This document shows, piece after piece, positions 1 through 64,000 of a stretch of 64,000 bases of DNA (positions are counted from its first letter, which is position 1; the number at the start of each line of letters is the position of its first letter). Position numbers and translations under genes: made by a program. The notes beneath the pieces are model-generated. The model saw only the letters and a list, made by a program, of their open reading frames with translations. It searched no databases and was not told the DNA's origin. The DNA comes from Salinivirga cyanobacteriivorans (GTDB lineage: Bacteria; Bacteroidota; Bacteroidia; Bacteroidales; Salinivirgaceae): NCBI RefSeq assembly GCF_001443605.1, contig NZ_CP013118.1:2367501-2431500 (forward strand), read 5' to 3'.

Positions 1-3000
1 GATTCCATTCAGATCACACAGACAGGTAATTACAGTTTAACAATAACAGATTCGCTGGGCTATAAATGGTTTTCGGATACAATTTTGATAGAAATCGATA
101 GCTTCCCAGCTATTGTTAGATTACCTAATGACACTTCTCTTTGTGCCGGACAATCCATTGGCCTTGAAGAAGGAGCAAGCTTAACAGCCCAATATACCTG
201 GCACCCATACGGTTCGCATGATTCAATAATTACGATTGATACTGCGGGCTCATATTCAGTGATTTGTGAAAATGAAAATCATTGTTTTGCCTATGATACA
301 ATAAGTATTAACGTTCATGGCATTGCCCCTACTCCTGATTTTGAAATTAATCAACTATGCCATGGCGATACTACATTTTTTATTGATATGTCGTATCCGC
401 AAGATAGTATAGTAAGCAGAAAATGGATTGTTGACCAGCAAGATACACTTGAAACAGCAAATCCTTTTTATCTGTTTGATTCCACAGGAATCCATACTGT
501 AAAATTACAAATTGAGTCTTATGGAGGCTGTACCAATGATACAGCGATTCAATTTGAAATATTATCCCGTGCTGAAGTTTCATTTTCTTATTTACCGGTA
601 TGTGCCAATACTAATACCCAGTTTACTGCTGATATTCAGACAACCCCTGGCGATTCTTTAGTAAGCCAAAGTTGGTATATTAATAATGAGTTGGTTTCAG
701 GTGATGATACTTTAAATCATCAATTTAATAATTCAGGATTTGATACCATAGCATTATCAGTTGAACTGGATAATACATGCAGCTCTGCTTATCAGGAAAT
801 AATTAAAGTAGCAGATTCATATCCGCTCCCGGAACCATTTAGCTTGGTTGCACCTTTAAATGCTCGGCTCAGTGCAGCCGACTCATTATTGTTCACCTGG
901 AACTTATCCGAAGGAGCAGTAAAATACGGCTTAACCTTGGCAGCCGATGATGCTTTTGAAGATACATTGTTTCATGAAATACTTATTGCTAATTCATATA
1001 AAGCTCCATCAATTAATAATGTAGATACTGTTTTTTGGAAGGTGACAGCTTATAATCCCTGCTTAAGCACTCAAACAAGTAATATCCGTTTTTATGTCAA
1101 TGTAAATACACAATTTCAGAAGCATCTTTCATTGTGGTATAATGGTGATAGTGTTTTGAACAATGGCAATCAGGTTCAAAAATGGTATGATTTATCAGGT
1201 AAAAACTATAATGCTATACAAAATGAAACCTCTGCAATGCCCTATTACGAAGATTCAGTAATCAATGGGCTCCCTGCCTTGTTTTTTGATGGTTCAAAAT
1301 ATATGGAAACTGATTTTGGAGTAGATTATCCTCAACCCAACACTTACATAATGCTATGGAGTATTACCGCAAATGCGGGATTTTTACAGTTACCATATTC
1401 AGGTCTATACCCCGGAAAAACAAATTCAACTTTCTGGAGAAACAACAGTACCATAAATATCAATGGTGGTAATTATGTCAATAATGTATACCCCAAAGAA
1501 ATTCCTTTTTATTTCATGATAACTACAACTGTTTTCAATGAAGATTCTACAGTCATTTATGAAAATAGCATTTTTAAAAAAAGAGTGGATGCTGGTACAG
1601 ATTCAGTAGCGGGTTTGATATTTGGTGGTGTGCCTGATGAAGATTATTATTTGCATGGTTACCTTCCAGAATTTATGTTTTTTGATACTATTATAACAGA
1701 TGAACAAAGAAATCTTGTTGAAAATTATCTACGAGATAAATATTTCCCGCCAGTAAACCTCCTCTATAACATCTATGTACCCTACGGCTTTGCCGACACC
1801 ACCATCAACACGGCCGATAAGGCATGGTTTACGGATTTCCAGTGGAGCACGGGGGCAGATGATACCTTGTCGACATTGACGGTGAGTGAAGAGGGGACTT
1901 ATGCGGTGTCGGTAACCGATATCTTCGGATTTGAAAGTTCAGACTCATTGCAAGTTTTTTACCCGGAATTTAATGTGTGGCAAGACCGCAGTATTTGCCT
2001 GGGCGATACTTTAACCTGGGACCTGGAGCCTAAAGGGCCTTATGAGTACGCCTGGAGTACCGGGGCATCCGACTCAGCTATTGCCATTAGTGAGGCTGGC
2101 ACGTACAGCGTTACTATTACTGATACGCTGGGCAACAGTTGGTCGCCGGAGCCGGTAACGGTCAGTATTGATAGCTTCCCGGCCACAGCTACACTGGGCT
2201 CCGACACCACGCTTTGCAACGGCAACCGGCTGGAGCTGGCTTCCGGGCAGGAGGTGGCCGAATCGTTCCTCTGGCACGATGGTTCTACACAACCCTATTA
2301 CCTCATCGACGGGGCTGAAACCGTTAGTGTGGAAGTGACCAATACGTTAGGCTGCGTGGCACGCGATACCATTATCGTGGATGTGGCCGGCACAGCCCCC
2401 AGGGCCAATTACAGCATCGACCGCCTATGTCGCGATATAAGCATCAATTTCACGAACCTCTCTGAGGCTTACGACGGGGCAACCATTACAAGCTATAACT
2501 GGAACTTTAACGAAACGGGCAGCAGCAACGAAGTCAATCCCGACTACACGTTTGCCGATACTGGCGAAGTGGCTGTAACCTTAACCGTTGAAACCGACGA
2601 AGGATGTGCCAACGACACCACACGGATGCTCGACATTCATGAGCTGCCACAACCCGCTTTTAATCCGCTGCAGGGTTGCGAAAATGTCACATTACAACTG
2701 CAAAATCAATCATTCTCGGTTGATGGCAACATTGTAAATTACAACTGGGAAATAAGCGGCACCAGCTTTAGCGAAACATCACCATCCTACACCTTCAGTG
2801 AACCGGGCAATGTGCCTGTACAACTGGTGGCTGTAACAGAACACGACTGCCCCGACACGCTCAATACTACCATCAGCGTTCGGCCGGCTCCCAATGCAAG
2901 CTTTGCTTATGACACGGCCTGCACCGGGCTACAGGTCAACTTTAACAATCTTACCACAACCAACCTGGGTCAGCAATATACCTCGCAATGGAATTTTGAG

Positions 3001-4179
3001 GAAGCTCAAAGCACTGCCCGGCACCCGAAACATACTTTTAACGCAACTGGTAATTACAATGTAAATCTGGTTGTGACACAACTGGGAGATGGCTGTACCG
3101 ACACTGTTCAAAAACAAATATCCGTGCATGCCCTGCCCACGGCCATTATCACCGATCAGTCAGGATGTGAAGGCACCCCCCATGAGCTGCAACACGCATC
3201 CACTTGGGGCGAAGGGGAGCAACCGGGCACCACAACATGGCTCATCGCAGACACCACAATTACAGGTGAGCCCGCATATTACACCACCAATGAAACAGGA
3301 ACACAACAAATCAAACTGGTGGCTCGAAACGCATCAGGTTGTGCAGACACAGCAAACTACGAATACACCACCTACGAAAGCCCATCGGTAGCGTTCGCAC
3401 CAATTGAAGATACTGTTTATATACCTGTTTCAATAGAAATAGCAAATTTATCTAACCCGACATCATGGGAATGGAAATTAAACGACACCTTTTTCAGCGA
3501 AGCTTATGCACCTACCATTAACCTTGATACAGCTGGCACTTATATCATTACTTTAACCGGAACCGATGACAATGGCTGTTACAATATCGCCCGTGACACC
3601 ACAGAAGCGTTGGTACCTTTTATCGATGGCACACTGATGGAGTGCAGGGCCATTATAGATCAGGGCCGATTGTACGTGTCGGTAGAAATGGCCAATATTG
3701 GCTCAAAAAACATTACCAACCCGGAGCTGAGGCTCACCCTCAGTAACGGACAGATGTTTGCCGAAACATACAGTGGCATTATTTACCCGGGAAAAGAAGA
3801 AACCTATAGCTTCCGCACCCAATATTTGCTGCCGGACAACACCACACTGGAATGGATTATCACGGAATTGATTTATGAAAATGACCAGGCGCAGGCCAAC
3901 AACAGCTGCACCTACATTTTTGGCGAAATGCCCCAAATTTTTGCCCCTTATCCTAACCCTGTGGATAACACATTGTTTCTCGATTTCACAGCAGTGGAAC
4001 AAGGTACTGTTAAACTCAGGCTATATAACCTGATGGGAGAAGTAGTTATGGACAAAGCCGCGGAAGCAAATAAAGGTCTCAACCGATTGCAGATTCCCAA
4101 CCCATCGCCACAGGGCGGTGTACATACTTTGGAAGTAACCATAAATGGAACAAGAAAAACCTTCCGGATTGTGCTATAG
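1..4179 (+). CDS. T9SS-secreted multi-domain adhesin-like protein (5' end outside window)
   Basis: The frame is open from base 1, so the real start lies upstream; 1392 residues are visible. It is read as a secreted surface protein built from repeated beta-sandwich modules. A first set of modules (about 1-830) is followed by a LamG/concanavalin-like stretch (about 1105-1740, with WYDLSGKNYNA and ALFFDGSKYMETDF). A second copy of the starting module follows (about 2040-2640, YSVTITDTLG, SIDSFPA, LGSDTTLC), then PKD-like repeats (about 2400-3590, motifs such as NPDYTFADTGEVAVTLTV) and a CARDB-like stretch (about 3610-3930). The end (about 3940-4179, YPNPVDNTLFLDF, LYNLMGEVV) is a type A T9SS sorting domain, so export through the T9SS and cell-surface attachment or release is expected. 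The first 1.74 kb is visibly more AT-rich than the rest. The ligand is unknown. Confidence 0.88.
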   Translation, partial: DSIQITQTGNYSLTITDSLGYKWFSDTILIEIDSFPAIVRLPNDTSLCAGQSIGLEEGASLTAQYTWHPYGSHDSIITIDTAGSYSVICENENHCFAYDTISINVHGIAPTPDFEINQLCHGDTTFFIDMSYPQDSIVSRKWIVDQQDTLETANPFYLFDSTGIHTVKLQIESYGGCTNDTAIQFEILSRAEVSFSYLPVCANTNTQFTADIQTTPGDSLVSQSWYINNELVSGDDTLNHQFNNSGFDTIALSVELDNTCSSAYQEIIKVADSYPLPEPFSLVAPLNARLSAADSLLFTWNLSEGAVKYGLTLAADDAFEDTLFHEILIANSYKAPSINNVDTVFWKVTAYNPCLSTQTSNIRFYVNVNTQFQKHLSLWYNGDSVLNNGNQVQKWYDLSGKNYNAIQNETSAMPYYEDSVINGLPALFFDGSKYMETDFGVDYPQPNTYIMLWSITANAGFLQLPYSGLYPGKTNSTFWRNNSTININGGNYVNNVYPKEIPFYFMITTTVFNEDSTVIYENSIFKKRVDAGTDSVAGLIFGGVPDEDYYLHGYLPEFMFFDTIITDEQRNLVENYLRDKYFPPVNLLYNIYVPYGFADTTINTADKAWFTDFQWSTGADDTLSTLTVSEEGTYAVSVTDIFGFESSDSLQVFYPEFNVWQDRSICLGDTLTWDLEPKGPYEYAWSTGASDSAIAISEAGTYSVTITDTLGNSWSPEPVTVSIDSFPATATLGSDTTLCNGNRLELASGQEVAESFLWHDGSTQPYYLIDGAETVSVEVTNTLGCVARDTIIVDVAGTAPRANYSIDRLCRDISINFTNLSEAYDGATITSYNWNFNETGSSNEVNPDYTFADTGEVAVTLTVETDEGCANDTTRMLDIHELPQPAFNPLQGCENVTLQLQNQSFSVDGNIVNYNWEISGTSFSETSPSYTFSEPGNVPVQLVAVTEHDCPDTLNTTISVRPAPNASFAYDTACTGLQVNFNNLTTTNLGQQYTSQWNFEEAQSTARHPKHTFNATGNYNVNLVVTQLGDGCTDTVQKQISVHALPTAIITDQSGCEGTPHELQHASTWGEGEQPGTTTWLIADTTITGEPAYYTTNETGTQQIKLVARNASGCADTANYEYTTYESPSVAFAPIEDTVYIPVSIEIANLSNPTSWEWKLNDTFFSEAYAPTINLDTAGTYIITLTGTDDNGCYNIARDTTEALVPFIDGTLMECRAIIDQGRLYVSVEMANIGSKNITNPELRLTLSNGQMFAETYSGIIYPGKEETYSFRTQYLLPDNTTLEWIITELIYENDQAQANNSCTYIFGEMPQIFAPYPNPVDNTLFLDFTAVEQGTVKLRLYNLMGEVVMDKAAEANKGLNRLQIPNPSPQGGVHTLEVTINGTRKTFRIVL

Positions 4180-4452
4180 ATTTAGCCCGGATGAAACCTC
4201 CATGTTTAACCATTAAACACACACGAGCATGATTATTTGGAGTATTACAGTTAAAAAGCTTTAAAACAGGTAATAGGAGGTTCCATATGACCATTGAGAA
4301 TTAAAAATAAACATATGAAAAAATATCAAAGAGAATCATTAGCAAACACCCACCATGTCTGCGCTGCAAAGGGACCCAGCATTAACCAAAGTGCATCGCC
4401 CCGAGGGGCATCTTACATTATCCCACGAGCAACGCCCCTGGTTTGATAATGT
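4180..4452. other. Intergenic, degraded REP-like sequence
   Basis: No credible gene. From about 4390 the sequence resembles a diverged copy of the REP-like block seen elsewhere (gcaacgcccctggtttgataatg), which always precedes the hairpin repeat that follows here. Confidence 0.5.
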
Positions 4453-4530
4453 GTTAGTTGGATAGTTCTCTGAGTAGCTCTTTGCGCTGGCATTGTGAGA
4501 ATCGAAGAGAACAGGACCCGCATCCCTAAC
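4453..4530. repeat. Hairpin repeat S, copy 1 (variant II)
   Basis: This is a ~78-bp unit whose arms pair as GTTAG/CTAAC, GGAT/ATCC and GTTCTCT/AGAGAAC around a conserved loop beginning GAGTAGCTCTTTGCGCTGGC. Seven copies occur in the window. This copy and copy 6 share the GGAT/ATCC arm variant. Confidence 0.8.
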
Positions 4531-4595
4531 CCACGCAACACAATTACTCAATCAACTAATTAATTTAATCACTTAGCCTCCCCTCACCTCACTAA

Positions 4596-4611
4596 CGCTC
4601 CCAGGGGAGCG
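4596..4611. repeat. Short perfect hairpin
   Basis: CGCTCCC and GGGAGCG form a perfect 7-bp stem around AG. It has no T-run, so it is more REP-like than a terminator. Confidence 0.55.
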
Positions 4612-4654
4612 AACTCCCACCGCGCAGCCGTTAAAGAATTTCCACCATACGGCC

Positions 4655-4731
4655 AAGAGTATCAAAATGAACAAAATTACCTGCATACGGTGCAATACTC
4701 TGTAATTCTGTCTCATCGAAGCGTCCCTTCT
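4655..4731. repeat. Left 77-bp direct repeat flanking element E1 (repeat C copy 1)
   Basis: The sequence matches 5536-5612 with one difference (A4697 versus G5578). It ends exactly where the terminal inverted repeat of E1 begins. A third, related copy lies at about 6667-6737, so this stretch is also a repeat family (C). Confidence 0.85.
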
Positions 4732-5535
4732 CCTGTTTTGTGCAATGCATTACCCGTTTAACTGTTTTCCATAAGGAAATTTTCTTCTACCACTTTTTCT
4801 TGAAAAAAAGTGGCCAAAATTCAAGATCAAATTACGCTTCAACCCGCTCTGTTCAATAAACTAAATGACATATAAAAGCTGGACAAGCCTCTTTTATGTC
4901 ATTTATGTTTATTGAACAATCACGCTAACGCTAGCCCGCCAATTTGATCGGGCCAACCCGCTTTGGAGGTGCTATTCATTTACTAAAACGGTTAATTTTA
5001 GTCGGCCTAAGTATTTTTAGCGGGCACCTTCATCTTGAAATAAGCGCAAAATTAAAATCTGTTTGAACGGATGCGTAATGTTTTAATTTATTGCAATAGC
5101 GTCAATAGCATCCGTGAGTTATTTTAATTTAGCCCCGATCATGTTCAGCTAAAGCTTCACTATGTCGGGATTTACAACTTATGAAAGAGATGAAGGTCGC
5201 TTAAAATACTGAGCCTTGAACTTTTGCGCCACCCTTCGGTCGCCGAAGGCTTGCCGCAGGTGTTACGCTAAAGCTTAGGCGGCACGCGGTTGCTTCGTTT
5301 TTGTTTCAAGACAAAAATGAAGAGCCCAGCCGGCTGGAGGCGATGGTAATTAATGTTATTTCATTTTAACATTAGTACATCATTTCAAGAAAAACGACTT
5401 AGTGATAAATCCGAATTTTTAAGTCAATGACCCTTAAAATTTGTTCCGCATGACCCAAAATGCATATTTGTTATTCATAACTTACTGATATTCATACATG
5501 GGTTTTAGGGGAGTCGTCATGGTGCACAAAACAGG
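4732..5535. mobile_element. Non-coding TIR element E1 (MITE-like, ~804 bp)
   Basis: The ends are perfect 13-bp inverted repeats, CCTGTTTTGTGCA at 4732-4744 and its complement at 5523-5535. It is flanked by 77-bp direct repeats. It has no coding capacity. Inside are a CCACTTTTT/AAAAAGTGG hairpin (4790-4813), a long imperfect hairpin whose arms (4851-4878, 4891-4917) start and end with GTTCAATAAAC and its complement, a CCTTCGG/CCGAAGG hairpin (5233-5249) and a T/A-run hairpin (5294-5321). Its left 236 bp (4731-4966) is nearly identical to 21710-21945 in element E2. A transposase in trans is inferred; none is in the window. Confidence 0.7.
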
Positions 5536-5612
5536 AAGAGTATCAAAATGAACAAAATTACCTGCATACGGTGCAATGCTCTGTAATTCTGTCTCATCGA
5601 AGCGTCCCTTCT
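5536..5612. repeat. Right 77-bp direct repeat flanking E1 (repeat C copy 2)
   Basis: The sequence is a copy of 4655-4731. Here it continues into the natural family-C downstream sequence (gatgaggggaaaaaccacc at about 5634), as copy 3 does. The uninterrupted original site is therefore this one, and copy 1 is the duplicated end. Confidence 0.8.
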
Positions 5613-5820
5613 CCCGCCAGGGGAAGGTCAGGATGAGGGGAAAAACCACCTCACGCTGTGGCTAAGATGAAACCTAGCGCAAGCTTGAGACAGATTAACT
5701 TCGTTGAGCCTGCACTTCGGGCTGTGCCCTCGCGTTGACGAATCTTCGATTTTGGGTTTGCACAAAACTCTGTAATACTAACCAATCGAAGCGTTTGGAA
5801 TTGTAAAAAAATCTGCTTTG
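5613..5820. other. Intergenic tail of repeat C
   Basis: The sequence shares gatgaggggaaaaaccacc with repeat C copy 3. It also holds a degenerate fragment (ctctgtaat...atcgaagcgt near 5770-5797). No gene was seen. Confidence 0.5.
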
Positions 5821-6216
5821 TTAATCGATCCAGTTTTCAACAGTAATCCCTCCCATTCTTTCAAATTCGCGGATGTTGCGGGTTACCATAATCATGTTGT
5901 TTGCAATAGCAGTTGAACCTATAAATAAATCTAAATCTCCGACAGTTTTGCCAATTGACTTTAATCTCGCTTTTTCTTTACCATAAATTTTCAAACAAGG
6001 TAAAATGGGCAGAATTTTGATTTTATCGGCAAACTCTTCAACAACCTGAAGATTTTTCTCAACCTTTTGGCTTTTCTCAGCTCCATATATCAACTCTGCT
6101 AAAGTTATTTCAGAAATCGCAAAATTTTCAAATCCTGCTTTTTCTACTTTTTCTTTAAGAGCAAACTGGCCTTTAAAGTAATGAATACAAATATTCGTAT
6201 CAAGAAGGTAATTCAT
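5821..6216 (-). CDS. vapC: VapC-like PIN-domain toxin
   Basis: The 131-residue protein is a single PIN domain, the RNase fold of type II toxins that cleave tRNA or rRNA. Acidic active-site positions of the family are present: D6 in LLDTN, E41 in TLAELIYG, D96 in GDLDLFIG, and the conserved N114 in TRNIREF. The C-terminus ENWID is also typical. The start codon overlaps the stop of the upstream antitoxin gene by one base (TAATG), the usual translationally coupled layout. The pair sits alone inside a repeat island with no other gene within about 1.5 kb on either side, so it is probably accessory DNA. The target RNA cannot be read from the sequence. Confidence 0.88.
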   Translation of the reverse strand: MNYLLDTNICIHYFKGQFALKEKVEKAGFENFAISEITLAELIYGAEKSQKVEKNLQVVEEFADKIKILPILPCLKIYGKEKARLKSIGKTVGDLDLFIGSTAIANNMIMVTRNIREFERMGGITVENWID

Positions 6217-6455
6217 TAAAAATCTTCAATTTCGGGGTTATTTTTGCGGTCTGACTTTAATTCTTCAATAATTTCATCAGCTGTTCTTTCATCTTCCCAT
6301 GCACCGAAACATGAAGAGAAATCATACTGTGAGTTATCTTCTGAGTCAATTGACTGGGTTAATTTAATTATTAGGCGTTTCTTGGTTTCATTGTCCCAGT
6401 TTTTCATAAACCTGAAGTAGCTTTCTACCAAATTATTTCCTGCTGGAATTTGCAT
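6216..6455 (-). CDS. VapB-like antitoxin
   Basis: This 79-residue protein lies immediately upstream of the PIN toxin with a one-base overlap. The C-terminal half (SSCFGAWEDERTADEIIEEL) carries the FGxWxDxRxxDEII pattern seen in many antitoxins paired with VapC. That segment normally wraps the toxin and blocks its active site. The N-terminal part has no clear DNA-binding motif by eye, so autoregulation is expected from the family but not shown. The role is assigned from position and this motif. Confidence 0.75.
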   Translation of the reverse strand: MQIPAGNNLVESYFRFMKNWDNETKKRLIIKLTQSIDSEDNSQYDFSSCFGAWEDERTADEIIEELKSDRKNNPEIEDF

Positions 6456-6666
6456 ATTAGAATCTATTTTATAACAAATTTACATAATTATGATGGAATA
6501 ATCAACTTTCCGTTCTTTTGCCATGAAACAATGCACCCTCTACAAAAAATCATTCCGGGAATGGAGCTAAAGCCCATCAACCTACCGCACTCCAAACCGG
6601 GCCATAAATGAGCCGGCTATTAATCCCTTATACGAAAAAACTATCGGAAATACCTTTGCTTGGATG
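6456..6666. other. Intergenic upstream of the toxin-antitoxin pair
   Basis: AT-rich sequence next to the antitoxin start probably holds the pair's promoter, but no clear motif was seen. Sequence from about 6530 looks like degraded repeat DNA. Confidence 0.35.
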
Positions 6667-6737
6667 AAAAATGAACGAAATTACCTGCATACGGTGCAAT
6701 ACTCTGTAATTCTGTCTCATCGAAGCGTCCCTTCTCC
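6667..6737. repeat. Repeat C, copy 3
   Basis: This copy shares ttacctgcatacggtgcaat and catcgaagcgtcccttctc with 4655-4731 and 5536-5612. It is followed by a variant of the same downstream sequence (gatgaggggaaaaaccacc at 6775) seen after copy 2, so the family is longer than the duplicated 77 bp. Confidence 0.75.
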
Positions 6738-6879
6738 TTGAGGCCGTGTCAGGCTCCCGGCTGAAGAAGGCCACGATGAGGGGAAAAACCACCTCACACC
6801 CTGGCATGGTGATCATTCACTACCGAATTTATCCGACGCTGATTTTCTCTGGCACGGTTCAATAGTTAATGCGGACTAA

Positions 6880-6908
6880 TGGGAGGCCGACTCGAAGTCG
6901 GTCTCCCA
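6880..6908. repeat. 12-bp-stem hairpin
   Basis: TGGGAGGCCGAC (6880-6891) pairs with GTCGGTCTCCCA (6897-6908) around TCGAA with one G-T pair. No T-run follows, so it is read as a palindromic REP-type unit rather than a terminator. Confidence 0.6.
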
Positions 6909-6989
6909 TTTCAAAGGCAACAAATCCCGAAAAAAAGCCAGCATCAAGGCACATTTCAACTACAACCTCAACCAAAACAACCCAATTAC

Positions 6990-7930
6990 TCAATCAACAA
7001 ATTAACTTAATCACCCAATCTCCACGCCCTGAAAGGGCAACTTAAATTAACCCAAGGGCAACGCCCTGGGTACACTAAACCCACATAAAACCACATCATC
7101 GGCGTAAATTACGATAGTAAAGAACAACCCAAAAAGCTTTTTGCACATGTTGCTTTTCATGGCATCACGATAGCTGTCAAGGATTGCGTGAAAACCTCCA
7201 ATCATTGCATATTTCGCCGATGACACTTTTATTACATCCGGCAACAATCCGTCGCGGCGAATTATCGCTTAATTACAATATTCTACCAACATGTCAGCCC
7301 TACGGGCTTTCCTTAGCATACTTTCATAAACATTAAAATGAACGAAAAGGTTTTTAATTATTAACTTGAAACCTGAAACCACTCTTCCCCGACCTGAAAG
7401 GGCAACTTACATTAACCCACGGGCAGCGCCCTGGGTACATTAAACCAACAAAAAATCGCCGCGTTTGACAGAAATTACCTCCATTAAACCACATCATCGG
7501 CGTAATTTACGATACTAAAGAACAACGCAAAAAGCTTTTTGCACATGTTGCTTTTCATGGCATCACGATAGCTGTCAAGGATTGCATGAAAACCTCAAAT
7601 CATTACACATTTCGCCGATGAAACTTTTATTACATCCAATAAAAAGCCTCATCGCGGCGAATTAGCATTTTCTACATCCGGGCTATTGATATGTAAGTCC
7701 TCCGGACTTAAGAAACACAACGCAGCTTTCGAAAAACACACATGCAATCAACACAATAAATTAATTCTGATAATGCATTAGTTCTCTGAGTAGCTCTTTG
7801 CGCTGGCAATGTGAGAATCGAAGAAAACGATTCCCGAATCCCTAACCGAAAGAGCACAGTTACATAATTAACTTTACCTCTCGTCCATCCACGCCAACCC
7901 GGGCTTACTATTATCATCAATCACTCCTAT
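6990..7930. repeat. REP-like mosaic repeat array 1
   Basis: There is no gene here. Recurrent blocks are cgccctgaaagggcaactta followed by cccacgggcaacgccctggg; a pair TTCGCCGATGA / TCATCGCGGCGAA (7607-7665 and a variant 7207-7265); AGCCCTACGGGCT (about 7298-7310, stem AGCCC/GGGCT); and AAGTCCTCCGGACTT (about 7696-7710, 6-bp stem). Two long stretches, about 7080-7250 and 7500-7660, are near-copies of each other. Confidence 0.75.
7778..7846. repeat. Hairpin repeat S, copy 2 (left arm shortened)
   Basis: The same conserved loop is present, but the left arm lacks the GAATC block (cattagTTCTCTGAG). Confidence 0.7.
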
Positions 7931-7948
7931 AATTAAAAAATATTTTCT

Positions 7949-7979
7949 TTCGTATCATCTTCAAAGATTGTTATCTTTA
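7949..7979 (+). promoter_or_regulatory. Possible Bacteroidota-type promoter of the histidine kinase
   Basis: TTCG (7949-7952), a 19-base spacer and TATCTTTA (7972-7979) fit the TTTG-N19-TAnnTTTG pattern imperfectly. The -7 element lies 25 nt before the ATG. AAAGAT/ATCTTT also forms a small inverted repeat here. Confidence 0.35.
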
Positions 7980-8004
7980 TTCTCTATTATCGCACCCATT
8001 TTCT

Positions 8005-9630
8005 ATGAGAAACCAATATCACATTTTATGCCTTGTGTGCCTGGCAATAGCTATTCTTATGAAAAGTAATACAACTTTGGCAGCAACACAAAAAGGTCCC
8101 CTTGAAAAAGAAACCATTATCGTGGGTGGCGATTATGATTACAAACCTTACACCTACCTTGATAATAACGGGGAAGCCCGGGGCCTGGATGTAGAGATAA
8201 TAAAACAAATAGCTAAAGCCTATGGCTTTAAAGTAGAGTTCCGTTTTACAGAATGGGAAGAAGCTCTCAACAATTTGAAAACCGGTAAAGTTGACCTACT
8301 ACTGGCTACGCTTTACACCGATGTAAGAGATTCTGTTTTTGATTTTACAATTCCATACAATGAAGATCATTACGATATAATCGTACGAAAAAACAGCCCG
8401 ATAGAAGAAATCGGTGATCTTGCAAACAAACAGATTATTTCATTAAAGGGAGATGCTTCTATCAGCCGATTTATTGAACCGATGGCGCTTTATAAAAACA
8501 CCACTGAGGTAGGCTCTTTACCCAAAGCCATTCGATTGTTATCAGAGGGCAATGGCGATGCCGTGTTAGCGCCCTATTCAATAGCCATGCAAACCATTGA
8601 TGATGCCAACATTAAGAATCTCAAACCGGTTGGATATTCTATTATGCCCATTTTGTACCGGTTTGCCGTAAAAAATGGCGATACGGAACTACTTTCAGTT
8701 TTAAACGATGGAATTGATGAACTGAAGGCTACCGGCATAAAAGAGAAGCTGCAAAACGACTTGAAAATTTATCAGCGTAAACAAATATCGGTAATGAAGG
8801 TTCTCCGGTACATTGGCATTGGTCTTATTCCTATTATCATCCTCATCATTATGCTAATTGTTTGGACCCGAATGCTAAGAAAGAGGGTTGCCGAAAAAAC
8901 AAAAAGCCTCCAGGAAAAAACCGATTCGCTTGAGGCCATGATTAAAACAAAAGACAAACTTTTCTCTATTATTGCTCATGACCTCAAAGCTCCTTTCAAT
9001 AGTATTCTGGGCCTATCGGACTTACTGCAGGAAGATGATGACAGTAATGATATTGAACACTCTAAATACCTGGCAAAACATATACACACATCAGCTAAAA
9101 ACACCTTAAATTTACTTGAAAACTTACTGAGTTGGGCCAAAATGCAAACTGGCCAGATGAGCTTTAATCCTGAGATACTGCACTTACAAGACATCACTAA
9201 TAATGTTGCAGACATCATAAATGTCTCGGCAAAAATTAAAAACATCTCCATCGAGCATAGCATTAGTAATGACATACAAATATTTGCTGACAGAAACATG
9301 CTCAGTTCAATACTTTACAACCTTGTAAGTAACGCGATAAAATTCACACCCCAAAATGGCACTGTCAATATCAATGCAGAACAAACAAACACATCAACAC
9401 AAATAAAAATAACCGATAATGGTGTGGGAATCAGCCCTATAAACCAGCAAAACCTCTTTAGCTTAAGCTCAGGCACAACCACCAGAGGAACAGAAAAAGA
9501 AAAAGGCAGCGGTCTGGGACTTATTTTGTGTAAAGAATTCATCGACCAACATAAAGGTCAAATTCATGTGGAAAGCGAAGAAAATATTGGCACCACTTTT
9601 ACCATTGTATTACCATTCCCCAAAAGTTAG
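8005..9630 (+). CDS. Sensor histidine kinase with periplasmic solute-binding (SBP_bac_3) domain
   Basis: The 541-residue membrane protein has a signal peptide (about 1-27), then a family-3 solute-binding domain (about 35-255; VGGDYDYKPYTYLD, GLDVEIIKQIAKAYGF, DLLLATLYTDVRDSVFDF). One transmembrane helix (about 268-290) and a short coiled coil follow. The HisKA H-box carries phospho-acceptor H325 in AHDLKAPFN. The HATPase domain has N443 (NLVSNAIKFTP), D471 (DNGVGI) and the G2 loop GSGLGL (501-506). All catalytic boxes are intact. It has no receiver domain and no adjacent response regulator, so its partner lies elsewhere. The fold suggests sensing of an amino acid or similar small polar molecule in the periplasm; the ligand is not known. 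Confidence 0.9.
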   Translation: MRNQYHILCLVCLAIAILMKSNTTLAATQKGPLEKETIIVGGDYDYKPYTYLDNNGEARGLDVEIIKQIAKAYGFKVEFRFTEWEEALNNLKTGKVDLLLATLYTDVRDSVFDFTIPYNEDHYDIIVRKNSPIEEIGDLANKQIISLKGDASISRFIEPMALYKNTTEVGSLPKAIRLLSEGNGDAVLAPYSIAMQTIDDANIKNLKPVGYSIMPILYRFAVKNGDTELLSVLNDGIDELKATGIKEKLQNDLKIYQRKQISVMKVLRYIGIGLIPIIILIIMLIVWTRMLRKRVAEKTKSLQEKTDSLEAMIKTKDKLFSIIAHDLKAPFNSILGLSDLLQEDDDSNDIEHSKYLAKHIHTSAKNTLNLLENLLSWAKMQTGQMSFNPEILHLQDITNNVADIINVSAKIKNISIEHSISNDIQIFADRNMLSSILYNLVSNAIKFTPQNGTVNINAEQTNTSTQIKITDNGVGISPINQQNLFSLSSGTTTRGTEKEKGSGLGLILCKEFIDQHKGQIHVESEENIGTTFTIVLPFPKS

Positions 9631-9831
9631 CCACGGCGCTCGGCAAGTGAACCCAAATGATACTGCAGTAGTAACTCCAGCGTTTCAGCAAATTGAAATT
9701 ATACCCATAATGGTTTAATCAAAACCACTTAGCCGCTTTTGAGGATTTTGCGAATAAAACCATTCACAGAAGAAGCTTCTCCGGAATTGCCCGAAAGGCA
9801 TTACCAAATCAAAAGAAATTAAAAAATTTCT
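9631..9831. other. Intergenic before the ECF sigma operon
   Basis: No gene or clear terminator was seen. The promoter at 9832-9860 follows directly. Confidence 0.4.
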
Positions 9832-9860
9832 TGTAACTTTTGCGAAACATCATCGTCATA
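9832..9860 (+). promoter_or_regulatory. ECF-type promoter of the sigma factor gene
   Basis: TGTAAC (9832-9837), a 16-base spacer and CGTCATA (9854-9860) have the AAC / CGTC form typical of ECF sigma promoters. The -10 ends 20 nt before the ATG. The same word occurs before the three barrel genes, so it is probably read by the encoded sigma factor. Confidence 0.75.
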
Positions 9861-9880
9861 CAACCGGAAAAGCTGACACC

Positions 9881-10366
9881 ATGACCACAGAGGAATACAA
9901 TCAGAGCGTTGATGAGTACAGTGATGCCGTGTATCGGTTCATGCTCAAAAACACGCAAAACGAAGAGCTTGCAAAGGACATTGTGCAGGAGTCGTTTACC
10001 AAAATGTGGATAAAAAGGAAAGAAATTGATGGCAAAAAAGCCCGATCGTACCTTTTTTCTACCGCATATCATCAAATGATTGATGTGTACCGCAAAGAAA
10101 ACAGAAAAGACGACTTCGAAACAGTGCAGGAGCAAAATTACGCGCACGACGACCAGTACTCCGACCTGAGCGAAGTGCTGAGTGAAGCAGTTAAAAAACT
10201 GCCTGAAATACAGCGTTCGGTTTTAATGCTACGCGATTATGAAGGCTACTCCTACCAGGAAATAGGAGAAATAACCAAACTCAACGAATCGCAAGTTAAA
10301 GTATACATATACCGGGCGAGATTGTATCTGAAGAAATATATTGGTGCAATGGAAAATGTAATATAA
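9881..10366 (+). CDS. ECF-family RNA polymerase sigma factor
   Basis: This is a 161-residue sigma-70-like protein with only regions 2 and 4, the ECF layout. Region 2 includes DAVYRFMLKNTQNEELAKDI and ESFTKMWIKR (residues 16-50). Region 4 carries LPEIQRSVLMLRDYEGYSYQEIGEITKLNESQVKVYIYRAR, abbreviated by its ends LPEIQRSV and YIYRAR, with the SYQEIGE helix-turn-helix. It directs RNA polymerase to promoters such as the TGTAAC-CGTCATA words found here. Its stop overlaps the start of the next gene by one base (TAATG), which is the normal sigma/anti-sigma coupling. Autoregulation is inferred from the promoter motif. Confidence 0.93.
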   Translation: MTTEEYNQSVDEYSDAVYRFMLKNTQNEELAKDIVQESFTKMWIKRKEIDGKKARSYLFSTAYHQMIDVYRKENRKDDFETVQEQNYAHDDQYSDLSEVLSEAVKKLPEIQRSVLMLRDYEGYSYQEIGEITKLNESQVKVYIYRARLYLKKYIGAMENVI

Positions 10367-11598
10367 TGATGAAGATTAACCGAAATAACTACGAAATCTA
10401 TATAATCGACTACCTCGATGGTCAACTTTCAGAGGCAGCTGAGCAAAAGCTTATGCAATTTCTGGAGCAAAACCCTGACCTGAAAGAGGAGTTGGAACTT
10501 ATACAGAACACTTCGCTTCCGGATTCAGATGTGGTTTTTGAAGGTAAAAATGCCCTCAAAAAAAACCTGGAGGATGAGCCCATCAATGATGAGAACATTG
10601 ACGAATGGTGTATTGCTGCAATGGAAGAAGATTTATCGCCGGCAGGAAAAACAAAATTTACCAATGAACTGGAAACCCGCCCGGCATTTAAAAAAATTTT
10701 TGCCAACTATTTAAAAACAAAACTCGAAGCCGAAGAAATTCCATTTCCCGGAGCCAAACCCTGGCAGCTCCCAAACTTTGAAAGCAAACCTGCTTTTGAA
10801 GATGCAGATTACTGGATTATTGCAGCGCTTGAGAATGATCTGACATTGGCACAACGCAATGAGTGGGATAAATTTAAAAAACAAATTAAAGGAATTGATG
10901 AACTGGAAAAAAGTTATCTCGAAACCAAATTAATTCCTGAACAGGTGCTTTATCCAGACAAGCATAAACTCAGAAAGCAGAAAAGTAAAATGCGTTACCT
11001 CTATCCGCTTTCGGGTGTAGCAGCAGCTGCCGCATTATTCTATTTTTTCATCAGTATCGCCAATATCAACGAAAATGCATATAAAGGATATAATAAAAAT
11101 GTAGCGCAAATAGAACAGCAAACTAAAGATGGAAAATATCCTAACCCGGCATTCATCAATCCGGCTATGAAAACACACATGATGAAGACGATTGTACACT
11201 TTTCAGAAGCGCAAAAAGAAAACAAAGACAAAATAAAGGAACTAAAACCACAAAAAATAAAACAAAAATTTGCTACACTAGAGCCGGTGCCAATAAGGCA
11301 AGCCGAAATAGAAAGTTTTGAAAACAAAAAAATACCCGAGCCACAAATGCAAACTGAAGTAATATCGGCTGACGAGGTTATGGAAAAAATGTATGCTCAA
11401 AACAGTCAGCCATCATTTAATGTAAAACCAGAAAATAAACTTACCCTTTTTAAAGCAGCACAAAAAAGCGTAGAAGCAGTAAACAATAAAGTAGGCACGA
11501 AAATGGATCTACAGGCCCAGTATGATGAGCAAGGGAAACGAAAAAAAGTACAATTTTCAACAAGGCTTTTTTCCATTACTAGAACCGTCAACAAATAA
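10366..11598 (+). CDS. Putative membrane anti-sigma factor
   Basis: This 410-residue protein is coupled to the sigma gene by a one-base overlap; a second ATG follows directly, so the start could be one codon later. The cytoplasmic N-terminus begins like many Bacteroidota anti-sigma factors (YEIYIIDYLDGQLSEAAEQK, an acidic zinc-less helix bundle) and contains two similar segments (INDENIDEWCIAAMEEDLSP and DADYWIIAALENDLTL). One transmembrane helix lies at about 213-232 after basic residues. The remainder (about 235-410) is a charged periplasmic part without recognisable domains. The expected role is to hold the sigma factor at the membrane until an envelope signal arrives. No HxxxCxxC zinc motif is present. 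Confidence 0.72.
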   Translation: MMKINRNNYEIYIIDYLDGQLSEAAEQKLMQFLEQNPDLKEELELIQNTSLPDSDVVFEGKNALKKNLEDEPINDENIDEWCIAAMEEDLSPAGKTKFTNELETRPAFKKIFANYLKTKLEAEEIPFPGAKPWQLPNFESKPAFEDADYWIIAALENDLTLAQRNEWDKFKKQIKGIDELEKSYLETKLIPEQVLYPDKHKLRKQKSKMRYLYPLSGVAAAAALFYFFISIANINENAYKGYNKNVAQIEQQTKDGKYPNPAFINPAMKTHMMKTIVHFSEAQKENKDKIKELKPQKIKQKFATLEPVPIRQAEIESFENKKIPEPQMQTEVISADEVMEKMYAQNSQPSFNVKPENKLTLFKAAQKSVEAVNNKVGTKMDLQAQYDEQGKRKKVQFSTRLFSITRTVNK

Positions 11599-11628
11599 TG
11601 TAACATTTTTAAACATTTGTTCGTCATA
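11599..11628 (+). promoter_or_regulatory. ECF-type promoter of barrel gene 1
   Basis: TGTAAC (11599-11604), a 17-base spacer and CGTCATA (11622-11628) begin directly after the stop codon of the anti-sigma gene, 27 nt before the ATG. It gives the barrel gene its own promoter, matching the sigma gene's promoter. Confidence 0.72.
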
Positions 11629-11654
11629 CGCATAAACCAATAAAAACAACCAAA

Positions 11655-12491
11655 ATGAACTATATAACGATAATAATCAGCACCTTAATTCTTTTATCTG
11701 CCTTAAGCACAAAGGCACAGGAGGACACAGTAACAAATGAGCACACACCAGATACCACCTATATTGATTTAAAAAACAAACGTATCATCATCATCGATAA
11801 AGTTGGTGGCAGCTTCGATGATTTTGGCGATAAAGAAGAAGATATCCGTGAAGAGAAAAAACATGAAACCAAAGACTTCGACTCACATTTTGGTGGTATT
11901 GAACTCGGCCTGAATACCTATATGACCCCAGACCAGTCGCTCACCCTTGGAGAAGAACAGTATTATATGGAACTGGAGGACTCCAGGTCACTTGAATTCA
12001 ATCTTAACCTATTCGATGTGGCCATACCTATAATAGATGAACGTGTAGGTTTGGTTTCAGGATTAGGATTCAGTTGGCAAAACTATAAATTTGACAACAA
12101 GCAACTAGTACTGCAAAATGACAGTTCTGTGCTCTATTACGACAGTGTTTCATCAAAAAGCTACAAAAAAAACAAGCTTACCACTGTATTTCTTACAGCG
12201 CCGTTAGCACTTGAATTCCAATTCCCGGCAGGCAGAAAAGATGTATGGTTCCTGATTGGAGGATACGCCGGAGTAAAAATTGGCTCTTATGTAAAACTAG
12301 TCGCCGACGATGATGATAAATCAAAAACGAAGGAAGACTTCCATCTCAACACATTCCGATATGGGTTAAGGGCCGCTATGGGAGTAAACAGCTGGAGTAT
12401 TTATGCCACTTACAGTGCCAAACCACTATTTAAAAAAGATGAAGGACCGGAACTTTATCCGATAAGCGTAGGTGTTGGACTGGCATTTTAA
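11655..12491 (+). CDS. Small outer-membrane beta-barrel protein, paralogue 1
   Basis: The 278-residue protein has a signal peptide (about 1-21, ending STKAQ). A short acidic/charged linker follows (IIIIDKVGGSFDDF, about 40-75), then alternating amphipathic strands typical of the OMP_b-brl family (HFGGIELGLN, GLVSGLGFSWQNYKF, YGLRAAMGVNSWSIYATYS). It ends ISVGVGLAF with the terminal Phe expected for BAM recognition. It is clearly related to the two identical proteins downstream (shared NYKFDNKQLVL, FKKDEGPELYPIS). Its position behind the sigma/anti-sigma pair and its own ECF-type promoter make it a likely target of that sigma factor. Function is unknown. Confidence 0.8.
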   Translation: MNYITIIISTLILLSALSTKAQEDTVTNEHTPDTTYIDLKNKRIIIIDKVGGSFDDFGDKEEDIREEKKHETKDFDSHFGGIELGLNTYMTPDQSLTLGEEQYYMELEDSRSLEFNLNLFDVAIPIIDERVGLVSGLGFSWQNYKFDNKQLVLQNDSSVLYYDSVSSKSYKKNKLTTVFLTAPLALEFQFPAGRKDVWFLIGGYAGVKIGSYVKLVADDDDKSKTKEDFHLNTFRYGLRAAMGVNSWSIYATYSAKPLFKKDEGPELYPISVGVGLAF

Positions 12492-12518
12492 CCTAACTTG
12501 TTTAAAAATATCACCCCT

Positions 12519-12551
12519 GGTCGCAATCGATAAAAAGTTGCAACCTTTTTT
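12519..12551 (+). terminator. Rho-independent terminator of barrel gene 1
   Basis: GGTCGCAA (12519-12526) and TTGCAACC (12538-12545) pair with one mismatch and are followed by six T. Confidence 0.65.
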
Positions 12552-12784
12552 ATAGATATCTCAGAGCCACGGCACCATAACCTTTAGCCCAAAGGAAACT
12601 CTTCCTTAACCTGCATATTTCGCCGATGACACTTTTATTACATCCAATAAAAAGCCTCATCGCGGCGAATTAGCATTTTCTACATCCGTTCTATTGATAT
12701 GTAAGTCCTCCGGACTTAAGAAACACAACGCAGCTTTCGAAAAACACACAGGCAATCAACACAATAAATTAATTCTGATAATGC

Positions 12785-12854
12785 ATTAGTTCTCTGAGTA
12801 GCTCTTTGCGCTGGCAATGTGAGAATCGAAGAGAACGATTCCCGAATCACTAAC
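12785..12854. repeat. Hairpin repeat S, copy 3 (left arm shortened)
   Basis: The right arm AGAGAACGATTC is complete, but the left arm lacks GAATCG as in copy 2. The loop is identical to the other copies. Confidence 0.7.
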
Positions 12855-12884
12855 CCACGCAACACAATTACTCAATCAACTAAT

Positions 12885-13469
12885 TAACTTAATCATTTTA
12901 CCTCTACGCCCTGGTAGGGCAACTTATTTCAAACCACGGGCAACGCCCTGGGTATATCAAGCCCACAGAAAATCGCGGCGTTTGACAAAAATTACCTCCA
13001 TTAAACCACCTCAGCGGCGAAACTTACGATACTAAAGAACAACGCTAGAATCTTTTTGCACACGTTGCATTTCGTGGCGTCACAATACCCGTCAAGGATT
13101 GCGTGAAAACCTCCAATCATCGCATATTTCGCCGATGACACTTTTATTACGTCCGGCAACAATCCATCGCGGCGAATTATCGCCTAATTACAATATTCTA
13201 CCAACATGTCAGCCCTACGGGCTTTCCGTAGCATGCTTTCATAACTATTAAAATAAACGAAACGGTTTTTAATTATAAACTTGAAACCTGAAACCACTCT
13301 TCATCGTCCCAAAGAGGCAATTTATTTCAACCCACAAGCAACGCCCCGAGTTTGATAATGCGTTAGTTGAATCGTTCTCTGAGTAGCTCTTTGCGCTGGC
13401 AATGTGAGAATCGAAGAAAACGATTCCCGAATCACTAACCCACGCAACACAATTACTCAATCAACCAAT
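12885..13469. repeat. 585-bp tandem repeat, unit 1
   Basis: The sequence recurs at +585 (13470-14054) with only scattered changes, for example tctacgcc versus tccacgcc. Junctions lie inside the S/REP blocks, so the exact edges are arbitrary. Confidence 0.75.
13362..13439. repeat. Hairpin repeat S, copy 4 (variant I)
   Basis: GTTAGT/ACTAAC arms with an inner GAATCGTTCTCT arm. The right arm reads aagaAAACGATTC, one pair weaker than copies 5 and 7. Confidence 0.75.
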
Positions 13470-14054
13470 TAACTTAATCATTTTACCTCCACGCCCTGGT
13501 AGGGCAACTTATTTCAAACCACGGGCAACGCCCTGGGTATATCAAGCCCACAGAAAATCGCGGCGTTTGACAAAAATTACCTCCATTAAACCACCTCAGC
13601 GGCGAAACTTACGATACTAAAGAACAACGCTAGAATCTTTTTGCACACGTTGCATTTCGTGGCGTCACAATACCCGTCAAGGATTGCGTGAAAACCTCCA
13701 ATCATCGCATATTTCGCCGATGACACTTTTATTACGTCCGGCAACAATCCATCGCGGCGAATTATCGCCTAATTACAATATTCTACCAACATGTCAGCCC
13801 TACGGGCTTTCCGTAGCATACTTTCATAACTATTAAAATAAACGAAACGGTTTTTAATTATAAACTTGAAACCTGAAACCACTCTTCATCGTCCCAAAGA
13901 GGCAATTTATTTCAACCCACAAGCAACGCCCCGAGTTTGATAATGCGTTAGTTGAATCGTTCTCTGAGTAGCTCTTTGCGCTGGCAATGTGAGAATCGAA
14001 GAGAACGATTCCCGAATCACTAACCCACGCAACACAATTACTCAATCAACTAAT
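13470..14054. repeat. 585-bp tandem repeat, unit 2
   Basis: Near-identical to the preceding unit. The following sequence starts a third unit but diverges after about 60 bp into a different REP arrangement. Confidence 0.75.
13947..14024. repeat. Hairpin repeat S, copy 5 (variant I)
   Basis: GAATCGTTCTCT pairs perfectly with AGAGAACGATTC (12 bp), with outer GTTAGT/ACTAAC. The loop is conserved. Confidence 0.8.
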
Positions 14055-14453
14055 TAACTTAATCATTTTACCTCCACGCCCTGAAAGGGCAACTTACATT
14101 AACCCACGGGCAACGCCCTGGGTATATCAAGCCCACAGAAAATCGCCGCTTTTGACAAAAATTACCTCCATTAAACCATCTCATCGGCGAAAGTTACTAC
14201 CAGAAAATAACACAAGCACATTTTCATGCGCCTAATAATTCCTGGAAATCCATAAGCATTCGTGGATTATGAACCTTCAATACATATTTCGCCGATGACA
14301 ATTTTAACACTTCCAATAAAAAGCCTCATCGCGGCGAATTAGCATTTTCTACATCCGTTCTATTGATATGTAAGTCCTCCGGACTTAAGAAACACAACTC
14401 AGCTTTCGAAAAACACACAGGCAATCAACACAATAAATTAATTCTAATAATGC

Positions 14454-14531
14454 GTTAGTTGGATAGTTCTCTGAGTAGCTCTTTGCGCTGGCATTGTGTG
14501 AATCGAAGAGAACAGGACCCGCATCCCTAAC
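14454..14531. repeat. Hairpin repeat S, copy 6 (variant II)
   Basis: Same GGAT/ATCC arm variant as copy 1. It marks the left junction of the 1632-bp tandem duplication; identity with the second unit begins at its CTAAC end (14527). Confidence 0.78.
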
Positions 14532-14854
14532 CCACGCAACACAATTACTCAATCAACTAATTAACTTAATCATTTTACCTCCACGCCCTGAAAGGGCAAC
14601 TTACATTAACCCACGGGCAACGCCCTGGGTATATCAAGCCCACAGAAAATCGCCGCGTTTGACAAAAATTACCTCCATTAAACCATCTCAGCGGCGAAAA
14701 TTACGATATAAAGAACAATGCAAGAATCTCTTTACGCAAATCGCAATTCCTGGCATCCTTAAAGCTTTAAAGGATTCCATAAGATTTCCAGATCAATACA
14801 AATTTCGCCAACACCCCTCAACCGGCAACAGAAAGCAAAAAAACATCCCCATGC

Positions 14855-14883
14855 TGTAACTAATTTCCAACCTCCCCGTCATA
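14855..14883 (+). promoter_or_regulatory. ECF-type promoter of barrel gene 2
   Basis: TGTAAC (14855-14860), a 16-base spacer and CGTCATA (14877-14883), 30 nt before the ATG. Confidence 0.75.
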
Positions 14884-14913
14884 GAGACAAAATAACCCTT
14901 AAAATCAGAAATT

Positions 14914-15762
14914 ATGAAAACTTTAAACCTAATCTTAGCCTTTACATTGATCACCGCAACACTTTTTGCACAAAAACCCGACAGTACAGCTACACCAACC
15001 ACCACAAAAGACACTTCATACCTGAAGGTCAACGGTAAAGAAATCATTATTATCGAAGACAAAGATGCTTTTGACACCAAATTTGAAGAGTGGGATGATG
15101 ACAATGATTTCTCGAAAATGAATGTGGACATCAGTTGGAATAAAAGATTCGATGGCCATTATGGAGGAATCGAACTGGGTGTAAACAACTACCTTAATTC
15201 AGACATGGAAATGAAGGTACCCGAAGATGGTCAATTCATGGAACTGGACGATTCCAAATCACTGGAGTTTAACTGGAACATTGCCGACGTGGCACTTCCA
15301 ATTGTAAAAAACCGTTTTGGATTGGTTACCGGCCTTGGACTAAGCTGGAACAACTACAAATTTGACAACAAACAGCTGGTGCTGAAAAATGATGGTAATG
15401 AACTTTATGCAGAATATGACAGCGTAAAAACCTATTCAAAAAACAAACTTACCAGTGTATTCCTGAATGTACCCCTAATGCTGGAATTTCAACAACCTGT
15501 TGGAAGTAAGGAACTTTGGATAGCCGTAGGAGGATATGGCGGCGTAAAAATTGGCAGTCACACAAAACTTAAAACCAACGATGGCGACAAAACCAAAGTA
15601 AGAAAAGATTTCCACCTGAACACATTGCGTTACGGATTACGCGCACAAGTCGGATTCGATAGTTTTGGATTGTATTGTAATTATAGCCTACAGTCGCTAT
15701 TCAAAAAAGACGAAGGCCCTGAGTTGTATCCGATAAGTCTTGGTGTTAGCCTGGCATTTTAG
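14914..15762 (+). CDS. Small outer-membrane beta-barrel protein, paralogue 2a
   Basis: The 282-residue protein has a signal peptide (about 1-19, ending ATLFAQ). A Thr-rich linker and acidic segment (EIIIIEDKDAFDTKFEEWDD, about 47-68) precede the barrel strands (HYGGIELGVN, GLVTGLGLSWNNYKF, LWIAVGGYGGVKIGSHTK, YGLRAQVGFDSFGLYCNYS). The last residues ISLGVSLAF end in Phe. It is homologous to paralogue 1 throughout, and its DNA and protein are identical to paralogue 2b 1632 bp downstream. It carries the same ECF promoter and probably answers to the sigma factor at 9881. No substrate can be inferred. Confidence 0.82.
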   Translation: MKTLNLILAFTLITATLFAQKPDSTATPTTTKDTSYLKVNGKEIIIIEDKDAFDTKFEEWDDDNDFSKMNVDISWNKRFDGHYGGIELGVNNYLNSDMEMKVPEDGQFMELDDSKSLEFNWNIADVALPIVKNRFGLVTGLGLSWNNYKFDNKQLVLKNDGNELYAEYDSVKTYSKNKLTSVFLNVPLMLEFQQPVGSKELWIAVGGYGGVKIGSHTKLKTNDGDKTKVRKDFHLNTLRYGLRAQVGFDSFGLYCNYSLQSLFKKDEGPELYPISLGVSLAF

Positions 15763-15786
15763 TCCGGCAACGGAACTACTCAGTAC

Positions 15787-15819
15787 GGGGGTTGTCTTCT
15801 TAGGAGGCAACCCTTTTTT
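15787..15819 (+). terminator. Rho-independent terminator of barrel gene 2a
   Basis: GGGTTG (15789-15794) pairs with CAACCC (15808-15813), followed by TTTTTT. Confidence 0.7.
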
Positions 15820-15839
15820 CAGGTCAAAATAATTGCCTA

Positions 15840-16340
15840 AAATACAAATTTCGCCGATGGCACTTTTAATACTTCCAATTAAAAACCTCATCGCGGCGAA
15901 TTATCGCTTAATTACAATATTCTACCAACATGTCAGCCCTACGGGCTTTCCGTAGCATACTTTCATAACTATTAAAATAAACGAAACGGTTTTTAATTAT
16001 AAACTTGAAACCTGAAACCACTCTTCATCGTCCCAAAGAGGCAATTTATTTCAACCCACAAGCAACGCCCCGAGTTTGATAATGCGTTAGTTGAATCGTT
16101 CTCTGAGTAGCTCTTTGCGCTGGCAATGTGAGAATCGAAGAGAACGATTCCCGAATCACTAACCCACGCAACACAATTACTCAATCAACTAATTAACTTA
16201 ATCATTTTACCTCCACGCCCTGAAAGGGCAACTTACATTAACCCACGGGCAACGCCCTGGGTATATCAAGCCCACAGAAAATCGCCGCGTTTGACAAAAA
16301 TTACCTCCATTAAACCATCTCAGCGGCGAAAATTACGATA
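15840..16340. repeat. REP-like mosaic repeat array 3
   Basis: It contains the TTCGCCGATGG / CATCGCGGCGAA pair (about 15847-15901), the AGCCCTACGGGCT hairpin, S copy 7 and the cgccctgaaagggc / gggcaacgccctgggt pair. It separates the two identical barrel genes and holds the recombination junction. Confidence 0.75.
16086..16163. repeat. Hairpin repeat S, copy 7 (variant I)
   Basis: GAATCGTTCTCT/AGAGAACGATTC perfect inner stem and GTTAGT/ACTAAC outer pairs. It marks the right junction partner of copy 6. Confidence 0.8.
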
Positions 16341-16486
16341 TAAAGAACAATGCAAGAATCTCTTTACGCAAATCGCAATTCCTGGCATCCTTAAAGCTTT
16401 AAAGGATTCCATAAGATTTCCAGATCAATACAAATTTCGCCAACACCCCTCAACCGGCAACAGAAAGCAAAAAAACATCCCCATGC

Positions 16487-16515
16487 TGTAACTAATTTCC
16501 AACCTCCCCGTCATA
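16487..16515 (+). promoter_or_regulatory. ECF-type promoter of barrel gene 3
   Basis: TGTAAC (16487-16492), a 16-base spacer and CGTCATA (16509-16515); duplicated together with the gene. Confidence 0.75.
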
Positions 16516-16545
16516 GAGACAAAATAACCCTTAAAATCAGAAATT

Positions 16546-17394
16546 ATGAAAACTTTAAACCTAATCTTAGCCTTTACATTGATCACCGCAACACTTTTTG
16601 CACAAAAACCCGACAGTACAGCTACACCAACCACCACAAAAGACACTTCATACCTGAAGGTCAACGGTAAAGAAATCATTATTATCGAAGACAAAGATGC
16701 TTTTGACACCAAATTTGAAGAGTGGGATGATGACAATGATTTCTCGAAAATGAATGTGGACATCAGTTGGAATAAAAGATTCGATGGCCATTATGGAGGA
16801 ATCGAACTGGGTGTAAACAACTACCTTAATTCAGACATGGAAATGAAGGTACCCGAAGATGGTCAATTCATGGAACTGGACGATTCCAAATCACTGGAGT
16901 TTAACTGGAACATTGCCGACGTGGCACTTCCAATTGTAAAAAACCGTTTTGGATTGGTTACCGGCCTTGGACTAAGCTGGAACAACTACAAATTTGACAA
17001 CAAACAGCTGGTGCTGAAAAATGATGGTAATGAACTTTATGCAGAATATGACAGCGTAAAAACCTATTCAAAAAACAAACTTACCAGTGTATTCCTGAAT
17101 GTACCCCTAATGCTGGAATTTCAACAACCTGTTGGAAGTAAGGAACTTTGGATAGCCGTAGGAGGATATGGCGGCGTAAAAATTGGCAGTCACACAAAAC
17201 TTAAAACCAACGATGGCGACAAAACCAAAGTAAGAAAAGATTTCCACCTGAACACATTGCGTTACGGATTACGCGCACAAGTCGGATTCGATAGTTTTGG
17301 ATTGTATTGTAATTATAGCCTACAGTCGCTATTCAAAAAAGACGAAGGCCCTGAGTTGTATCCGATAAGTCTTGGTGTTAGCCTGGCATTTTAG
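16546..17394 (+). CDS. Small outer-membrane beta-barrel protein, paralogue 2b (identical to 2a)
   Basis: The 282-residue protein is identical in DNA and protein to 14914-15762. Signal peptide, acidic linker, barrel strands and terminal Phe are as described there. The lack of even silent differences points to a very recent duplication or ongoing gene conversion; an assembly artefact is the alternative. With its own intact ECF promoter and terminator, the copy should double the dose of this protein. Confidence 0.82.
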   Translation: MKTLNLILAFTLITATLFAQKPDSTATPTTTKDTSYLKVNGKEIIIIEDKDAFDTKFEEWDDDNDFSKMNVDISWNKRFDGHYGGIELGVNNYLNSDMEMKVPEDGQFMELDDSKSLEFNWNIADVALPIVKNRFGLVTGLGLSWNNYKFDNKQLVLKNDGNELYAEYDSVKTYSKNKLTSVFLNVPLMLEFQQPVGSKELWIAVGGYGGVKIGSHTKLKTNDGDKTKVRKDFHLNTLRYGLRAQVGFDSFGLYCNYSLQSLFKKDEGPELYPISLGVSLAF

Positions 17395-17418
17395 TCCGGC
17401 AACGGAACTACTCAGTAC

Positions 17419-17451
17419 GGGGGTTGTCTTCTTAGGAGGCAACCCTTTTTT
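17419..17451 (+). terminator. Rho-independent terminator of barrel gene 2b
   Basis: Duplicate of the 15787-15819 hairpin (GGGTTG/CAACCC then T-run). Confidence 0.7.
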
Positions 17452-17469
17452 CAGGTCAAAATAATTGCC

Positions 17470-17800
17470 TAAAATACAAATTTCGCCGATGGCACTTTTA
17501 ATACTTCCAATTAAAAACCTCATCGCGGCGAATTATCGCTTAATTACAATATTCTACCAACATGTCAGCCCTACGGGCTTTCCGTAGCATACTTTCATAA
17601 CTATTAAAATAAACGAAACGGTTTTGAATTATAAACTTGAAACCTGAAACCACTCTTCATCGTCCCAAAGGGGCAACTTACATCAACCCATAAGCAACAC
17701 CCTGGATTAGATCACACCATTCCGAAAACCGCCGCGTTTGTCAGTAATTACTTTCCAAACAGTTCATCATCGGCGAAACTTATGATGTTGCAAAGGAACA
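17470..17800. repeat. REP-like mosaic repeat array 4 (diverged end)
   Basis: It begins as a copy of array 3 and degrades after 17626 (caacccataagcaacaccct). It ends with a CGCCGCG / CATCGGCG pair near 17732-17774. No gene was seen up to the AsmA-like gene. Confidence 0.6.
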
Positions 17801-18032
17801 CAAGAGGTACTCATTGCCATCTGCTATGCTTCACAGTCTGTATAGGATTATATCTCACAAAAACACCAGGTATATGCGTTAACTTAGTGCATTTTTACAC
17901 GCCCACCACGACAATCAACACCGAATTATAATATCTGAATTGCTAATTTCTATCAAACCTTTCAAAATTTCAGTGATTATTCTCTATTTTTATTGCAATC
18001 TTTTTCCACAAAATAAGTTTGATAAATATACC

Positions 18033-20399
18033 ATGAGGGCAATAAAACAAATACTGGCCGGAATTTTTGCAGGTTTTTTTTTCCTGATGCTGGGGCTAAT
18101 CGGCTATTTTTATTTTAACCAGGAAAAAATTGTAGAAATACTCATCAAAGAGGTCAACAAGCAAGTAAACACGCCCATTGATGTACAGGAAGTGTCCATG
18201 TCGTTTTTCGAACGCTTTCCATATGTCTCGGTGAAATTCGACCAGGTTACCGTACATGGAGCCAACAAAACAGACACAAAATCAAACGACACACTTTTAA
18301 CGGCCCAAAGCCTCTTTTTTGACCTCGATCTGAAAACGCTCATCAGTGACAAGCCACAAATAAACCGGTTGGCCATCAGTAACGGGAAAATACATATTAC
18401 CATTGCCAGTGATGGAACTACAAATTACAACATATTAAAATCTGCACCCTCAGAAAATACCGGAAAACAAGGCAAGCTGGCAATAGATGCTATCGAAATA
18501 GAACAAATACAGGTGATTTACGAAGACCGCCAAAAAGGGGCTTTTTACGTAAATCAAATCAGCGAAGCGCTTATTAAGGGCGTGATTCAAAAAAAATACT
18601 GGCAACTTAATACTGATATTACTTTGACTCAAACCAACATAATTCCGGAGGCATACAATTTTTTTGAAGCATACCGGTGGTCAGGCCAAATTTTTAAATC
18701 ACAGGAGCTCATTGACTGGAAAGGAACACTTGAAGGCGACAATAAACAACTAAAAATAAATGGTGTTTTCAATTTGAAAAACAACCAGGCTATAATACAA
18801 AGTCCCGGCATGAAGCTTAATGCTGAATTCATCAATAAAATATTGGCCAAAAACAAGCTTGGCAAACTCAAAATAAGCGATGGGGTTACAAAAATTTCAC
18901 AACTACGCTACACTTACAAAAACAAAAACAACCAGTACCTGAGCTTTGGTTTTGATGCATCGCATAAAACCCTCTTAAAACAAAAAAACATAAACATTAC
19001 AGCACAGGGCAGATTCAATTACCGCAGCGGACGCCCGCTCATAAAAATCAACACTGCAGAGGCCGCCTATAAAGGATCTTCTGTATATTTCGAAGGCAAC
19101 TACAACCTGCCTGATCAAATCATTAAAGGCTTCACATCATTCACCGCCAATCTTAAGGATTTAAATGATTTCCAGATCTCCGACCTACCCGTGAAAAACC
19201 TAACCGGCCTTATTGATGGGCAGGCGCAGGTAAATGCAAAGCTGAAAGGTGGACAGGCCTATTCCAACATGTTTAAAGAGGGTGAATTGGGCTTTCAAAA
19301 TGTGGGGTTGGTTATTCGCGAAAACAATTTTCAGATTAATAACCTCAACGCCGTACTAAAAGCATCGCCGAAGAACATCAATATTGAAGAGCTAACAGGC
19401 AACTTCAATCAAAACAATCTTTCATTTAAGGGGCAAATTGACAATTTATTTGAGTATTTGCAGAAAAAACAACCAATCAACATCAATGGGCATGCACACA
19501 CAACAAACTTCAACCTTAGTACATTCCTGCTATTGTCAGAAAACTCTAAAAATAGCGAACCCTTCCGGCTTACCGACAACATCAGGCTTGACCTAACTTT
19601 TGAAGCAAAAAACCTCTCCCGGGACAAATTCCGGGCAAAGCAGGTTAAAACACACTTTCGCAAATACGGGAGAAGAATTGAAGTGCTCAACCTACAAATG
19701 CAAACAAGCGACGGTAGCATATCGACAAACGGAAAGTTACTACAACAAAAAAACAACGAATGGTACGTAGAACTAACCGGTAATCTGCAAAATGTGAATG
19801 TAACGGGTATTTTCAGTGAATTTAACAATTTTGGTCAGGAATACATCACCTCGAAGAACCTTGCCGGTAAACTAACAGCTGATGTAAAAGCCGATTTCGT
19901 TTTTTATCCCGACTTTAGCATCAGGCCCGAATCACTGTATCTCATTACGGATTTAAAAATTGAAGATGGTGCACTGATTGACTACAAAACCCTGGAAGCC
20001 CTTTCAAATTATATTGATGTAGAAGAGCTTCAGCATGTTAAATTTGCCCGGTTTGAAAACCAAATCAGTATTCAAAACCAAAAAATCACCATTCCGTATA
20101 TGGAGGTTCAGTCATCGGCCATAGATCTTGGTCTGACGGGCACACATACATTCAACAACGAAATTGACTATCAAATATCGGTTGGGCTTACCGATGTTTT
20201 ATTTCGAAAGTTACGGCGCAAACATCAAAAAGCCAGTGCAAAACAACAAAATAATAAAATGATGGTTTTCGTTGATATTACCGGAACAACCGAAGATTAC
20301 AATATTGAATTCAGTAAATTAAAAAGAAAACGAGTAGAGCCCGTGCCCGAAAAGCAGCAAAAAAAGAAATTTGACATAGAGTTCGGCGACTTTAAGTAA
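18033..20399 (+). CDS. AsmA-family-like inner-membrane-anchored protein
   Basis: This is a 788-residue protein read from ATG 18033 (MRAIKQILAG). A TTG 31 codons upstream would place a hydrophobic, non-family stretch in front, so it was not used. One N-terminal transmembrane helix (about 9-28) is followed by the AsmA-type start (KQVNTPIDVQEVSMSFFERF, VKFDQVTVHG). A long beta-rich periplasmic region has repeating F/L-alternating strands, and the C-terminus is the conserved AsmA_2-like block (SSAIDLGLTGTHTFNNEIDY). The tail is basic (KLKRKRVEPVPEKQQKKKF). Family members are thought to shuttle lipids between membranes or affect outer-membrane assembly. The gene is 9 nt upstream of a histidine kinase gene on the same strand. 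Confidence 0.75.
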   Translation: MRAIKQILAGIFAGFFFLMLGLIGYFYFNQEKIVEILIKEVNKQVNTPIDVQEVSMSFFERFPYVSVKFDQVTVHGANKTDTKSNDTLLTAQSLFFDLDLKTLISDKPQINRLAISNGKIHITIASDGTTNYNILKSAPSENTGKQGKLAIDAIEIEQIQVIYEDRQKGAFYVNQISEALIKGVIQKKYWQLNTDITLTQTNIIPEAYNFFEAYRWSGQIFKSQELIDWKGTLEGDNKQLKINGVFNLKNNQAIIQSPGMKLNAEFINKILAKNKLGKLKISDGVTKISQLRYTYKNKNNQYLSFGFDASHKTLLKQKNINITAQGRFNYRSGRPLIKINTAEAAYKGSSVYFEGNYNLPDQIIKGFTSFTANLKDLNDFQISDLPVKNLTGLIDGQAQVNAKLKGGQAYSNMFKEGELGFQNVGLVIRENNFQINNLNAVLKASPKNINIEELTGNFNQNNLSFKGQIDNLFEYLQKKQPININGHAHTTNFNLSTFLLLSENSKNSEPFRLTDNIRLDLTFEAKNLSRDKFRAKQVKTHFRKYGRRIEVLNLQMQTSDGSISTNGKLLQQKNNEWYVELTGNLQNVNVTGIFSEFNNFGQEYITSKNLAGKLTADVKADFVFYPDFSIRPESLYLITDLKIEDGALIDYKTLEALSNYIDVEELQHVKFARFENQISIQNQKITIPYMEVQSSAIDLGLTGTHTFNNEIDYQISVGLTDVLFRKLRRKHQKASAKQQNNKMMVFVDITGTTEDYNIEFSKLKRKRVEPVPEKQQKKKFDIEFGDFK

Positions 20400-20408
20400 C
20401 TTGAAACC

Positions 20409-21572
20409 ATGAACATATACACACATAAAAGGCGTTATAAAATTGCCATTATTGGCCTGGCCATCCTAATTAGTATACTCTCTCTGGGTTACTCGAATTT
20501 TTTGGTTGAAAAACTATCTGAACAGGAGCGGAAGCGGGTAGAACTTTTTGCAGAAGCTACAAGGCGGTTTGCACAAACAGACAACATGAACGAAGACCTG
20601 ACGTTTGTATCAGAAGTAATTACGCGCAATGACAACATTCCCGTAATTCTCACCAACGAGAACGACAGCATTATTTCGCATAAAAACCTGAACGAACGCA
20701 AAGCCGTTAACCCCGAATATCTGAAACGCCGGCTCAGCCAAATGAAAGAAAAACACGACCCCGTAATCATCGACATCTTAAACGGAAAAATTGAACGCCG
20801 GGTCTATTATGATGATTCAACCCTGCTGAGTATGCTTTTTTGGTTCCCATTTGTACAAATTGGCATTTTCGGGCTTTTCATACTTATGGCCTATATGGCA
20901 TTCAGTGCCTCGCGTCGTGCTGAACAAAACCAGGTGTGGGTTGGTATGTCGAAAGAAACAGCCCATCAGCTGGGCACACCAATATCTTCCCTCATAGCCT
21001 GGGTGGAGCTAATGAAAGCAGAACAAAAATGCCACGAGTATGCCGACGAGATGCAAGCCGACCTCAGCAGATTGGAAACCATTGTGGAACGATTCTCTAA
21101 AGTTGGTGCCAGGCCAGTTTTAAAACCAACCGACATCGATCAGGTTCTGGCAAACTCTGTGGCCTACATGAAAAGAAGGGCCTCTACACAAATTGAAATC
21201 AATTACATAAAAAATGAATCCGATTCGAATATTGTTCCACTGAACAAAGCGCTATTCTCCTGGGTTATTGAAAATGTAATTAAAAACGCCATTGATGCCA
21301 TTGAGCGAAAAGGAACCATCAAGATTAGCGTGGTGCATGATAAGAAACACTTAAATGTTGATATCGAAGATACGGGTAAAGGCATTAGCCGAACAAAATT
21401 CAAACGAATTTTCCAACCCGGCATCACCACCAAACAAAGAGGCTGGGGACTTGGTCTCTCGCTATCGAAACGCATTATCAACGATTATCATAAAGGCAAC
21501 ATATTTGTAAAATGGTCTGAGCCCGGCAAAGGCACAGTAATTCGAATAGAATTAAAAAGACCCATCGATTAA
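20409..21572 (+). CDS. Membrane sensor histidine kinase
   Basis: The 387-residue protein has two transmembrane segments (about 10-32 and 148-170) around a small extracytoplasmic domain. The phospho-acceptor is H186 in the AHQLGTPISSL box. The ATPase domain has N293 in NVIKNAIDAIE, D321 in EDTGKGI and the loop GWGLGLSLSK. All boxes look intact. There is no receiver domain and no response-regulator gene beside it. The last codons (KRPID and stop) lie inside a 99-bp segment that was duplicated when element E2 was inserted downstream; the gene itself was kept whole. Confidence 0.88.
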   Translation: MNIYTHKRRYKIAIIGLAILISILSLGYSNFLVEKLSEQERKRVELFAEATRRFAQTDNMNEDLTFVSEVITRNDNIPVILTNENDSIISHKNLNERKAVNPEYLKRRLSQMKEKHDPVIIDILNGKIERRVYYDDSTLLSMLFWFPFVQIGIFGLFILMAYMAFSASRRAEQNQVWVGMSKETAHQLGTPISSLIAWVELMKAEQKCHEYADEMQADLSRLETIVERFSKVGARPVLKPTDIDQVLANSVAYMKRRASTQIEINYIKNESDSNIVPLNKALFSWVIENVIKNAIDAIERKGTIKISVVHDKKHLNVDIEDTGKGISRTKFKRIFQPGITTKQRGWGLGLSLSKRIINDYHKGNIFVKWSEPGKGTVIRIELKRPID

Positions 21573-21655
21573 TTCCAAACCAGGCTTCGGCTATAAAACA
21601 TAATTCGCTACAACTTTTAAATTAATTACTCATCATACTTCCCCGTTTTATCTTC
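21557..21655. repeat. Left 99-bp direct repeat flanking element E2
   Basis: Matches 22224-22322 with no difference seen. It contains the functional 3' end of the histidine kinase gene and a dead copy of the 3' end of the convergent thiamine-binding gene. Confidence 0.9.
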
Positions 21656-22223
21656 CTGTTTTGTGCACCACATCGACGCCATAAAAACCGGATACTGAAA
21701 ATCAGCAAGTCCTGTTTTGTGCAATGCATTACCCGTTTAACTGTTTTCCATAAGGAAATTTTCTTCTACCACTTTTTCTTGAAAAAAAGTGGCCAAAATT
21801 CAAGATCAAATTACGCTTCAACCCGCTCTGTTCAATAAACTAAATGACATATAAAAGCTGGACAAGCCTCTTTTATGTCATTTATATTCATTGAACATTC
21901 ACTCTACCGCTGGCCCGCCAATTTGATCAGGCCAGCCCGCTTTGGGTCTTGTAAATTGTTTAGGCTTTAGAAAGTTGCTTCGAAGCCAAAATACGTTAAG
22001 AGAATCTGCTTATTATGACGTGAAAATTTGCGCTGCTTGAACTCCAATTTTTCCTAAAAAAATCAGAGTGAGTTTGCAAACTTAATCATAATGAGTAGAT
22101 TTTTAGTGTTTTTCTGTAAGCGGCAGGGTCTCCGCCAGTAGTCGGACAAGGTTTTTTGATTCTTTTTTTGACCTGAAGCAAAAAAAGAATAATCAATTAT
22201 AGATCATGCATTGCTCAAAACAG
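21656..22223. mobile_element. Non-coding TIR element E2 (MITE-like, 568 bp)
   Basis: Ends are CTGTTTTGTGCA (21656-21667) and TGCTCAAAACAG (22212-22223), inverted with one mismatch. Directly flanking are 99-bp direct repeats. Inside at 21711-21729 is a second end-like copy that matches the complement of the right end over 17 of 18 bases (CTGTTTTGNGCAATGCAT). The first ~60 bp resemble the inverted right end of E1, so E2 looks like a composite of two ends. Shared with E1 are the 236-bp block (21710-21945), the CCACTTTTT hairpin (21769-21792) and the long hairpin (21830-21896). Near the right end is a perfect 12-bp T/A-run hairpin (22159-22190). There is no coding frame. Confidence 0.75.
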
Positions 22224-22322
22224 AAGACCCATCGATTAATTCCAAACCAGGCTTCGGCTATAAAACATAATTCGCTACAACTTTTAAATTAATTACTCAT
22301 CATACTTCCCCGTTTTATCTTC
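22224..22322. repeat. Right 99-bp direct repeat flanking element E2
   Basis: Copy of 21557-21655. Here the functional part is the 3' end of the thiamine-binding gene, while the histidine kinase 3' end is a dead copy. Confidence 0.9.
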
Positions 22323-22580
22323 AATGGCCACATCATGACCGGCGGCAGCCTGGATTTTTAAGTTTATAAGTGTTGAAGGAGCCTCCTTCAGCACTTCATT
22401 TTTTACATTGGAAAGTATGTCCAATGCATTATCCCAGGTGGTTTCAAGAACTGTTTCAAACGGACAAACACGATATTTTACTCCACTGCGTTCTATTACA
22501 GCAATAGCCTTATCAACTATTTCATAAACATTCTCAACACCCTGTGGCAAAACCTGAATGGCAAAATTAATTTTATTCAT
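22293..22580 (-). CDS. Thiamine-binding protein, MTH1187/YkoF-like (UPF0045)
   Basis: The 95-residue protein matches the small MTH1187 family in length and motifs: start KINFAIQVLPQG, then AIAVIERSGVKYRVCPFETV and TTWDNALDIL. Family members form tetramers and bind thiamine or related small molecules; the cellular role is not settled. It is convergent with the histidine kinase gene. Before E2 inserted, the two stop codons would have been about 53 bp apart. Its own 3' end lies in the right 99-bp repeat and is intact. Confidence 0.82.
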   Translation of the reverse strand: MNKINFAIQVLPQGVENVYEIVDKAIAVIERSGVKYRVCPFETVLETTWDNALDILSNVKNEVLKEAPSTLINLKIQAAAGHDVAIEDKTGKYDE

Positions 22581-22662
22581 TTTTCTATTAAAATTATCTT
22601 ATTGATAATAAGTTGTTTAAAACAAAACTCAACCACCAAAGATAAAAAAATTATACTGTGAT

Positions 22663-22691
22663 TGTAACATACAGAAAAAGTGTTCGTCCTA
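22663..22691 (+). promoter_or_regulatory. ECF-type promoter of TonB/OMP gene 1
   Basis: TGTAAC (22663-22668), a 16-base spacer and CGTCCTA (22685-22691) differ by one base from the sigma gene promoter. It lies about 70 nt before the ATG. Confidence 0.6.
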
Positions 22692-22761
22692 TTGTTGAAC
22701 CCAGGAAAATGAATGATTAACCCCATTCATTTCCGTTGATTAACCCTTAAAACCATTAACT

Positions 22762-25143
22762 ATGAAACCCAAAAATCACCCTTTTGCGGTACTGCTCTTA
22801 GTCTGCCTTTTTTTAACCCTGGGCAGTCAGGCATCAGAAAAACCCGGTATTATTACAGGAAAAGTAATTGAAGCTAAATCCAACGAACCCGTCGCTTATG
22901 CTAATATAGCATTAATGAGCCCCACATCAGGAAGTGTTGTGGCCGGCATCATTAGTGACGAAAGCGGACGTTTTAAACTCAAACAGGTTCCTTATGGGAA
23001 CTACAGGTTGCAGATTTCGTACCTTGGATACGAACGCAAATTACTTCCTGTTGAGCTTAACAGAACACATAAAGTTCTGGAAGTTGGGGCCATTGAGTTA
23101 ACACCTAAAAATGAACAACTCGATGAAGTTGTAATTGAAGAAGAACGTTTAAAAGGTAAGCAGGAAGTTGACCGCACAGTATATACGGTCAATAATAAGG
23201 TACAGGAAATGTCAACCGATGGCATGGATGTGCTCAAACAGATTCCAGGCGTTACTGTCGATTTTCAGGACAATGTAACACTGGAAGGTACAGGAAATAT
23301 TCTTTACCAGGTGAACGGCATCACCCGCGACAAAGATTTTGTGGCACAACTTAATCCCGACGATTTTAATAAAGTTGAGATTGTAACCAACCCGGGAGTG
23401 GAATACGAAGCCGACATTGACGCAGTAATCAATATTGTGCTTAAAAAACGACCTAAGGGAGGAAGAGGTAAAATTGCAGCTCAATTGCCCAATCCAGAGT
23501 CTGTGCTGGGAAACCAAAATGCCAGTATTGAGTATGGAAACGATAAATTCCGCGTATTTCTTTCTGACCGCCTTCTTTTCGAAAATTTCGATGCCAATCA
23601 AACCACAGAAACCCGCATAACCAATGGGAATGATGTAACATCCCTGTATGAAGAAGGTTCAGGTAATGCCACCTGGTTAAACAACAGTACAAACTATGGT
23701 ATTGACCTGTTTTTAAATGATAAAAACACCATCAACCTTTATGGCAGTGCATACCTGCGGAACATGAACCAGAAAAACTATGAGCAACACGGCATACAAA
23801 AAACAAATGATATGCTGACGAAAGAATATGATGTGCTCATGAATCAAAAAGACCTGGGTATTGGACTTTACCACTCCCTGTTTTATGAGCATAAATTTGA
23901 CGAAAAACACAACAAAATCACCAGTCAGGTAAATTACTACAACTACAAAAGTAACGGCGACAATCGCTATGAATATACTTATTCATACCTCAATAGCGAA
24001 TTAACCGACCCATTGGAAATAAACCGTTTCGAGGACATCAACAATAAACGGAATATGATTGAATGGAAAAACGACTACCAGCAAATGCTGGGCAGCATTA
24101 AAATGAAAGCCGGGTACTGGAGCTATTACCAGTGGTACGACAACAAATTTGAAGCCGACCAGGATATCAATCGCGACTTTAAATACAATGAATTCAGGCA
24201 GGAAGCTTATGCAAGTGCCGGAGGATCGTTCGGAAAACTGCAATGGAATGGCGGCTTACGTATGTCCTATTCCCGCAGCAGAATCGATGCTGCTGCCACC
24301 AATGAATATATGGAACTTTTACCACAATTAAGCCTGAAATACGGATTATCAAAAACATCATCATTAAAGTTTAGCGCACGTCGTCGAATATACAGACCAG
24401 ATATGGGAGAACTGAACCCCTTTGAAACACAGGCAGACAGCCTAACCATTAGCCGGGGAAACCCTAATCTGGAGCCAGAACTTATAAACCGGGCTGAATT
24501 ACAATATGCCATTAACTTTAAGTCGAACTATATTGCGCCCAAAGCCTATATCGATTACACAACCAATAGTAGCCAACAAACCACATACGTTAACAATGAA
24601 GGAATATCGGTAATACAACCCGACAATGTAGGTAAACGCTACGAATACGGACTTAGCCTGACCACGGCTCTTAACATTACTCGTTGGATGCGTTTAAATG
24701 CCAATGTGCGGATTTTTAATACAGAAGTTAACGGCCCTGATAACTACCAGGATGAAAAGATGGCCTGGGGGATAAATAGCTCTGTTATTTTTTCACCCTG
24801 GAAAGACAAACCACTCCACTTTATGGCGCAAATACAATATCGCAGCCCCCGACTACAATATAAATCAGAAACCATCCGTGATCCTCTTATTATTGTAGGA
24901 GCCGATTATCAGATAAATGAAAAATGGAAAGTAAGTGGATTTGCAGTACCAGCAAACTATAACTTCACTTATGCTGCTACAGAAAGAACCGACACCAACT
25001 ACTATTATAAAAACGATGGCAACATAGATATCAGCTACTTCTTTGCCATTGAAATAGCCTACAATTTTAAATGGGGAAAAGAACCTAAAAAACTTCAACG
25101 CTCAACCGATTACGAAAAAGATGGTGGTGGAGGCACACTATAG
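22762..25143 (+). CDS. TonB-dependent-receptor-like outer-membrane barrel (OMP_b-brl_3 type), paralogue 1
   Basis: The 793-residue protein has a signal peptide (about 1-25), a carboxypeptidase-regulatory-like domain (about 28-120; GIITGKVIEAKSNEPVAYAN, SYLGYERKLL), a plug region (about 130-225; MDVLKQIPGVTVDFQDNVTL, NPDDFNKVEIVTNPGVEY, INIVLKKRPKGG) and a C-terminal barrel of the outer-membrane beta-barrel 3 type. No SusD partner or substrate genes are adjacent, so the cargo is unknown. It starts with an ECF-like promoter and ends in a strong terminator. It is a close paralogue of the gene at 25834. Confidence 0.86.
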   Translation: MKPKNHPFAVLLLVCLFLTLGSQASEKPGIITGKVIEAKSNEPVAYANIALMSPTSGSVVAGIISDESGRFKLKQVPYGNYRLQISYLGYERKLLPVELNRTHKVLEVGAIELTPKNEQLDEVVIEEERLKGKQEVDRTVYTVNNKVQEMSTDGMDVLKQIPGVTVDFQDNVTLEGTGNILYQVNGITRDKDFVAQLNPDDFNKVEIVTNPGVEYEADIDAVINIVLKKRPKGGRGKIAAQLPNPESVLGNQNASIEYGNDKFRVFLSDRLLFENFDANQTTETRITNGNDVTSLYEEGSGNATWLNNSTNYGIDLFLNDKNTINLYGSAYLRNMNQKNYEQHGIQKTNDMLTKEYDVLMNQKDLGIGLYHSLFYEHKFDEKHNKITSQVNYYNYKSNGDNRYEYTYSYLNSELTDPLEINRFEDINNKRNMIEWKNDYQQMLGSIKMKAGYWSYYQWYDNKFEADQDINRDFKYNEFRQEAYASAGGSFGKLQWNGGLRMSYSRSRIDAAATNEYMELLPQLSLKYGLSKTSSLKFSARRRIYRPDMGELNPFETQADSLTISRGNPNLEPELINRAELQYAINFKSNYIAPKAYIDYTTNSSQQTTYVNNEGISVIQPDNVGKRYEYGLSLTTALNITRWMRLNANVRIFNTEVNGPDNYQDEKMAWGINSSVIFSPWKDKPLHFMAQIQYRSPRLQYKSETIRDPLIIVGADYQINEKWKVSGFAVPANYNFTYAATERTDTNYYYKNDGNIDISYFFAIEIAYNFKWGKEPKKLQRSTDYEKDGGGGTL

Positions 25144-25167
25144 GATGATTAGGGTTAATTTGCCTCA

Positions 25168-25198
25168 AACCGCACGGGTTGTTCCTGTGCGGTTTTTT
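25168..25198 (+). terminator. Rho-independent terminator of TonB/OMP gene 1
   Basis: AACCGCAC (25168-25175) pairs with GTGCGGTT (25187-25194), followed by a T-run. Confidence 0.75.
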
Positions 25199-25315
25199 CT
25201 GCTTGCAAAGGGCAAAATGGTTTTTTCACAAGGATAGATGCTGTCTTTCTGAAAGTAAAAATATCACGCTCCATCCACAATTAACCATCTGCTCAACTGC
25301 ATCCAGGCAATTCTA

Positions 25316-25445
25316 CATCCAAAAACGCCCTGAAAGGGCAACTAACTTCAACCCACAGGCAACGCCCTGGGTTGGCAGCAGCATGCAATAATCGCCGCGT
25401 TTGAAAGCAATTACCTCACAAACTGCAAATTATCGGCGAAACTCC
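25316..25445. repeat. Isolated REP-like repeat copy
   Basis: A single diverged copy of the mosaic block: cgccctgaaagggcaact, caggcaacgccctgggttgg, then the CGCCGCG / TTATCGGCGAA pair. It shows that the repeat family also occurs outside the islands. Confidence 0.7.
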
Positions 25446-25833
25446 CAATCACCACTTCGACTTACCAACTCAATTAACTCAACCACTCAATTTCCTGAAT
25501 AACTTCCAAATAGCAACTTACATTCTAAGTGTAACAGAGCCCTTTATATTTCGAGAGCTGGTTACGTTAGTCAGTAGCCGGATAGAACCAGATACTAACG
25601 GAGTAACTGATCCATATACCGGGAGGAGAAATGCTGTTTTTTGTTCGCATTATACCAGGGGTGTTCGTTTTTGAACACAGCGTCCCCGTCCAAAGAAAAA
25701 GAAAACAAGCATAATTATCTGTTTTTGTGGGTTTTGACAACCTCTGGCACGAAGTTGGACATCTCATTAATGAACCGTTAAAAAAGCAAGCCCCTAACCC
25801 AGGCAAGCTTTTAAACCCTTAAAACCCAAACCC
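25446..25833. other. Intergenic leader region of TonB/OMP gene 2
   Basis: No gene. It holds an inverted repeat GTTACGTTAGT (25561-25571) / ACTAACGGAGTAAC (25594-25607), a GTGTTC-GAACAC hairpin (about 25660-25677), and TGTAAC at 25530-25535 followed after 16 bases by CGAGAGC, which is only a weak match to the ECF promoter word. Confidence 0.4.
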
Positions 25834-28215
25834 ATGAAACCTAAAACTAATCCATTCGTGGTACTGACCTTGGTGTATCTATTTTTAGCCATAAGTACTC
25901 TTGCAAACAAAAACCCTGGTATTATTACCGGCTCCATTATCCAAAAAGAGAACAGCAAACCTGTTCCTTATGCAAACGTGGCTTTGCTTGACAATCACAC
26001 CCACCAAATCGTAACAGGAATTATTTCAGATGCAAATGGCCAATTCACCCTTGAAAACATTGCCTTTAACCGGTATGAGCTTCAAATCTCCTTTTTAGGT
26101 TTTGAAAAAAAGACGATTAACCTACAAGTAAATGCACAAAACAACCCATTAAAAATTGGTCGGGTAATACTCAAACGCTCAGCAGAGCAGCTTGATGAGG
26201 TTGTTGTAGCCGAAGAACGACTGAAAGGAAAACAAGAGGTAGATCGCACCATTTACACCGTAAACGACAAAATTCAGCAAACAGCCAAAGATGGCCTTGA
26301 CATTTTGAAACATATTCCGGGAGTTAGTGTCGATTTTCAGGACAATGTAACCCTCGAAGGTTCGGGTAATATCCTTTACCTTGTAAACGACGTTCCTCGC
26401 GACCAACAATTTGTGGCACAATTAAACCCGGAGGATTTCAATAAAGTGGAGATTATCACCAACCCCGGAGTAGAATACGATGCTGATGTGGATGCGGTGA
26501 TCAACATAATTCTCAAAAAAAGACCAAAGGGTGGACGTGGCGGACTTACCCTGACTTTGGCCGACCCGCACAAAATTGCAAGTAACCACCGCGGAAACAT
26601 AGAATACGGCGGAGAAAAATTCAGAGTCTTTGCATCTGACAGGCTCAATTACCAGTCATACAAAGCTTATTCAAAACAGAAAACCCGAATTACAAACAAT
26701 GGAGACATTACAGATTTTACACAAACAGGCGAAGGCTATGCAAGTTGGCTGCGTAACAGCACCAATTACGGAATCGATTTCTTTATTAATGACAAAAACA
26801 CGTTGAATATTTACGGCGACGCATACGTTTATGTGCGCAACCAGGATGAATTTAATGAACAGGGAACCGAAACTATAAATAATGAGCTGACCCGAAAGTT
26901 CAATTTGATTAATGACCAAAAGGACATAGGGCGAGGCCTGTACAATTCCCTGTATTACAAACACAAATTTAATGATAAGGGTCACCAAATTACGAGCCAG
27001 TTCAATTACTACAACTACAAAGCCTCCGGAAACCATCAGTATGATTACAGATATACATACCTGGACAGCATATTGCCCCAGCCATTTGAACTATCAAGAA
27101 ATGAAGAGACTGAAAATCGCAGGAATATGTTCGAATGGAGAAATGACTACAGCCGAAATATAGGAAAATTTCAACTCAAAGGAGGTTATTGGACTTATTA
27201 TCAATGGTTCGACAACACCTTCAACTCAGGAGCAAGTCAGGAAGAGCAATTCCAGTACAATGAATTCAGGCAGGAAGCATATGCCAGTGCGGCCAGCTCT
27301 TTGGGTAAATTTCAGTGGTCCCTTGGTATGCGTACAGCCTGGTCGAAAAGCCGCATCGACAAATCGGCCACAAACACCTATTTGGAACTGTTGCCCCAGC
27401 TCAGTGTAATGTATTCGATAAAAAAAGGGCAAAGCATGCGACTCACAGCTCGCCGTAGAATTGCAAGGCCCGATATGGCACAACTAAACCCATTCGAGAT
27501 GCAGACCGACAGCACAACCATCAATACAGGCAACCCTGATTTGAAACCAGAAATTATCAACAGGGCTGAATTGCAGTATTCATTAAACTTGAGGTCAAAT
27601 TATATAGCACCACGGCTTTATTTAGAATACACCACCAACAGCGTACAACAATCATCTTATATTAACCCGGATGGGGTTTCGGTACTTCAACCTGAAAATG
27701 TAGGTAAACGCTACGAATATGGTCTGGCACTTACAGCAGCAGTAAATTTAACCCGCTGGTTCAGAATTAATGCATATGCCTCAGTATATGGCACAGAGGT
27801 GTCTGACGAAAAGGGATACCATGAAACCCTATGGAGTAGCAGACTCAATGGTGCAGCAGTATTAACACCCTGGGAAGGAAAACCCTACAGTTTCTCCGCC
27901 ATTACGCAGTATATTGGACCAAGACTACGCTATAAAGCTGAAACTACCAGAGATGTGATGTTCTTATTACAGGCCGATGCAGGCATAACAGACAACTTTA
28001 AGGCATCTGTAGTATTTAACCCTCTGAGTCAGAATTTTAAATACGAGGCTACCGAACGTAACGACAACAATTATTATGCTTATCAGGAAGGTCGCGTAGA
28101 TGTAAGCCAGTTGCTGATGCTTACACTATCATACAATTTTAACTGGGGCAAAACACCCAAACAACTGGAACGCTCAACCGAATATGAGAGCGATGGTGGA
28201 AATGGGTTATTCTAG
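25834..28215 (+). CDS. TonB-dependent-receptor-like outer-membrane barrel (OMP_b-brl_3 type), paralogue 2
   Basis: The 793-residue protein has the same length and layout as the gene at 22762: signal peptide (about 1-24), carboxypeptidase-regulatory-like domain (GIITGSIIQKENSKPVPYAN), plug (LDILKHIPGVSVDFQDNVTL, NPEDFNKVEIITNPGVEYDA) and barrel (NPFEMQTDSTTINTGNPDLK). Long blocks are shared, for example RLKGKQEVDRT and NVGKRYEYGL, so this is a tandem duplication followed by divergence. The barrel surface parts differ more than the plug, which suggests different ligands. Unlike its paralogue, it lacks a clear ECF promoter. The substrate is unknown. Confidence 0.86.
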   Translation: MKPKTNPFVVLTLVYLFLAISTLANKNPGIITGSIIQKENSKPVPYANVALLDNHTHQIVTGIISDANGQFTLENIAFNRYELQISFLGFEKKTINLQVNAQNNPLKIGRVILKRSAEQLDEVVVAEERLKGKQEVDRTIYTVNDKIQQTAKDGLDILKHIPGVSVDFQDNVTLEGSGNILYLVNDVPRDQQFVAQLNPEDFNKVEIITNPGVEYDADVDAVINIILKKRPKGGRGGLTLTLADPHKIASNHRGNIEYGGEKFRVFASDRLNYQSYKAYSKQKTRITNNGDITDFTQTGEGYASWLRNSTNYGIDFFINDKNTLNIYGDAYVYVRNQDEFNEQGTETINNELTRKFNLINDQKDIGRGLYNSLYYKHKFNDKGHQITSQFNYYNYKASGNHQYDYRYTYLDSILPQPFELSRNEETENRRNMFEWRNDYSRNIGKFQLKGGYWTYYQWFDNTFNSGASQEEQFQYNEFRQEAYASAASSLGKFQWSLGMRTAWSKSRIDKSATNTYLELLPQLSVMYSIKKGQSMRLTARRRIARPDMAQLNPFEMQTDSTTINTGNPDLKPEIINRAELQYSLNLRSNYIAPRLYLEYTTNSVQQSSYINPDGVSVLQPENVGKRYEYGLALTAAVNLTRWFRINAYASVYGTEVSDEKGYHETLWSSRLNGAAVLTPWEGKPYSFSAITQYIGPRLRYKAETTRDVMFLLQADAGITDNFKASVVFNPLSQNFKYEATERNDNNYYAYQEGRVDVSQLLMLTLSYNFNWGKTPKQLERSTEYESDGGNGLF

Positions 28216-28232
28216 TCTGAAAACATTCAGAC
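28215..28232. terminator. Weak hairpin between convergent genes
   Basis: GTCTGAA and TTCAGAC form a 7-bp stem around AACA. No proper T-run follows on either strand, so termination here is uncertain. Confidence 0.35.
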
Positions 28233-28297
28233 ATTTCCAATGGGTTAATTTTGGCGCTGCGTCAAACAAGCTTGGTGTGGCATTTTGCTTAAAGCAG

Positions 28298-28681
28298 TTA
28301 CTTTTTCTTCATGAACTGCAAAATATCACGTATTTCTACAACACTAAATAAAAGATACAAAATCAACATCTCGATTAACAGCGTCTTAAACAAAACAGGT
28401 ACAGTAAACGCCATAATTAACATTGCAGCAATAAGCACAAGTAATTTCAATCCTGTTAAACCCATAAAAGCCCTGTTAAAAACAGCTAATCGTTTCTGCA
28501 CATACCGATAGAGTGCGTATTGTATAATCCACGTAAAAATAAGGTAGGCAATAAGTAAGTAAATATAAGCAGGATGAAAGCTAACCAAACTTGTAAAATT
28601 AAAAATAGCCCAACCCGCAAAAGATAAAACAAGACTTAGTAAAAGTGTAGTAATTAAAAACTTCCGGTATGTTTTCCACAT
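28298..28681 (-). CDS. Small four-helix membrane protein of unknown function
   Basis: The 127-residue protein is very hydrophobic with about four transmembrane helices (near 8-30, 38-58, 72-92, 95-118) and a basic C-terminus (FMKKK). Size and topology resemble AtpI-type proteins that assist ATP synthase c-ring assembly. The window's atpB has no such gene beside it, but there is no diagnostic motif and the gene lies 29 kb from the atp genes. It is safest to call it an uncharacterised membrane protein. Confidence 0.6.
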   Translation of the reverse strand: MWKTYRKFLITTLLLSLVLSFAGWAIFNFTSLVSFHPAYIYLLIAYLIFTWIIQYALYRYVQKRLAVFNRAFMGLTGLKLLVLIAAMLIMAFTVPVLFKTLLIEMLILYLLFSVVEIRDILQFMKKK

Positions 28682-28887
28682 AATTTTAGAATTTTTTTAC
28701 AAAAATATTTAAATTCATTGCAAATTATCCTAATTATCAAAAAAACCCCCGACTTTCTGGTAAGATTTATGCTTTTTCATTAATTTTAAACCCTTTTTCT
28801 TAAATTTTTATTAACAGCTTTGAAACAATTAATCAATAATTAACGAATAGATTTACAAATCGAAAAACCAACAAAAAATAAATAATT

Positions 28888-29865
28888 ATGAAGAATTTTT
28901 TACTTACAATTGCAGCTGTCACAATGGCTTTTAGCCTTTCTGCTCAAAACTGCTCAGACTTGTTTATTTCTGAATATATAGAAGGAGACTCACAAAACAA
29001 GGGAGTAGAAATTTACAATCCGACAGCAAACCCCATTTCACTTAGCGGATACACATTAGTTCGTTTTTCAAATGGAGATGTTTACCCAACAGATGAACTT
29101 GATTTATCTTATGTTGACTCAGTACAGGAGGTTCAGCCATATGATGTAGTTGTTGTTGTCAACGGACAAACCGTTGAAAATGACTATGGTGTAGTTGACC
29201 CCGAACTATACGACATGGCAGATATCGCCGGGCAGGGTGAATATGGGCTTGACCCCAACTACTTCAACGGAAACGATGCTGTTGCCATCCTTAAAAACGA
29301 CAACCTTGTTGACCTGCTTGGAAAAATTGGTGAAGATCCTGGTGAAGGTTGGACAGATGCCGATTCACTTGATTACGTAGCTGGAGAATATTACTGGTTA
29401 TCATGGACATCAAACCACACACTTATTCGTCAGGCTACAGTGCAACAAGGAGTAACAAGCAACCCAACTGCCTTTAACCCTGCCGAACAGTGGGATTCAC
29501 TTCCACAAAATGTATGGCAATACTTAGGATACCACGAGTGTGAGTGTGACCCTAACTACGATGGATACCCTGATTATTATGATTATACAGGAATTGGTGA
29601 TTTTTCTGCAGCACCAGCTAAAACTAAAATGGCTGTTTACCCCAACCCGGCTAAAGTTAACGGTCAGGTTAGAATTATGGGTGCCGAAAATATTGTGAGT
29701 GTAAAAGTTTACAATATATTGGGTTCGCTTGTAAAAACATACCCGATTGACAACAAAAGCGGGAATATCGTAATTGAGACCAGTGGACTTGGAAAAGGCA
29801 TGTATCTGATGCGTGTTGCATTTGACAACCTCACAGAAAACACACAACAACTAATTATAGAATAA
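28888..29865 (+). CDS. Secreted lamin-tail-domain protein with T9SS sorting signal
   Basis: The 325-residue protein has a signal peptide (about 1-19, ending SLSAQ). A lamin-tail domain follows (about 22-150; CSDLFISEYIEGDSQNKGVE, NPTANPISLSGYTLVRFSNG), then an Asp/Tyr-rich linker (CECDPNYDGYPDYYDYTG). A type A T9SS C-terminal domain (about 250-325; MAVYPNPAKVNG, KVYNILGSLVKTYP, GKGMYLMRV) completes it. It is expected to be secreted by the T9SS. Lamin-tail domains often accompany extracellular nucleases or phosphatases, and a secreted endonuclease I lies two genes downstream. It ends in a terminator. Confidence 0.82.
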   Translation: MKNFLLTIAAVTMAFSLSAQNCSDLFISEYIEGDSQNKGVEIYNPTANPISLSGYTLVRFSNGDVYPTDELDLSYVDSVQEVQPYDVVVVVNGQTVENDYGVVDPELYDMADIAGQGEYGLDPNYFNGNDAVAILKNDNLVDLLGKIGEDPGEGWTDADSLDYVAGEYYWLSWTSNHTLIRQATVQQGVTSNPTAFNPAEQWDSLPQNVWQYLGYHECECDPNYDGYPDYYDYTGIGDFSAAPAKTKMAVYPNPAKVNGQVRIMGAENIVSVKVYNILGSLVKTYPIDNKSGNIVIETSGLGKGMYLMRVAFDNLTENTQQLIIE

Positions 29866-29882
29866 TAAAGCATATTTTAATT

Positions 29883-29915
29883 GCGGGTATTCCTACACGG
29901 GTACCCGCTTTTTTT
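29883..29915 (+). terminator. Rho-independent terminator after the lamin-tail gene
   Basis: GCGGGTA (29883-29889) pairs with TACCCGC (29902-29908), followed by a long T-run. Confidence 0.8.
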
Positions 29916-29953
29916 ATAAATATGCATCACATCGCAAATATAAATTTTTCGCA

Positions 29954-32662
29954 ATGAAAGCATTATTCACAATTCTTGCTCTAATGCTCACCAGTTGGCT
30001 GGTAGCACAGCAAACCACAATAGAAGGAGTGGTAAAAGATGCAACAAGTGGCGATCCCCTCATCGGCGCCAACATCGTATTTGCAGACAACCCCGGAAAA
30101 GGAACAGCTGCAGACTTGAATGGTAAATTTACTCTAAAGGTTGAACCGGGAAACTACAAATTAAATGTTTCTTACGTAGGCTATAAAAGCAAAACCATAC
30201 CAGTTAGAGTTGGTAATGAAACGGTTACACTTGAAATAACACTAAAAAGCCAAATGCTGGATGAAGTTGAGGTTGTGGCCGATGTAGCCATTGACCGTAA
30301 AACTCCTGTAGCATTTATCAATATAAAAGAAAGTAAAATTACAGAAGAGCTGGCCGGACGAGACCTGCCTATGCTTCTGAACACCACACCCGGAGTTTAC
30401 GCAACACAGCAAGGTGGTGGTGAAGGCGATGCAGAAATTAAAATGCGTGGTTTCGACGGCCGTTTCGTAGGTGTTCTGCTTGATGGTATACCCGTAAACG
30501 ACATGGAAAATGGTACAGTATACTGGAGCAACTGGTTTGGTCTAAGTGCTGTAACCCGCACAATGCAAACACAAAGAGGATTGGGTTCTTCAAAATTGGC
30601 CATTCCTTCCGTTGGTGGTACCATCAATATATTAACCAAAGGTATTGATAACAAACTTTCATTTAATGCCAAACAAAGGCTCGACCAGTATGGAAAATCA
30701 ACCACAACAGCCGGTTTCAATTCAGGTGAAATAGGCAATGGTTGGTCTTTTACTGTCGCAGGATCATACAAAACAGGAGAAAGCTGGGTTGATGCCATGA
30801 CCACAGATGCCTATTTCTATTTTGCAAAAGTCAACAAACGAATTAAAAACCACACATTGAGCTTTACCACTTATGGGGCACCGCAACAGCACATACAACG
30901 TAGCGACAAACTCCGTATTCAAATGTTTGATTTAGACTATGCATTGGAAAACGGAGTTGACACATCAGTTTCTACAGCCGTTGTGGATAAAGGTATTGGT
31001 TATAACCGTAACTGGGGATACCTGCGTAGAACACGCAACAACCCAAATGCCGAAGCGAAAAAGTTCTATATGAACCGCAATGACTATTTTAAACCCATGT
31101 TCTATTTGAAAGACTTCTGGAATGTGTCGGACAAAATAAATGTATACAACATTGCCTATATGTCAATTGGCCGTGGCGGTGGCATTTCTGGTATTAGAGA
31201 GCAAGATGGGTCTGGATATACCATGAATTATGATCCGGAAACCGGACAGGCAGACATACAAAGTCGCTATGATGCAAATACAGACACATCGGGTTTTGCA
31301 GGTCCTCCAATTTTTCCGGAATATTCAGAAACACTTTATCGCTCAAGATATGCTGTAGCCAAACAAAGAAACGATCATATGTGGTATGGCTACCTTGGAA
31401 ACATCAATTATAAACCCCTTGAGCCTTTGGCCATTGATTTCGGAGTTGACCTCAGAGCCTACGAAGGCTCACACTACGGGGAAGTAGATGATTTACTTGG
31501 TGGAGATTACTACATAGATGAAAGTGATCAGCGGATAAACTATGACGAGAACCCAAAAGCGGCCATGAAAGGTGAAGGAGATAAAATTTTATACTATTCC
31601 ACCAGCTTTGCCAAGTGGGGTGGATCCTATTTCCAGGCAGAATACTCAACTCCAATTTTTTCTGCATTAATTAATGTAACCGGATCACTGGTTAACTATA
31701 AAAAAGAAGATTATTTTGCCGACACCGCAAGTAACGACAAAAACTTTTATGGTTATACCATCAAAGGTGGTTTTAACTACAATATCACAGACAGAATAAA
31801 CACCTTTGTAAATGGAGGATACTATGACAAAGTACAGATGCTATCTTACATATACGAAGGTTACACTGTTGAATATAACGATCAGGTTGACAATGAAAAA
31901 ATTAAATCGGTTGAACTAGGGTTTCAGTATAAATCTAAAATCTTCTCTGCCCGCCTGAATGGTTACTATACCAGATGGGAAAATACTGTTCGCCGAATTA
32001 GTGCCTACAAACAAGAAGGACCTAATTCAGGGCAATGGTATAACAATTATGCCGGTTTAGATGCTGAGCATATGGGTATTGAATTGGATTTCACCCTTAA
32101 ACCTATAGAAAATTTAGAAATTAAAGGGTGGATGTCTCTTGGTGACTGGACCTGGGATAAAGAATATGACGACCTCACGCTATTTAATTATGACCCCTTT
32201 ACAGGTACAGCTTATGAATATGACATTTCATTTGACATAAGTGACATTTATGTTGGTGGGGCAGCACAAACACAATTTGGAGGTCAGGTTCGCTATGAAC
32301 CCATTGATGGACTTTACGGATCATTAACAGGAACATACTTTGATCGGTACTATGCTGATTTTGAACCCGAAACAGCTACTGACGATGATGGTAATCCGCG
32401 TCAGCCATGGCAAGCCCCGTCACATATTCTCTTCGATTTTCATGCCGGCTACAGTTTCGATTTACCATGGTATGAAAAAATCAAGCTTAACGTTGGCCTT
32501 AATGTACTAAACTTATTTGATGAGCGCTACATTACGGCAGCACAGAACAATGCTGAAGTACTTGGTGGAGGAAACCCAGGTGAAAATTTTGATGCAGCTT
32601 CGGCAGCTGTATTTTTTGGACCTCCGCGCAGGTTCATGGTTAACCTTGGAATTCGCTTCTAA
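29954..32662 (+). CDS. TonB-dependent receptor
   Basis: The 902-residue outer-membrane transporter has a signal peptide (about 1-19, SWLVAQ), a carboxypeptidase-regulatory-like domain (about 21-105; SGDPLIGANIVFADNPGKG), a plug (about 115-225; LPMLLNTTPGVYATQQGG, MRGFDGRFVGVLLDGIPVND, SVGGTINILTKG) and a large barrel ending FMVNLGIRF with terminal Phe. The barrel end (NVGLNVLNLFDERYITAAQN) is typical of the family. Energy comes from TonB-ExbBD, not in this window. There is no SusD-like gene, so siderophore, cofactor or peptide uptake is as likely as glycan uptake. A terminator hairpin follows. Confidence 0.9.
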   Translation: MKALFTILALMLTSWLVAQQTTIEGVVKDATSGDPLIGANIVFADNPGKGTAADLNGKFTLKVEPGNYKLNVSYVGYKSKTIPVRVGNETVTLEITLKSQMLDEVEVVADVAIDRKTPVAFINIKESKITEELAGRDLPMLLNTTPGVYATQQGGGEGDAEIKMRGFDGRFVGVLLDGIPVNDMENGTVYWSNWFGLSAVTRTMQTQRGLGSSKLAIPSVGGTINILTKGIDNKLSFNAKQRLDQYGKSTTTAGFNSGEIGNGWSFTVAGSYKTGESWVDAMTTDAYFYFAKVNKRIKNHTLSFTTYGAPQQHIQRSDKLRIQMFDLDYALENGVDTSVSTAVVDKGIGYNRNWGYLRRTRNNPNAEAKKFYMNRNDYFKPMFYLKDFWNVSDKINVYNIAYMSIGRGGGISGIREQDGSGYTMNYDPETGQADIQSRYDANTDTSGFAGPPIFPEYSETLYRSRYAVAKQRNDHMWYGYLGNINYKPLEPLAIDFGVDLRAYEGSHYGEVDDLLGGDYYIDESDQRINYDENPKAAMKGEGDKILYYSTSFAKWGGSYFQAEYSTPIFSALINVTGSLVNYKKEDYFADTASNDKNFYGYTIKGGFNYNITDRINTFVNGGYYDKVQMLSYIYEGYTVEYNDQVDNEKIKSVELGFQYKSKIFSARLNGYYTRWENTVRRISAYKQEGPNSGQWYNNYAGLDAEHMGIELDFTLKPIENLEIKGWMSLGDWTWDKEYDDLTLFNYDPFTGTAYEYDISFDISDIYVGGAAQTQFGGQVRYEPIDGLYGSLTGTYFDRYYADFEPETATDDDGNPRQPWQAPSHILFDFHAGYSFDLPWYEKIKLNVGLNVLNLFDERYITAAQNNAEVLGGGNPGENFDAASAAVFFGPPRRFMVNLGIRF

Positions 32663-32681
32663 TAAATAATCACTATATTTT

Positions 32682-32717
32682 AAACCCACATATTTTCACG
32701 GGAATATGTGGGTTTTT
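32682..32717 (+). terminator. Rho-independent terminator after the TonB-dependent receptor
   Basis: AAACCCACATATT (32682-32694) pairs with AATATGTGGGTTT (32703-32715), followed by further T. The ATG at 32706 lies inside the stem, which argues against its use as the start of the next gene. Confidence 0.8.
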
Positions 32718-32735
32718 ACCATTAAATATCAAAAC

Positions 32736-34880
32736 ATGAAAAATATCTTACTCATAGTTGTATTGTTCATGACAATGCAATTGACAGCACAACCCACAGG
32801 CTATTACAATGGCACCGAGGGTAAAACAGGCACAGAACTTAAAGATGCACTAAACGATATCATCTCCGGCCATATGGAATGGGCCTATTTTTACGCTTCC
32901 GACATATTTTTACAGTCAGATGCTGACCCTGAAACACCCGGAAATGTAATAACTGTGTATAAAGGTTCATCTGTCGACGGTACCAACTATGGCACAGGCG
33001 GCGATTACCTGAACCGCGAGCATGTGTGGGCCAAATCGCATGGTCAGTTCGACACAGAATTGCCAACTGGTGGCGATGCGCATAACCTTAAACCTTCTGA
33101 TGGATCAGTAAATGTGGCCAGAAGTAACAAAGATTTTGACAATTGCCAGGCTACCGGCACTCAACACGACGAAGCTACAGGCTGCTATTACACCAGCGTA
33201 GCATGGGAACCCCGCGACGAGGTAAAAGGCGATATTGCTCGTATTATTTTTTACATGGCCACGCGTTACGAAGGTGAAAATGGTGAAGTTGACCTTGAAG
33301 TAAACGACCAGGTAGAAAACTCGCCCCAACCACTACACGGAAGACTCTCGGCACTTTTGCAGTGGAACGAGCAGGATCCGCCCGATGCTTTTGAGCGCAA
33401 CCGCAACAATGCCATTTTTGGGTACCAGCAAAACCGTAACCCCTTTATCGACAACCCGGAATGGGTTAACATGATTTGGGATGGCGCTGCAGCCAACAGC
33501 ATTAGCATTGCCGACGTATCTCAGTCGCAGGAAATGATATTTACAGGTGACGCTGTAAATATTGCAGCAACCATTACCGGAACAGGAACAATTGGCGCAA
33601 CCCTGTATTGGGGAACCGACATTGAATCCATGACCAATACCGTGACGATGAACGCTTCAGGAGATGAATATACCGCACAAATACCTGCACAGGCAAGCGA
33701 AACAGACATTTATTACACCATTGAAGCAACCGACGATAACGGATCTTATCAATCTGTACCATACACCTACCACGTAGAAGCCAATTTTACAGGCACAATT
33801 CAAACAATAGCCGAAGTTCAGGGCGAACAGGCCACAACTCCCCTCGAAGGTCAGGAAGTGACCGTTACAGGTGTTGTTACTGCCAATTTTGGTGAGGGAT
33901 TCTTTATCCAGGATGGTAGTGGCCCATGGAGTGGTATTTATGTGTATGATGTAATGAACCCACAAATTGGCGACAGTGTAATTCTTACCGGGACTGTCAC
34001 AGAATATTACGACTTAACTGAAATTGTTGAGGTAACAGATTATTATTTAATTAGTAGAGCAAACGAGCTTCCAGCAACAGAAACAATTCAAATAAGTGAC
34101 CTCGATGAAGCATATGAAAGCGTAGTTATAAAAATAGCAGGTGCCGAGTGTACAAATACTGATCTTGGCTATGGCATGTGGGAAATCAATGATGGAACAG
34201 GCAGCATGGCCGTCCACAATACACAAATTCACGAAATTGAACCTTCGTTGGGTACAATTTATGATATTTCAGGTCCGCTGAAATGGGATTTTGGCGAATG
34301 GAAAATAGAGCTGAGAGGTGCCTTTGATACACAAAGCGGTGATCATACAGCTCCAAGTGTAAATGAAGTAACTGTAAACAGCGCTACATCACTGAAAATC
34401 ACTTTTAGTGAAATACCAGAAGAAAGCAGTGCTTTAAATTTGGCTAATTATAGCGTAAATAACGGCATTTCAGTAACTGATGCTTCAATAGGTTACCCTT
34501 TAACAAACGTAATTCTAACCATCGACGAACTTACAGAAGGTGATTATGAAATAACTATCTCCGGTGTGGAAGATGGCTCGGGCAACGTTATGGAGACACA
34601 AACTGTTGCTTTTAGTTTTGGCACAGGCCTTGAAAGTTTTGAAAACCATAGCTTTCGTATTTATCCTAACCCTACCGACAATGGCAAGGTAACCCTCGAC
34701 GGGATTAAAAACGTGACACAAATTCAGATTACAGATGCTGCTGGTCGGTTAGTCAAATCCAGAACAAATACAAAAGGCAACAATTCCATCACAATCAACA
34801 ATTTAAATGATGGAATCTATTTCATTACATTAACTACAGATACTCAAAAACAATTTGTTTCAAAACTGATAGTACGGTAA
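32736..34880 (+). CDS. Secreted endonuclease I family nuclease with T9SS sorting signal
   Basis: This is a 714-residue protein read from ATG 32736 (MKNILLIVVLFMTMQLTAQ, a good signal peptide). The earlier ATG at 32706 is inside the upstream terminator. The endonuclease I domain (about 20-250) has the His-metal motif LNREHVWAKSHG with H96, and GGDAHNLKPSDGSVN. OB/beta-sandwich regions follow (about 260-460), including a DUF5689-like part (GEGFFIQDGSGPWSGIYVYD). An Ig-like segment (about 560-635) and a T9SS C-terminal domain (RIYPNPTDNGKVTL, about 645-714) complete it. It should degrade extracellular DNA or RNA for nutrient or phosphate scavenging. Confidence 0.88.
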   Translation: MKNILLIVVLFMTMQLTAQPTGYYNGTEGKTGTELKDALNDIISGHMEWAYFYASDIFLQSDADPETPGNVITVYKGSSVDGTNYGTGGDYLNREHVWAKSHGQFDTELPTGGDAHNLKPSDGSVNVARSNKDFDNCQATGTQHDEATGCYYTSVAWEPRDEVKGDIARIIFYMATRYEGENGEVDLEVNDQVENSPQPLHGRLSALLQWNEQDPPDAFERNRNNAIFGYQQNRNPFIDNPEWVNMIWDGAAANSISIADVSQSQEMIFTGDAVNIAATITGTGTIGATLYWGTDIESMTNTVTMNASGDEYTAQIPAQASETDIYYTIEATDDNGSYQSVPYTYHVEANFTGTIQTIAEVQGEQATTPLEGQEVTVTGVVTANFGEGFFIQDGSGPWSGIYVYDVMNPQIGDSVILTGTVTEYYDLTEIVEVTDYYLISRANELPATETIQISDLDEAYESVVIKIAGAECTNTDLGYGMWEINDGTGSMAVHNTQIHEIEPSLGTIYDISGPLKWDFGEWKIELRGAFDTQSGDHTAPSVNEVTVNSATSLKITFSEIPEESSALNLANYSVNNGISVTDASIGYPLTNVILTIDELTEGDYEITISGVEDGSGNVMETQTVAFSFGTGLESFENHSFRIYPNPTDNGKVTLDGIKNVTQIQITDAAGRLVKSRTNTKGNNSITINNLNDGIYFITLTTDTQKQFVSKLIVR

Positions 34881-34903
34881 TACAATAATAGTTTAAAACA
34901 ATT

Positions 34904-34943
34904 ACACCCCGGAAGCTATATCTAACTTCCGGGGTGTTTTTTT
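34904..34943. terminator. Strong terminator between convergent genes
   Basis: ACACCCCGGAAG (34904-34915) and CTTCCGGGGTGT (34926-34937) form a perfect 12-bp stem followed by seven T on the plus strand. Confidence 0.85.
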
Positions 34944-35004
34944 GAGGGTTATTGATTTTTAATATTTATTTGCTCGCCGGGAAGGCATATTGTCAAAAAC
35001 ACAA

Positions 35005-35724
35005 CTACTCCTTCAACAAATCCTCAATTGCACCGCGAATATGTGCATCACTTCCCATACGCAACTTACCATCTTCGCCTTTTATAAAACCCACACCGCG
35101 GCCAGATTCCATAAAATTTCCATGTTTGTCGATATAGAAAAATTTGGGGACAGACAATATCCCACAAGTGTCTGTGAAATCATCTGCTTTTACAATGTGC
35201 GTAAAGTTAAATTCATGCGCTTGTAAAAACGCATTTACCTTATCAGGGCCATCATCGGTTACGGCTAAAAAATGTACGCTATTAGCGTAATGTTCTTTTA
35301 TTACATTGAGTTGGGGCATTTCTTTGATGCAGGGGTAGCAGCGGGTATGCCAAAAATTGAGCACAATGGGCTTGCCTTTAAGATCAGACAAATGCATTAT
35401 TTTACCATTTAGCTGCTGAAGTGCTAAATCTGGCAAAGGCTTCCCTACCTTCAAATACTCGAAATAATGGAATCCGGGATCGGCCTTTTTTGTAGAATAT
35501 TTAAAATGCCTGATCACCGAATCATTGCGCGAAACTTCTTTATATATTTTAAAGTTGACCTGTAACCCATCTTCCCCCAATTTTATTCGCATATGCCGTT
35601 TAAAATCATCATAGGTCTCTGCATTCATAACTCTTTTTCCGTATATGTATAAAACGGTTGGTTCTTTTTGAGCAAAACTCTTTAGGCTAATAAAGACCAG
35701 GACAATTAATAATAAATTTTTCAT
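35005..35724 (-). CDS. TlpA-like periplasmic thioredoxin-fold protein
   Basis: The 239-residue protein has a signal peptide (about 1-18). An unassigned N-terminal half precedes a TlpA/ResA-type domain from about residue 93 (GKPLPDLALQQLNGKIMHLS, KGKPIVLNFWHTRCYPCIKE). The redox pair is C129 and C132 (CYPC), and the cis-Pro loop is SVPKFFYIDKHG. It probably acts as a thiol-disulfide reductase in the periplasm; its partner is unknown. It is the last gene of a minus-strand run and faces the nuclease gene across a strong terminator. Confidence 0.85.
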   Translation of the reverse strand: MKNLLLIVLVFISLKSFAQKEPTVLYIYGKRVMNAETYDDFKRHMRIKLGEDGLQVNFKIYKEVSRNDSVIRHFKYSTKKADPGFHYFEYLKVGKPLPDLALQQLNGKIMHLSDLKGKPIVLNFWHTRCYPCIKEMPQLNVIKEHYANSVHFLAVTDDGPDKVNAFLQAHEFNFTHIVKADDFTDTCGILSVPKFFYIDKHGNFMESGRGVGFIKGEDGKLRMGSDAHIRGAIEDLLKE

Positions 35725-35776
35725 GATGTGCCGTTTTTATAATAAACGAATATGGCATACACCTTCCTGATAATTC

Positions 35777-36781
35777 CTATTCCAAAATCACATACACGGG
35801 GAAATGGTCTGAATAGCCTTTTAAATAAAGTGTTCCGGCGTGTGTACGCAACGGATGACCGTCGTATTTACCACCTTGTACACGTATGCTTTCATCATCA
35901 TAAATATTTGACTTTTTATACTTTAACCCCTCTTTATCAAGTAACGATTTAGTTAATAAAATCTGGTCAAACAAAAACCAGTCGTCACGATAACATAAGG
36001 TTCCCCGGTCTTTTGATAAAAGCTTCGCTAATGGGTTATAAAAACCATTGTCACGCACTTTACTTTTATCAGATGTGGACTGTAAAACATCAGCAACGCT
36101 TTCATTGTCGGGATCATCGTTAAAATCGCCCATTACAATAATATTGGCTTCTGTCTCGACCTTTTGAACCGAGTCAATAATTGATTTGGTGAGTTCTGCT
36201 GCTGCTACCCTTCGGTAGTTGCTTTTCTCCTGCCCACCGCGGCGCGAGGGCCAGTGATTTACGATCACATGCACTTTTTCGCCACGTAATTTACCAACCA
36301 CAAGTAATTGGTCTCTTGTGTGGTAATCTTCTCCGGGAAATGTTAAAGTATAAGTTTTACTGTCGATGAGCTCAAAGTGGTCCTTCCGATATAGCAAACC
36401 TACATCTATTCCGCGGTGATCGGGAGAATCATAATGCACAATTGCATAATTGGCCTCATCAATTGGTGCAGTTTGTATTAAATCCTCCACAACAGCTCTG
36501 TTTTCCACTTCACAAAAGCCCAAAATATCGGGTCCAGCCTGTTTTGGGTCGCCGTCGAGCTTCTCAATGGCATAAGCCAGGTGATTCATTTTACGCTCAT
36601 ATCTTTCTGTATCCCAGGCCTTACCTCCTCCGGGTGTCCAGCCAAAATCGCCTGGTTTTGGAGAATCAACGGTATCGAATAAATTTTCGAGATTATAAAA
36701 TGCTACAGAAACCTCCTTTTTTTGCGGGTAGGCAACTGTTATAAAAGCAGATAAAATCAGCAATAAAGTAAATCGTATCAT
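35777..36781 (-). CDS. Secreted endonuclease/exonuclease/phosphatase-family hydrolase
   Basis: The 334-residue protein has a signal peptide (about 1-19, ITVAYPQ) and the EEP fold. Metal and catalytic motifs are AFYNLENLFD (N-terminal Asn/Glu), GFCEVEN, VIVNHWPSRRGG, IIVMGDFNDDPDN and the final YSDHFPVYV with the catalytic Asp-His. It may cleave nucleic acid or a phosphoester outside the cytoplasm. It sits just downstream of polA on the same strand, but export makes a direct DNA-repair role unlikely. Confidence 0.88.
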   Translation of the reverse strand: MIRFTLLLILSAFITVAYPQKKEVSVAFYNLENLFDTVDSPKPGDFGWTPGGGKAWDTERYERKMNHLAYAIEKLDGDPKQAGPDILGFCEVENRAVVEDLIQTAPIDEANYAIVHYDSPDHRGIDVGLLYRKDHFELIDSKTYTLTFPGEDYHTRDQLLVVGKLRGEKVHVIVNHWPSRRGGQEKSNYRRVAAAELTKSIIDSVQKVETEANIIVMGDFNDDPDNESVADVLQSTSDKSKVRDNGFYNPLAKLLSKDRGTLCYRDDWFLFDQILLTKSLLDKEGLKYKKSNIYDDESIRVQGGKYDGHPLRTHAGTLYLKGYSDHFPVYVILE

Positions 36782-36805
36782 AATATTTTATAGTTTAATT
36801 TCAAT

Positions 36806-39562
36806 TTAATGTGCTTCGAGCCAATCATTACCAGTATTCAAATCTACCTTCATTTTTACTTTAAGTGAAATGGCATTTTCCATTGCTTCCAAAACAATTG
36901 ACTTAACTTCATCCACCTCGTTTTTATGGGTATCAACAATCACCTCATCGTGCACCTGCATAATCATGCGACTTTTTAATTGCTTCTCTTTCAGTGCCCG
37001 GTTAATTCTTACCATGGCAACCTTGATCATATCAGCAGAAGAGCCCTGAATGGGAGCGTTAATGGCGTTGCGCTCCGCAGCACTCCGTACCGTGCGATTG
37101 TTAGAATTAATATCGGGCAAAAATCGTTTCCGACCCATGAGGGTTTCAGCATAACCTTTTTCACGAGCTGTTGCAATTGATTTGTCCATAAAGGCTTTAA
37201 CGTTCGGGTAGGTTTCAAAATAATTGTCGATAAGCTGTTTGGCGTCTTTATTCGACATACCCGTATTTTGCGATAGGCCGAAGGCGGAGATACCGTAAAT
37301 AATACCAAAATTCACGCCTTTTGCCTGGCCCCGTTGCTCGCGGGTTACATCTTCAGGTTTAAGTTTAAATAGCTTTGCAGCCGTAGATAAATGAATATCC
37401 TCGTCGTTTTTAAATGCTTCAAGCATGGCTTCATCCTGGCTTAAGTGTGCCATAATTCTAAGCTCAATTTGACTGTAATCAGCTGCAAGCAAAACATGCT
37501 CATCGTCGCGCGGAATAAAAGCTTTACGAATAATTTTTCCTTTTTCGTCGCGAATGGGGATGTTTTGCAGGTTTGGATTTGTACTACTCAAACGTCCGGT
37601 ACTCGTCACAGCCTGGTTATAGGAGGTGTGGATGCGGCCTGTTTTATCGTTTACGAGTTTAGGCAGGGCTTCCACATAAGTGTTGAGCAATTTACTTAAC
37701 CCACGAAACTCCAATATGGCCGGTACTATTTCGTGTTTGTCTGCCAGTTTTTCAAGCACATCTTCCCCTGTTGCATACTGTTTGGTTTTAGTACGCTTAG
37801 GTTTGTCAGTAATTTTTAGTTTTTCGAACAGCACCTCTCCAAGTTGTTTGGGTGAGGCAATATTAAACTCCATGCCGGCATATTCATGTATTTTTTGTTC
37901 AAGCGCTATCAGTTCGTTACGCAATTGCGCTGCAATATTTTTCAAAGCATTACTGTCTATTGTAACGCCATAATATTCCATGTCGGCCAGCACATGAATC
38001 AGAGGCATTTCAACCTCATTAAAAAGTCTGTCGAGTTTAAAGTCTTTGAGTTGCTTTTCAAGTAAAGGTTTAAGTTGCCAGGTAATATCAGCATCTTCAC
38101 AGGCATAGTCCTTTACCTTTTCAGGATTAAGCTGCCCCATACTCATTTGTCCCTTACCTTTTTTGCCGATTAATGATTCGGTGGTAACCTTTTTATAGTT
38201 AAGATACCTTTCTGCGATTGAATCAATATTATGTGGTAATTCAGGTTGTATGAGATAATGGGCAATCATGGTGTCGAACAAATTGTTTCCCAGGGAAATA
38301 TCAAACTGCCGCATAACCAACATATCATATTTGGCATTTTGGGCAATTATATTTTTTGAATCATCTTCAAGTATAGGTTTAAACAGATTGACTATTTCAT
38401 TTTCTTTAAGCTCATTACCTTTTATGCTAACATAGTAAGCACTGCCTTTTTTCCATGAAAACGACATACCAACAAGATTTGCTTTCAACGGTTCGGCTGA
38501 GGTTGTTTCTGTATCGAAGCAAAAAGCAGTTTGTTGGCTAAGCAGTTCGGCAAACTCTTCGGTCTCCTTTTTAGAGATAATCAGTTTATAGTCGGTTTCA
38601 ACGGTCTGAATATTTTCAAAATCATCGGTCTCCACTTTGGTTTCAGACATATCGAAAAGCGAGCCCTGAGTATCGTTTTGCGCGGCACGATCTGGCATTA
38701 AACGTTTCTTGAGATTTCTAAATTCCAGTTCATTGAAAATTTTTTCCAGCGCCTCTTCATTGATCTCTTTACGCTCCAGGTCACTATAATCCTGTTCAAT
38801 AGGAACTTCGGTATTAATTGTAACAAGCTTTTTAGAAAGCATGACCTGATCTTTATTTTCTATGAGCTTCTCTTTTTGTTTGCCTTTGAGTTCATCAATA
38901 TGTGCATACAACTCTTCAACAGAACCGTACTGTCCGATAAGCTTTTTGGCTGTTTTTTCCCCAATTCCCGGTGCGCCGGGAATATTATCTGAAGAGTCGC
39001 CCCATAGTGCCATAACATCGATAAGTTGTTCCGGTCGCTCTAAACCATATTTTTCATTAATTTCATTTATGCCCAGTATATCGATGCCCTGTCCAAAGCG
39101 TTTCGGTTTATACATTTTTATGCCATCACTAACCAACTGGCCATAGTCCTTGTCGGGCGTCATCATAAAAACCTCTACGCCATTTGGCTCAAGCTTTTTG
39201 GCCAGGGTTCCAATTACATCGTCGGCTTCATATCCTTTTTGCTCAATAATAGGGATGTTCATCGCCTTAATTAGTTCGCGGATGTAGGGTATATTACTGC
39301 GTAATTCCTCGGGCATCTCTTCCCGGTTGGCTTTATACTCCTTATACATTTCGTGCCTGAAGGTAGGCGCACTCACATCAAAAACCACAGCCACATGGTC
39401 GGGGTTTTCTTTATTAAGTAGTTCTGTGAGCACATTCATAAATCCAAAAGCAGCAGAAGTGTTCATTCCTTTACTGTTCACTCTTGGGTTTTTTATAAAT
39501 GCAAAATATGATCTGTAAATCAAAGCATAAGCATCGAGTAAGAAAAGTTTTGGTTTAGCCAT
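36806..39562 (-). CDS. polA: DNA polymerase I
   Basis: The 918-residue enzyme has three domains in order. The 5'-nuclease (about 1-290) carries LFLLDAYALIYRSYFAF, GYEADDVIGTLAKK and TPDKDYGQL. The 3'-5' proofreading exonuclease (about 330-510) keeps acidic residues in FCFDTETTSAE, AQNAKYDML and YACEDADITW, so proofreading appears functional. Polymerase domain motifs are A (AADYSQIELRIMAHLS), B (RGQAKGVNFGIIYGIS) and C (MIMQVHDEVIVD). It fills gaps during repair and removes Okazaki RNA primers. The length is normal for the family. It lies 18 nt downstream of queD. Confidence 0.98.
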   Translation of the reverse strand: MAKPKLFLLDAYALIYRSYFAFIKNPRVNSKGMNTSAAFGFMNVLTELLNKENPDHVAVVFDVSAPTFRHEMYKEYKANREEMPEELRSNIPYIRELIKAMNIPIIEQKGYEADDVIGTLAKKLEPNGVEVFMMTPDKDYGQLVSDGIKMYKPKRFGQGIDILGINEINEKYGLERPEQLIDVMALWGDSSDNIPGAPGIGEKTAKKLIGQYGSVEELYAHIDELKGKQKEKLIENKDQVMLSKKLVTINTEVPIEQDYSDLERKEINEEALEKIFNELEFRNLKKRLMPDRAAQNDTQGSLFDMSETKVETDDFENIQTVETDYKLIISKKETEEFAELLSQQTAFCFDTETTSAEPLKANLVGMSFSWKKGSAYYVSIKGNELKENEIVNLFKPILEDDSKNIIAQNAKYDMLVMRQFDISLGNNLFDTMIAHYLIQPELPHNIDSIAERYLNYKKVTTESLIGKKGKGQMSMGQLNPEKVKDYACEDADITWQLKPLLEKQLKDFKLDRLFNEVEMPLIHVLADMEYYGVTIDSNALKNIAAQLRNELIALEQKIHEYAGMEFNIASPKQLGEVLFEKLKITDKPKRTKTKQYATGEDVLEKLADKHEIVPAILEFRGLSKLLNTYVEALPKLVNDKTGRIHTSYNQAVTSTGRLSSTNPNLQNIPIRDEKGKIIRKAFIPRDDEHVLLAADYSQIELRIMAHLSQDEAMLEAFKNDEDIHLSTAAKLFKLKPEDVTREQRGQAKGVNFGIIYGISAFGLSQNTGMSNKDAKQLIDNYFETYPNVKAFMDKSIATAREKGYAETLMGRKRFLPDINSNNRTVRSAAERNAINAPIQGSSADMIKVAMVRINRALKEKQLKSRMIMQVHDEVIVDTHKNEVDEVKSIVLEAMENAISLKVKMKVDLNTGNDWLEAH

Positions 39563-39580
39563 AAAGCCCGTTATTTAAAA

Positions 39581-40030
39581 TTATTCTGTAGGATTATCTG
39601 AAGCATACCATTCGGCATAGCTGGTGGCGGTTTCGTATAGTTTAATACTAAACACAGACAAATTATCCGGTAAGCGTGTATTTATGGTTGAGGCGAAATC
39701 GCTTACGAGGTTTTCACATGTTGGTTGTTTGGCCTCAATGATGATGTTTTCAAATAGTTTTTGCATCTCAGGCAAACGCTCATCGTTTTTGTAAACCACA
39801 ACCGAATGATCATACTTATCCACAATTTCTGTGTTTACCAGTTTTTTAAGCGCACCAAAATCCATAAGCATTCCATTTTTAGGATCGGCATCGTCTTGTT
39901 TGGGTTCTCCAATAATGGTGACAAAAAGTTTATATGAATGTCCGTGTATATTCCGGCATGGACCATCGTAATTGCGCAATGCATGGGCCATTTCAAAACT
40001 AAACTCTTTGGTGATTCTTATTTTTGACAT
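39581..40030 (-). CDS. queD: 6-carboxy-5,6,7,8-tetrahydropterin synthase-like protein
   Basis: The 149-residue protein is a member of the PTPS/QueD family. Zinc ligands are in FSFEMAHAL and CRNIHGHSY; the latter has the CxxxHGH signature that separates QueD from eukaryotic PTPS. The conserved YDHSVVV and PTCENLV segments are present. The expected reaction is conversion of dihydroneopterin triphosphate to 6-carboxytetrahydropterin, the first committed step to preQ0/queuosine. No queC, queE or queF is in the window. Confidence 0.88.
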   Translation of the reverse strand: MSKIRITKEFSFEMAHALRNYDGPCRNIHGHSYKLFVTIIGEPKQDDADPKNGMLMDFGALKKLVNTEIVDKYDHSVVVYKNDERLPEMQKLFENIIIEAKQPTCENLVSDFASTINTRLPDNLSVFSIKLYETATSYAEWYASDNPTE

Positions 40031-40097
40031 TTTTATTATTTTTTAATAATTGCGTTTGCTTAACAAAAGTATAATCTTAAAACTTAAAAGTGCTATT

Positions 40098-40814
40098 TCA
40101 AAAAGGCTTTTTAGTTAAATTTAAAATTACCTCAGACGCACAAAAGCACCCAAAAATAGCTGGCATATAAGAAATTGTGCCCACATTGCTGGCCTTATTG
40201 GTACTATGCTCTTCAATTACAGCTCTTTTTTTTGTGGCTTCGGGCGAATAAACTGCCCTGACACCTTTGCGCACCCCCAGCTTATAAAGTTTTTTACGCA
40301 CCATCCGGGCCAACTGACAGTGGTGTGTTTTTGCAATATCAGCTATAGAAACCATGGAGGGGTCGGTTTTACCGCCACTTCCCATTGAGCTCACTACGGG
40401 ATAACCATTTTGAAGGGTATGGTAAATAAGATAAACTTTCGGGGCAAGGGTATCAATTGCATCCACAACATAATCGAAGGATGGTTCCAGTACTTCTACC
40501 ATGCGTTGGTCGCGTAAATATTCATCCAACACGTTAAGTTCAAGTTCAGGGTGAATGTCCTGCAACCGCGAAGCCATCACCTCAACCTTTTTTTGCTCAA
40601 TGGTGGACCGTGTTGCTGGCAATTGCCTGTTGATATTACTCGGCTCAATAATGTCGGCATCAGCAATGGTCATTTTACCTACCCCGGCTCGGGCAAGTTG
40701 CTCGGCCGCCATAGCTCCAACACCTCCCAATCCAACAACCAATACATTTGCGCGACCCAACCGGTTAATGTTTTCCTGTCCTAAAAGTAATTCCGTACGT
40801 GAATTCCAATTCAT
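40098..40814 (-). CDS. tcdA: tRNA threonylcarbamoyladenosine dehydratase
   Basis: The 238-residue protein has an E1-like/ThiF fold. The ATP-binding loop is VLVVGLGGVGAMAAEQLARA, followed by the DADIIEPSNINRQ segment. VVDAIDTLAPKVYLI and VVSSMGSGGKTDPS match TcdA (CsdL/YgdL) rather than ThiF or MoeB, and the catalytic-Cys part of ThiF is absent. It uses ATP to cyclise t6A37 to ct6A in tRNA. Its start codon overlaps the stop of the upstream TatD-like gene by one base. Confidence 0.92.
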   Translation of the reverse strand: MNWNSRTELLLGQENINRLGRANVLVVGLGGVGAMAAEQLARAGVGKMTIADADIIEPSNINRQLPATRSTIEQKKVEVMASRLQDIHPELELNVLDEYLRDQRMVEVLEPSFDYVVDAIDTLAPKVYLIYHTLQNGYPVVSSMGSGGKTDPSMVSIADIAKTHHCQLARMVRKKLYKLGVRKGVRAVYSPEATKKRAVIEEHSTNKASNVGTISYMPAIFGCFCASEVILNLTKKPF

Positions 40815-41461
40815 TAATTACTGTTTTTAAATACCTTAGTAAAGTTGTTCTCTACTTTTAATTCAAGTTCCTGTACATCTATCTTCCGCAATACGGCAAA
40901 GTTATTATATATCCTTTTAATATCATAAGCAGCCATATCGGTTTCAAAAAAAACACGATTGAGCGGGACTTCAGAAATCACATTTTTTAGTTTATCGGAA
41001 GGGTCTAATGCGGTTTTTCCAAAAGAGAAAGAAACGTCGTAATCTAATAATTGTTGCATTTGTTGTGTGTTACCACGAAAACCATGCATAATATACCGAT
41101 TATTTTGATACTTCTTTATGTAAGGTAAAATATCACTCAGCGTTTTTACCTGATGCACTATTACAGGCAAATTGAGCTTCTGTGCCAAAACCAATTGCTG
41201 CTCAAAAACGGTTTTTTGTATTTGCAAACGAGGTCCTTTAACGCGGTCAAGGCCACATTCACCAATCGCAAACAAATTTTCAGAAGCCTGATTAGCCAGG
41301 ATATTAACAAATTTTTCAGCACTGATTTGATCTGCATACCAGGGATGAATACCTGTAGAATGAGGTTGATTTGAAATAGAACCATTCAAATAATCCGCGG
41401 CATGGATGCTTTGAATACAAAACCAATCATGTTGGTGATGGGTGTGTACATCAATCAGCAT
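40814..41461 (-). CDS. TatD-family metal-dependent hydrolase
   Basis: The 215-residue protein is shorter than classical TatD (about 260). The metal-binding HxH is at H6/H8 (DVHTHHQHDW), the conserved Glu is in AIGECGLDRV, and later His residues are in PVIVHQVKT and YIMHGFRGN. The final Asp is in FFETDMAAYD. Members act as DNases or have unclear roles in RNA or protein quality control. It is translationally coupled to tcdA and starts 3 nt after the aminotransferase gene ends. Confidence 0.88.
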   Translation of the reverse strand: MLIDVHTHHQHDWFCIQSIHAADYLNGSISNQPHSTGIHPWYADQISAEKFVNILANQASENLFAIGECGLDRVKGPRLQIQKTVFEQQLVLAQKLNLPVIVHQVKTLSDILPYIKKYQNNRYIMHGFRGNTQQMQQLLDYDVSFSFGKTALDPSDKLKNVISEVPLNRVFFETDMAAYDIKRIYNNFAVLRKIDVQELELKVENNFTKVFKNSN

Positions 41462-41464
41462 AGA

Positions 41465-42622
41465 CTACTTAACAAGTTTTAATTTCTGAGCTGCCTCATC
41501 GAGAATTTCCTGTGGCCGTGCAAAACAAAACCGCACAATGCCGAAATTAGAATGATCATGCAGGTATGCAGAGAGCGGAACTCCGGCCACACCATACTCC
41601 TTAATAAGTTTAAGTGCAAAATCTTTATCGCTAAGCCCCTCCTCTTTGGGAAACTTAACCGGCTGAAACATTCCTGACTTTACAGGAAGAAGTTCAAAAG
41701 ACGTATCGCTTAGCAACTGGGCAAAATAATCTCTTTTTTGGGCAAAAGCGCCTGCAATTTGATCAAAATCAACCCCGCCTGACAGATATTCATCAAGTGC
41801 AAATTGAGCCGGCGTATTGACGTTAAAAGCTATGTATTGGTGCAATTTGCGAAACTCATGCATTAAGTCTTCGGGGGCAATGCAAAATCCTACACGCCAA
41901 CCCGTAATTTGAAAGGCTTTTCCAAAGCCCCCCACGATAAAACTGCGCTCGGCAAGTTCACGTTTGCGGGCCAGACTATTGTGTTCATATCCGTCGTAAA
42001 TCAGAAATTGCAAACTCTCATCTCCCAGCACCATGATATCGGTTCCGTTGACAATTCTGTACAACTCATCCAAATCATGGGCTTTTAAAATAGTTCCTGT
42101 AGGACTGTTGGGGTTATTCAAAATAATCATACGCGTATTGGGCGTAATCAGCTTCTGAACCTTTGACCAGTCAATGTGAAAATCGGGCTCCTCAAGCTTA
42201 ACATATATGGGTTTACCCTGGTTTATTTCAACCGTTGGAGCATATAAGTCGTAGGATGGTTCGAAAATGATTACCTCATCGTTTTCTCTTACGGTACTGG
42301 ACAAAACAGTATAAATAGCCTGCGATGCTCCTGCAGTAATGGTAATTTCCTGGCTTGGGTTATACTCAATGCCATATTTCTCTTTAAAAATTGCTGAAAT
42401 ATTTCGGCGCAAGCCTTTGTGTCCATTTATTGACAGGTAATAATTACGGTCTTCATCTACATGTTTTTTAATAAGTTCGGCCAGTTTTTTATCCTGCTGA
42501 AAATTTGGAAAACCCCTGGAGAGGTCAATAGCACGGTACTCGTTAAATAATTTCGAGACTTCTGAAAAAATCATCGTGCCATAATCGGCAATTTTCCCCC
42601 TTATAGTGTGATTAAATTTCAT
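41465..42622 (-). CDS. PLP-dependent class I/II aminotransferase (methionine aminotransferase-like)
   Basis: The 385-residue fold-type I enzyme has the PLP-binding Lys in GGFGKAFQITGWRVG. Cofactor contacts are in ITAGASQAIYTVL, NNPNSPTG and GDESLQFLIYDG, and the carboxylate-binding Arg is near GIVRFCFA. Sequence and length are closest in memory to YbdL/kynurenine-aminotransferase-like enzymes, which act on methionine, aromatic amino acids or glutamine. The substrate is inferred only from this resemblance. Confidence 0.85.
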   Translation of the reverse strand: MKFNHTIRGKIADYGTMIFSEVSKLFNEYRAIDLSRGFPNFQQDKKLAELIKKHVDEDRNYYLSINGHKGLRRNISAIFKEKYGIEYNPSQEITITAGASQAIYTVLSSTVRENDEVIIFEPSYDLYAPTVEINQGKPIYVKLEEPDFHIDWSKVQKLITPNTRMIILNNPNSPTGTILKAHDLDELYRIVNGTDIMVLGDESLQFLIYDGYEHNSLARKRELAERSFIVGGFGKAFQITGWRVGFCIAPEDLMHEFRKLHQYIAFNVNTPAQFALDEYLSGGVDFDQIAGAFAQKRDYFAQLLSDTSFELLPVKSGMFQPVKFPKEEGLSDKDFALKLIKEYGVAGVPLSAYLHDHSNFGIVRFCFARPQEILDEAAQKLKLVK

Positions 42623-42695
42623 TGCTCAAATTTTTTACATAGCTGCATATATAACGCCATTTTCACATAATCGTTCGAAAGATACAAAGATTTAC

Positions 42696-43400
42696 TTAGT
42701 TAAAAACCTGTCGTAGTATTTCGAATGTTTTCAACTTGCTCATATTGAGCTGTATATAGTAATATTCAAGTATTTGATTCAATAGCGCCTGATTGGTCAT
42801 TCTGTCCAGTTGCAATTCATGAAAACCTGACAAAGGTGTATGCAAAAGCTGGTTAAAACCTGTGTTAAGTTCTTCGGGGATGGTATCGTGCATAATTTGT
42901 GGCACAAACGCACCTTCGGAAGGAGAAAACCAGGCTTGATTTTCGGTTTTTTTGGAGGGGTAAATCCCCAAAAACCTTGTTAAATGCAGCAGAAACAACA
43001 AATGGAAGTTTTGTGGATTCTTTTTCTCTGCATCAAACAATTGAAAAGCATTGCTTAAAAAGCTGAAAAACTCTTTATCAGGCTGTTGCTCTGGCACCAC
43101 CTTGCTTAGTATTTCGGCCAAAAACTGTGCAATTGTACTCTTTTGAACTGAAAAAGGGATATCGGTATAAGGGTGTGCGAAACGCAACTGCTGAATGCGT
43201 TGCATGTTCCTTTGCGAAAAAAAATTTACCTCAACATTTAAATGAAACAGGGGTTGAAAGTAATTCGAGCTGCCTTTTTTTCGGTTACGCCGGACAATAG
43301 CAGGAAAGCGACCAAACTCTTTGGTTAGCAAATGCACAATGAGTTGATTTTCGCTATAGCGAATTGTTCGCAATACTATGCCTTCGGTAGAAGTACTCAT
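42696..43400 (-). CDS. recO: DNA repair protein RecO
   Basis: The 234-residue protein has an N-terminal OB fold (EGIVLRTIRYSENQLIVHLL, FGRFPAIVRRNRKKGSSNYF) and a helical C-terminal domain (HLLFLLHLTRFLGIYPSKK). The Cys zinc finger found in some RecO proteins is absent, as in many Bacteroidota. RecO loads RecA on SSB-coated gaps with RecR. Its ATG overlaps the stop of porZ by four bases (ATGA), so the two are translated together. Confidence 0.92.
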   Translation of the reverse strand: MSTSTEGIVLRTIRYSENQLIVHLLTKEFGRFPAIVRRNRKKGSSNYFQPLFHLNVEVNFFSQRNMQRIQQLRFAHPYTDIPFSVQKSTIAQFLAEILSKVVPEQQPDKEFFSFLSNAFQLFDAEKKNPQNFHLLFLLHLTRFLGIYPSKKTENQAWFSPSEGAFVPQIMHDTIPEELNTGFNQLLHTPLSGFHELQLDRMTNQALLNQILEYYYIQLNMSKLKTFEILRQVFN

Positions 43401-45721
43401 CGGCTTACAACAAAAATTTTGGCTGCAGCGGTAGTCGTTCCATCAAAAGAGGAGGCATAAATCATATACACACCAGTTGTAACACGCTGATTATTAAAAT
43501 CACGCATATTCCAAAGCGCTGTTCCTCCGTTGCTGGTGGTTTCAAAAACAATATTTCCAGCCACGTCTGTAATTTTAACTTTCATTTTATTGCCAAGGCC
43601 ATCGATATGCACCAAATCATTATAATCTTCATGAACAGGATTCGGGTAAACACGCAGTTTATCCGGTTCAGCATTTGATTCTTTTATGCCCGTATAATAT
43701 GCAACCAATCCCTCCTCGGTGGCAATATAAACCCAGCCATTTTTTGTGTCAATACCGATATCACGAACAAAATCAGAAGGTAAAGGGCTGTTCTCTTTAT
43801 TTAAGTTTAATATTTGTTCGGTACCATCTTCAGATATTAAAAAAACACCGCCGGTTTGCGTTCCAACCCATTTCCGGTTTCCGGGATCTACTGCAATGCA
43901 TGAGACCCGCTCATTTTCGAGTAAATATTGTGCAATGCCATCATTTTCCACAATAATTCTGGAAGCACTGACATTATAGTTCATAACCGACTGCGCATTG
44001 TAATAAACTGCAATTCCACCTTCATCTAGCCCAATCCACACATAATTATCCTGATCGACGGCCATAGTTGTTACAAAATTGGTCAAAATACTGTTGTCAC
44101 TGCCAATGACTCTGAATCGTTTATAACCATTGGCCACTGCTCCATTTTTTAACTTTTCAGGATCGATTGCCACCAAACCAAAATCCTGATCTACAAACCA
44201 TAAATCACCCCATGGCATTTCAGTCAGGTTTGAAATAACACGGTTAGAAATGCTGCCCTGCAAACTGAAAACATCCCACTCCTGTAATGCTGTTTTATAA
44301 ACGTACAAATTGTTTGGCACTTGCGAGGTAGTTATCCAAACATCCTTATTATTATCATAGGCAATACCTGATGCTAAAATATATGCTTGTTCAAGGTTAT
44401 TGAAATTTTCGAGCGGGCTGTTATCCTGATCAAAATGGTTAATTACCGCAGTGTCCATAAACTCCAAAAGCCCGTACCCATTTGAAGTGGCAAAAAAATG
44501 TGAATTATTGCCCGGGTCAGGCAGCACAAAATTGAGATTACGCACAGTGAAGAGTTCTTCTGTATTTCTACGGTTCAGATTTATCCATTGGTCATCGTAA
44601 ATATACATTCCGTAATCTTTATATTTTGCTCCAGAAATACCACCAGTCAGGAACAACTTACCACGCGCTACTTCTATATCGTTTATGGCATTTGTAAAGG
44701 GTGAATTTGGAAACATAAAACTTTCTTCACCTGATTCGCGCAAAACAAGGCCGTATTCGGGGTCAGCAAAAAAAACTTTCTCACCTGCTAAAACAGCTGC
44801 TTGTGAATGTCCCCAGTGGTCATTATATCCATTGAAATATTGAGACATCAATAAATTACCATTCTGTCCATAAAAACGCACGCCATAAGAAGCAATAATT
44901 GTAAGAATGTCATTTCGCTTTTCAATTCCCCTGACGCGGTATTTTTTATCTGGCAAATATTGTGTGAAAACACCATTCTCGTATTCATAAATAATGTCTG
45001 TAGTGTCTTCAGGCCTTGATTGGCCGATAAAAATTGTACTGGCATTTTTTTCTATAAAAGGCACATGCTGGTCATAATCCGAAAGAGATTCCAGCACACT
45101 CCAATTCTGATAGTTGTGCAGATTTATCCCTGTTCTGGCTGCATAATAGACTCCTTTATCTGTTCCAACCCAAATAGTATCATTGCCGGTAGATACATCA
45201 TAGGTCATAATAGCATCGCCGCTAGAACCCAGAAAGAAGGTGCTTTGTACTTCGCGCTCAGAAATATCAACAAGCACAAGCCCAAAATCGCATGCTAAAA
45301 ATGCAGTATCACCGGCAAAATGAATATTATTGACCGATTTTGCATTTAAGGATGTGTTTTGCTGGATATCAGGCAGAGTGAAAATCTCATCATGGTATAT
45401 GAAATCAACCAGACCTGAGCTGTATCCTACCATTAAAAAGTCTAAACGGCTGTGGTATTTTATAGCCGATATATTTACACCTGACAATCCTTCAACGGTT
45501 GAGAATGTTTGGAATTCGCCTGATTCTATATCGTACTTGAATATGGCATTGCTGGTAGAAGCAAAAATTTCACTGTCATTTCCATCAATAAGCTCTACCT
45601 GCCGGTATGAAAAATGACTTTCCCAGTCGCCGATGTTATAGCCCTGCCCAAAAACAAAACTGATTTGACCAGAAAGTATAACTAAAGTTGCGATGCAATA
45701 ATACAAAAACACTCTTCCCAT
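43397..45721 (-). CDS. porZ: PorZ-like type IX secretion component
   Basis: The 774-residue protein has a signal peptide (about 1-25, ISFVFGQ). Two beta-propeller regions follow (about 30-690), with two-component-regulator-propeller repeats such as GDWESHFSYRQVELIDGNDS, DNYVWIGLDEGGIAVYY and NRKWVGTQTGGVFLI. A T9SS C-terminal domain ends it (about 695-774; LRVYPNPVHEDYN, VTTGVYMIYAS). Length and order match PorZ, a surface protein of the T9SS attachment complex that helps anchor cargo to A-LPS. That role fits the T9SS cargo genes at 1, 28888 and 32736. A generic T9SS propeller protein is the alternative. Confidence 0.85.
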   Translation of the reverse strand: MGRVFLYYCIATLVILSGQISFVFGQGYNIGDWESHFSYRQVELIDGNDSEIFASTSNAIFKYDIESGEFQTFSTVEGLSGVNISAIKYHSRLDFLMVGYSSGLVDFIYHDEIFTLPDIQQNTSLNAKSVNNIHFAGDTAFLACDFGLVLVDISEREVQSTFFLGSSGDAIMTYDVSTGNDTIWVGTDKGVYYAARTGINLHNYQNWSVLESLSDYDQHVPFIEKNASTIFIGQSRPEDTTDIIYEYENGVFTQYLPDKKYRVRGIEKRNDILTIIASYGVRFYGQNGNLLMSQYFNGYNDHWGHSQAAVLAGEKVFFADPEYGLVLRESGEESFMFPNSPFTNAINDIEVARGKLFLTGGISGAKYKDYGMYIYDDQWINLNRRNTEELFTVRNLNFVLPDPGNNSHFFATSNGYGLLEFMDTAVINHFDQDNSPLENFNNLEQAYILASGIAYDNNKDVWITTSQVPNNLYVYKTALQEWDVFSLQGSISNRVISNLTEMPWGDLWFVDQDFGLVAIDPEKLKNGAVANGYKRFRVIGSDNSILTNFVTTMAVDQDNYVWIGLDEGGIAVYYNAQSVMNYNVSASRIIVENDGIAQYLLENERVSCIAVDPGNRKWVGTQTGGVFLISEDGTEQILNLNKENSPLPSDFVRDIGIDTKNGWVYIATEEGLVAYYTGIKESNAEPDKLRVYPNPVHEDYNDLVHIDGLGNKMKVKITDVAGNIVFETTSNGGTALWNMRDFNNQRVTTGVYMIYASSFDGTTTAAAKIFVVSR

Positions 45722-45772
45722 AAATTGTCTCTTAACGGTTCAGTTCAATAACTCAATTTGGGTTCAAATATT

Positions 45773-46357
45773 TTATTTGCTGTAGTTTTCGTACAAATAC
45801 TTAACAAATTTTTCAAAAGCTTTTCCACGGTGGCTGATTTTATTTTTGAGTTCCAGGTCCATTTCGGCAAATGTTTGCTTGTATCCATCAGGAATAAAAA
45901 CAGGATCATAACCAAAACCTTCGGCTCCTTTTGGTGTGTCGATGACTTTGCCTTCCACCACCCCTTCGAAAAACAGGGGCTCATCGTCTTTCAGGAAGCA
46001 AATTACGGTTTTAAACCTGGCGCGACGATCTGCTTTTCCTTGTATTTCTCTGAGAAGTTTTTGAAGGTTTGCCTTATCACTTTTGGGTTCTCCGGCATAG
46101 CGGGCAGAATAAACGCCTGGAGCTCCATTGAGTGCATCAACTTCGAAACCGGTATCATCGGCGAAAACCGGTGATGATAGTGATCTTTTTACGAACTGAC
46201 ACTTCTCCAAAGCGTTAGCCTTAAGTGTAGTTCCTGTCTCGGGAATTTCTGTTTCATATCCAATATCATTTAAATTACGAATTAAAACCACGTCTGAGGC
46301 CAGTTTTTTTATTTCCTTAGATTTATGCTTATTGTGGGTCGCGAAAATTACTTCCAT
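45773..46357 (-). CDS. rdgB: RdgB/HAM1 non-canonical purine NTP pyrophosphatase
   Basis: The 194-residue protein has the family motifs FATHNKHKSKEI (substrate phosphate), PVFADDTGFEVDAL (metal-binding acids), GAPGVYSARYAG, GFGYDPVF and KISHRGKA. It hydrolyses dITP, ITP and XTP to monophosphates and pyrophosphate in the cytoplasm, keeping damaged purines out of nucleic acid. Length is normal. It lies 8 nt after the O-antigen ligase gene on the same strand. Confidence 0.96.
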   Translation of the reverse strand: MEVIFATHNKHKSKEIKKLASDVVLIRNLNDIGYETEIPETGTTLKANALEKCQFVKRSLSSPVFADDTGFEVDALNGAPGVYSARYAGEPKSDKANLQKLLREIQGKADRRARFKTVICFLKDDEPLFFEGVVEGKVIDTPKGAEGFGYDPVFIPDGYKQTFAEMDLELKNKISHRGKAFEKFVKYLYENYSK

Positions 46358-46365
46358 AAATATTT

Positions 46366-47994
46366 TTAATTATTTGATTCCTGAAAAAATTGAAGCGCAG
46401 TTTGCCTTCCCGGTATGGGCCGCTCTTTTATTCCCCATAGAAAAAACACATAAAAGAATATAAAAAATAGTGCTCCGGCCTGTGTTTCTATGGTATCTTC
46501 ATTCAGCATAGAAAGAATTACGATAACCAAATATATCAGCATAGGCAAATTCAACTTTTTGCGTAAACCGGCATAAAACGCGGGATAGAACAACGCCCAC
46601 ATAAAAACAACAAAACCAACAACACCAAACGTGAGCATAATTGTTAAAAACTGATTGTGTGCGCGGAGTCTGCGCTTATGGATTAATTTGCTATCGGTTT
46701 CTTCATAATATTGATCGAAGGCATCCTGCACATCTCCAGTACCTACTCCAAATATGGGATTTGCTTTAAATATATTCCATCCGGCTTCGAGATAATAAAT
46801 GCGTTGAATGATAGAATGCCCGCTGGGGTTTTTACCTTCCTCATAGCGCTCCAGCTCCCAGAAAATGCGGTATAAATTTGCGTAAAGATTTATCTTTTGA
46901 GCATATAAATAATTAGCCACGCCATTTTCAATGGCCTGAACATCAGAATCTGTAAGTTTAGATACCCCTACAGAGTCTTTTGTGTAGCCTTTCGACGCCA
47001 AATAACGAATCAAGACATGTTTAATTTTGTGTCCAATTTTATCTTTACCGCCATATTTAAACTTGCTTCTTTTATTCCATTCCTTCCGCAACTCTTTCTC
47101 CGAAATATAAGCATAAACAAAATGCGAATTTTCATAAAGGGTACGATTAAGGTGGTGTTTATACTTATTTCCATTAATTGTTTTTGCAGGAAGCTCATCA
47201 GCTTTAGGTACAATACGGTAATTATAGCGGGCCCACGAATGCACTACGAATGAAATAACTATTAAGGATAAGCCTATAATTATACTGTAAACAATGAAAC
47301 GAAACACCTGGTGATTAATCAGGTGGGTATAGTACAGGCTCATGCCAAATAATCCGACACCCAACACAACAAATCCGGTAAGGGATCGCAACAAAGCCAT
47401 AAACACACTGAGCCACAGCACCGAGGGGATGGCCCAATAACGGAAAAAACGATCATTTTTTTCAGGGAAAACAGCCATGTAAACAAACACAAATATGACC
47501 AGGTTAATCATAAGCGCAAAGCGGATATGCGAAACTGCAAATGAAATTCCGCGCACAGTGTGATATCCGGCCATTCCCTTTGATATTAAAATGGATGTAC
47601 TAATAAAACTAGCCGCCAAAATAGCGATTCCGAACACCTTAAACACCAAACGCCATTGGTCTTTGCTCAAAGGTTTGGTGGTTGCAAAAATTAGCGGTAA
47701 CGAAAGCAAGGGAAGTTTTACTCTGAGATCCCTGGCAGCATAATCAAAATTCTCGGTGTAAATAAGGCCAATGAAATGTATAATAATAATACCAAGAAAC
47801 GATAAAACAAGCTTGTTGGAAAAGGCCTTTTTAAATTTATTCAGAATATTTTTGTCATACAGCCAATTGGCCAGCAGAATAAACTGCCCGATTGTCATAA
47901 AAGACCTTGACAGGGGCATTCCCACCAAAAGCACAATGATTCCAAAAATATGAATGTTTTCTCGTGTAAAATACTTCTGTACGGCTGTTTGCAT
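46366..47994 (-). CDS. O-antigen ligase (WaaL/Wzy_C) family membrane protein
   Basis: The 542-residue protein has about eleven transmembrane helices. A large, charged extracytoplasmic region lies at about 250-400. The Wzy_C signature NPIFGVGTGDVQDAF and RAHNQFLTI lies near 410-455. It probably joins or polymerises surface polysaccharide on the periplasmic face. PorZ-type attachment of T9SS cargo needs an A-LPS-like glycan, so its location two genes upstream of porZ may be meaningful, but that is inference. Whether it is a ligase or a polymerase cannot be told by eye. Confidence 0.82.
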   Translation of the reverse strand: MQTAVQKYFTRENIHIFGIIVLLVGMPLSRSFMTIGQFILLANWLYDKNILNKFKKAFSNKLVLSFLGIIIIHFIGLIYTENFDYAARDLRVKLPLLSLPLIFATTKPLSKDQWRLVFKVFGIAILAASFISTSILISKGMAGYHTVRGISFAVSHIRFALMINLVIFVFVYMAVFPEKNDRFFRYWAIPSVLWLSVFMALLRSLTGFVVLGVGLFGMSLYYTHLINHQVFRFIVYSIIIGLSLIVISFVVHSWARYNYRIVPKADELPAKTINGNKYKHHLNRTLYENSHFVYAYISEKELRKEWNKRSKFKYGGKDKIGHKIKHVLIRYLASKGYTKDSVGVSKLTDSDVQAIENGVANYLYAQKINLYANLYRIFWELERYEEGKNPSGHSIIQRIYYLEAGWNIFKANPIFGVGTGDVQDAFDQYYEETDSKLIHKRRLRAHNQFLTIMLTFGVVGFVVFMWALFYPAFYAGLRKKLNLPMLIYLVIVILSMLNEDTIETQAGALFFIFFYVFFLWGIKERPIPGRQTALQFFQESNN

Positions 47995-48051
47995 TTAGAC
48001 AAAGATAATATTTTGATACTTGGTACTTACAATCGAATCAGTTTAATCAAC

Positions 48052-48267
48052 TCACACTACATCAATAGCATTAACCGGGCATTTATCTGCTACCTGAACT
48101 ATTTCTGGGTCATCAGGTTGTTGAAGTTTTTGTTTACCAGTCGACCTCAACTGCCCTGTTAAACAAGCCTTTCCGTCTTCTTCGTCCATAAAAAACACGT
48201 CTGGAAAAAGATCAGCGCAGATAGCGCAACCAATACATTTTTTACGATTAAGTAAAACTGTTTTCAT
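48052..48267 (-). CDS. Small 4Fe-4S ferredoxin
   Basis: The 71-residue protein has CIGCAIC followed by a distant CP (DKCPVNAIDVV), giving four Cys for one 4Fe-4S cluster. It is an electron carrier. It lies 20 nt downstream of the U32 gene and in the same orientation, so it may serve that enzyme. The related TrhP protein is linked to iron-sulfur chemistry, but a specific partnership is not shown. Confidence 0.88.
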   Translation of the reverse strand: MKTVLLNRKKCIGCAICADLFPDVFFMDEEDGKACLTGQLRSTGKQKLQQPDDPEIVQVADKCPVNAIDVV

Positions 48268-48287
48268 TAAACGCTTCCCTATAGTAA

Positions 48288-49574
48288 TTATTGTAATTTG
48301 GCATATTTGGCGGGCACAACCTTGTAGAGCTTATCATTTCTTCTGACCAATTCTGGTACAGGAATACTCACATAACTACCCTGCGGGGCATGATCAACGG
48401 GCTTTTTGTCGAGGCGCAATTCACCAACTGTCATCTCTATTGTGCCGGTGGTAGGCCCTACAATAAGAATTTTATCATCCTTATTCAAATCTTTAGCCTC
48501 AAGTTTAAATTCAGCCACCCCAATTTTGCTGAAATAATTAGTTATTTTACCTACAATTACTTTCCGCTCAGTAGCCTGCGAGCCATAAATATGGCTCCAT
48601 TCTCCCATTTTTTGTCCCAGGTAATAACCATCCCAAAAACCACGATTGAAAACTCGCTTGAGGTCGCTCATCCACCCATCGATTTTAGCCTGATCATAGG
48701 TCCCGTCAGCAATTGCGTTTACGGCGGCATCATATGTTTCTACAACTGTTTTTACATACTCGGGAGAACGAGCCCGTCCCTCTATTTTTAGTACTTTAAC
48801 TCCTGCATCAAGTATTTTATTTAAAAAGCCAATGGTACATAAATCTTTAGGCGACATCAGATATTCATTATCCACACCTATTTCGTACCCGCTTTCGTTA
48901 TCAGTAAGTGTATATGACCGGCGACAGGTTTGCATACAGGCTCCGCGGTTGGCACTTGCATTGAACTCGTGCAGACTTAAATAACACTTTCCGGAAATGG
49001 CCATGCACAGGGCTCCATGTACAAATATTTCAATGCGCAGCGGACTTCCTGACGGTCCGGTTATTTGCTGGTTTTCAATATTCCGGATAATTTCAGCCAC
49101 CTGATTTAAATTAAGTTCTCTTGCCAGCACTGCAACATCCACATAGTTGGAGAAATATTTGAGTGCCTCAGTATTGCTAATATTCAATTGGGTTGAAGCA
49201 TGCACCTCCATACCGAGTTCTCTGGCATAAAGCAATGCGGCCATGTCTGAAACAATTAAAGCAGATATACCAGCTGCTTTGGCCTTTTGCATTAAAATTT
49301 TTGTGGGTTTCAGGTCATGATCATAAAGCACTGTATTAACTGTAAGGTACGTCTTAACCCCCTTAGCCTCACAGCGCTTTACAACTTCAGGTAAATCATC
49401 TATTTGAAAATTGGCTGAAGAGTGGGCCCGCATATTGAGGTGCCCAACACCAAAATACACAGCATCGGCGCCGGCATCAATCGCAGTTTGCAATGCTTCA
49501 AAATTACCTGCCGGCGCCATAATCTCGATATCAGATCTTCTAATGGTGCGGTTATATAAAATAGTGTTACTCAT
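48288..49574 (-). CDS. Peptidase U32 family protein (TrhP/YegQ-like)
   Basis: The 428-residue protein starts with the U32 motif EIMAPAGNFEALQTAIDAGA. It has the signature EIFVHGALCMAISGKCYLS and the Cys cluster RGACMQTCRRSYTL. The C-terminal beta-barrel (VGKITNYFSKIGVAEFKLE) is typical of the TrhP/YegQ branch. Despite the name, characterised bacterial members hydroxylate tRNA or rRNA bases using prephenate rather than cut peptides. It overlaps the glycosyltransferase gene upstream by eight bases and is followed by a ferredoxin. The exact RNA target is not resolved here. Confidence 0.88.
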   Translation of the reverse strand: MSNTILYNRTIRRSDIEIMAPAGNFEALQTAIDAGADAVYFGVGHLNMRAHSSANFQIDDLPEVVKRCEAKGVKTYLTVNTVLYDHDLKPTKILMQKAKAAGISALIVSDMAALLYARELGMEVHASTQLNISNTEALKYFSNYVDVAVLARELNLNQVAEIIRNIENQQITGPSGSPLRIEIFVHGALCMAISGKCYLSLHEFNASANRGACMQTCRRSYTLTDNESGYEIGVDNEYLMSPKDLCTIGFLNKILDAGVKVLKIEGRARSPEYVKTVVETYDAAVNAIADGTYDQAKIDGWMSDLKRVFNRGFWDGYYLGQKMGEWSHIYGSQATERKVIVGKITNYFSKIGVAEFKLEAKDLNKDDKILIVGPTTGTIEMTVGELRLDKKPVDHAPQGSYVSIPVPELVRRNDKLYKVVPAKYAKLQ

Positions 49575-50568
49575 ATTTATTCCAAAATAAATTTATCTGG
49601 CTAACAATTGCATCTGTATCTTGTTTCTTCATGCAATCGAAATGACCCTTAGGGCATTTTTCAAACCCAATTTTTGAACATGGCCTGCAAGAAAGGTCTT
49701 TGACCTCTGCAATATAATATTTATGCCTCTCGCCGGGCATATAAGGGTACATACCAAGTTCTGGTGTGGTATTTCCCCATACGCTAATAACAGGCTTGCT
49801 TAGTGCTGCAGCAATATGCATCATACCTGTATCGGGTGTGAGCACAAGTTTTGAATTTTGAATGGCCCCGGCAGACCCGTCAATTGAGAGCTGTCCGCAC
49901 TGGTTACTTACCGGCACATTAAGGTCTCTTACTATTGCGTCGGCGTTTTCTTTTTCTGCATCACCACCAATAAGTAAGACCGGTTTACCAGCTTTGTTCA
50001 GAACATGAATTAATGTTTCGTTGGGCATTTGTTTCGTTGCATGATTTGCCCCAAGCACTGCAACCAAATATCCGTCTGAAAAATCCGGCGGAAGTTTAAG
50101 TGATGGGGTATAATCAGCCGAAAAAAAGTAATCCAGTCCCTGCTTATCATTCTGGACATCGAATAGCTTTGTGGTTTCCAAATATCGGTCTACAATGTGT
50201 AAATCAGGCATTTTATTTAACTTAAAACGCACATAGAGCCATTTTTTCCAGTTAAGTTTATTAAAAGTAAATGACATGCGATGCAGGGCCCTTTTCACCC
50301 GCATAGATCTTAAATTACGATGCAGATCAATTACATAATCATACCCCTCGTCCTGCAGGGTATTGATGATTGCGAGCATATTATCTTCCAGAGCATGCAC
50401 TTTATCCACATAAGGATTGGAATCCACGAGGGAACGAAATTTAGCTTTAGTAAGGTAATGCACCTCTGCATTTTCTACTTGTTGTTTGAGCATACGCACT
50501 ACAGGGGTTGTAAGCACAATATCCCCGATTGAGCTAAAACGAATAACCAGGTATTTTACAGTATTCAT
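49567..50568 (-). CDS. Glycosyltransferase family 9 (heptosyltransferase-like)
   Basis: This is a 333-residue protein read from ATG 50568 (MNTVKYLVIRFSSIGDIVLT), the usual family start; an in-frame ATG 19 codons upstream adds a non-conserved stretch. GT9 motifs are IRFSSIGDIVLTTPVVR, NQCGQLSIDGSAGAIQNSKL, LTPDTGMMHIAAAL and SVWGNTTPELG. It transfers heptose or a similar sugar to LPS inner core from an ADP-sugar donor on the cytoplasmic face. The Cys-rich segment DLSCRPCSKIGFEKCPKGHF is common in Bacteroidota members. It is the first gene of the minus-strand run after atpC. Confidence 0.9.
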   Translation of the reverse strand: MNTVKYLVIRFSSIGDIVLTTPVVRMLKQQVENAEVHYLTKAKFRSLVDSNPYVDKVHALEDNMLAIINTLQDEGYDYVIDLHRNLRSMRVKRALHRMSFTFNKLNWKKWLYVRFKLNKMPDLHIVDRYLETTKLFDVQNDKQGLDYFFSADYTPSLKLPPDFSDGYLVAVLGANHATKQMPNETLIHVLNKAGKPVLLIGGDAEKENADAIVRDLNVPVSNQCGQLSIDGSAGAIQNSKLVLTPDTGMMHIAAALSKPVISVWGNTTPELGMYPYMPGERHKYYIAEVKDLSCRPCSKIGFEKCPKGHFDCMKKQDTDAIVSQINLFWNKYE

Positions 50569-50641
50569 AGGTTCGATGCTGAAATTGGGGCACAAAGATA
50601 CTAATAAATTTGGATCTGATACCAATGCAAAATAGCGTGAA

Positions 50642-50706
50642 GAAAAGAAAAGCTATCGTCGCAAAACTGATTCAGTGGCAGATTTGGAACAATTTACGAC
50701 GATAGC
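50642..50706 (-). terminator. Terminator after atpC
   Basis: CGACGATAGC and GCTATCGTCG arms (50697-50706 and 50652-50661 on the plus strand) form a perfect 10-bp stem. It is followed on the minus strand by a T-rich run (TTTTCTTTTCTT). The loop is long (35 nt). Confidence 0.65.
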
Positions 50707-50715
50707 CAATAAAAA

Positions 50716-50961
50716 TTATATGCTCATTTCCGTGAGCACAATAATGTCGTTATTTTTTACCTGGATTACACCACCCGGAATATCAAAAAACTTTTCTTCT
50801 CCGCTGGTAGGGCGAACTTTGACTTTACCTTTAGTTAAGGTAGAAATAATTGGAGCGTGATTATGAAGTACTTCAAAAGTCCCTTTCTTTCCAGGCACCT
50901 GAATTAAATCTATTTCGCCTTCAAAAAGCGATTCTTCCGGTGTAATGATTTTTAGTTGCAT
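50716..50961 (-). CDS. atpC: ATP synthase F1 subunit epsilon
   Basis: The 81-residue protein is only the N-terminal beta-sandwich of epsilon (MQLKIITPEESLFEGEIDLI, GTFEVLHNHAPIISTL). The C-terminal helical hairpin that inhibits ATPase in E. coli-type epsilon is absent, as is usual in Bacteroidota. It joins gamma to the c-ring in the central stalk. It lies 6 nt downstream of atpD. Confidence 0.95.
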   Translation of the reverse strand: MQLKIITPEESLFEGEIDLIQVPGKKGTFEVLHNHAPIISTLTKGKVKVRPTSGEEKFFDIPGGVIQVKNNDIIVLTEMSI

Positions 50962-50967
50962 AGAGCA

Positions 50968-52497
<1,530 letters not shown>

Positions 52498-52591
52498 TTA
52501 TATTTTAACCAAAGCCTCGTTAAATAAACTCATCTTTGGTGTTTATTCTCAATAATTAAATATGATTTAAAGATAAAAATTATATTACAAA

Positions 52592-53566
52592 CTATGTTTG
52601 ACGACCCATTAATTTTTTGGACAACTCATAAAGGCCGTCTTTATACTTTTCGTCTATGTCAATCTCTTCCAAATATTCAATTGCTTTTTCGAAGTGCTTT
52701 TTCATTTCATCTTCTGTCAATGATTTTATACCAAGCTTTTCGTATATAGCAAGCACACTTTCAATTTTTTCAGATTCTGAAATACTATTATTTCCAAGCA
52801 GCGAAGTAAGCTCGTCATGATAAGCTCCTTTTGCAAGTTCCAGGGCTTTGAGCAGCAAAAAGGTTTTTTTGTTGGCTGCTATGTCGCCTCCGATCTTCTT
52901 TCCAAATGATTTAGTATTGCCAAAGGCATCTAAATAATCGTCCTGTAACTGAAATGCCAGCCCCAGGTTCTCACCAAAGCAGTACAATTTTTTTGCATTA
53001 TCTGTATCAGCTCCACCGACAATGGCGCCAATTTTGAGCGATCCGGCAAGTAAAACTGAAGTTTTCAGGCGTATCATTTTTTTATAATCTGAAAGGCTTA
53101 CCTCATCGTCAGTTTCAAAATCCAGATCAAACTGCTGCCCTTCGCAAACTTCTGCAGCGATTTTATTAAAAACAGTTAAAACCTGATTTATTTTATTGCT
53201 ATTTAGCTGATTTAATTGCTCATATGCTTTTATAATCATTAGGTCTCCACTCAGTATTGCAGAGTTTAAATTCCATTGTTTATGAACGGTAGTCTGATTA
53301 CGTCGCAGTTCAGCTTCATCCATTATATCATCATGGATAAGCGTGGAATTGTGAAATATTTCAATAGCCATGGCTGCCGGTATGGCATCCTGATATTTGC
53401 CACCAAATGTTTCTGCGGCCATAAGCAATAAAACGGGTCGAATTCGTTTTCCGCCCATTCCAAGTGTATAAACTACAGGTTTTTGCAAATTTTCGGGCTC
53501 TACTGCCGGACTATAGCGGTCAATTTCATTATTGAATATTTCCTGTAATTCTTCGAAACTATGCAT
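52592..53566 (-). CDS. Polyprenyl diphosphate synthase (farnesyl/geranylgeranyl type)
   Basis: The 324-residue protein is a trans-prenyltransferase. First Asp-rich motif is HDDIMDEAELRR, second is QLQDDYLDAFG, and the GKRIRPVLL segment binds isopentenyl diphosphate. It builds linear prenyl diphosphates in the cytoplasm. Product length (C15-C20 versus longer) depends on residues before the first motif (IEIFHNSTLI) and cannot be settled by eye. It lies 2 nt downstream of an epimerase gene and between the two atp clusters. Confidence 0.9.
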   Translation of the reverse strand: MHSFEELQEIFNNEIDRYSPAVEPENLQKPVVYTLGMGGKRIRPVLLLMAAETFGGKYQDAIPAAMAIEIFHNSTLIHDDIMDEAELRRNQTTVHKQWNLNSAILSGDLMIIKAYEQLNQLNSNKINQVLTVFNKIAAEVCEGQQFDLDFETDDEVSLSDYKKMIRLKTSVLLAGSLKIGAIVGGADTDNAKKLYCFGENLGLAFQLQDDYLDAFGNTKSFGKKIGGDIAANKKTFLLLKALELAKGAYHDELTSLLGNNSISESEKIESVLAIYEKLGIKSLTEDEMKKHFEKAIEYLEEIDIDEKYKDGLYELSKKLMGRQT

Positions 53567-53568
53567 GA

Positions 53569-54507
53569 TTATAAATTTTCGTAGAGACCATTTTTGATTA
53601 TTTTCTTTAACCCTTCTCTAAGCGGAATCAAATCCCTGCCTAAAATACGCTTCATTTCGGTATTATCAGGGCGCCTTCTCTTCATATCTCCCTCTTCAAG
53701 CGGTGGTAAATATTTGATTTGCGATTTACTACCGGTAAGCTCTATTACGGTCTGAGCTAATTCATTTATAGTAATTTCACGGCTACCTCCAATATTTATT
53801 ACATCATTAATGATTTTCCCTTCGTAAAAAGCTTTGAGTGTGCTATCCACGTTATCATCAACATAACAAAAAGTTCTCGTTTGTTCTCCATCACCATAAA
53901 TTGTGATGTCATCGTTATTGAACGCTTTGACCAAAAATTTGCTAATTACAAAATCAATAGATTGTTTTGGGCCATAAGTATTAAAAAAACGGAAGATGGT
54001 ATAACTTAAATCATATTCACGGCAATAACTCCGCAAAAAGGCTTCTCCTACATTTTTAACGATGGCATAAGGTAAACGTGAATTCAATGGTGTAGTGTAA
54101 ACATTTTGTGGTATTTCAACAGGTTCTCCGTAAATCTCAGATGAAGAGGAAAAAAAGACTCTTTTGACGCCGGTATTTTTTGAAAGTCCCAATATATATT
54201 TTATGCCTTCAATATCACGCAGCACTTTTACGGGGAATTCCTGTGTTCTTTTTACGCCAACTACGGCAGCATAATGAAAAACATAATCAAATTTAAATCC
54301 AAGCATGATTTCGGAAATATCGCGATAATCATTTACATCGCACTTAATAAACTTCCAGTTGTCTCTGGGTGTTTGGGGTAATTTACCAATATCGCCGGTA
54401 GACAAGTCATCTACAATAACCACATAATTATTTTTATCGGCAATTAATTTTTCTGCAAGGGCACTACCAATAAATCCTGCACCACCTGTTATTAAAATCT
54501 TATACAT
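53569..54507 (-). CDS. NAD-dependent sugar-nucleotide epimerase/dehydratase
   Basis: The 312-residue extended SDR enzyme has the Rossmann loop ILITGGAGFIGSALAEKL, the active-site Ser region FFSSSSEIYGEP, and Tyr147-Lys151 in YAIVK. The substrate-side motif RFFNTYGP and FCYVDDNVD are also present. The overall pattern is nearest to UDP-glucuronate decarboxylase or dTDP-glucose dehydratase relatives. It should make a nucleotide sugar for a surface glycan; the exact reaction is not assigned. Confidence 0.87.
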   Translation of the reverse strand: MYKILITGGAGFIGSALAEKLIADKNNYVVIVDDLSTGDIGKLPQTPRDNWKFIKCDVNDYRDISEIMLGFKFDYVFHYAAVVGVKRTQEFPVKVLRDIEGIKYILGLSKNTGVKRVFFSSSSEIYGEPVEIPQNVYTTPLNSRLPYAIVKNVGEAFLRSYCREYDLSYTIFRFFNTYGPKQSIDFVISKFLVKAFNNDDITIYGDGEQTRTFCYVDDNVDSTLKAFYEGKIINDVINIGGSREITINELAQTVIELTGSKSQIKYLPPLEEGDMKRRRPDNTEMKRILGRDLIPLREGLKKIIKNGLYENL

Positions 54508-54618
54508 GTTGTCTTCGATTTAATCTTATTAGTCAATTTCAAAAAGCTTAAAAAATGCTGGAAGCAGTGCATTTCTTCTACCGAAGTTATGCAATTCAGT
54601 AATTAAAAACAATAATAA

Positions 54619-57021
54619 TTACTCTGTATTTTTGGTTATCTGCGATCCATTCACCTTAAGGTCTTCGAGCTCAATTTCTTCATCTTCATCGTAAATATGA
54701 ATAAGCGGCTCGCGGAAAGCGCGGGTCGTAATCATTTTCTCAAGCGTCAGTAACAACGTGGGCAGCAATAACAAATTAGAAAACATAGCAAAGAGCAGGG
54801 TTAGCGAAACCAATATTCCAAGGGCCTGCGTGCCTCCAAAGCCGGAGGCAGAAAAAATAGAAAATCCGAAAAACAATATTACACTCGTGTACATCATACT
54901 AACACCTGTTTCGCGAATTGCAGTAGTTACGGCTTTAGAAATATTCCAATCGAATGCATTCAACTCTTGTCTATATTTGGCTAAAAAGTGTATGGTATCG
55001 TCTACTGATATACCAAATGCTATACTAAAAATTAATATTGTTGACACCTTTATAGGGATGCCAAAAAATCCCATAATGGCGGCTGTCATGAGCAGCGGAA
55101 TAAAATTAGGGATGAGCGAAATAACCACCATTCTCCATGAATAAAACATAAAAGCCATAAAAACAGCTATAAGTACAATGGCTATGGCAAGGGAAATAAA
55201 CAAATTACGTATTAAGTACCTTGTTCCCTTTGAGTATATTACACTAGAACCTGTTATAATTACATCGTAATCATCGGGAGAAAAGACACTGTCAACCTCA
55301 TTTCTAATTTTAGACTTTAGCTTTTCCATTTTTTCAGTACCCACATCTTTCACATTCATACTAATGCGTGTAATCTGGCGGGCAGTGTCTATGAAAGAGT
55401 TAATGAGGCTGTCACTCTCATCAGCATTGCGCAGGTATCGGGCAATACGTACCCGCTCGCGTTCTACCATTAATTTATATCGCCTGGGATCTCCTCCCCG
55501 ATAAGCCTGCCGCAGAAACATTGCGGCATCGGCGACCGACATTGATTTACTAAATTCAGAATATTCTGCAAGTCTTTCTTGCAAAGTATCAATTCTTCTC
55601 AGGTTGTCGAGATCGAGCACGCCGTTTTTTTCTCGAGTATCAATCATAATTTCAAACGGAATTATACCGCCAAATTCTTCCTGAAAAAATTCGAGGTCCC
55701 GATACATTGGGTCGTTATGCGGGATATCGTCGATCATGTATCCCGTTGTATGCATCTGCGAAACACCAATAACAATTAGCACTAACACAACCCCTGTGGT
55801 AATATAAACCTTTGGTCGATGCTTTTCTGTGATATGAACAAGCGTATCTATAAATCTTTTAACAAGTTTATTGTCCAGGTGCCTTACATGCCTGCGGCGG
55901 GGTGGTGGAAGAAAGCTAAAAACAATAGGAATCATTGTAATAGCCAGAAAAAACACGCCAAGAATATTAATTGAGGCCAGTATACCAAACTCCACTAATA
56001 TGGCACTAGTTGTTAAAATAAATGTGGCAAATCCTGATGCTGTAGTCAGGTTGGTCAGAAAAATGGCATTTCCTATTTTATTGATTACCCGCTGCAGCGC
56101 TTTTATTTTATTGCCGTGTTTCTTGTATTCGGCATGATACTTATTCAACAAGAATATACTGTTGGGCACACCTATCACAATAAGTAAAGGCGGAATCATT
56201 CCCGTAAGAATGGTTATCTCGAAATTGAAAAGGGCTAAAAATCCAAATGACCAAACGGCGCCAATAGCCACAACCAACAACGAGAAAAAGACAACCTTAA
56301 AGGACCGGAAAAAGAGGTAGAGGATGATAGCTGTAACAATGAATGCTAATATCACAAACATCCCGAGTTCTGCCTTAATTTTTTTCGAAATTTCGGTTCT
56401 CACATAAGGCAAGCCGGAATATTCCAGTGGTAAATCATATTTTTTTGCAAATTTTTTAGCCTGCGCATGTATGGAATCAACAATGGTAACACGCTCTTTA
56501 CTATTCAAAACTTCTTGTCCCAGGGTAATGGCCATGAGATATGTATGGGTGCTGTCAACATACATTAAGTTTTTGTAAAAAGGTAGCTTGTGTAATTCTT
56601 GTGCAAGGCTGTCAAGTTCCTTCTGTGATTTAATGGTATCGGGAAAAACACGTTTACTAACAAATTTTTGTTCACGACGACTGGCCTTAATATTTACAAC
56701 CTGACCAACCGACACCACTTCAGTTATACCTCTAATATTCTTAACTTCACGTGATAATTTTTGCCAATCATTAAATTTATTTAATTCAAAAAAAGCAGAA
56801 TCCTGCACGCCAATAATAAAGACATTAGCCCCTTCACCAAAAATATCCTTAAAGTAGAGGTGCTCCTGGTTTGTTGTATCATCATGTGGCAACATCTGCG
56901 CATATTTATAGGTCATTTTTGCATCTTTACCTTTATAGGCCATAAATGCAGTAAACAGCGCAATAGCGATTAGAAAAGCGACACGATTTCGGAGAATTAT
57001 TCTGGCAATATTAACCCACAT
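54619..57021 (-). CDS. RND/MMPL-superfamily membrane transporter
   Basis: The 800-residue protein has about twelve transmembrane helices in two halves. Each half has one large extracytoplasmic domain (about 35-220 and 425-610). The halves carry the paired family motifs GMIPPLLIVIGVPNSIFLLN and ISIAFGISVDDTIHFLAKYR. The Asp pair expected for proton relay (SVDD) is present in the second half, but the first half reads GVPN in the same place. Patched/HpnN-like members export lipids or sterol-like molecules. No periplasmic adaptor gene is adjacent, so it is not a classical tripartite drug pump. The prenyl synthase two genes away hints at a lipid cargo, which is speculative. Confidence 0.85.
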   Translation of the reverse strand: MWVNIARIILRNRVAFLIAIALFTAFMAYKGKDAKMTYKYAQMLPHDDTTNQEHLYFKDIFGEGANVFIIGVQDSAFFELNKFNDWQKLSREVKNIRGITEVVSVGQVVNIKASRREQKFVSKRVFPDTIKSQKELDSLAQELHKLPFYKNLMYVDSTHTYLMAITLGQEVLNSKERVTIVDSIHAQAKKFAKKYDLPLEYSGLPYVRTEISKKIKAELGMFVILAFIVTAIILYLFFRSFKVVFFSLLVVAIGAVWSFGFLALFNFEITILTGMIPPLLIVIGVPNSIFLLNKYHAEYKKHGNKIKALQRVINKIGNAIFLTNLTTASGFATFILTTSAILVEFGILASINILGVFFLAITMIPIVFSFLPPPRRRHVRHLDNKLVKRFIDTLVHITEKHRPKVYITTGVVLVLIVIGVSQMHTTGYMIDDIPHNDPMYRDLEFFQEEFGGIIPFEIMIDTREKNGVLDLDNLRRIDTLQERLAEYSEFSKSMSVADAAMFLRQAYRGGDPRRYKLMVERERVRIARYLRNADESDSLINSFIDTARQITRISMNVKDVGTEKMEKLKSKIRNEVDSVFSPDDYDVIITGSSVIYSKGTRYLIRNLFISLAIAIVLIAVFMAFMFYSWRMVVISLIPNFIPLLMTAAIMGFFGIPIKVSTILIFSIAFGISVDDTIHFLAKYRQELNAFDWNISKAVTTAIRETGVSMMYTSVILFFGFSIFSASGFGGTQALGILVSLTLLFAMFSNLLLLPTLLLTLEKMITTRAFREPLIHIYDEDEEIELEDLKVNGSQITKNTE

Positions 57022-57065
57022 TGATGATAAATTTCAGGCAAAAATAAACGATATAGGGAGATAAA

Positions 57066-57097
57066 CAAAAAACGGCACGCATTGTCATGCATGCCGT
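57066..57097 (-). terminator. Terminator after atpG
   Basis: Read on the minus strand, ACGGCATGCAT pairs with ATGCGTGCCGT around GACA with one G-T pair, followed by a T-run (57072 down to 57066). It separates the atpBEFHAG transcript from the transporter gene. Confidence 0.8.
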
Positions 57098-57108
57098 ATG
57101 AAATATTT

Positions 57109-57984
57109 TTATTTTCCAAGGGCATTTGCCCCACTTACAATTTCGGTAATTTCATTTGTAATAGCAGCCTGACGCGCTTTATTGTAGTTCAATGTCAGGT
57201 CTTTGATTAAGTCTGTTGCATTTTCGGTAGCTTTATGCATTGCTGTCATACGAGCACCGTGCTCAGAGGCAACCGAATCGAGCAGCGCACTATGAAAGCT
57301 AATCTGCAAAATTTTCGGCATCAAATCCATGACAATTTCACCGGCGGTAGGTTCAAGAATATAATTCGGATCTGCTCCCTCTTCATCACCCCCTATTTCG
57401 ACCGGTAAAAAGGTTTCATGTGTTACCCTTTGTACAGCTGCATTCTTGAATCCATTATAAAATAAAGCTACTTTATCAAATTCCTTGTTAAGGAAAACAT
57501 CAACAATCTCATTGGCAACTGTTGCACTCTCTTTAAACTGACTATGGTCGAGCAAATCATCCATATTCTTCCAAACCTGAAAGCCTTCGCGCTTCACAAT
57601 TTCGTCTCCCTTTTTTCCAATAGTAAGAAATTGGATTCTGTCCTCTTCCAACAAATCGTGATATTCGTTTTTTACATGGTTTATAGCAGCCTTGGTCACC
57701 TGGTAATTAAAGGCACCACAAAGACCTTTGTTTGAGGTAAAAAGTACGACAAGCATGTTATTAGTCTCACGGTGTTCTGTGAGCGGACTTGTAATATCTT
57801 CTTCACCAGCGGCCGCAATTTGCTCTGCAACCTTGTGTAAAGCATCGGTATAGGGTCTGATTTTGAATATGGCATCCTGAGCTTTTCGCAATTTTGCTGC
57901 AGCCACCATTTTCATAGCAGAGGTAACCTGTCTTGTATTCTTTACTGATGCAATTCTTGTACGTATCTCTTTTAAATTGGCCAT
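57109..57984 (-). CDS. atpG: ATP synthase F1 subunit gamma
   Basis: The 291-residue protein has the conserved N-terminal helix (RIASVKNTRQVTSAMKMVAA), the middle Rossmann-like part (FTSNKGLCGAFNYQVTK) and the C-terminal helix (EHGARMTAMHKATENATDLI, NKARQAAITNEITEIVSGA). It is the rotating shaft that couples the c-ring to beta subunits. It is the last gene of the main atp operon, 16 nt after atpA and just before a terminator. Confidence 0.98.
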   Translation of the reverse strand: MANLKEIRTRIASVKNTRQVTSAMKMVAAAKLRKAQDAIFKIRPYTDALHKVAEQIAAAGEEDITSPLTEHRETNNMLVVLFTSNKGLCGAFNYQVTKAAINHVKNEYHDLLEEDRIQFLTIGKKGDEIVKREGFQVWKNMDDLLDHSQFKESATVANEIVDVFLNKEFDKVALFYNGFKNAAVQRVTHETFLPVEIGGDEEGADPNYILEPTAGEIVMDLMPKILQISFHSALLDSVASEHGARMTAMHKATENATDLIKDLTLNYNKARQAAITNEITEIVSGANALGK

Positions 57985-58000
57985 AATTGTGCCTCTTTTA

Positions 58001-59581
58001 TTATTCTACATACTTATCAGCAACCTCTTTGGCAATTTTTGTCATAGTCTCTTTTGCCTCATCAGTTAATTTACCTTCACGCAATGTTTTCAGCACATCA
58101 TCATGTTGCGATTCCATCAGATTTAAATAGTCTTTAGTAAACTCTTTAACCTTTTCGACCGGAATTTTATTAAGCAATCCTTTTGTCCCACAGAAAACAA
58201 GTGCTACCTGATGCTCTACTTTATAGGCATTGTATTGGGGTTGTTTAAGCAACTCAACATTACGTTTTCCTTTATCTAAAACAGCTTGTGTTGCAGCATC
58301 AAGATCGGAACCGAATTTAGAAAATGCTTCAAGCTCGCGATACTGAGCAAGATCAATTTTCAGTGTCCCTGCAACTTTTTTCATCGATTTAATTTGGGCG
58401 CTACCTCCAACACGTGAAACCGATATACCTACATTAATTGCAGGCCGTACTCCTGATAAAAACAGATCGGATTCCAAAAATATTTGCCCGTCGGTAATGG
58501 AAATTACATTTGTTGGAATATAAGCAGATACGTCTCCTGCCTGGGTTTCAATAATGGGCAGGGCAGTTAAACTACCCCCACCTTTTACTTTATCCTTTAT
58601 ACTATCAGGCAAATCGTTCATACTTTGTGCAACTTTATCGGACTCGATAATTTTGGCAGCGCGCTCGAGTAGACGTGAGTGCAAATAGAACACATCTCCA
58701 GGATATGCTTCTCTACCAGGGGGACGACGTAACAATAAGGAGACTTCACGATATGAAACAGCTTGTTTGGACAGGTCGTCGTATATCACAAGTGCATGCC
58801 GACCGGTATCTCTGAAATATTCGCCAATGGCGGCACCGGCCATCGGGGCATAAAATTGTAAGGCAGCCGGATCAGCAGCGTTGGCAGCCACAATAACAGT
58901 ATAATCCATGGCGCCATATTTCTCGAGTGTGGCAGCCACGTTGGCCACAGTAGAACCTTTTTGTCCTATTGCCACATAAATACAATATACGGGTTCTCCT
59001 TTATCGTAATTTTCTTTCTGATTAATAATTGTATCAATTCCAACAGCTGTTTTTCCGGTCTGGCGGTCTCCAATAATCAGCTCACGCTGCCCCCTTCCGA
59101 TTGGAATCATAGAGTCGATGGCTATAAGTCCGGTTTGTAAGGGCTCATTAACTGGTTGCCGAAAAATGACACCCGGGGCCTTACGCTCTATTGGCATTTC
59201 AAAGGTTTCTCCTGCAATCTCTCCTTTACCATCTATAGGCTCACCAATGGTATTTACAATGCGTCCGAGCATTTGTTCTCCGACATTTATCGATGTAATA
59301 CGGCCGGTTCGTTTCACTGTATCGCCTTCTCCAATATCTCCGGTAGGCCCCATAAGTACCACTCCGACATTGTCTTCTTCAAGATTTAATACGATACCCT
59401 TTGTTCCATTTGCAAATTCTACCAATTCATTGGCTTTTACATTTTGCAAGCCATATATCCGGGCAATTCCGTCACCAATAGTTAACACAGTGCCTACATC
59501 TTCAAAACCGGATTCTGAGCTTATTCCGGCTATTTCTTTTTTGAGAATTTCCGAAATCTCTGCAGGTTTAATTTCAGCCAT
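58001..59581 (-). CDS. atpA: ATP synthase F1 subunit alpha
   Basis: The 526-residue protein has the P-loop [17 protein letters not shown] (non-catalytic nucleotide site), [16 protein letters not shown] and the arginine-finger region [17 protein letters not shown]. Length is slightly above the usual ~510. It alternates with beta in the F1 head. It lies 14 nt downstream of atpH. Confidence 0.99.
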
Positions 59582-59595
59582 TGTATTTAGATGTT

Positions 59596-60138
59596 TTAAT
59601 TTTTATTAGATAATTGGTTTTTTATGGCTCTGAGCTGACCGCTAACCGAATTGTCGAGTTGCTGATCTCCTATGCGCAGCACAAAACCGCCGATCAATTT
59701 CTGATCGGTATATGTTTCAATTTCACTGGTTTTTCCTGTTTTTTCTTTTAATAAATCGCCGATTTTCTGAATAAAAGCCTGATCAAATTCTATGGCAGAG
59801 GTAAACTCTACCTTCTGGATATTAGCGTAATCCTGATAAAAACCGATAAAAACACGTATAATTTCTGCAAGATATTCTTCCCGGCCCTTTTCAATTAATA
59901 GATTAAAAAAACCTGTGATGTCATCATGAAGTTTTCCCTCAAAAAGCGATTTAAATATTGACTTTTTCTTTGAAGCAGCAATTACAGGGTTATCAATTAA
60001 AAAACGAAAGTCCTCATCCTGTTTTATAATCTGCTGAATACGCTTCAAATTAGCGGTATAGGCTTCAAGGTTCTTTCTTTCAAGACCTAATTTAAAAAGT
60101 GCTTTGGCATATCGACGTGCTATAATACTGTCATTCAT
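59596..60138 (-). CDS. atpH: ATP synthase F1 subunit delta
   Basis: The 180-residue OSCP/delta protein starts [16 protein letters not shown] and has the C-terminal motif [20 protein letters not shown]. It links the b-subunit stalk to the top of F1. It is located between atpF and atpA as usual. Confidence 0.96.
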
Positions 60139-60150
60139 AATGACTCCGGA

Positions 60151-60645
60151 TTAGTTGGTTTTAATATCATTTATATAACGTTCTGCCACTTCTTTTTGCG
60201 TATTTTTATTATCGAACTCTTTCCTTAGAACCTTTTCTGCAATTTCTACAGAATAATTAACAATTTCATTTTTCATTTCTGCAAAGGCCGATTCCCGTTC
60301 GGCAGAAATTTCTTTACGGGCTTTTTCAATCATCTGGGAGGCCTCTTTTTTAGCACTTTCACGCGCCTCAGAAATAATCTTATCCTGAGTATCACGCGCT
60401 TCTCTGAGAAGGTTTTCTCTTTCCAGCTTAGCCTCTTTAACTAATTCGTTGTTCCTGGCTTCCATCTCCTTCATTTCCTCGCGGGCCTTATCAGCAGAAT
60501 GAAGCGCCTCGTCAATAGACTGATCGCGTTCACGAAGTATTTTCAAAATAGGCTTCCAGGCAAAACGTCGCAAAACATACCATACAATAAGGAATGCGAC
60601 AATTGTCCAAAAAAACAGACCTGCTTCAGGCATTATAATTTCCAT
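60151..60645 (-). CDS. atpF: ATP synthase F0 subunit b
   Basis: This is a 164-residue protein read from ATG 60645 (MEIIMPEAGLFFWTIVAFL). An in-frame ATG 14 codons upstream adds a basic stretch not found in the family. One N-terminal transmembrane helix (about 7-27) is followed by a long charged coiled coil (REEMKEMEARNNELVKEAKL). It forms the peripheral stalk. Confidence 0.95.
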   Translation of the reverse strand: MEIIMPEAGLFFWTIVAFLIVWYVLRRFAWKPILKILRERDQSIDEALHSADKAREEMKEMEARNNELVKEAKLERENLLREARDTQDKIISEARESAKKEASQMIEKARKEISAERESAFAEMKNEIVNYSVEIAEKVLRKEFDNKNTQKEVAERYINDIKTN

Positions 60646-60717
60646 AGCTTTGGATTTTTGAGTTTTTAAAAAGGCCCGAACGGCCAATCGCCGAACGGCA
60701 CCTGTTAAATTTCACCT

Positions 60718-60969
60718 TTATACAAAAAGGATAAGGAAACTCACAGCAATGGCAAAAAAAGCAACACCCTCAATAAGTGCCGCAGAGACAATCATATTTG
60801 AACGAATGTCGTTGGCTGCTTCGGGCTGGCGTGCAATAGATTCCATTGCTTTACCTCCGATTTGGCCAATTCCGAAGGCTGCGCCAATAACCGCAATACT
60901 GGCTCCGATAGCGGCACCGAATTTGGCGAGTCCTGCGCTTGCTGCAAGTAATACTGATAATGATACCAT
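60718..60969 (-). CDS. atpE: ATP synthase F0 subunit c
   Basis: This is an 83-residue hairpin of two transmembrane helices read from ATG 60969 (MVSLSVLLAASAG); the open frame extends upstream without family similarity. The polar loop is ARQPEA and the ion-binding Glu is in AALIEGVAFF. The Gln/Ser/Thr set that marks sodium-binding c subunits is not at the expected positions, so proton coupling is more likely. Confidence 0.96.
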   Translation of the reverse strand: MVSLSVLLAASAGLAKFGAAIGASIAVIGAAFGIGQIGGKAMESIARQPEAANDIRSNMIVSAALIEGVAFFAIAVSFLILFV

Positions 60970-60988
60970 AATCTTTAATTTTAATGAT

Positions 60989-62059
60989 TTATGAATGATG
61001 TTCTTCCACCGCCATTCCGAAATAGATAGCTGAAAGAAGCGTAAAGACAAAAGCCTGAATAAAAGCAACCAATATTTCGAGCATCATCATGAATACCGCA
61101 AACAACATCGATACTGGCGAAACAATAAATCCTATTGCAGGAGCTATCGATCCAAAAATAAATATTAATGTAATAAATGCAAGTAATACAATATGCCCGG
61201 CTGTAATATTAGCAAATAAACGTATAGCAAGTACGATTGGTTTTGTAAAGACACCAATAAGCTCCACAAAAGGCATCAATGGTATGGGTACTTTAAGCCA
61301 CCAGGGTACACCAGGGGTATTGAAAATATGATTCCAGTAATTCCGGTTTCCTTTTATGGTGGTTACACTGAATGTCATCAAAGCTAAGGAGGCTGTAACG
61401 GAAATATTCCCAGTTACATTGGCACCAAACGGGGGAATCGGGATAAGTCCAAAAAGATTGGTAAAAAAAATGAAGAAAAAAATTGTAAGGAGGTAAGGTA
61501 AAAACTGATCTTTCTTTTTGCCAATTGTAGCTTCGGCAATTTCGTCTCTGATAAAAACAATCAGGGGTTCTACAAACGACAATAGACCGCGTGGGGCTGA
61601 ATTAGGATTTTTTTGAGCTATTTTAGCGGCCCTTAAAAATACAATCAGTAAAAATATTACAGTAACAAAAACACCAACTATTACTTTTGTAATTGATAAA
61701 TCGATTAATCCGCTTTCGTAAATATTACCCTGTTCATCAAACTCAACAATCTTTCCTGCATTTGCCCCTTTTTCAGCAATTTTAAAATTCTTGTAAGAAG
61801 CATGACCATGATGAAATTTACTGGACATAAACACATGAAAACCACTTCTTTTACTATACAAAATTACCGGCAAGGGTATTGAAACATGTTGCCCTTCTGG
61901 TGTGGTCAGAATATGCCAGCTATAATCGTTTACGATATGTCCAACAATAACCTCTTTAACATCCAGTTCTTTTTCTTCAGAAACCTTGTGTTTATCGTCT
62001 GCGGCAATAGATGCAAAAACAAAAAACACCGTAAAAAGAGATATAAGAAATGCACGCAT
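60989..62059 (-). CDS. atpB: ATP synthase F0 subunit a
   Basis: This is a 356-residue protein read from ATG 62059 (MRAFLISLFTVFFVFASIAA, a signal peptide); an in-frame TTG six codons earlier is the alternative. The N-terminal extracytoplasmic extension (about 22-125) includes a His-rich part (SSKFHHGHASY), as known in Bacteroidota. The membrane core holds the essential Arg in VLAIRLFANITAGHIVLLAF. It forms the proton half-channels next to the c-ring. It is the first gene of the operon; atpI and atpZ genes are not beside it. Confidence 0.96.
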   Translation of the reverse strand: MRAFLISLFTVFFVFASIAADDKHKVSEEKELDVKEVIVGHIVNDYSWHILTTPEGQHVSIPLPVILYSKRSGFHVFMSSKFHHGHASYKNFKIAEKGANAGKIVEFDEQGNIYESGLIDLSITKVIVGVFVTVIFLLIVFLRAAKIAQKNPNSAPRGLLSFVEPLIVFIRDEIAEATIGKKKDQFLPYLLTIFFFIFFTNLFGLIPIPPFGANVTGNISVTASLALMTFSVTTIKGNRNYWNHIFNTPGVPWWLKVPIPLMPFVELIGVFTKPIVLAIRLFANITAGHIVLLAFITLIFIFGSIAPAIGFIVSPVSMLFAVFMMMLEILVAFIQAFVFTLLSAIYFGMAVEEHHS

Positions 62060-62090
62060 GATTGTAGAGTTATTCAAATTTGTTGATGAA

Positions 62091-62121
62091 CAAATTTAGA
62101 AATAATTAAAAACAAATCGAA
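62091..62121 (-). promoter_or_regulatory. Likely promoter of the atpBEFHAG operon
   Basis: On the minus strand TTCG (62121-62118), a 19-base spacer and TAAATTTG (62098-62091) fit the Bacteroidota TTTG / TAnnTTTG pattern with one change. The -7 box lies about 30 nt before atpB. Confidence 0.5.
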
Positions 62122-62593
62122 GTACATAGAGGAATTAATATGCTTTTACGCAAAAAAAGAAATTGAAAGGGTTGAACCACAAATGAAAAGAAAATCTATA
62201 CCTCTAACTCAGGGGTTACTGAAATAAGCTAAAAAATATTTTGGGATATAAAACACTTTTAGAACTCAGAATAATAATCTCATAAAACCACAGTCTGCCA
62301 TTTTTTAGTCAGGAATCAGACAGTTTGTTTTAAGGGTAATTATTCAAGGATAATCAAAAAATATGCCTATAGACAGCAAGTTTTTACCAAAGATAATAGC
62401 TTCTCCTTTATCATTTTAATGCGTAGAAGGAGCTACGTACTTTAACATGATGAGTCAAAAACAAACACCCGATAACACCCTGTATAAAAACAAATTGGCA
62501 AACCAAAAAAACGAACCATTTTTATTTGTAAGTTGATCCGTAAAAGTTTATCAAAGGATTTTTTTATCTTGTGCAAAACAAAATCAGTGCTTT
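62122..62593. other. Divergent intergenic region
   Basis: About 470 bp of AT-rich sequence between the divergent atpB and DUF262 genes. No gene, repeat copy or RNA was recognised. The promoter of the DUF262 gene should lie near its right end, but no clear match was found. Confidence 0.4.
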
Positions 62594-63688
62594 ATGAGGG
62601 ACACCAATATTAAAATTGTAACCGACTGGACATTACCAACCCTGTTAGAAAAGCTGGAAAAAGGCGAAATAAAAATTCCACGTTTTCAGCGCGACTATAC
62701 ATGGGAACGCCCTAAGGTAGTACTTTTACTAAATAGCATTTATTTACAATATCCAATTGGTACTTTTTTCTTATGGATTGCTCCGGAGAAATACAAAAAT
62801 TTTATTCATACCACCGAAGATTTGCAAATACCCCAAAACAATACAGACGGCAATACGCAATTCATTTTAGATGGCCAGCAAAGAATACTATCGTTGTATA
62901 TGGCTATGAAGGGTTTAAACAATAATAGCGGGAATTATGCACAAATCTGTTTTAATCCGGCAGCCGAAACATTCCGTGTACCGCGTCGCAAAAACGAAAA
63001 ATATGCTTTCCCGGCCTGGAAAATATTCGACGAACCTGCTTTTAATGAAATAGCGGAAAAACTTAAATCTGACTCAAAAAGAATTTATGACAGCTGGATC
63101 AATATCAGAGAGATATTGATGAATTATCCGGTAAGTGTTGTAAAAACCCTCAATTACGAGCTCGATGAAGTGGTTGAAATTTTTGAGCGCATCAACCAGG
63201 GTGGCAAACGACTCACGTCATTTGATTTGGTACACGCCACAACCTGGTCCACCGATTTTGATTTGAAAGAAAAGATTGAGGAGGTTAATAGCATTCAAAA
63301 GATTGAAAAAGCCGGCGGTCTCACAGAAAAAGTATTTACCCATGCCCTCGCTCTTAATGCTTTTGATGACTGTCGAAGTTCTTACCAGTTAAAATTAAAC
63401 CCGGAGTTGGCCAAAAACCTGTGGCACAAAACCCAAAACGCCATAAGCCGGGCAATAGACCTATTACATGATATGCGTATCACAACCGGTCTGGGCGCCT
63501 ATCAAATACATATCATAATTTTACAATATTACTTTTTTAGAACAGACCACACCTCAATGCCGGAAGATGCCCGCAAAAAAGTTGAAAAATGGTTTTGGGA
63601 CGCACGTTTTAGCAAACGTTTCAGTAAAAGCACTTATACAACAATAAAAGACGATGCGCAATGGATCATCGCTCTGGCCGGTGAATAA
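62594..63688 (+). CDS. DUF262-domain protein
   Basis: The 364-residue protein starts with the DUF262 pattern: LPTLLEKLEKGEIKIPRFQR and DYTWERPKVVLLLNSIYLQY. The family motif FILDGQQRILSLYMAM follows near residue 95, then EIFERINQGGKRLTSFDLVH. DUF262 is the GmrS-like/ParB-related domain that uses nucleotide in GmrSD-type DNA restriction. The C-terminal HNH (DUF1524) nuclease half found in fused GmrSD is absent, so this is a stand-alone regulator-like half, and no nuclease gene is adjacent within the window. A defence role is possible but unproven. Confidence 0.83.
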   Translation: MRDTNIKIVTDWTLPTLLEKLEKGEIKIPRFQRDYTWERPKVVLLLNSIYLQYPIGTFFLWIAPEKYKNFIHTTEDLQIPQNNTDGNTQFILDGQQRILSLYMAMKGLNNNSGNYAQICFNPAAETFRVPRRKNEKYAFPAWKIFDEPAFNEIAEKLKSDSKRIYDSWINIREILMNYPVSVVKTLNYELDEVVEIFERINQGGKRLTSFDLVHATTWSTDFDLKEKIEEVNSIQKIEKAGGLTEKVFTHALALNAFDDCRSSYQLKLNPELAKNLWHKTQNAISRAIDLLHDMRITTGLGAYQIHIIILQYYFFRTDHTSMPEDARKKVEKWFWDARFSKRFSKSTYTTIKDDAQWIIALAGE

Positions 63689-63726
63689 TAACAGCACTTA
63701 AACCTTTACTTTAAGTTAAAATACAG

Positions 63727-63777
63727 GTCTCACTTTTCTGAGCCCTTTTTTAGGCCCTGTTTCCGGGAAAGTGAGAC
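63727..63777. repeat. Inverted repeat between DUF262 and lipoprotein genes
   Basis: GTCTCACTTT (63727-63736) pairs perfectly with AAAGTGAGAC (63768-63777) around a 31-nt loop with agcccttttttaggccct. It could act as a terminator or be a REP-like unit; no T-run follows the right arm. Confidence 0.5.
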
Positions 63778-63852
63778 GACTATACTGTTTTTTGAGACCA
63801 TGAGCTATTGCAATTCTATTTGTTTTGTAGCGAACAATAAAATCGCTACTCT

Positions 63853-64000
63853 ATGAACAAAAAAGCAACAGGCACCATTTTTATCATTGCATTAATGATA
63901 TCCGGATGCACCTCAACAAAAATGGCCGATAAAAAATGGCAACCAACATACCGTATTCAAGCTGGAATAAACAAAGGCGGAATTGTGGAAAATACACAAT
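63853..64000 (+). CDS. Lipoprotein, N-terminal part only (runs off the window)
   Basis: The frame starts MNKKATGTIFIIALMISGCT and stays open to the window end (49 residues). A basic start, a hydrophobic core and the lipobox ISGC indicate a signal-peptidase II lipoprotein with the lipidated Cys at residue 19. The remaining visible part (KWQPTYRIQAGINKGGIVEN) is not assigned to a family. Confidence 0.72.
   Translation, partial: MNKKATGTIFIIALMISGCTSTKMADKKWQPTYRIQAGINKGGIVENTQ

Follow-up and report, generated by a model that had tools for sequence, protein, structure and literature searches.

What kind of element occupies positions 4732 to 5535 of the window, and how could it come to lie between direct repeats as long as 77 bp? 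An insertion usually duplicates 4 to 10 bp of its landing site, and a DDE transposase normally fixes the distance between the two joints at a few bases. The window is the whole stretch of DNA that was analyzed, 64,000 nucleotides corresponding to positions 2,367,501 to 2,431,500 of the 4.81-Mb single-contig genome of Salinivirga cyanobacteriivorans. We examined the element and its flanks, its copies elsewhere in the genome, and related insertion sequences in this and other genomes.

Two related elements in the window

The original prediction described an element with perfect 13-bp inverted ends, immediately bordered by 77-bp direct repeats with one mismatch, and this description was borne out (Table 1). 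It also held that the left 236 bp are shared with a second element of the window, which the alignment confirmed, and that the flanking duplications of the two elements measure 77 and 99 bp. The first length is correct; the second is 97 bp when counted from the terminal bases and reaches 99 bp only when one ambiguous end base per side is included. The elements at 4732 to 5535 and 21655 to 22224 are members of one family at independent sites.

A further copy of the 77-bp flank, located about 1 kb downstream, had been put forward as an example of an uninterrupted site. That proposal stands in part. On its right side, the copy extends into sequence resembling that beyond 5612, so the right border is crossed; the left border of the repeat is missed, because the good match begins only at 6668.

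Table 1. Coordinates of the two elements and associated features in the window.
Feature	Position	Strand	Remarks
Left target-site duplication, 77 bp	4655..4731	.	76/77 vs 5536-5612; abuts left end
MITE copy, 804 bp	4732..5535	+	Perfect 13-bp TIR; without listed ORF of at least 80 aa
Left TIR CCTGTTTTGTGCA	4732..4744	+	ACCC at bases 21-24, in register with IS1634 right-end CACCC
Right TIR, exact reverse complement of CCTGTTTTGTGCA	5523..5535	-	
Right target-site duplication, 77 bp	5536..5612	.	Abuts right end, no gap
236-bp block	4731..4966	+	97% identical to 21710-21945
Long internal hairpin in 236-bp block	4850..4918	.	Fold z-score -7.28; inverted self-match 85% over 69 bp
Element-free paralogue of duplicated segment	6659..6737	+	Good match from 6668; continues past right border
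Left target-site duplication, 97 bp strict	21558..21654	.	97/97
Second MITE copy, 570 bp, rearranged	21655..22224	-	Outer left end 21655; further internal end 21711; right end 2 mismatches
Right target-site duplication	22225..22321	.	97/97

Inverted self-matches like that of the hairpin at 4850 to 4918 are also present in other copies of the element. A search for known RNAs found no Rfam match at the gathering threshold in window positions 1 to 30000. Near the element, a gene on the minus strand (window 5821 to 6216) encodes a 131-aa PIN-domain protein that may act as the toxin in a toxin-antitoxin pair. Elsewhere in the window (12600 to 17720), we observed large repeats of intergenic blocks at spacings of 585 and 1632 bp, together with two 282-aa outer-membrane beta-barrel genes that have the same family match and lie 1632 bp apart.

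A family of dispersed copies with long flanking repeats

A genome search with window positions 4655 to 5612 returned 73 matches, two rows of which are the window copy itself and four the flanking repeat only. With at most one mismatch allowed, the 13-mer end occurs 78 times in the genome, compared with 3 occurrences for the same letters read backwards, and the element pattern is therefore not due to chance. Ends were paired in 40 stretches and in the window, and repeats were measured by ungapped and gapped comparison. From 33 initial pairings, four spurious ones were removed (953526, 2389211, 2513440-2513572, and 4523793) and two copies were added (951721-954411 and 2513440-2513876), giving 31 copies at 19 sites. 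A 7.4-kb composite, described below, was counted as one site; its two MITE copies, taken singly, are without a repeat. The tally covers copies with a recognizable pair of ends; 8 of the 20 stretches of the first set and 15 of the 20 of the second yielded no such pair.

Where both ends were recognized, 17 of the 19 sites have direct repeats adjoining the element at either end. Some of these repeats are perfect and others are eroded (at 2460441, 50 of 60 positions match); no repeat was found at 2667762 and 3606428. The repeats at the 16 independent sites measure ~40, 44, 46, 60, 65, 71, 77, 97, 101, 105, 109, 162, 167, 173, 274, and 283 bp, the arrays at 2190161 and 3586026 being counted once because they share one duplicated segment. 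Duplication is thus found at most sites at which both ends are recognized, and the staggered insertion process of variable length that had been suggested from the sequence alone is supported. Among 101 end-like 13-mers with at most two mismatches, a set that includes chance matches and solitary ends, 47 had no partner repeat.

Tandem arrays occur at six places (L012, L020, L023, L044, L050, and L053), each repeating unit being an element together with a single duplicated segment. In the arrays at 2190161 and 3586026, the outer left flank is ~85% like the inner segment; a clear copy of the segment was absent from the outer left flank of the array at 4292252. The copies diverge widely inside and have their ends and arrangement in common. 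They are short, have inverted ends and no transposase gene, and exist as many dispersed copies flanked by duplications, all of which are features of a MITE. We also noticed that two MITE ends 57.6 kb apart (C1:4612942 and C1:4670581) share a 90-bp repeat, as if a rearrangement had split one element.

When 60 related genomes, including that of S. cyanobacteriivorans itself, were searched with the element, six matched, and beyond its own genome the match was strong only in two congeneric genomes. Eleven loci were examined in the related genomes. Two have repeats, one of 55 to 65 bp that is eroded (L106) and one of 30 bp with one poor end (L112); a locus with two perfect ends in a sister species (L097 in G002) has no repeat.

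Resident IS1634 copies and the ends of the MITEs

The genome contains eight matches above the cutoff of the IS1634 transposase model NF033559, seven of them with an open frame of 496 aa. At seven of the eight resident copies, the ends are complete and of the CCTGTTTTCCGGAT type (left, CCTGTTTTCCGGATT; right, CCTGTTTTCCGGATAGGACACCCA). Six are flanked by perfect repeats of 88, 90, 111, 142, 209, and 241 bp; of the remaining two, one lies in a tandem-repeat region and the other is not a simple full copy.

Resident IS1634 and MITE ends have the start CCTGTTTT in common and diverge after base 8; the subterminal motif, located at the right end of the resident IS1634, is shared as well. In right ends of IS1634 loci from other genomes, [AGT]CACCC was detected at position 18 or 19 in 57 of 61 cases, compared with 1 of 61 left ends in which it occurs anywhere; the chance of finding it anywhere in a genomic 20-mer is ~0.7%. 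Among 45 distinct MITE-like ends, the motif is at position 19 in 8, and ACCC occupies bases 21 to 24 in 11, including the left end of the window element. The strict CACCC is missing from 37 of the 45, and the other type of MITE end lacks the motif. What connects the MITE ends with the IS1634 transposase is a match of sequence, namely the common start and, in some ends, CACCC in register.

Ends beginning with GTGCA were found neither among the eight IS1634 matches of the genome, whose ends are of the CCGGAT type, nor among 19 loci of relatives (L116 to L134) in an automatic end search, in which only L120 had convincing ends. The nearest to a GTGCA-ended IS1634 is a copy in Cyclobacterium roseum (L186) with the ends CCTGTTTTGTGCG and CCTGTTTTGAGCG. 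From the shared ends, the flanking repeats, and the joints described below, we consider it probable that the window element is a non-autonomous MITE of the IS1634 family that is moved in trans and that attaches each of its two ends to the target at a site chosen independently of the other. The original prediction did not include this identity, nor the fact that the literature already describes long variable duplications for the IS1634 family.

Other observations concern the surroundings and orientation of these elements. At L088, an IS1634 copy has inserted so that one of its joints falls no more than one or two bases from a MITE border. The resident IS1634 with the 111-bp repeat interrupts another DDE transposase gene (L094:1718-5002). 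All eight resident copies have a single orientation relative to the replication axis (minus before ~2.45 Mb and plus after); GC skew is mostly negative before ~2.45 Mb and mostly positive after, with exceptions, and dnaA is at position 412. MITE orientations, judged by eye without a formal count, appeared mixed.

One MITE copy contains an IS701-like insertion (C1:952389-954155; L012:5390-7156) with a 23- to 24-bp sequence repeated at its sides, as judged by eye; the 4-bp duplication that PMC2266710 gives for IS701 is shorter. The 456-aa IS701-like gene in this copy was ruled out as the MITE parent. It is part of a 1767-bp stretch that is 100% identical at L087 and therefore represents a separate insertion.

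Uninterrupted sites

The flanking repeats are target-site duplications, since uninterrupted relatives of several sites hold a single copy of the segment. When the flanks of the resident IS1634 with the 209-bp repeat were joined, a paralogue (L027) aligned with them at 98.4% identity over 977 bp and had one copy; the target there is an integrase-core (rve) gene that belongs to another mobile element. Three copies in L016, 75 to 77% identical, span both repeat borders of the window element. For an IS1634 with a 572-bp repeat in Algoriphagus (L202), two congeneric loci (L263 and L264) each align in one piece over both borders, and L262 aligns with the joined region in two pieces, one per border, the length difference lying inside the repeat. 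The genome that contains L202 has one match to that IS end.

IS1634 relatives in other genomes

From a scan of named genomes for related transposases, we took the best 80 of 133 loci. Four had no end pair and 15 were without CCTG at both ends, leaving 61, of which 14 had less than 600 bp of flank, leaving 47. The criteria for pairing ends included the repeat score, and the bias that this brings was lessened by demanding CCTG at both ends; a further ACCC filter removed no row. Within these best 80 of 133 loci, repeats of at least 10 bp, measuring 16 to 789 bp, were present in 28 of the 61. Among the 47 in which each flank reaches 600 bp or more, 25 had such a repeat, again of 16 to 789 bp, and the other 22 had no repeat of at least 10 bp.

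Two of the no-repeat copies, both in Litoribacter populi, have exactly swapped flanks: the left flank of L192 matches the right flank of L223 perfectly over 524 bp, and the left flank of L223 matches the right flank of L192 perfectly over 320 bp. Such an exchange implies either that the copies recombined, by an inversion or a translocation running through the IS, or that the assembly was misjoined. A third no-repeat copy, L236, has Ns at the junction. With these three set aside, 19 of the 22 remain, no record of which is titled as a complete genome or chromosome. For one no-repeat locus in Belliella (L251), the matching site in G133 has no counterpart of the right flank within 1.5 kb. Apart from stretches of N, no long open frames such as would allow a disrupted gene to be compared enter both junctions at the 22 no-repeat sites.

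A common motif at both joints

The first base inside the duplication is A at 39 of 46 joints in the first set (23 sites) and at 52 of 56 in the second (28 sites). Pooled over 50 insertions, with the locus that occurs in both sets (L120 = L185) counted once, A comes first at 89 of 100 joints, and the next two bases are mostly A or G. Of the 22 no-repeat copies, 19 are preceded by T at the left end and 20 are followed by A at the right end. Each end is joined ahead of the A-rich motif 5'-N|ARAA, the two motifs lying on opposite strands of the target. Because the motif is the same at both joints, a single target preference seems to have been used twice, once on each strand, with free spacing and in the orientation that yields a duplication.

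A composite bounded by MITE copies

The composite at C1:2779283-2786645 (L017:3284-10646) comprises 7,363 bp between two MITE copies. Its cargo includes two large genes ending in type IX sorting tails, neither of which was recognized as a transposase; the other listed frames are small. The outer repeat, of 167 bp with 166 matches, duplicates the 3' end of a sugar transferase gene and sequence beyond it. In sister genome G002 (L281), the same neighbor genes are joined and the insert is absent; in sister genome G001 (L282), the locus aligns on the left side only. The 7,363-bp composite may have moved as a unit between MITE ends. Mobile insertion cassettes (MICs), which are related to IS231, carry cargo between IS ends, encode no transposase, and are moved in trans, a pattern that the composite may share; it is unlike them in being bounded by two MITE copies and in having a 167-bp duplication.

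Possible mechanism and alternatives

The comparisons above show IS1634-type ends, a duplication of the target that varies in length, and a joint motif; from them we infer the target-side mechanism and the repair. An IS1634-family DDE transposase acting in trans would excise the element, and the element's two 3' ends would then be joined one after the other, with no fixed stagger, the first at N|ARAA and the second to the opposite strand, at a distance of tens to hundreds of bases downstream. DNA synthesis between the two joints or after them, by fill-in or strand displacement, would then place a copy of the segment at either side of the element. If the duplications later underwent homologous recombination with each other, tandem arrays of the element and one duplicated segment could arise, and recombination between element copies could produce swapped flanks. 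More generally, we propose tentatively, and with somewhat less than even confidence, that IS1634 transposition in Bacteroidota uncouples the two strand transfers. Each end would independently pick N|ARAA, the second 16 to 789 bp downstream on the opposite strand, with synthesis copying the segment between them; MITEs would inherit this behavior and seed tandem arrays, and pairs of MITEs would move host genes.

We rate this sequential model highest because duplications dominate in the organism's own genome. The two ends of the excised element might instead attach, at positions offset from each other, to the two sister duplexes that trail a replication fork, in which case one product would be duplicated and the other deleted by an equal size. 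This could explain why both joints have the same local motif and are independently spaced, and the 22 no-repeat copies, which keep the T and A at their ends, could be the deletion products; because of these copies, we retain the sister-duplex model as an alternative, albeit an unlikely one. It predicts roughly equal numbers of deletions and duplications, however, whereas repeats dominate in the genome studied here (17 of 19 MITE sites and 6 of 8 IS copies), and the sole no-repeat pair that was resolved by cross-comparison within a genome (L192/L223) proved to have swapped flanks, not deletions. We regard as a little less probable still a concerted insertion of both ends, far apart, into a target that is single-stranded or melted, as at a fork or an R-loop. 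Such a reaction would yield only duplications, with variable length and A-rich joints, and the uniform orientation of the eight resident IS1634 copies relative to the replication axis is in keeping with it, but melted stretches of up to 789 bp would be long, and the MITE orientations appear mixed by eye.

It is very improbable that a transposase of another family moves the MITE and that the CCTGTTTT end is coincidental. In favor of that explanation, the resident IS1634 is unlike the MITE past base 8, and one MITE copy harbors an IS701-like transposase gene (L012:5401-6771); the gene, however, belongs to a separate insertion, and the register of the motif, the long duplications, and the joint motif all fit IS1634. 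Least credible of all is the idea that old tandem duplication or homologous recombination gave rise to the direct repeats, with the element simply lying between them. Although the element and the repeat do form tandem arrays at six places, at many unrelated targets the repeats adjoin the element's terminal bases at either end and the same joint motif recurs. The uninterrupted sites, which hold a single copy, also contradict this idea.

Relation to known systems and implications

Long variable direct repeats, ranging from 8 to 514 bp by copy, have been described for IS1634 of Mycoplasma mycoides and IS1549 of Mycobacterium smegmatis (PMC2266710). According to that 2008 study of the family, a mechanistic model for them had yet to be put forward. 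The elements described here resemble IS1634 and IS1549 in family and in their long variable duplications (~40 to 283 bp for the MITEs and the composite and 88 to 241 bp for the resident IS). They differ in that IS1634 and IS1549 are autonomous, the available text mentioning neither a MITE nor a composite (PMC2266710), and in that the duplications found here reach 789 bp and come mostly from Bacteroidota. ISPfe2 and Tn6097 of Paracoccus also combine an IS1634-family transposase with a composite transposon, but the duplications given for the IS and the composite alike are 6 bp (PMC3281130). MITECca01 of Cardinium is a MITE bearing the ends of a resident IS; it is derived from IS982, and its description uses neither the term direct repeat nor the term target site (PMC9769881). 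Among literature on IS1634 together with MITE, Bacteroidetes, or target site duplication, considered by title or abstract start and including PMC11448079, PMC3281130, PMC9769881, and PMC2266710, we found no IS1634-derived MITE with long duplications. For IS1634 and IS1549, duplications of this long and variable kind are already published; added here are the MITEs, the joint rule, the tandem arrays, and the 7.4-kb composite bounded by MITEs.

Fifty duplications of 16 to 789 bp, one joint motif, and several checks against empty sites turn a puzzle into testable predictions. These data suggest that small non-autonomous relatives carry the long-duplication property of the family and use it to amplify and move DNA. 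If this is true, every insertion would leave behind a recombination-prone repeat able to seed tandem arrays, and pairs of MITEs could move host genes.
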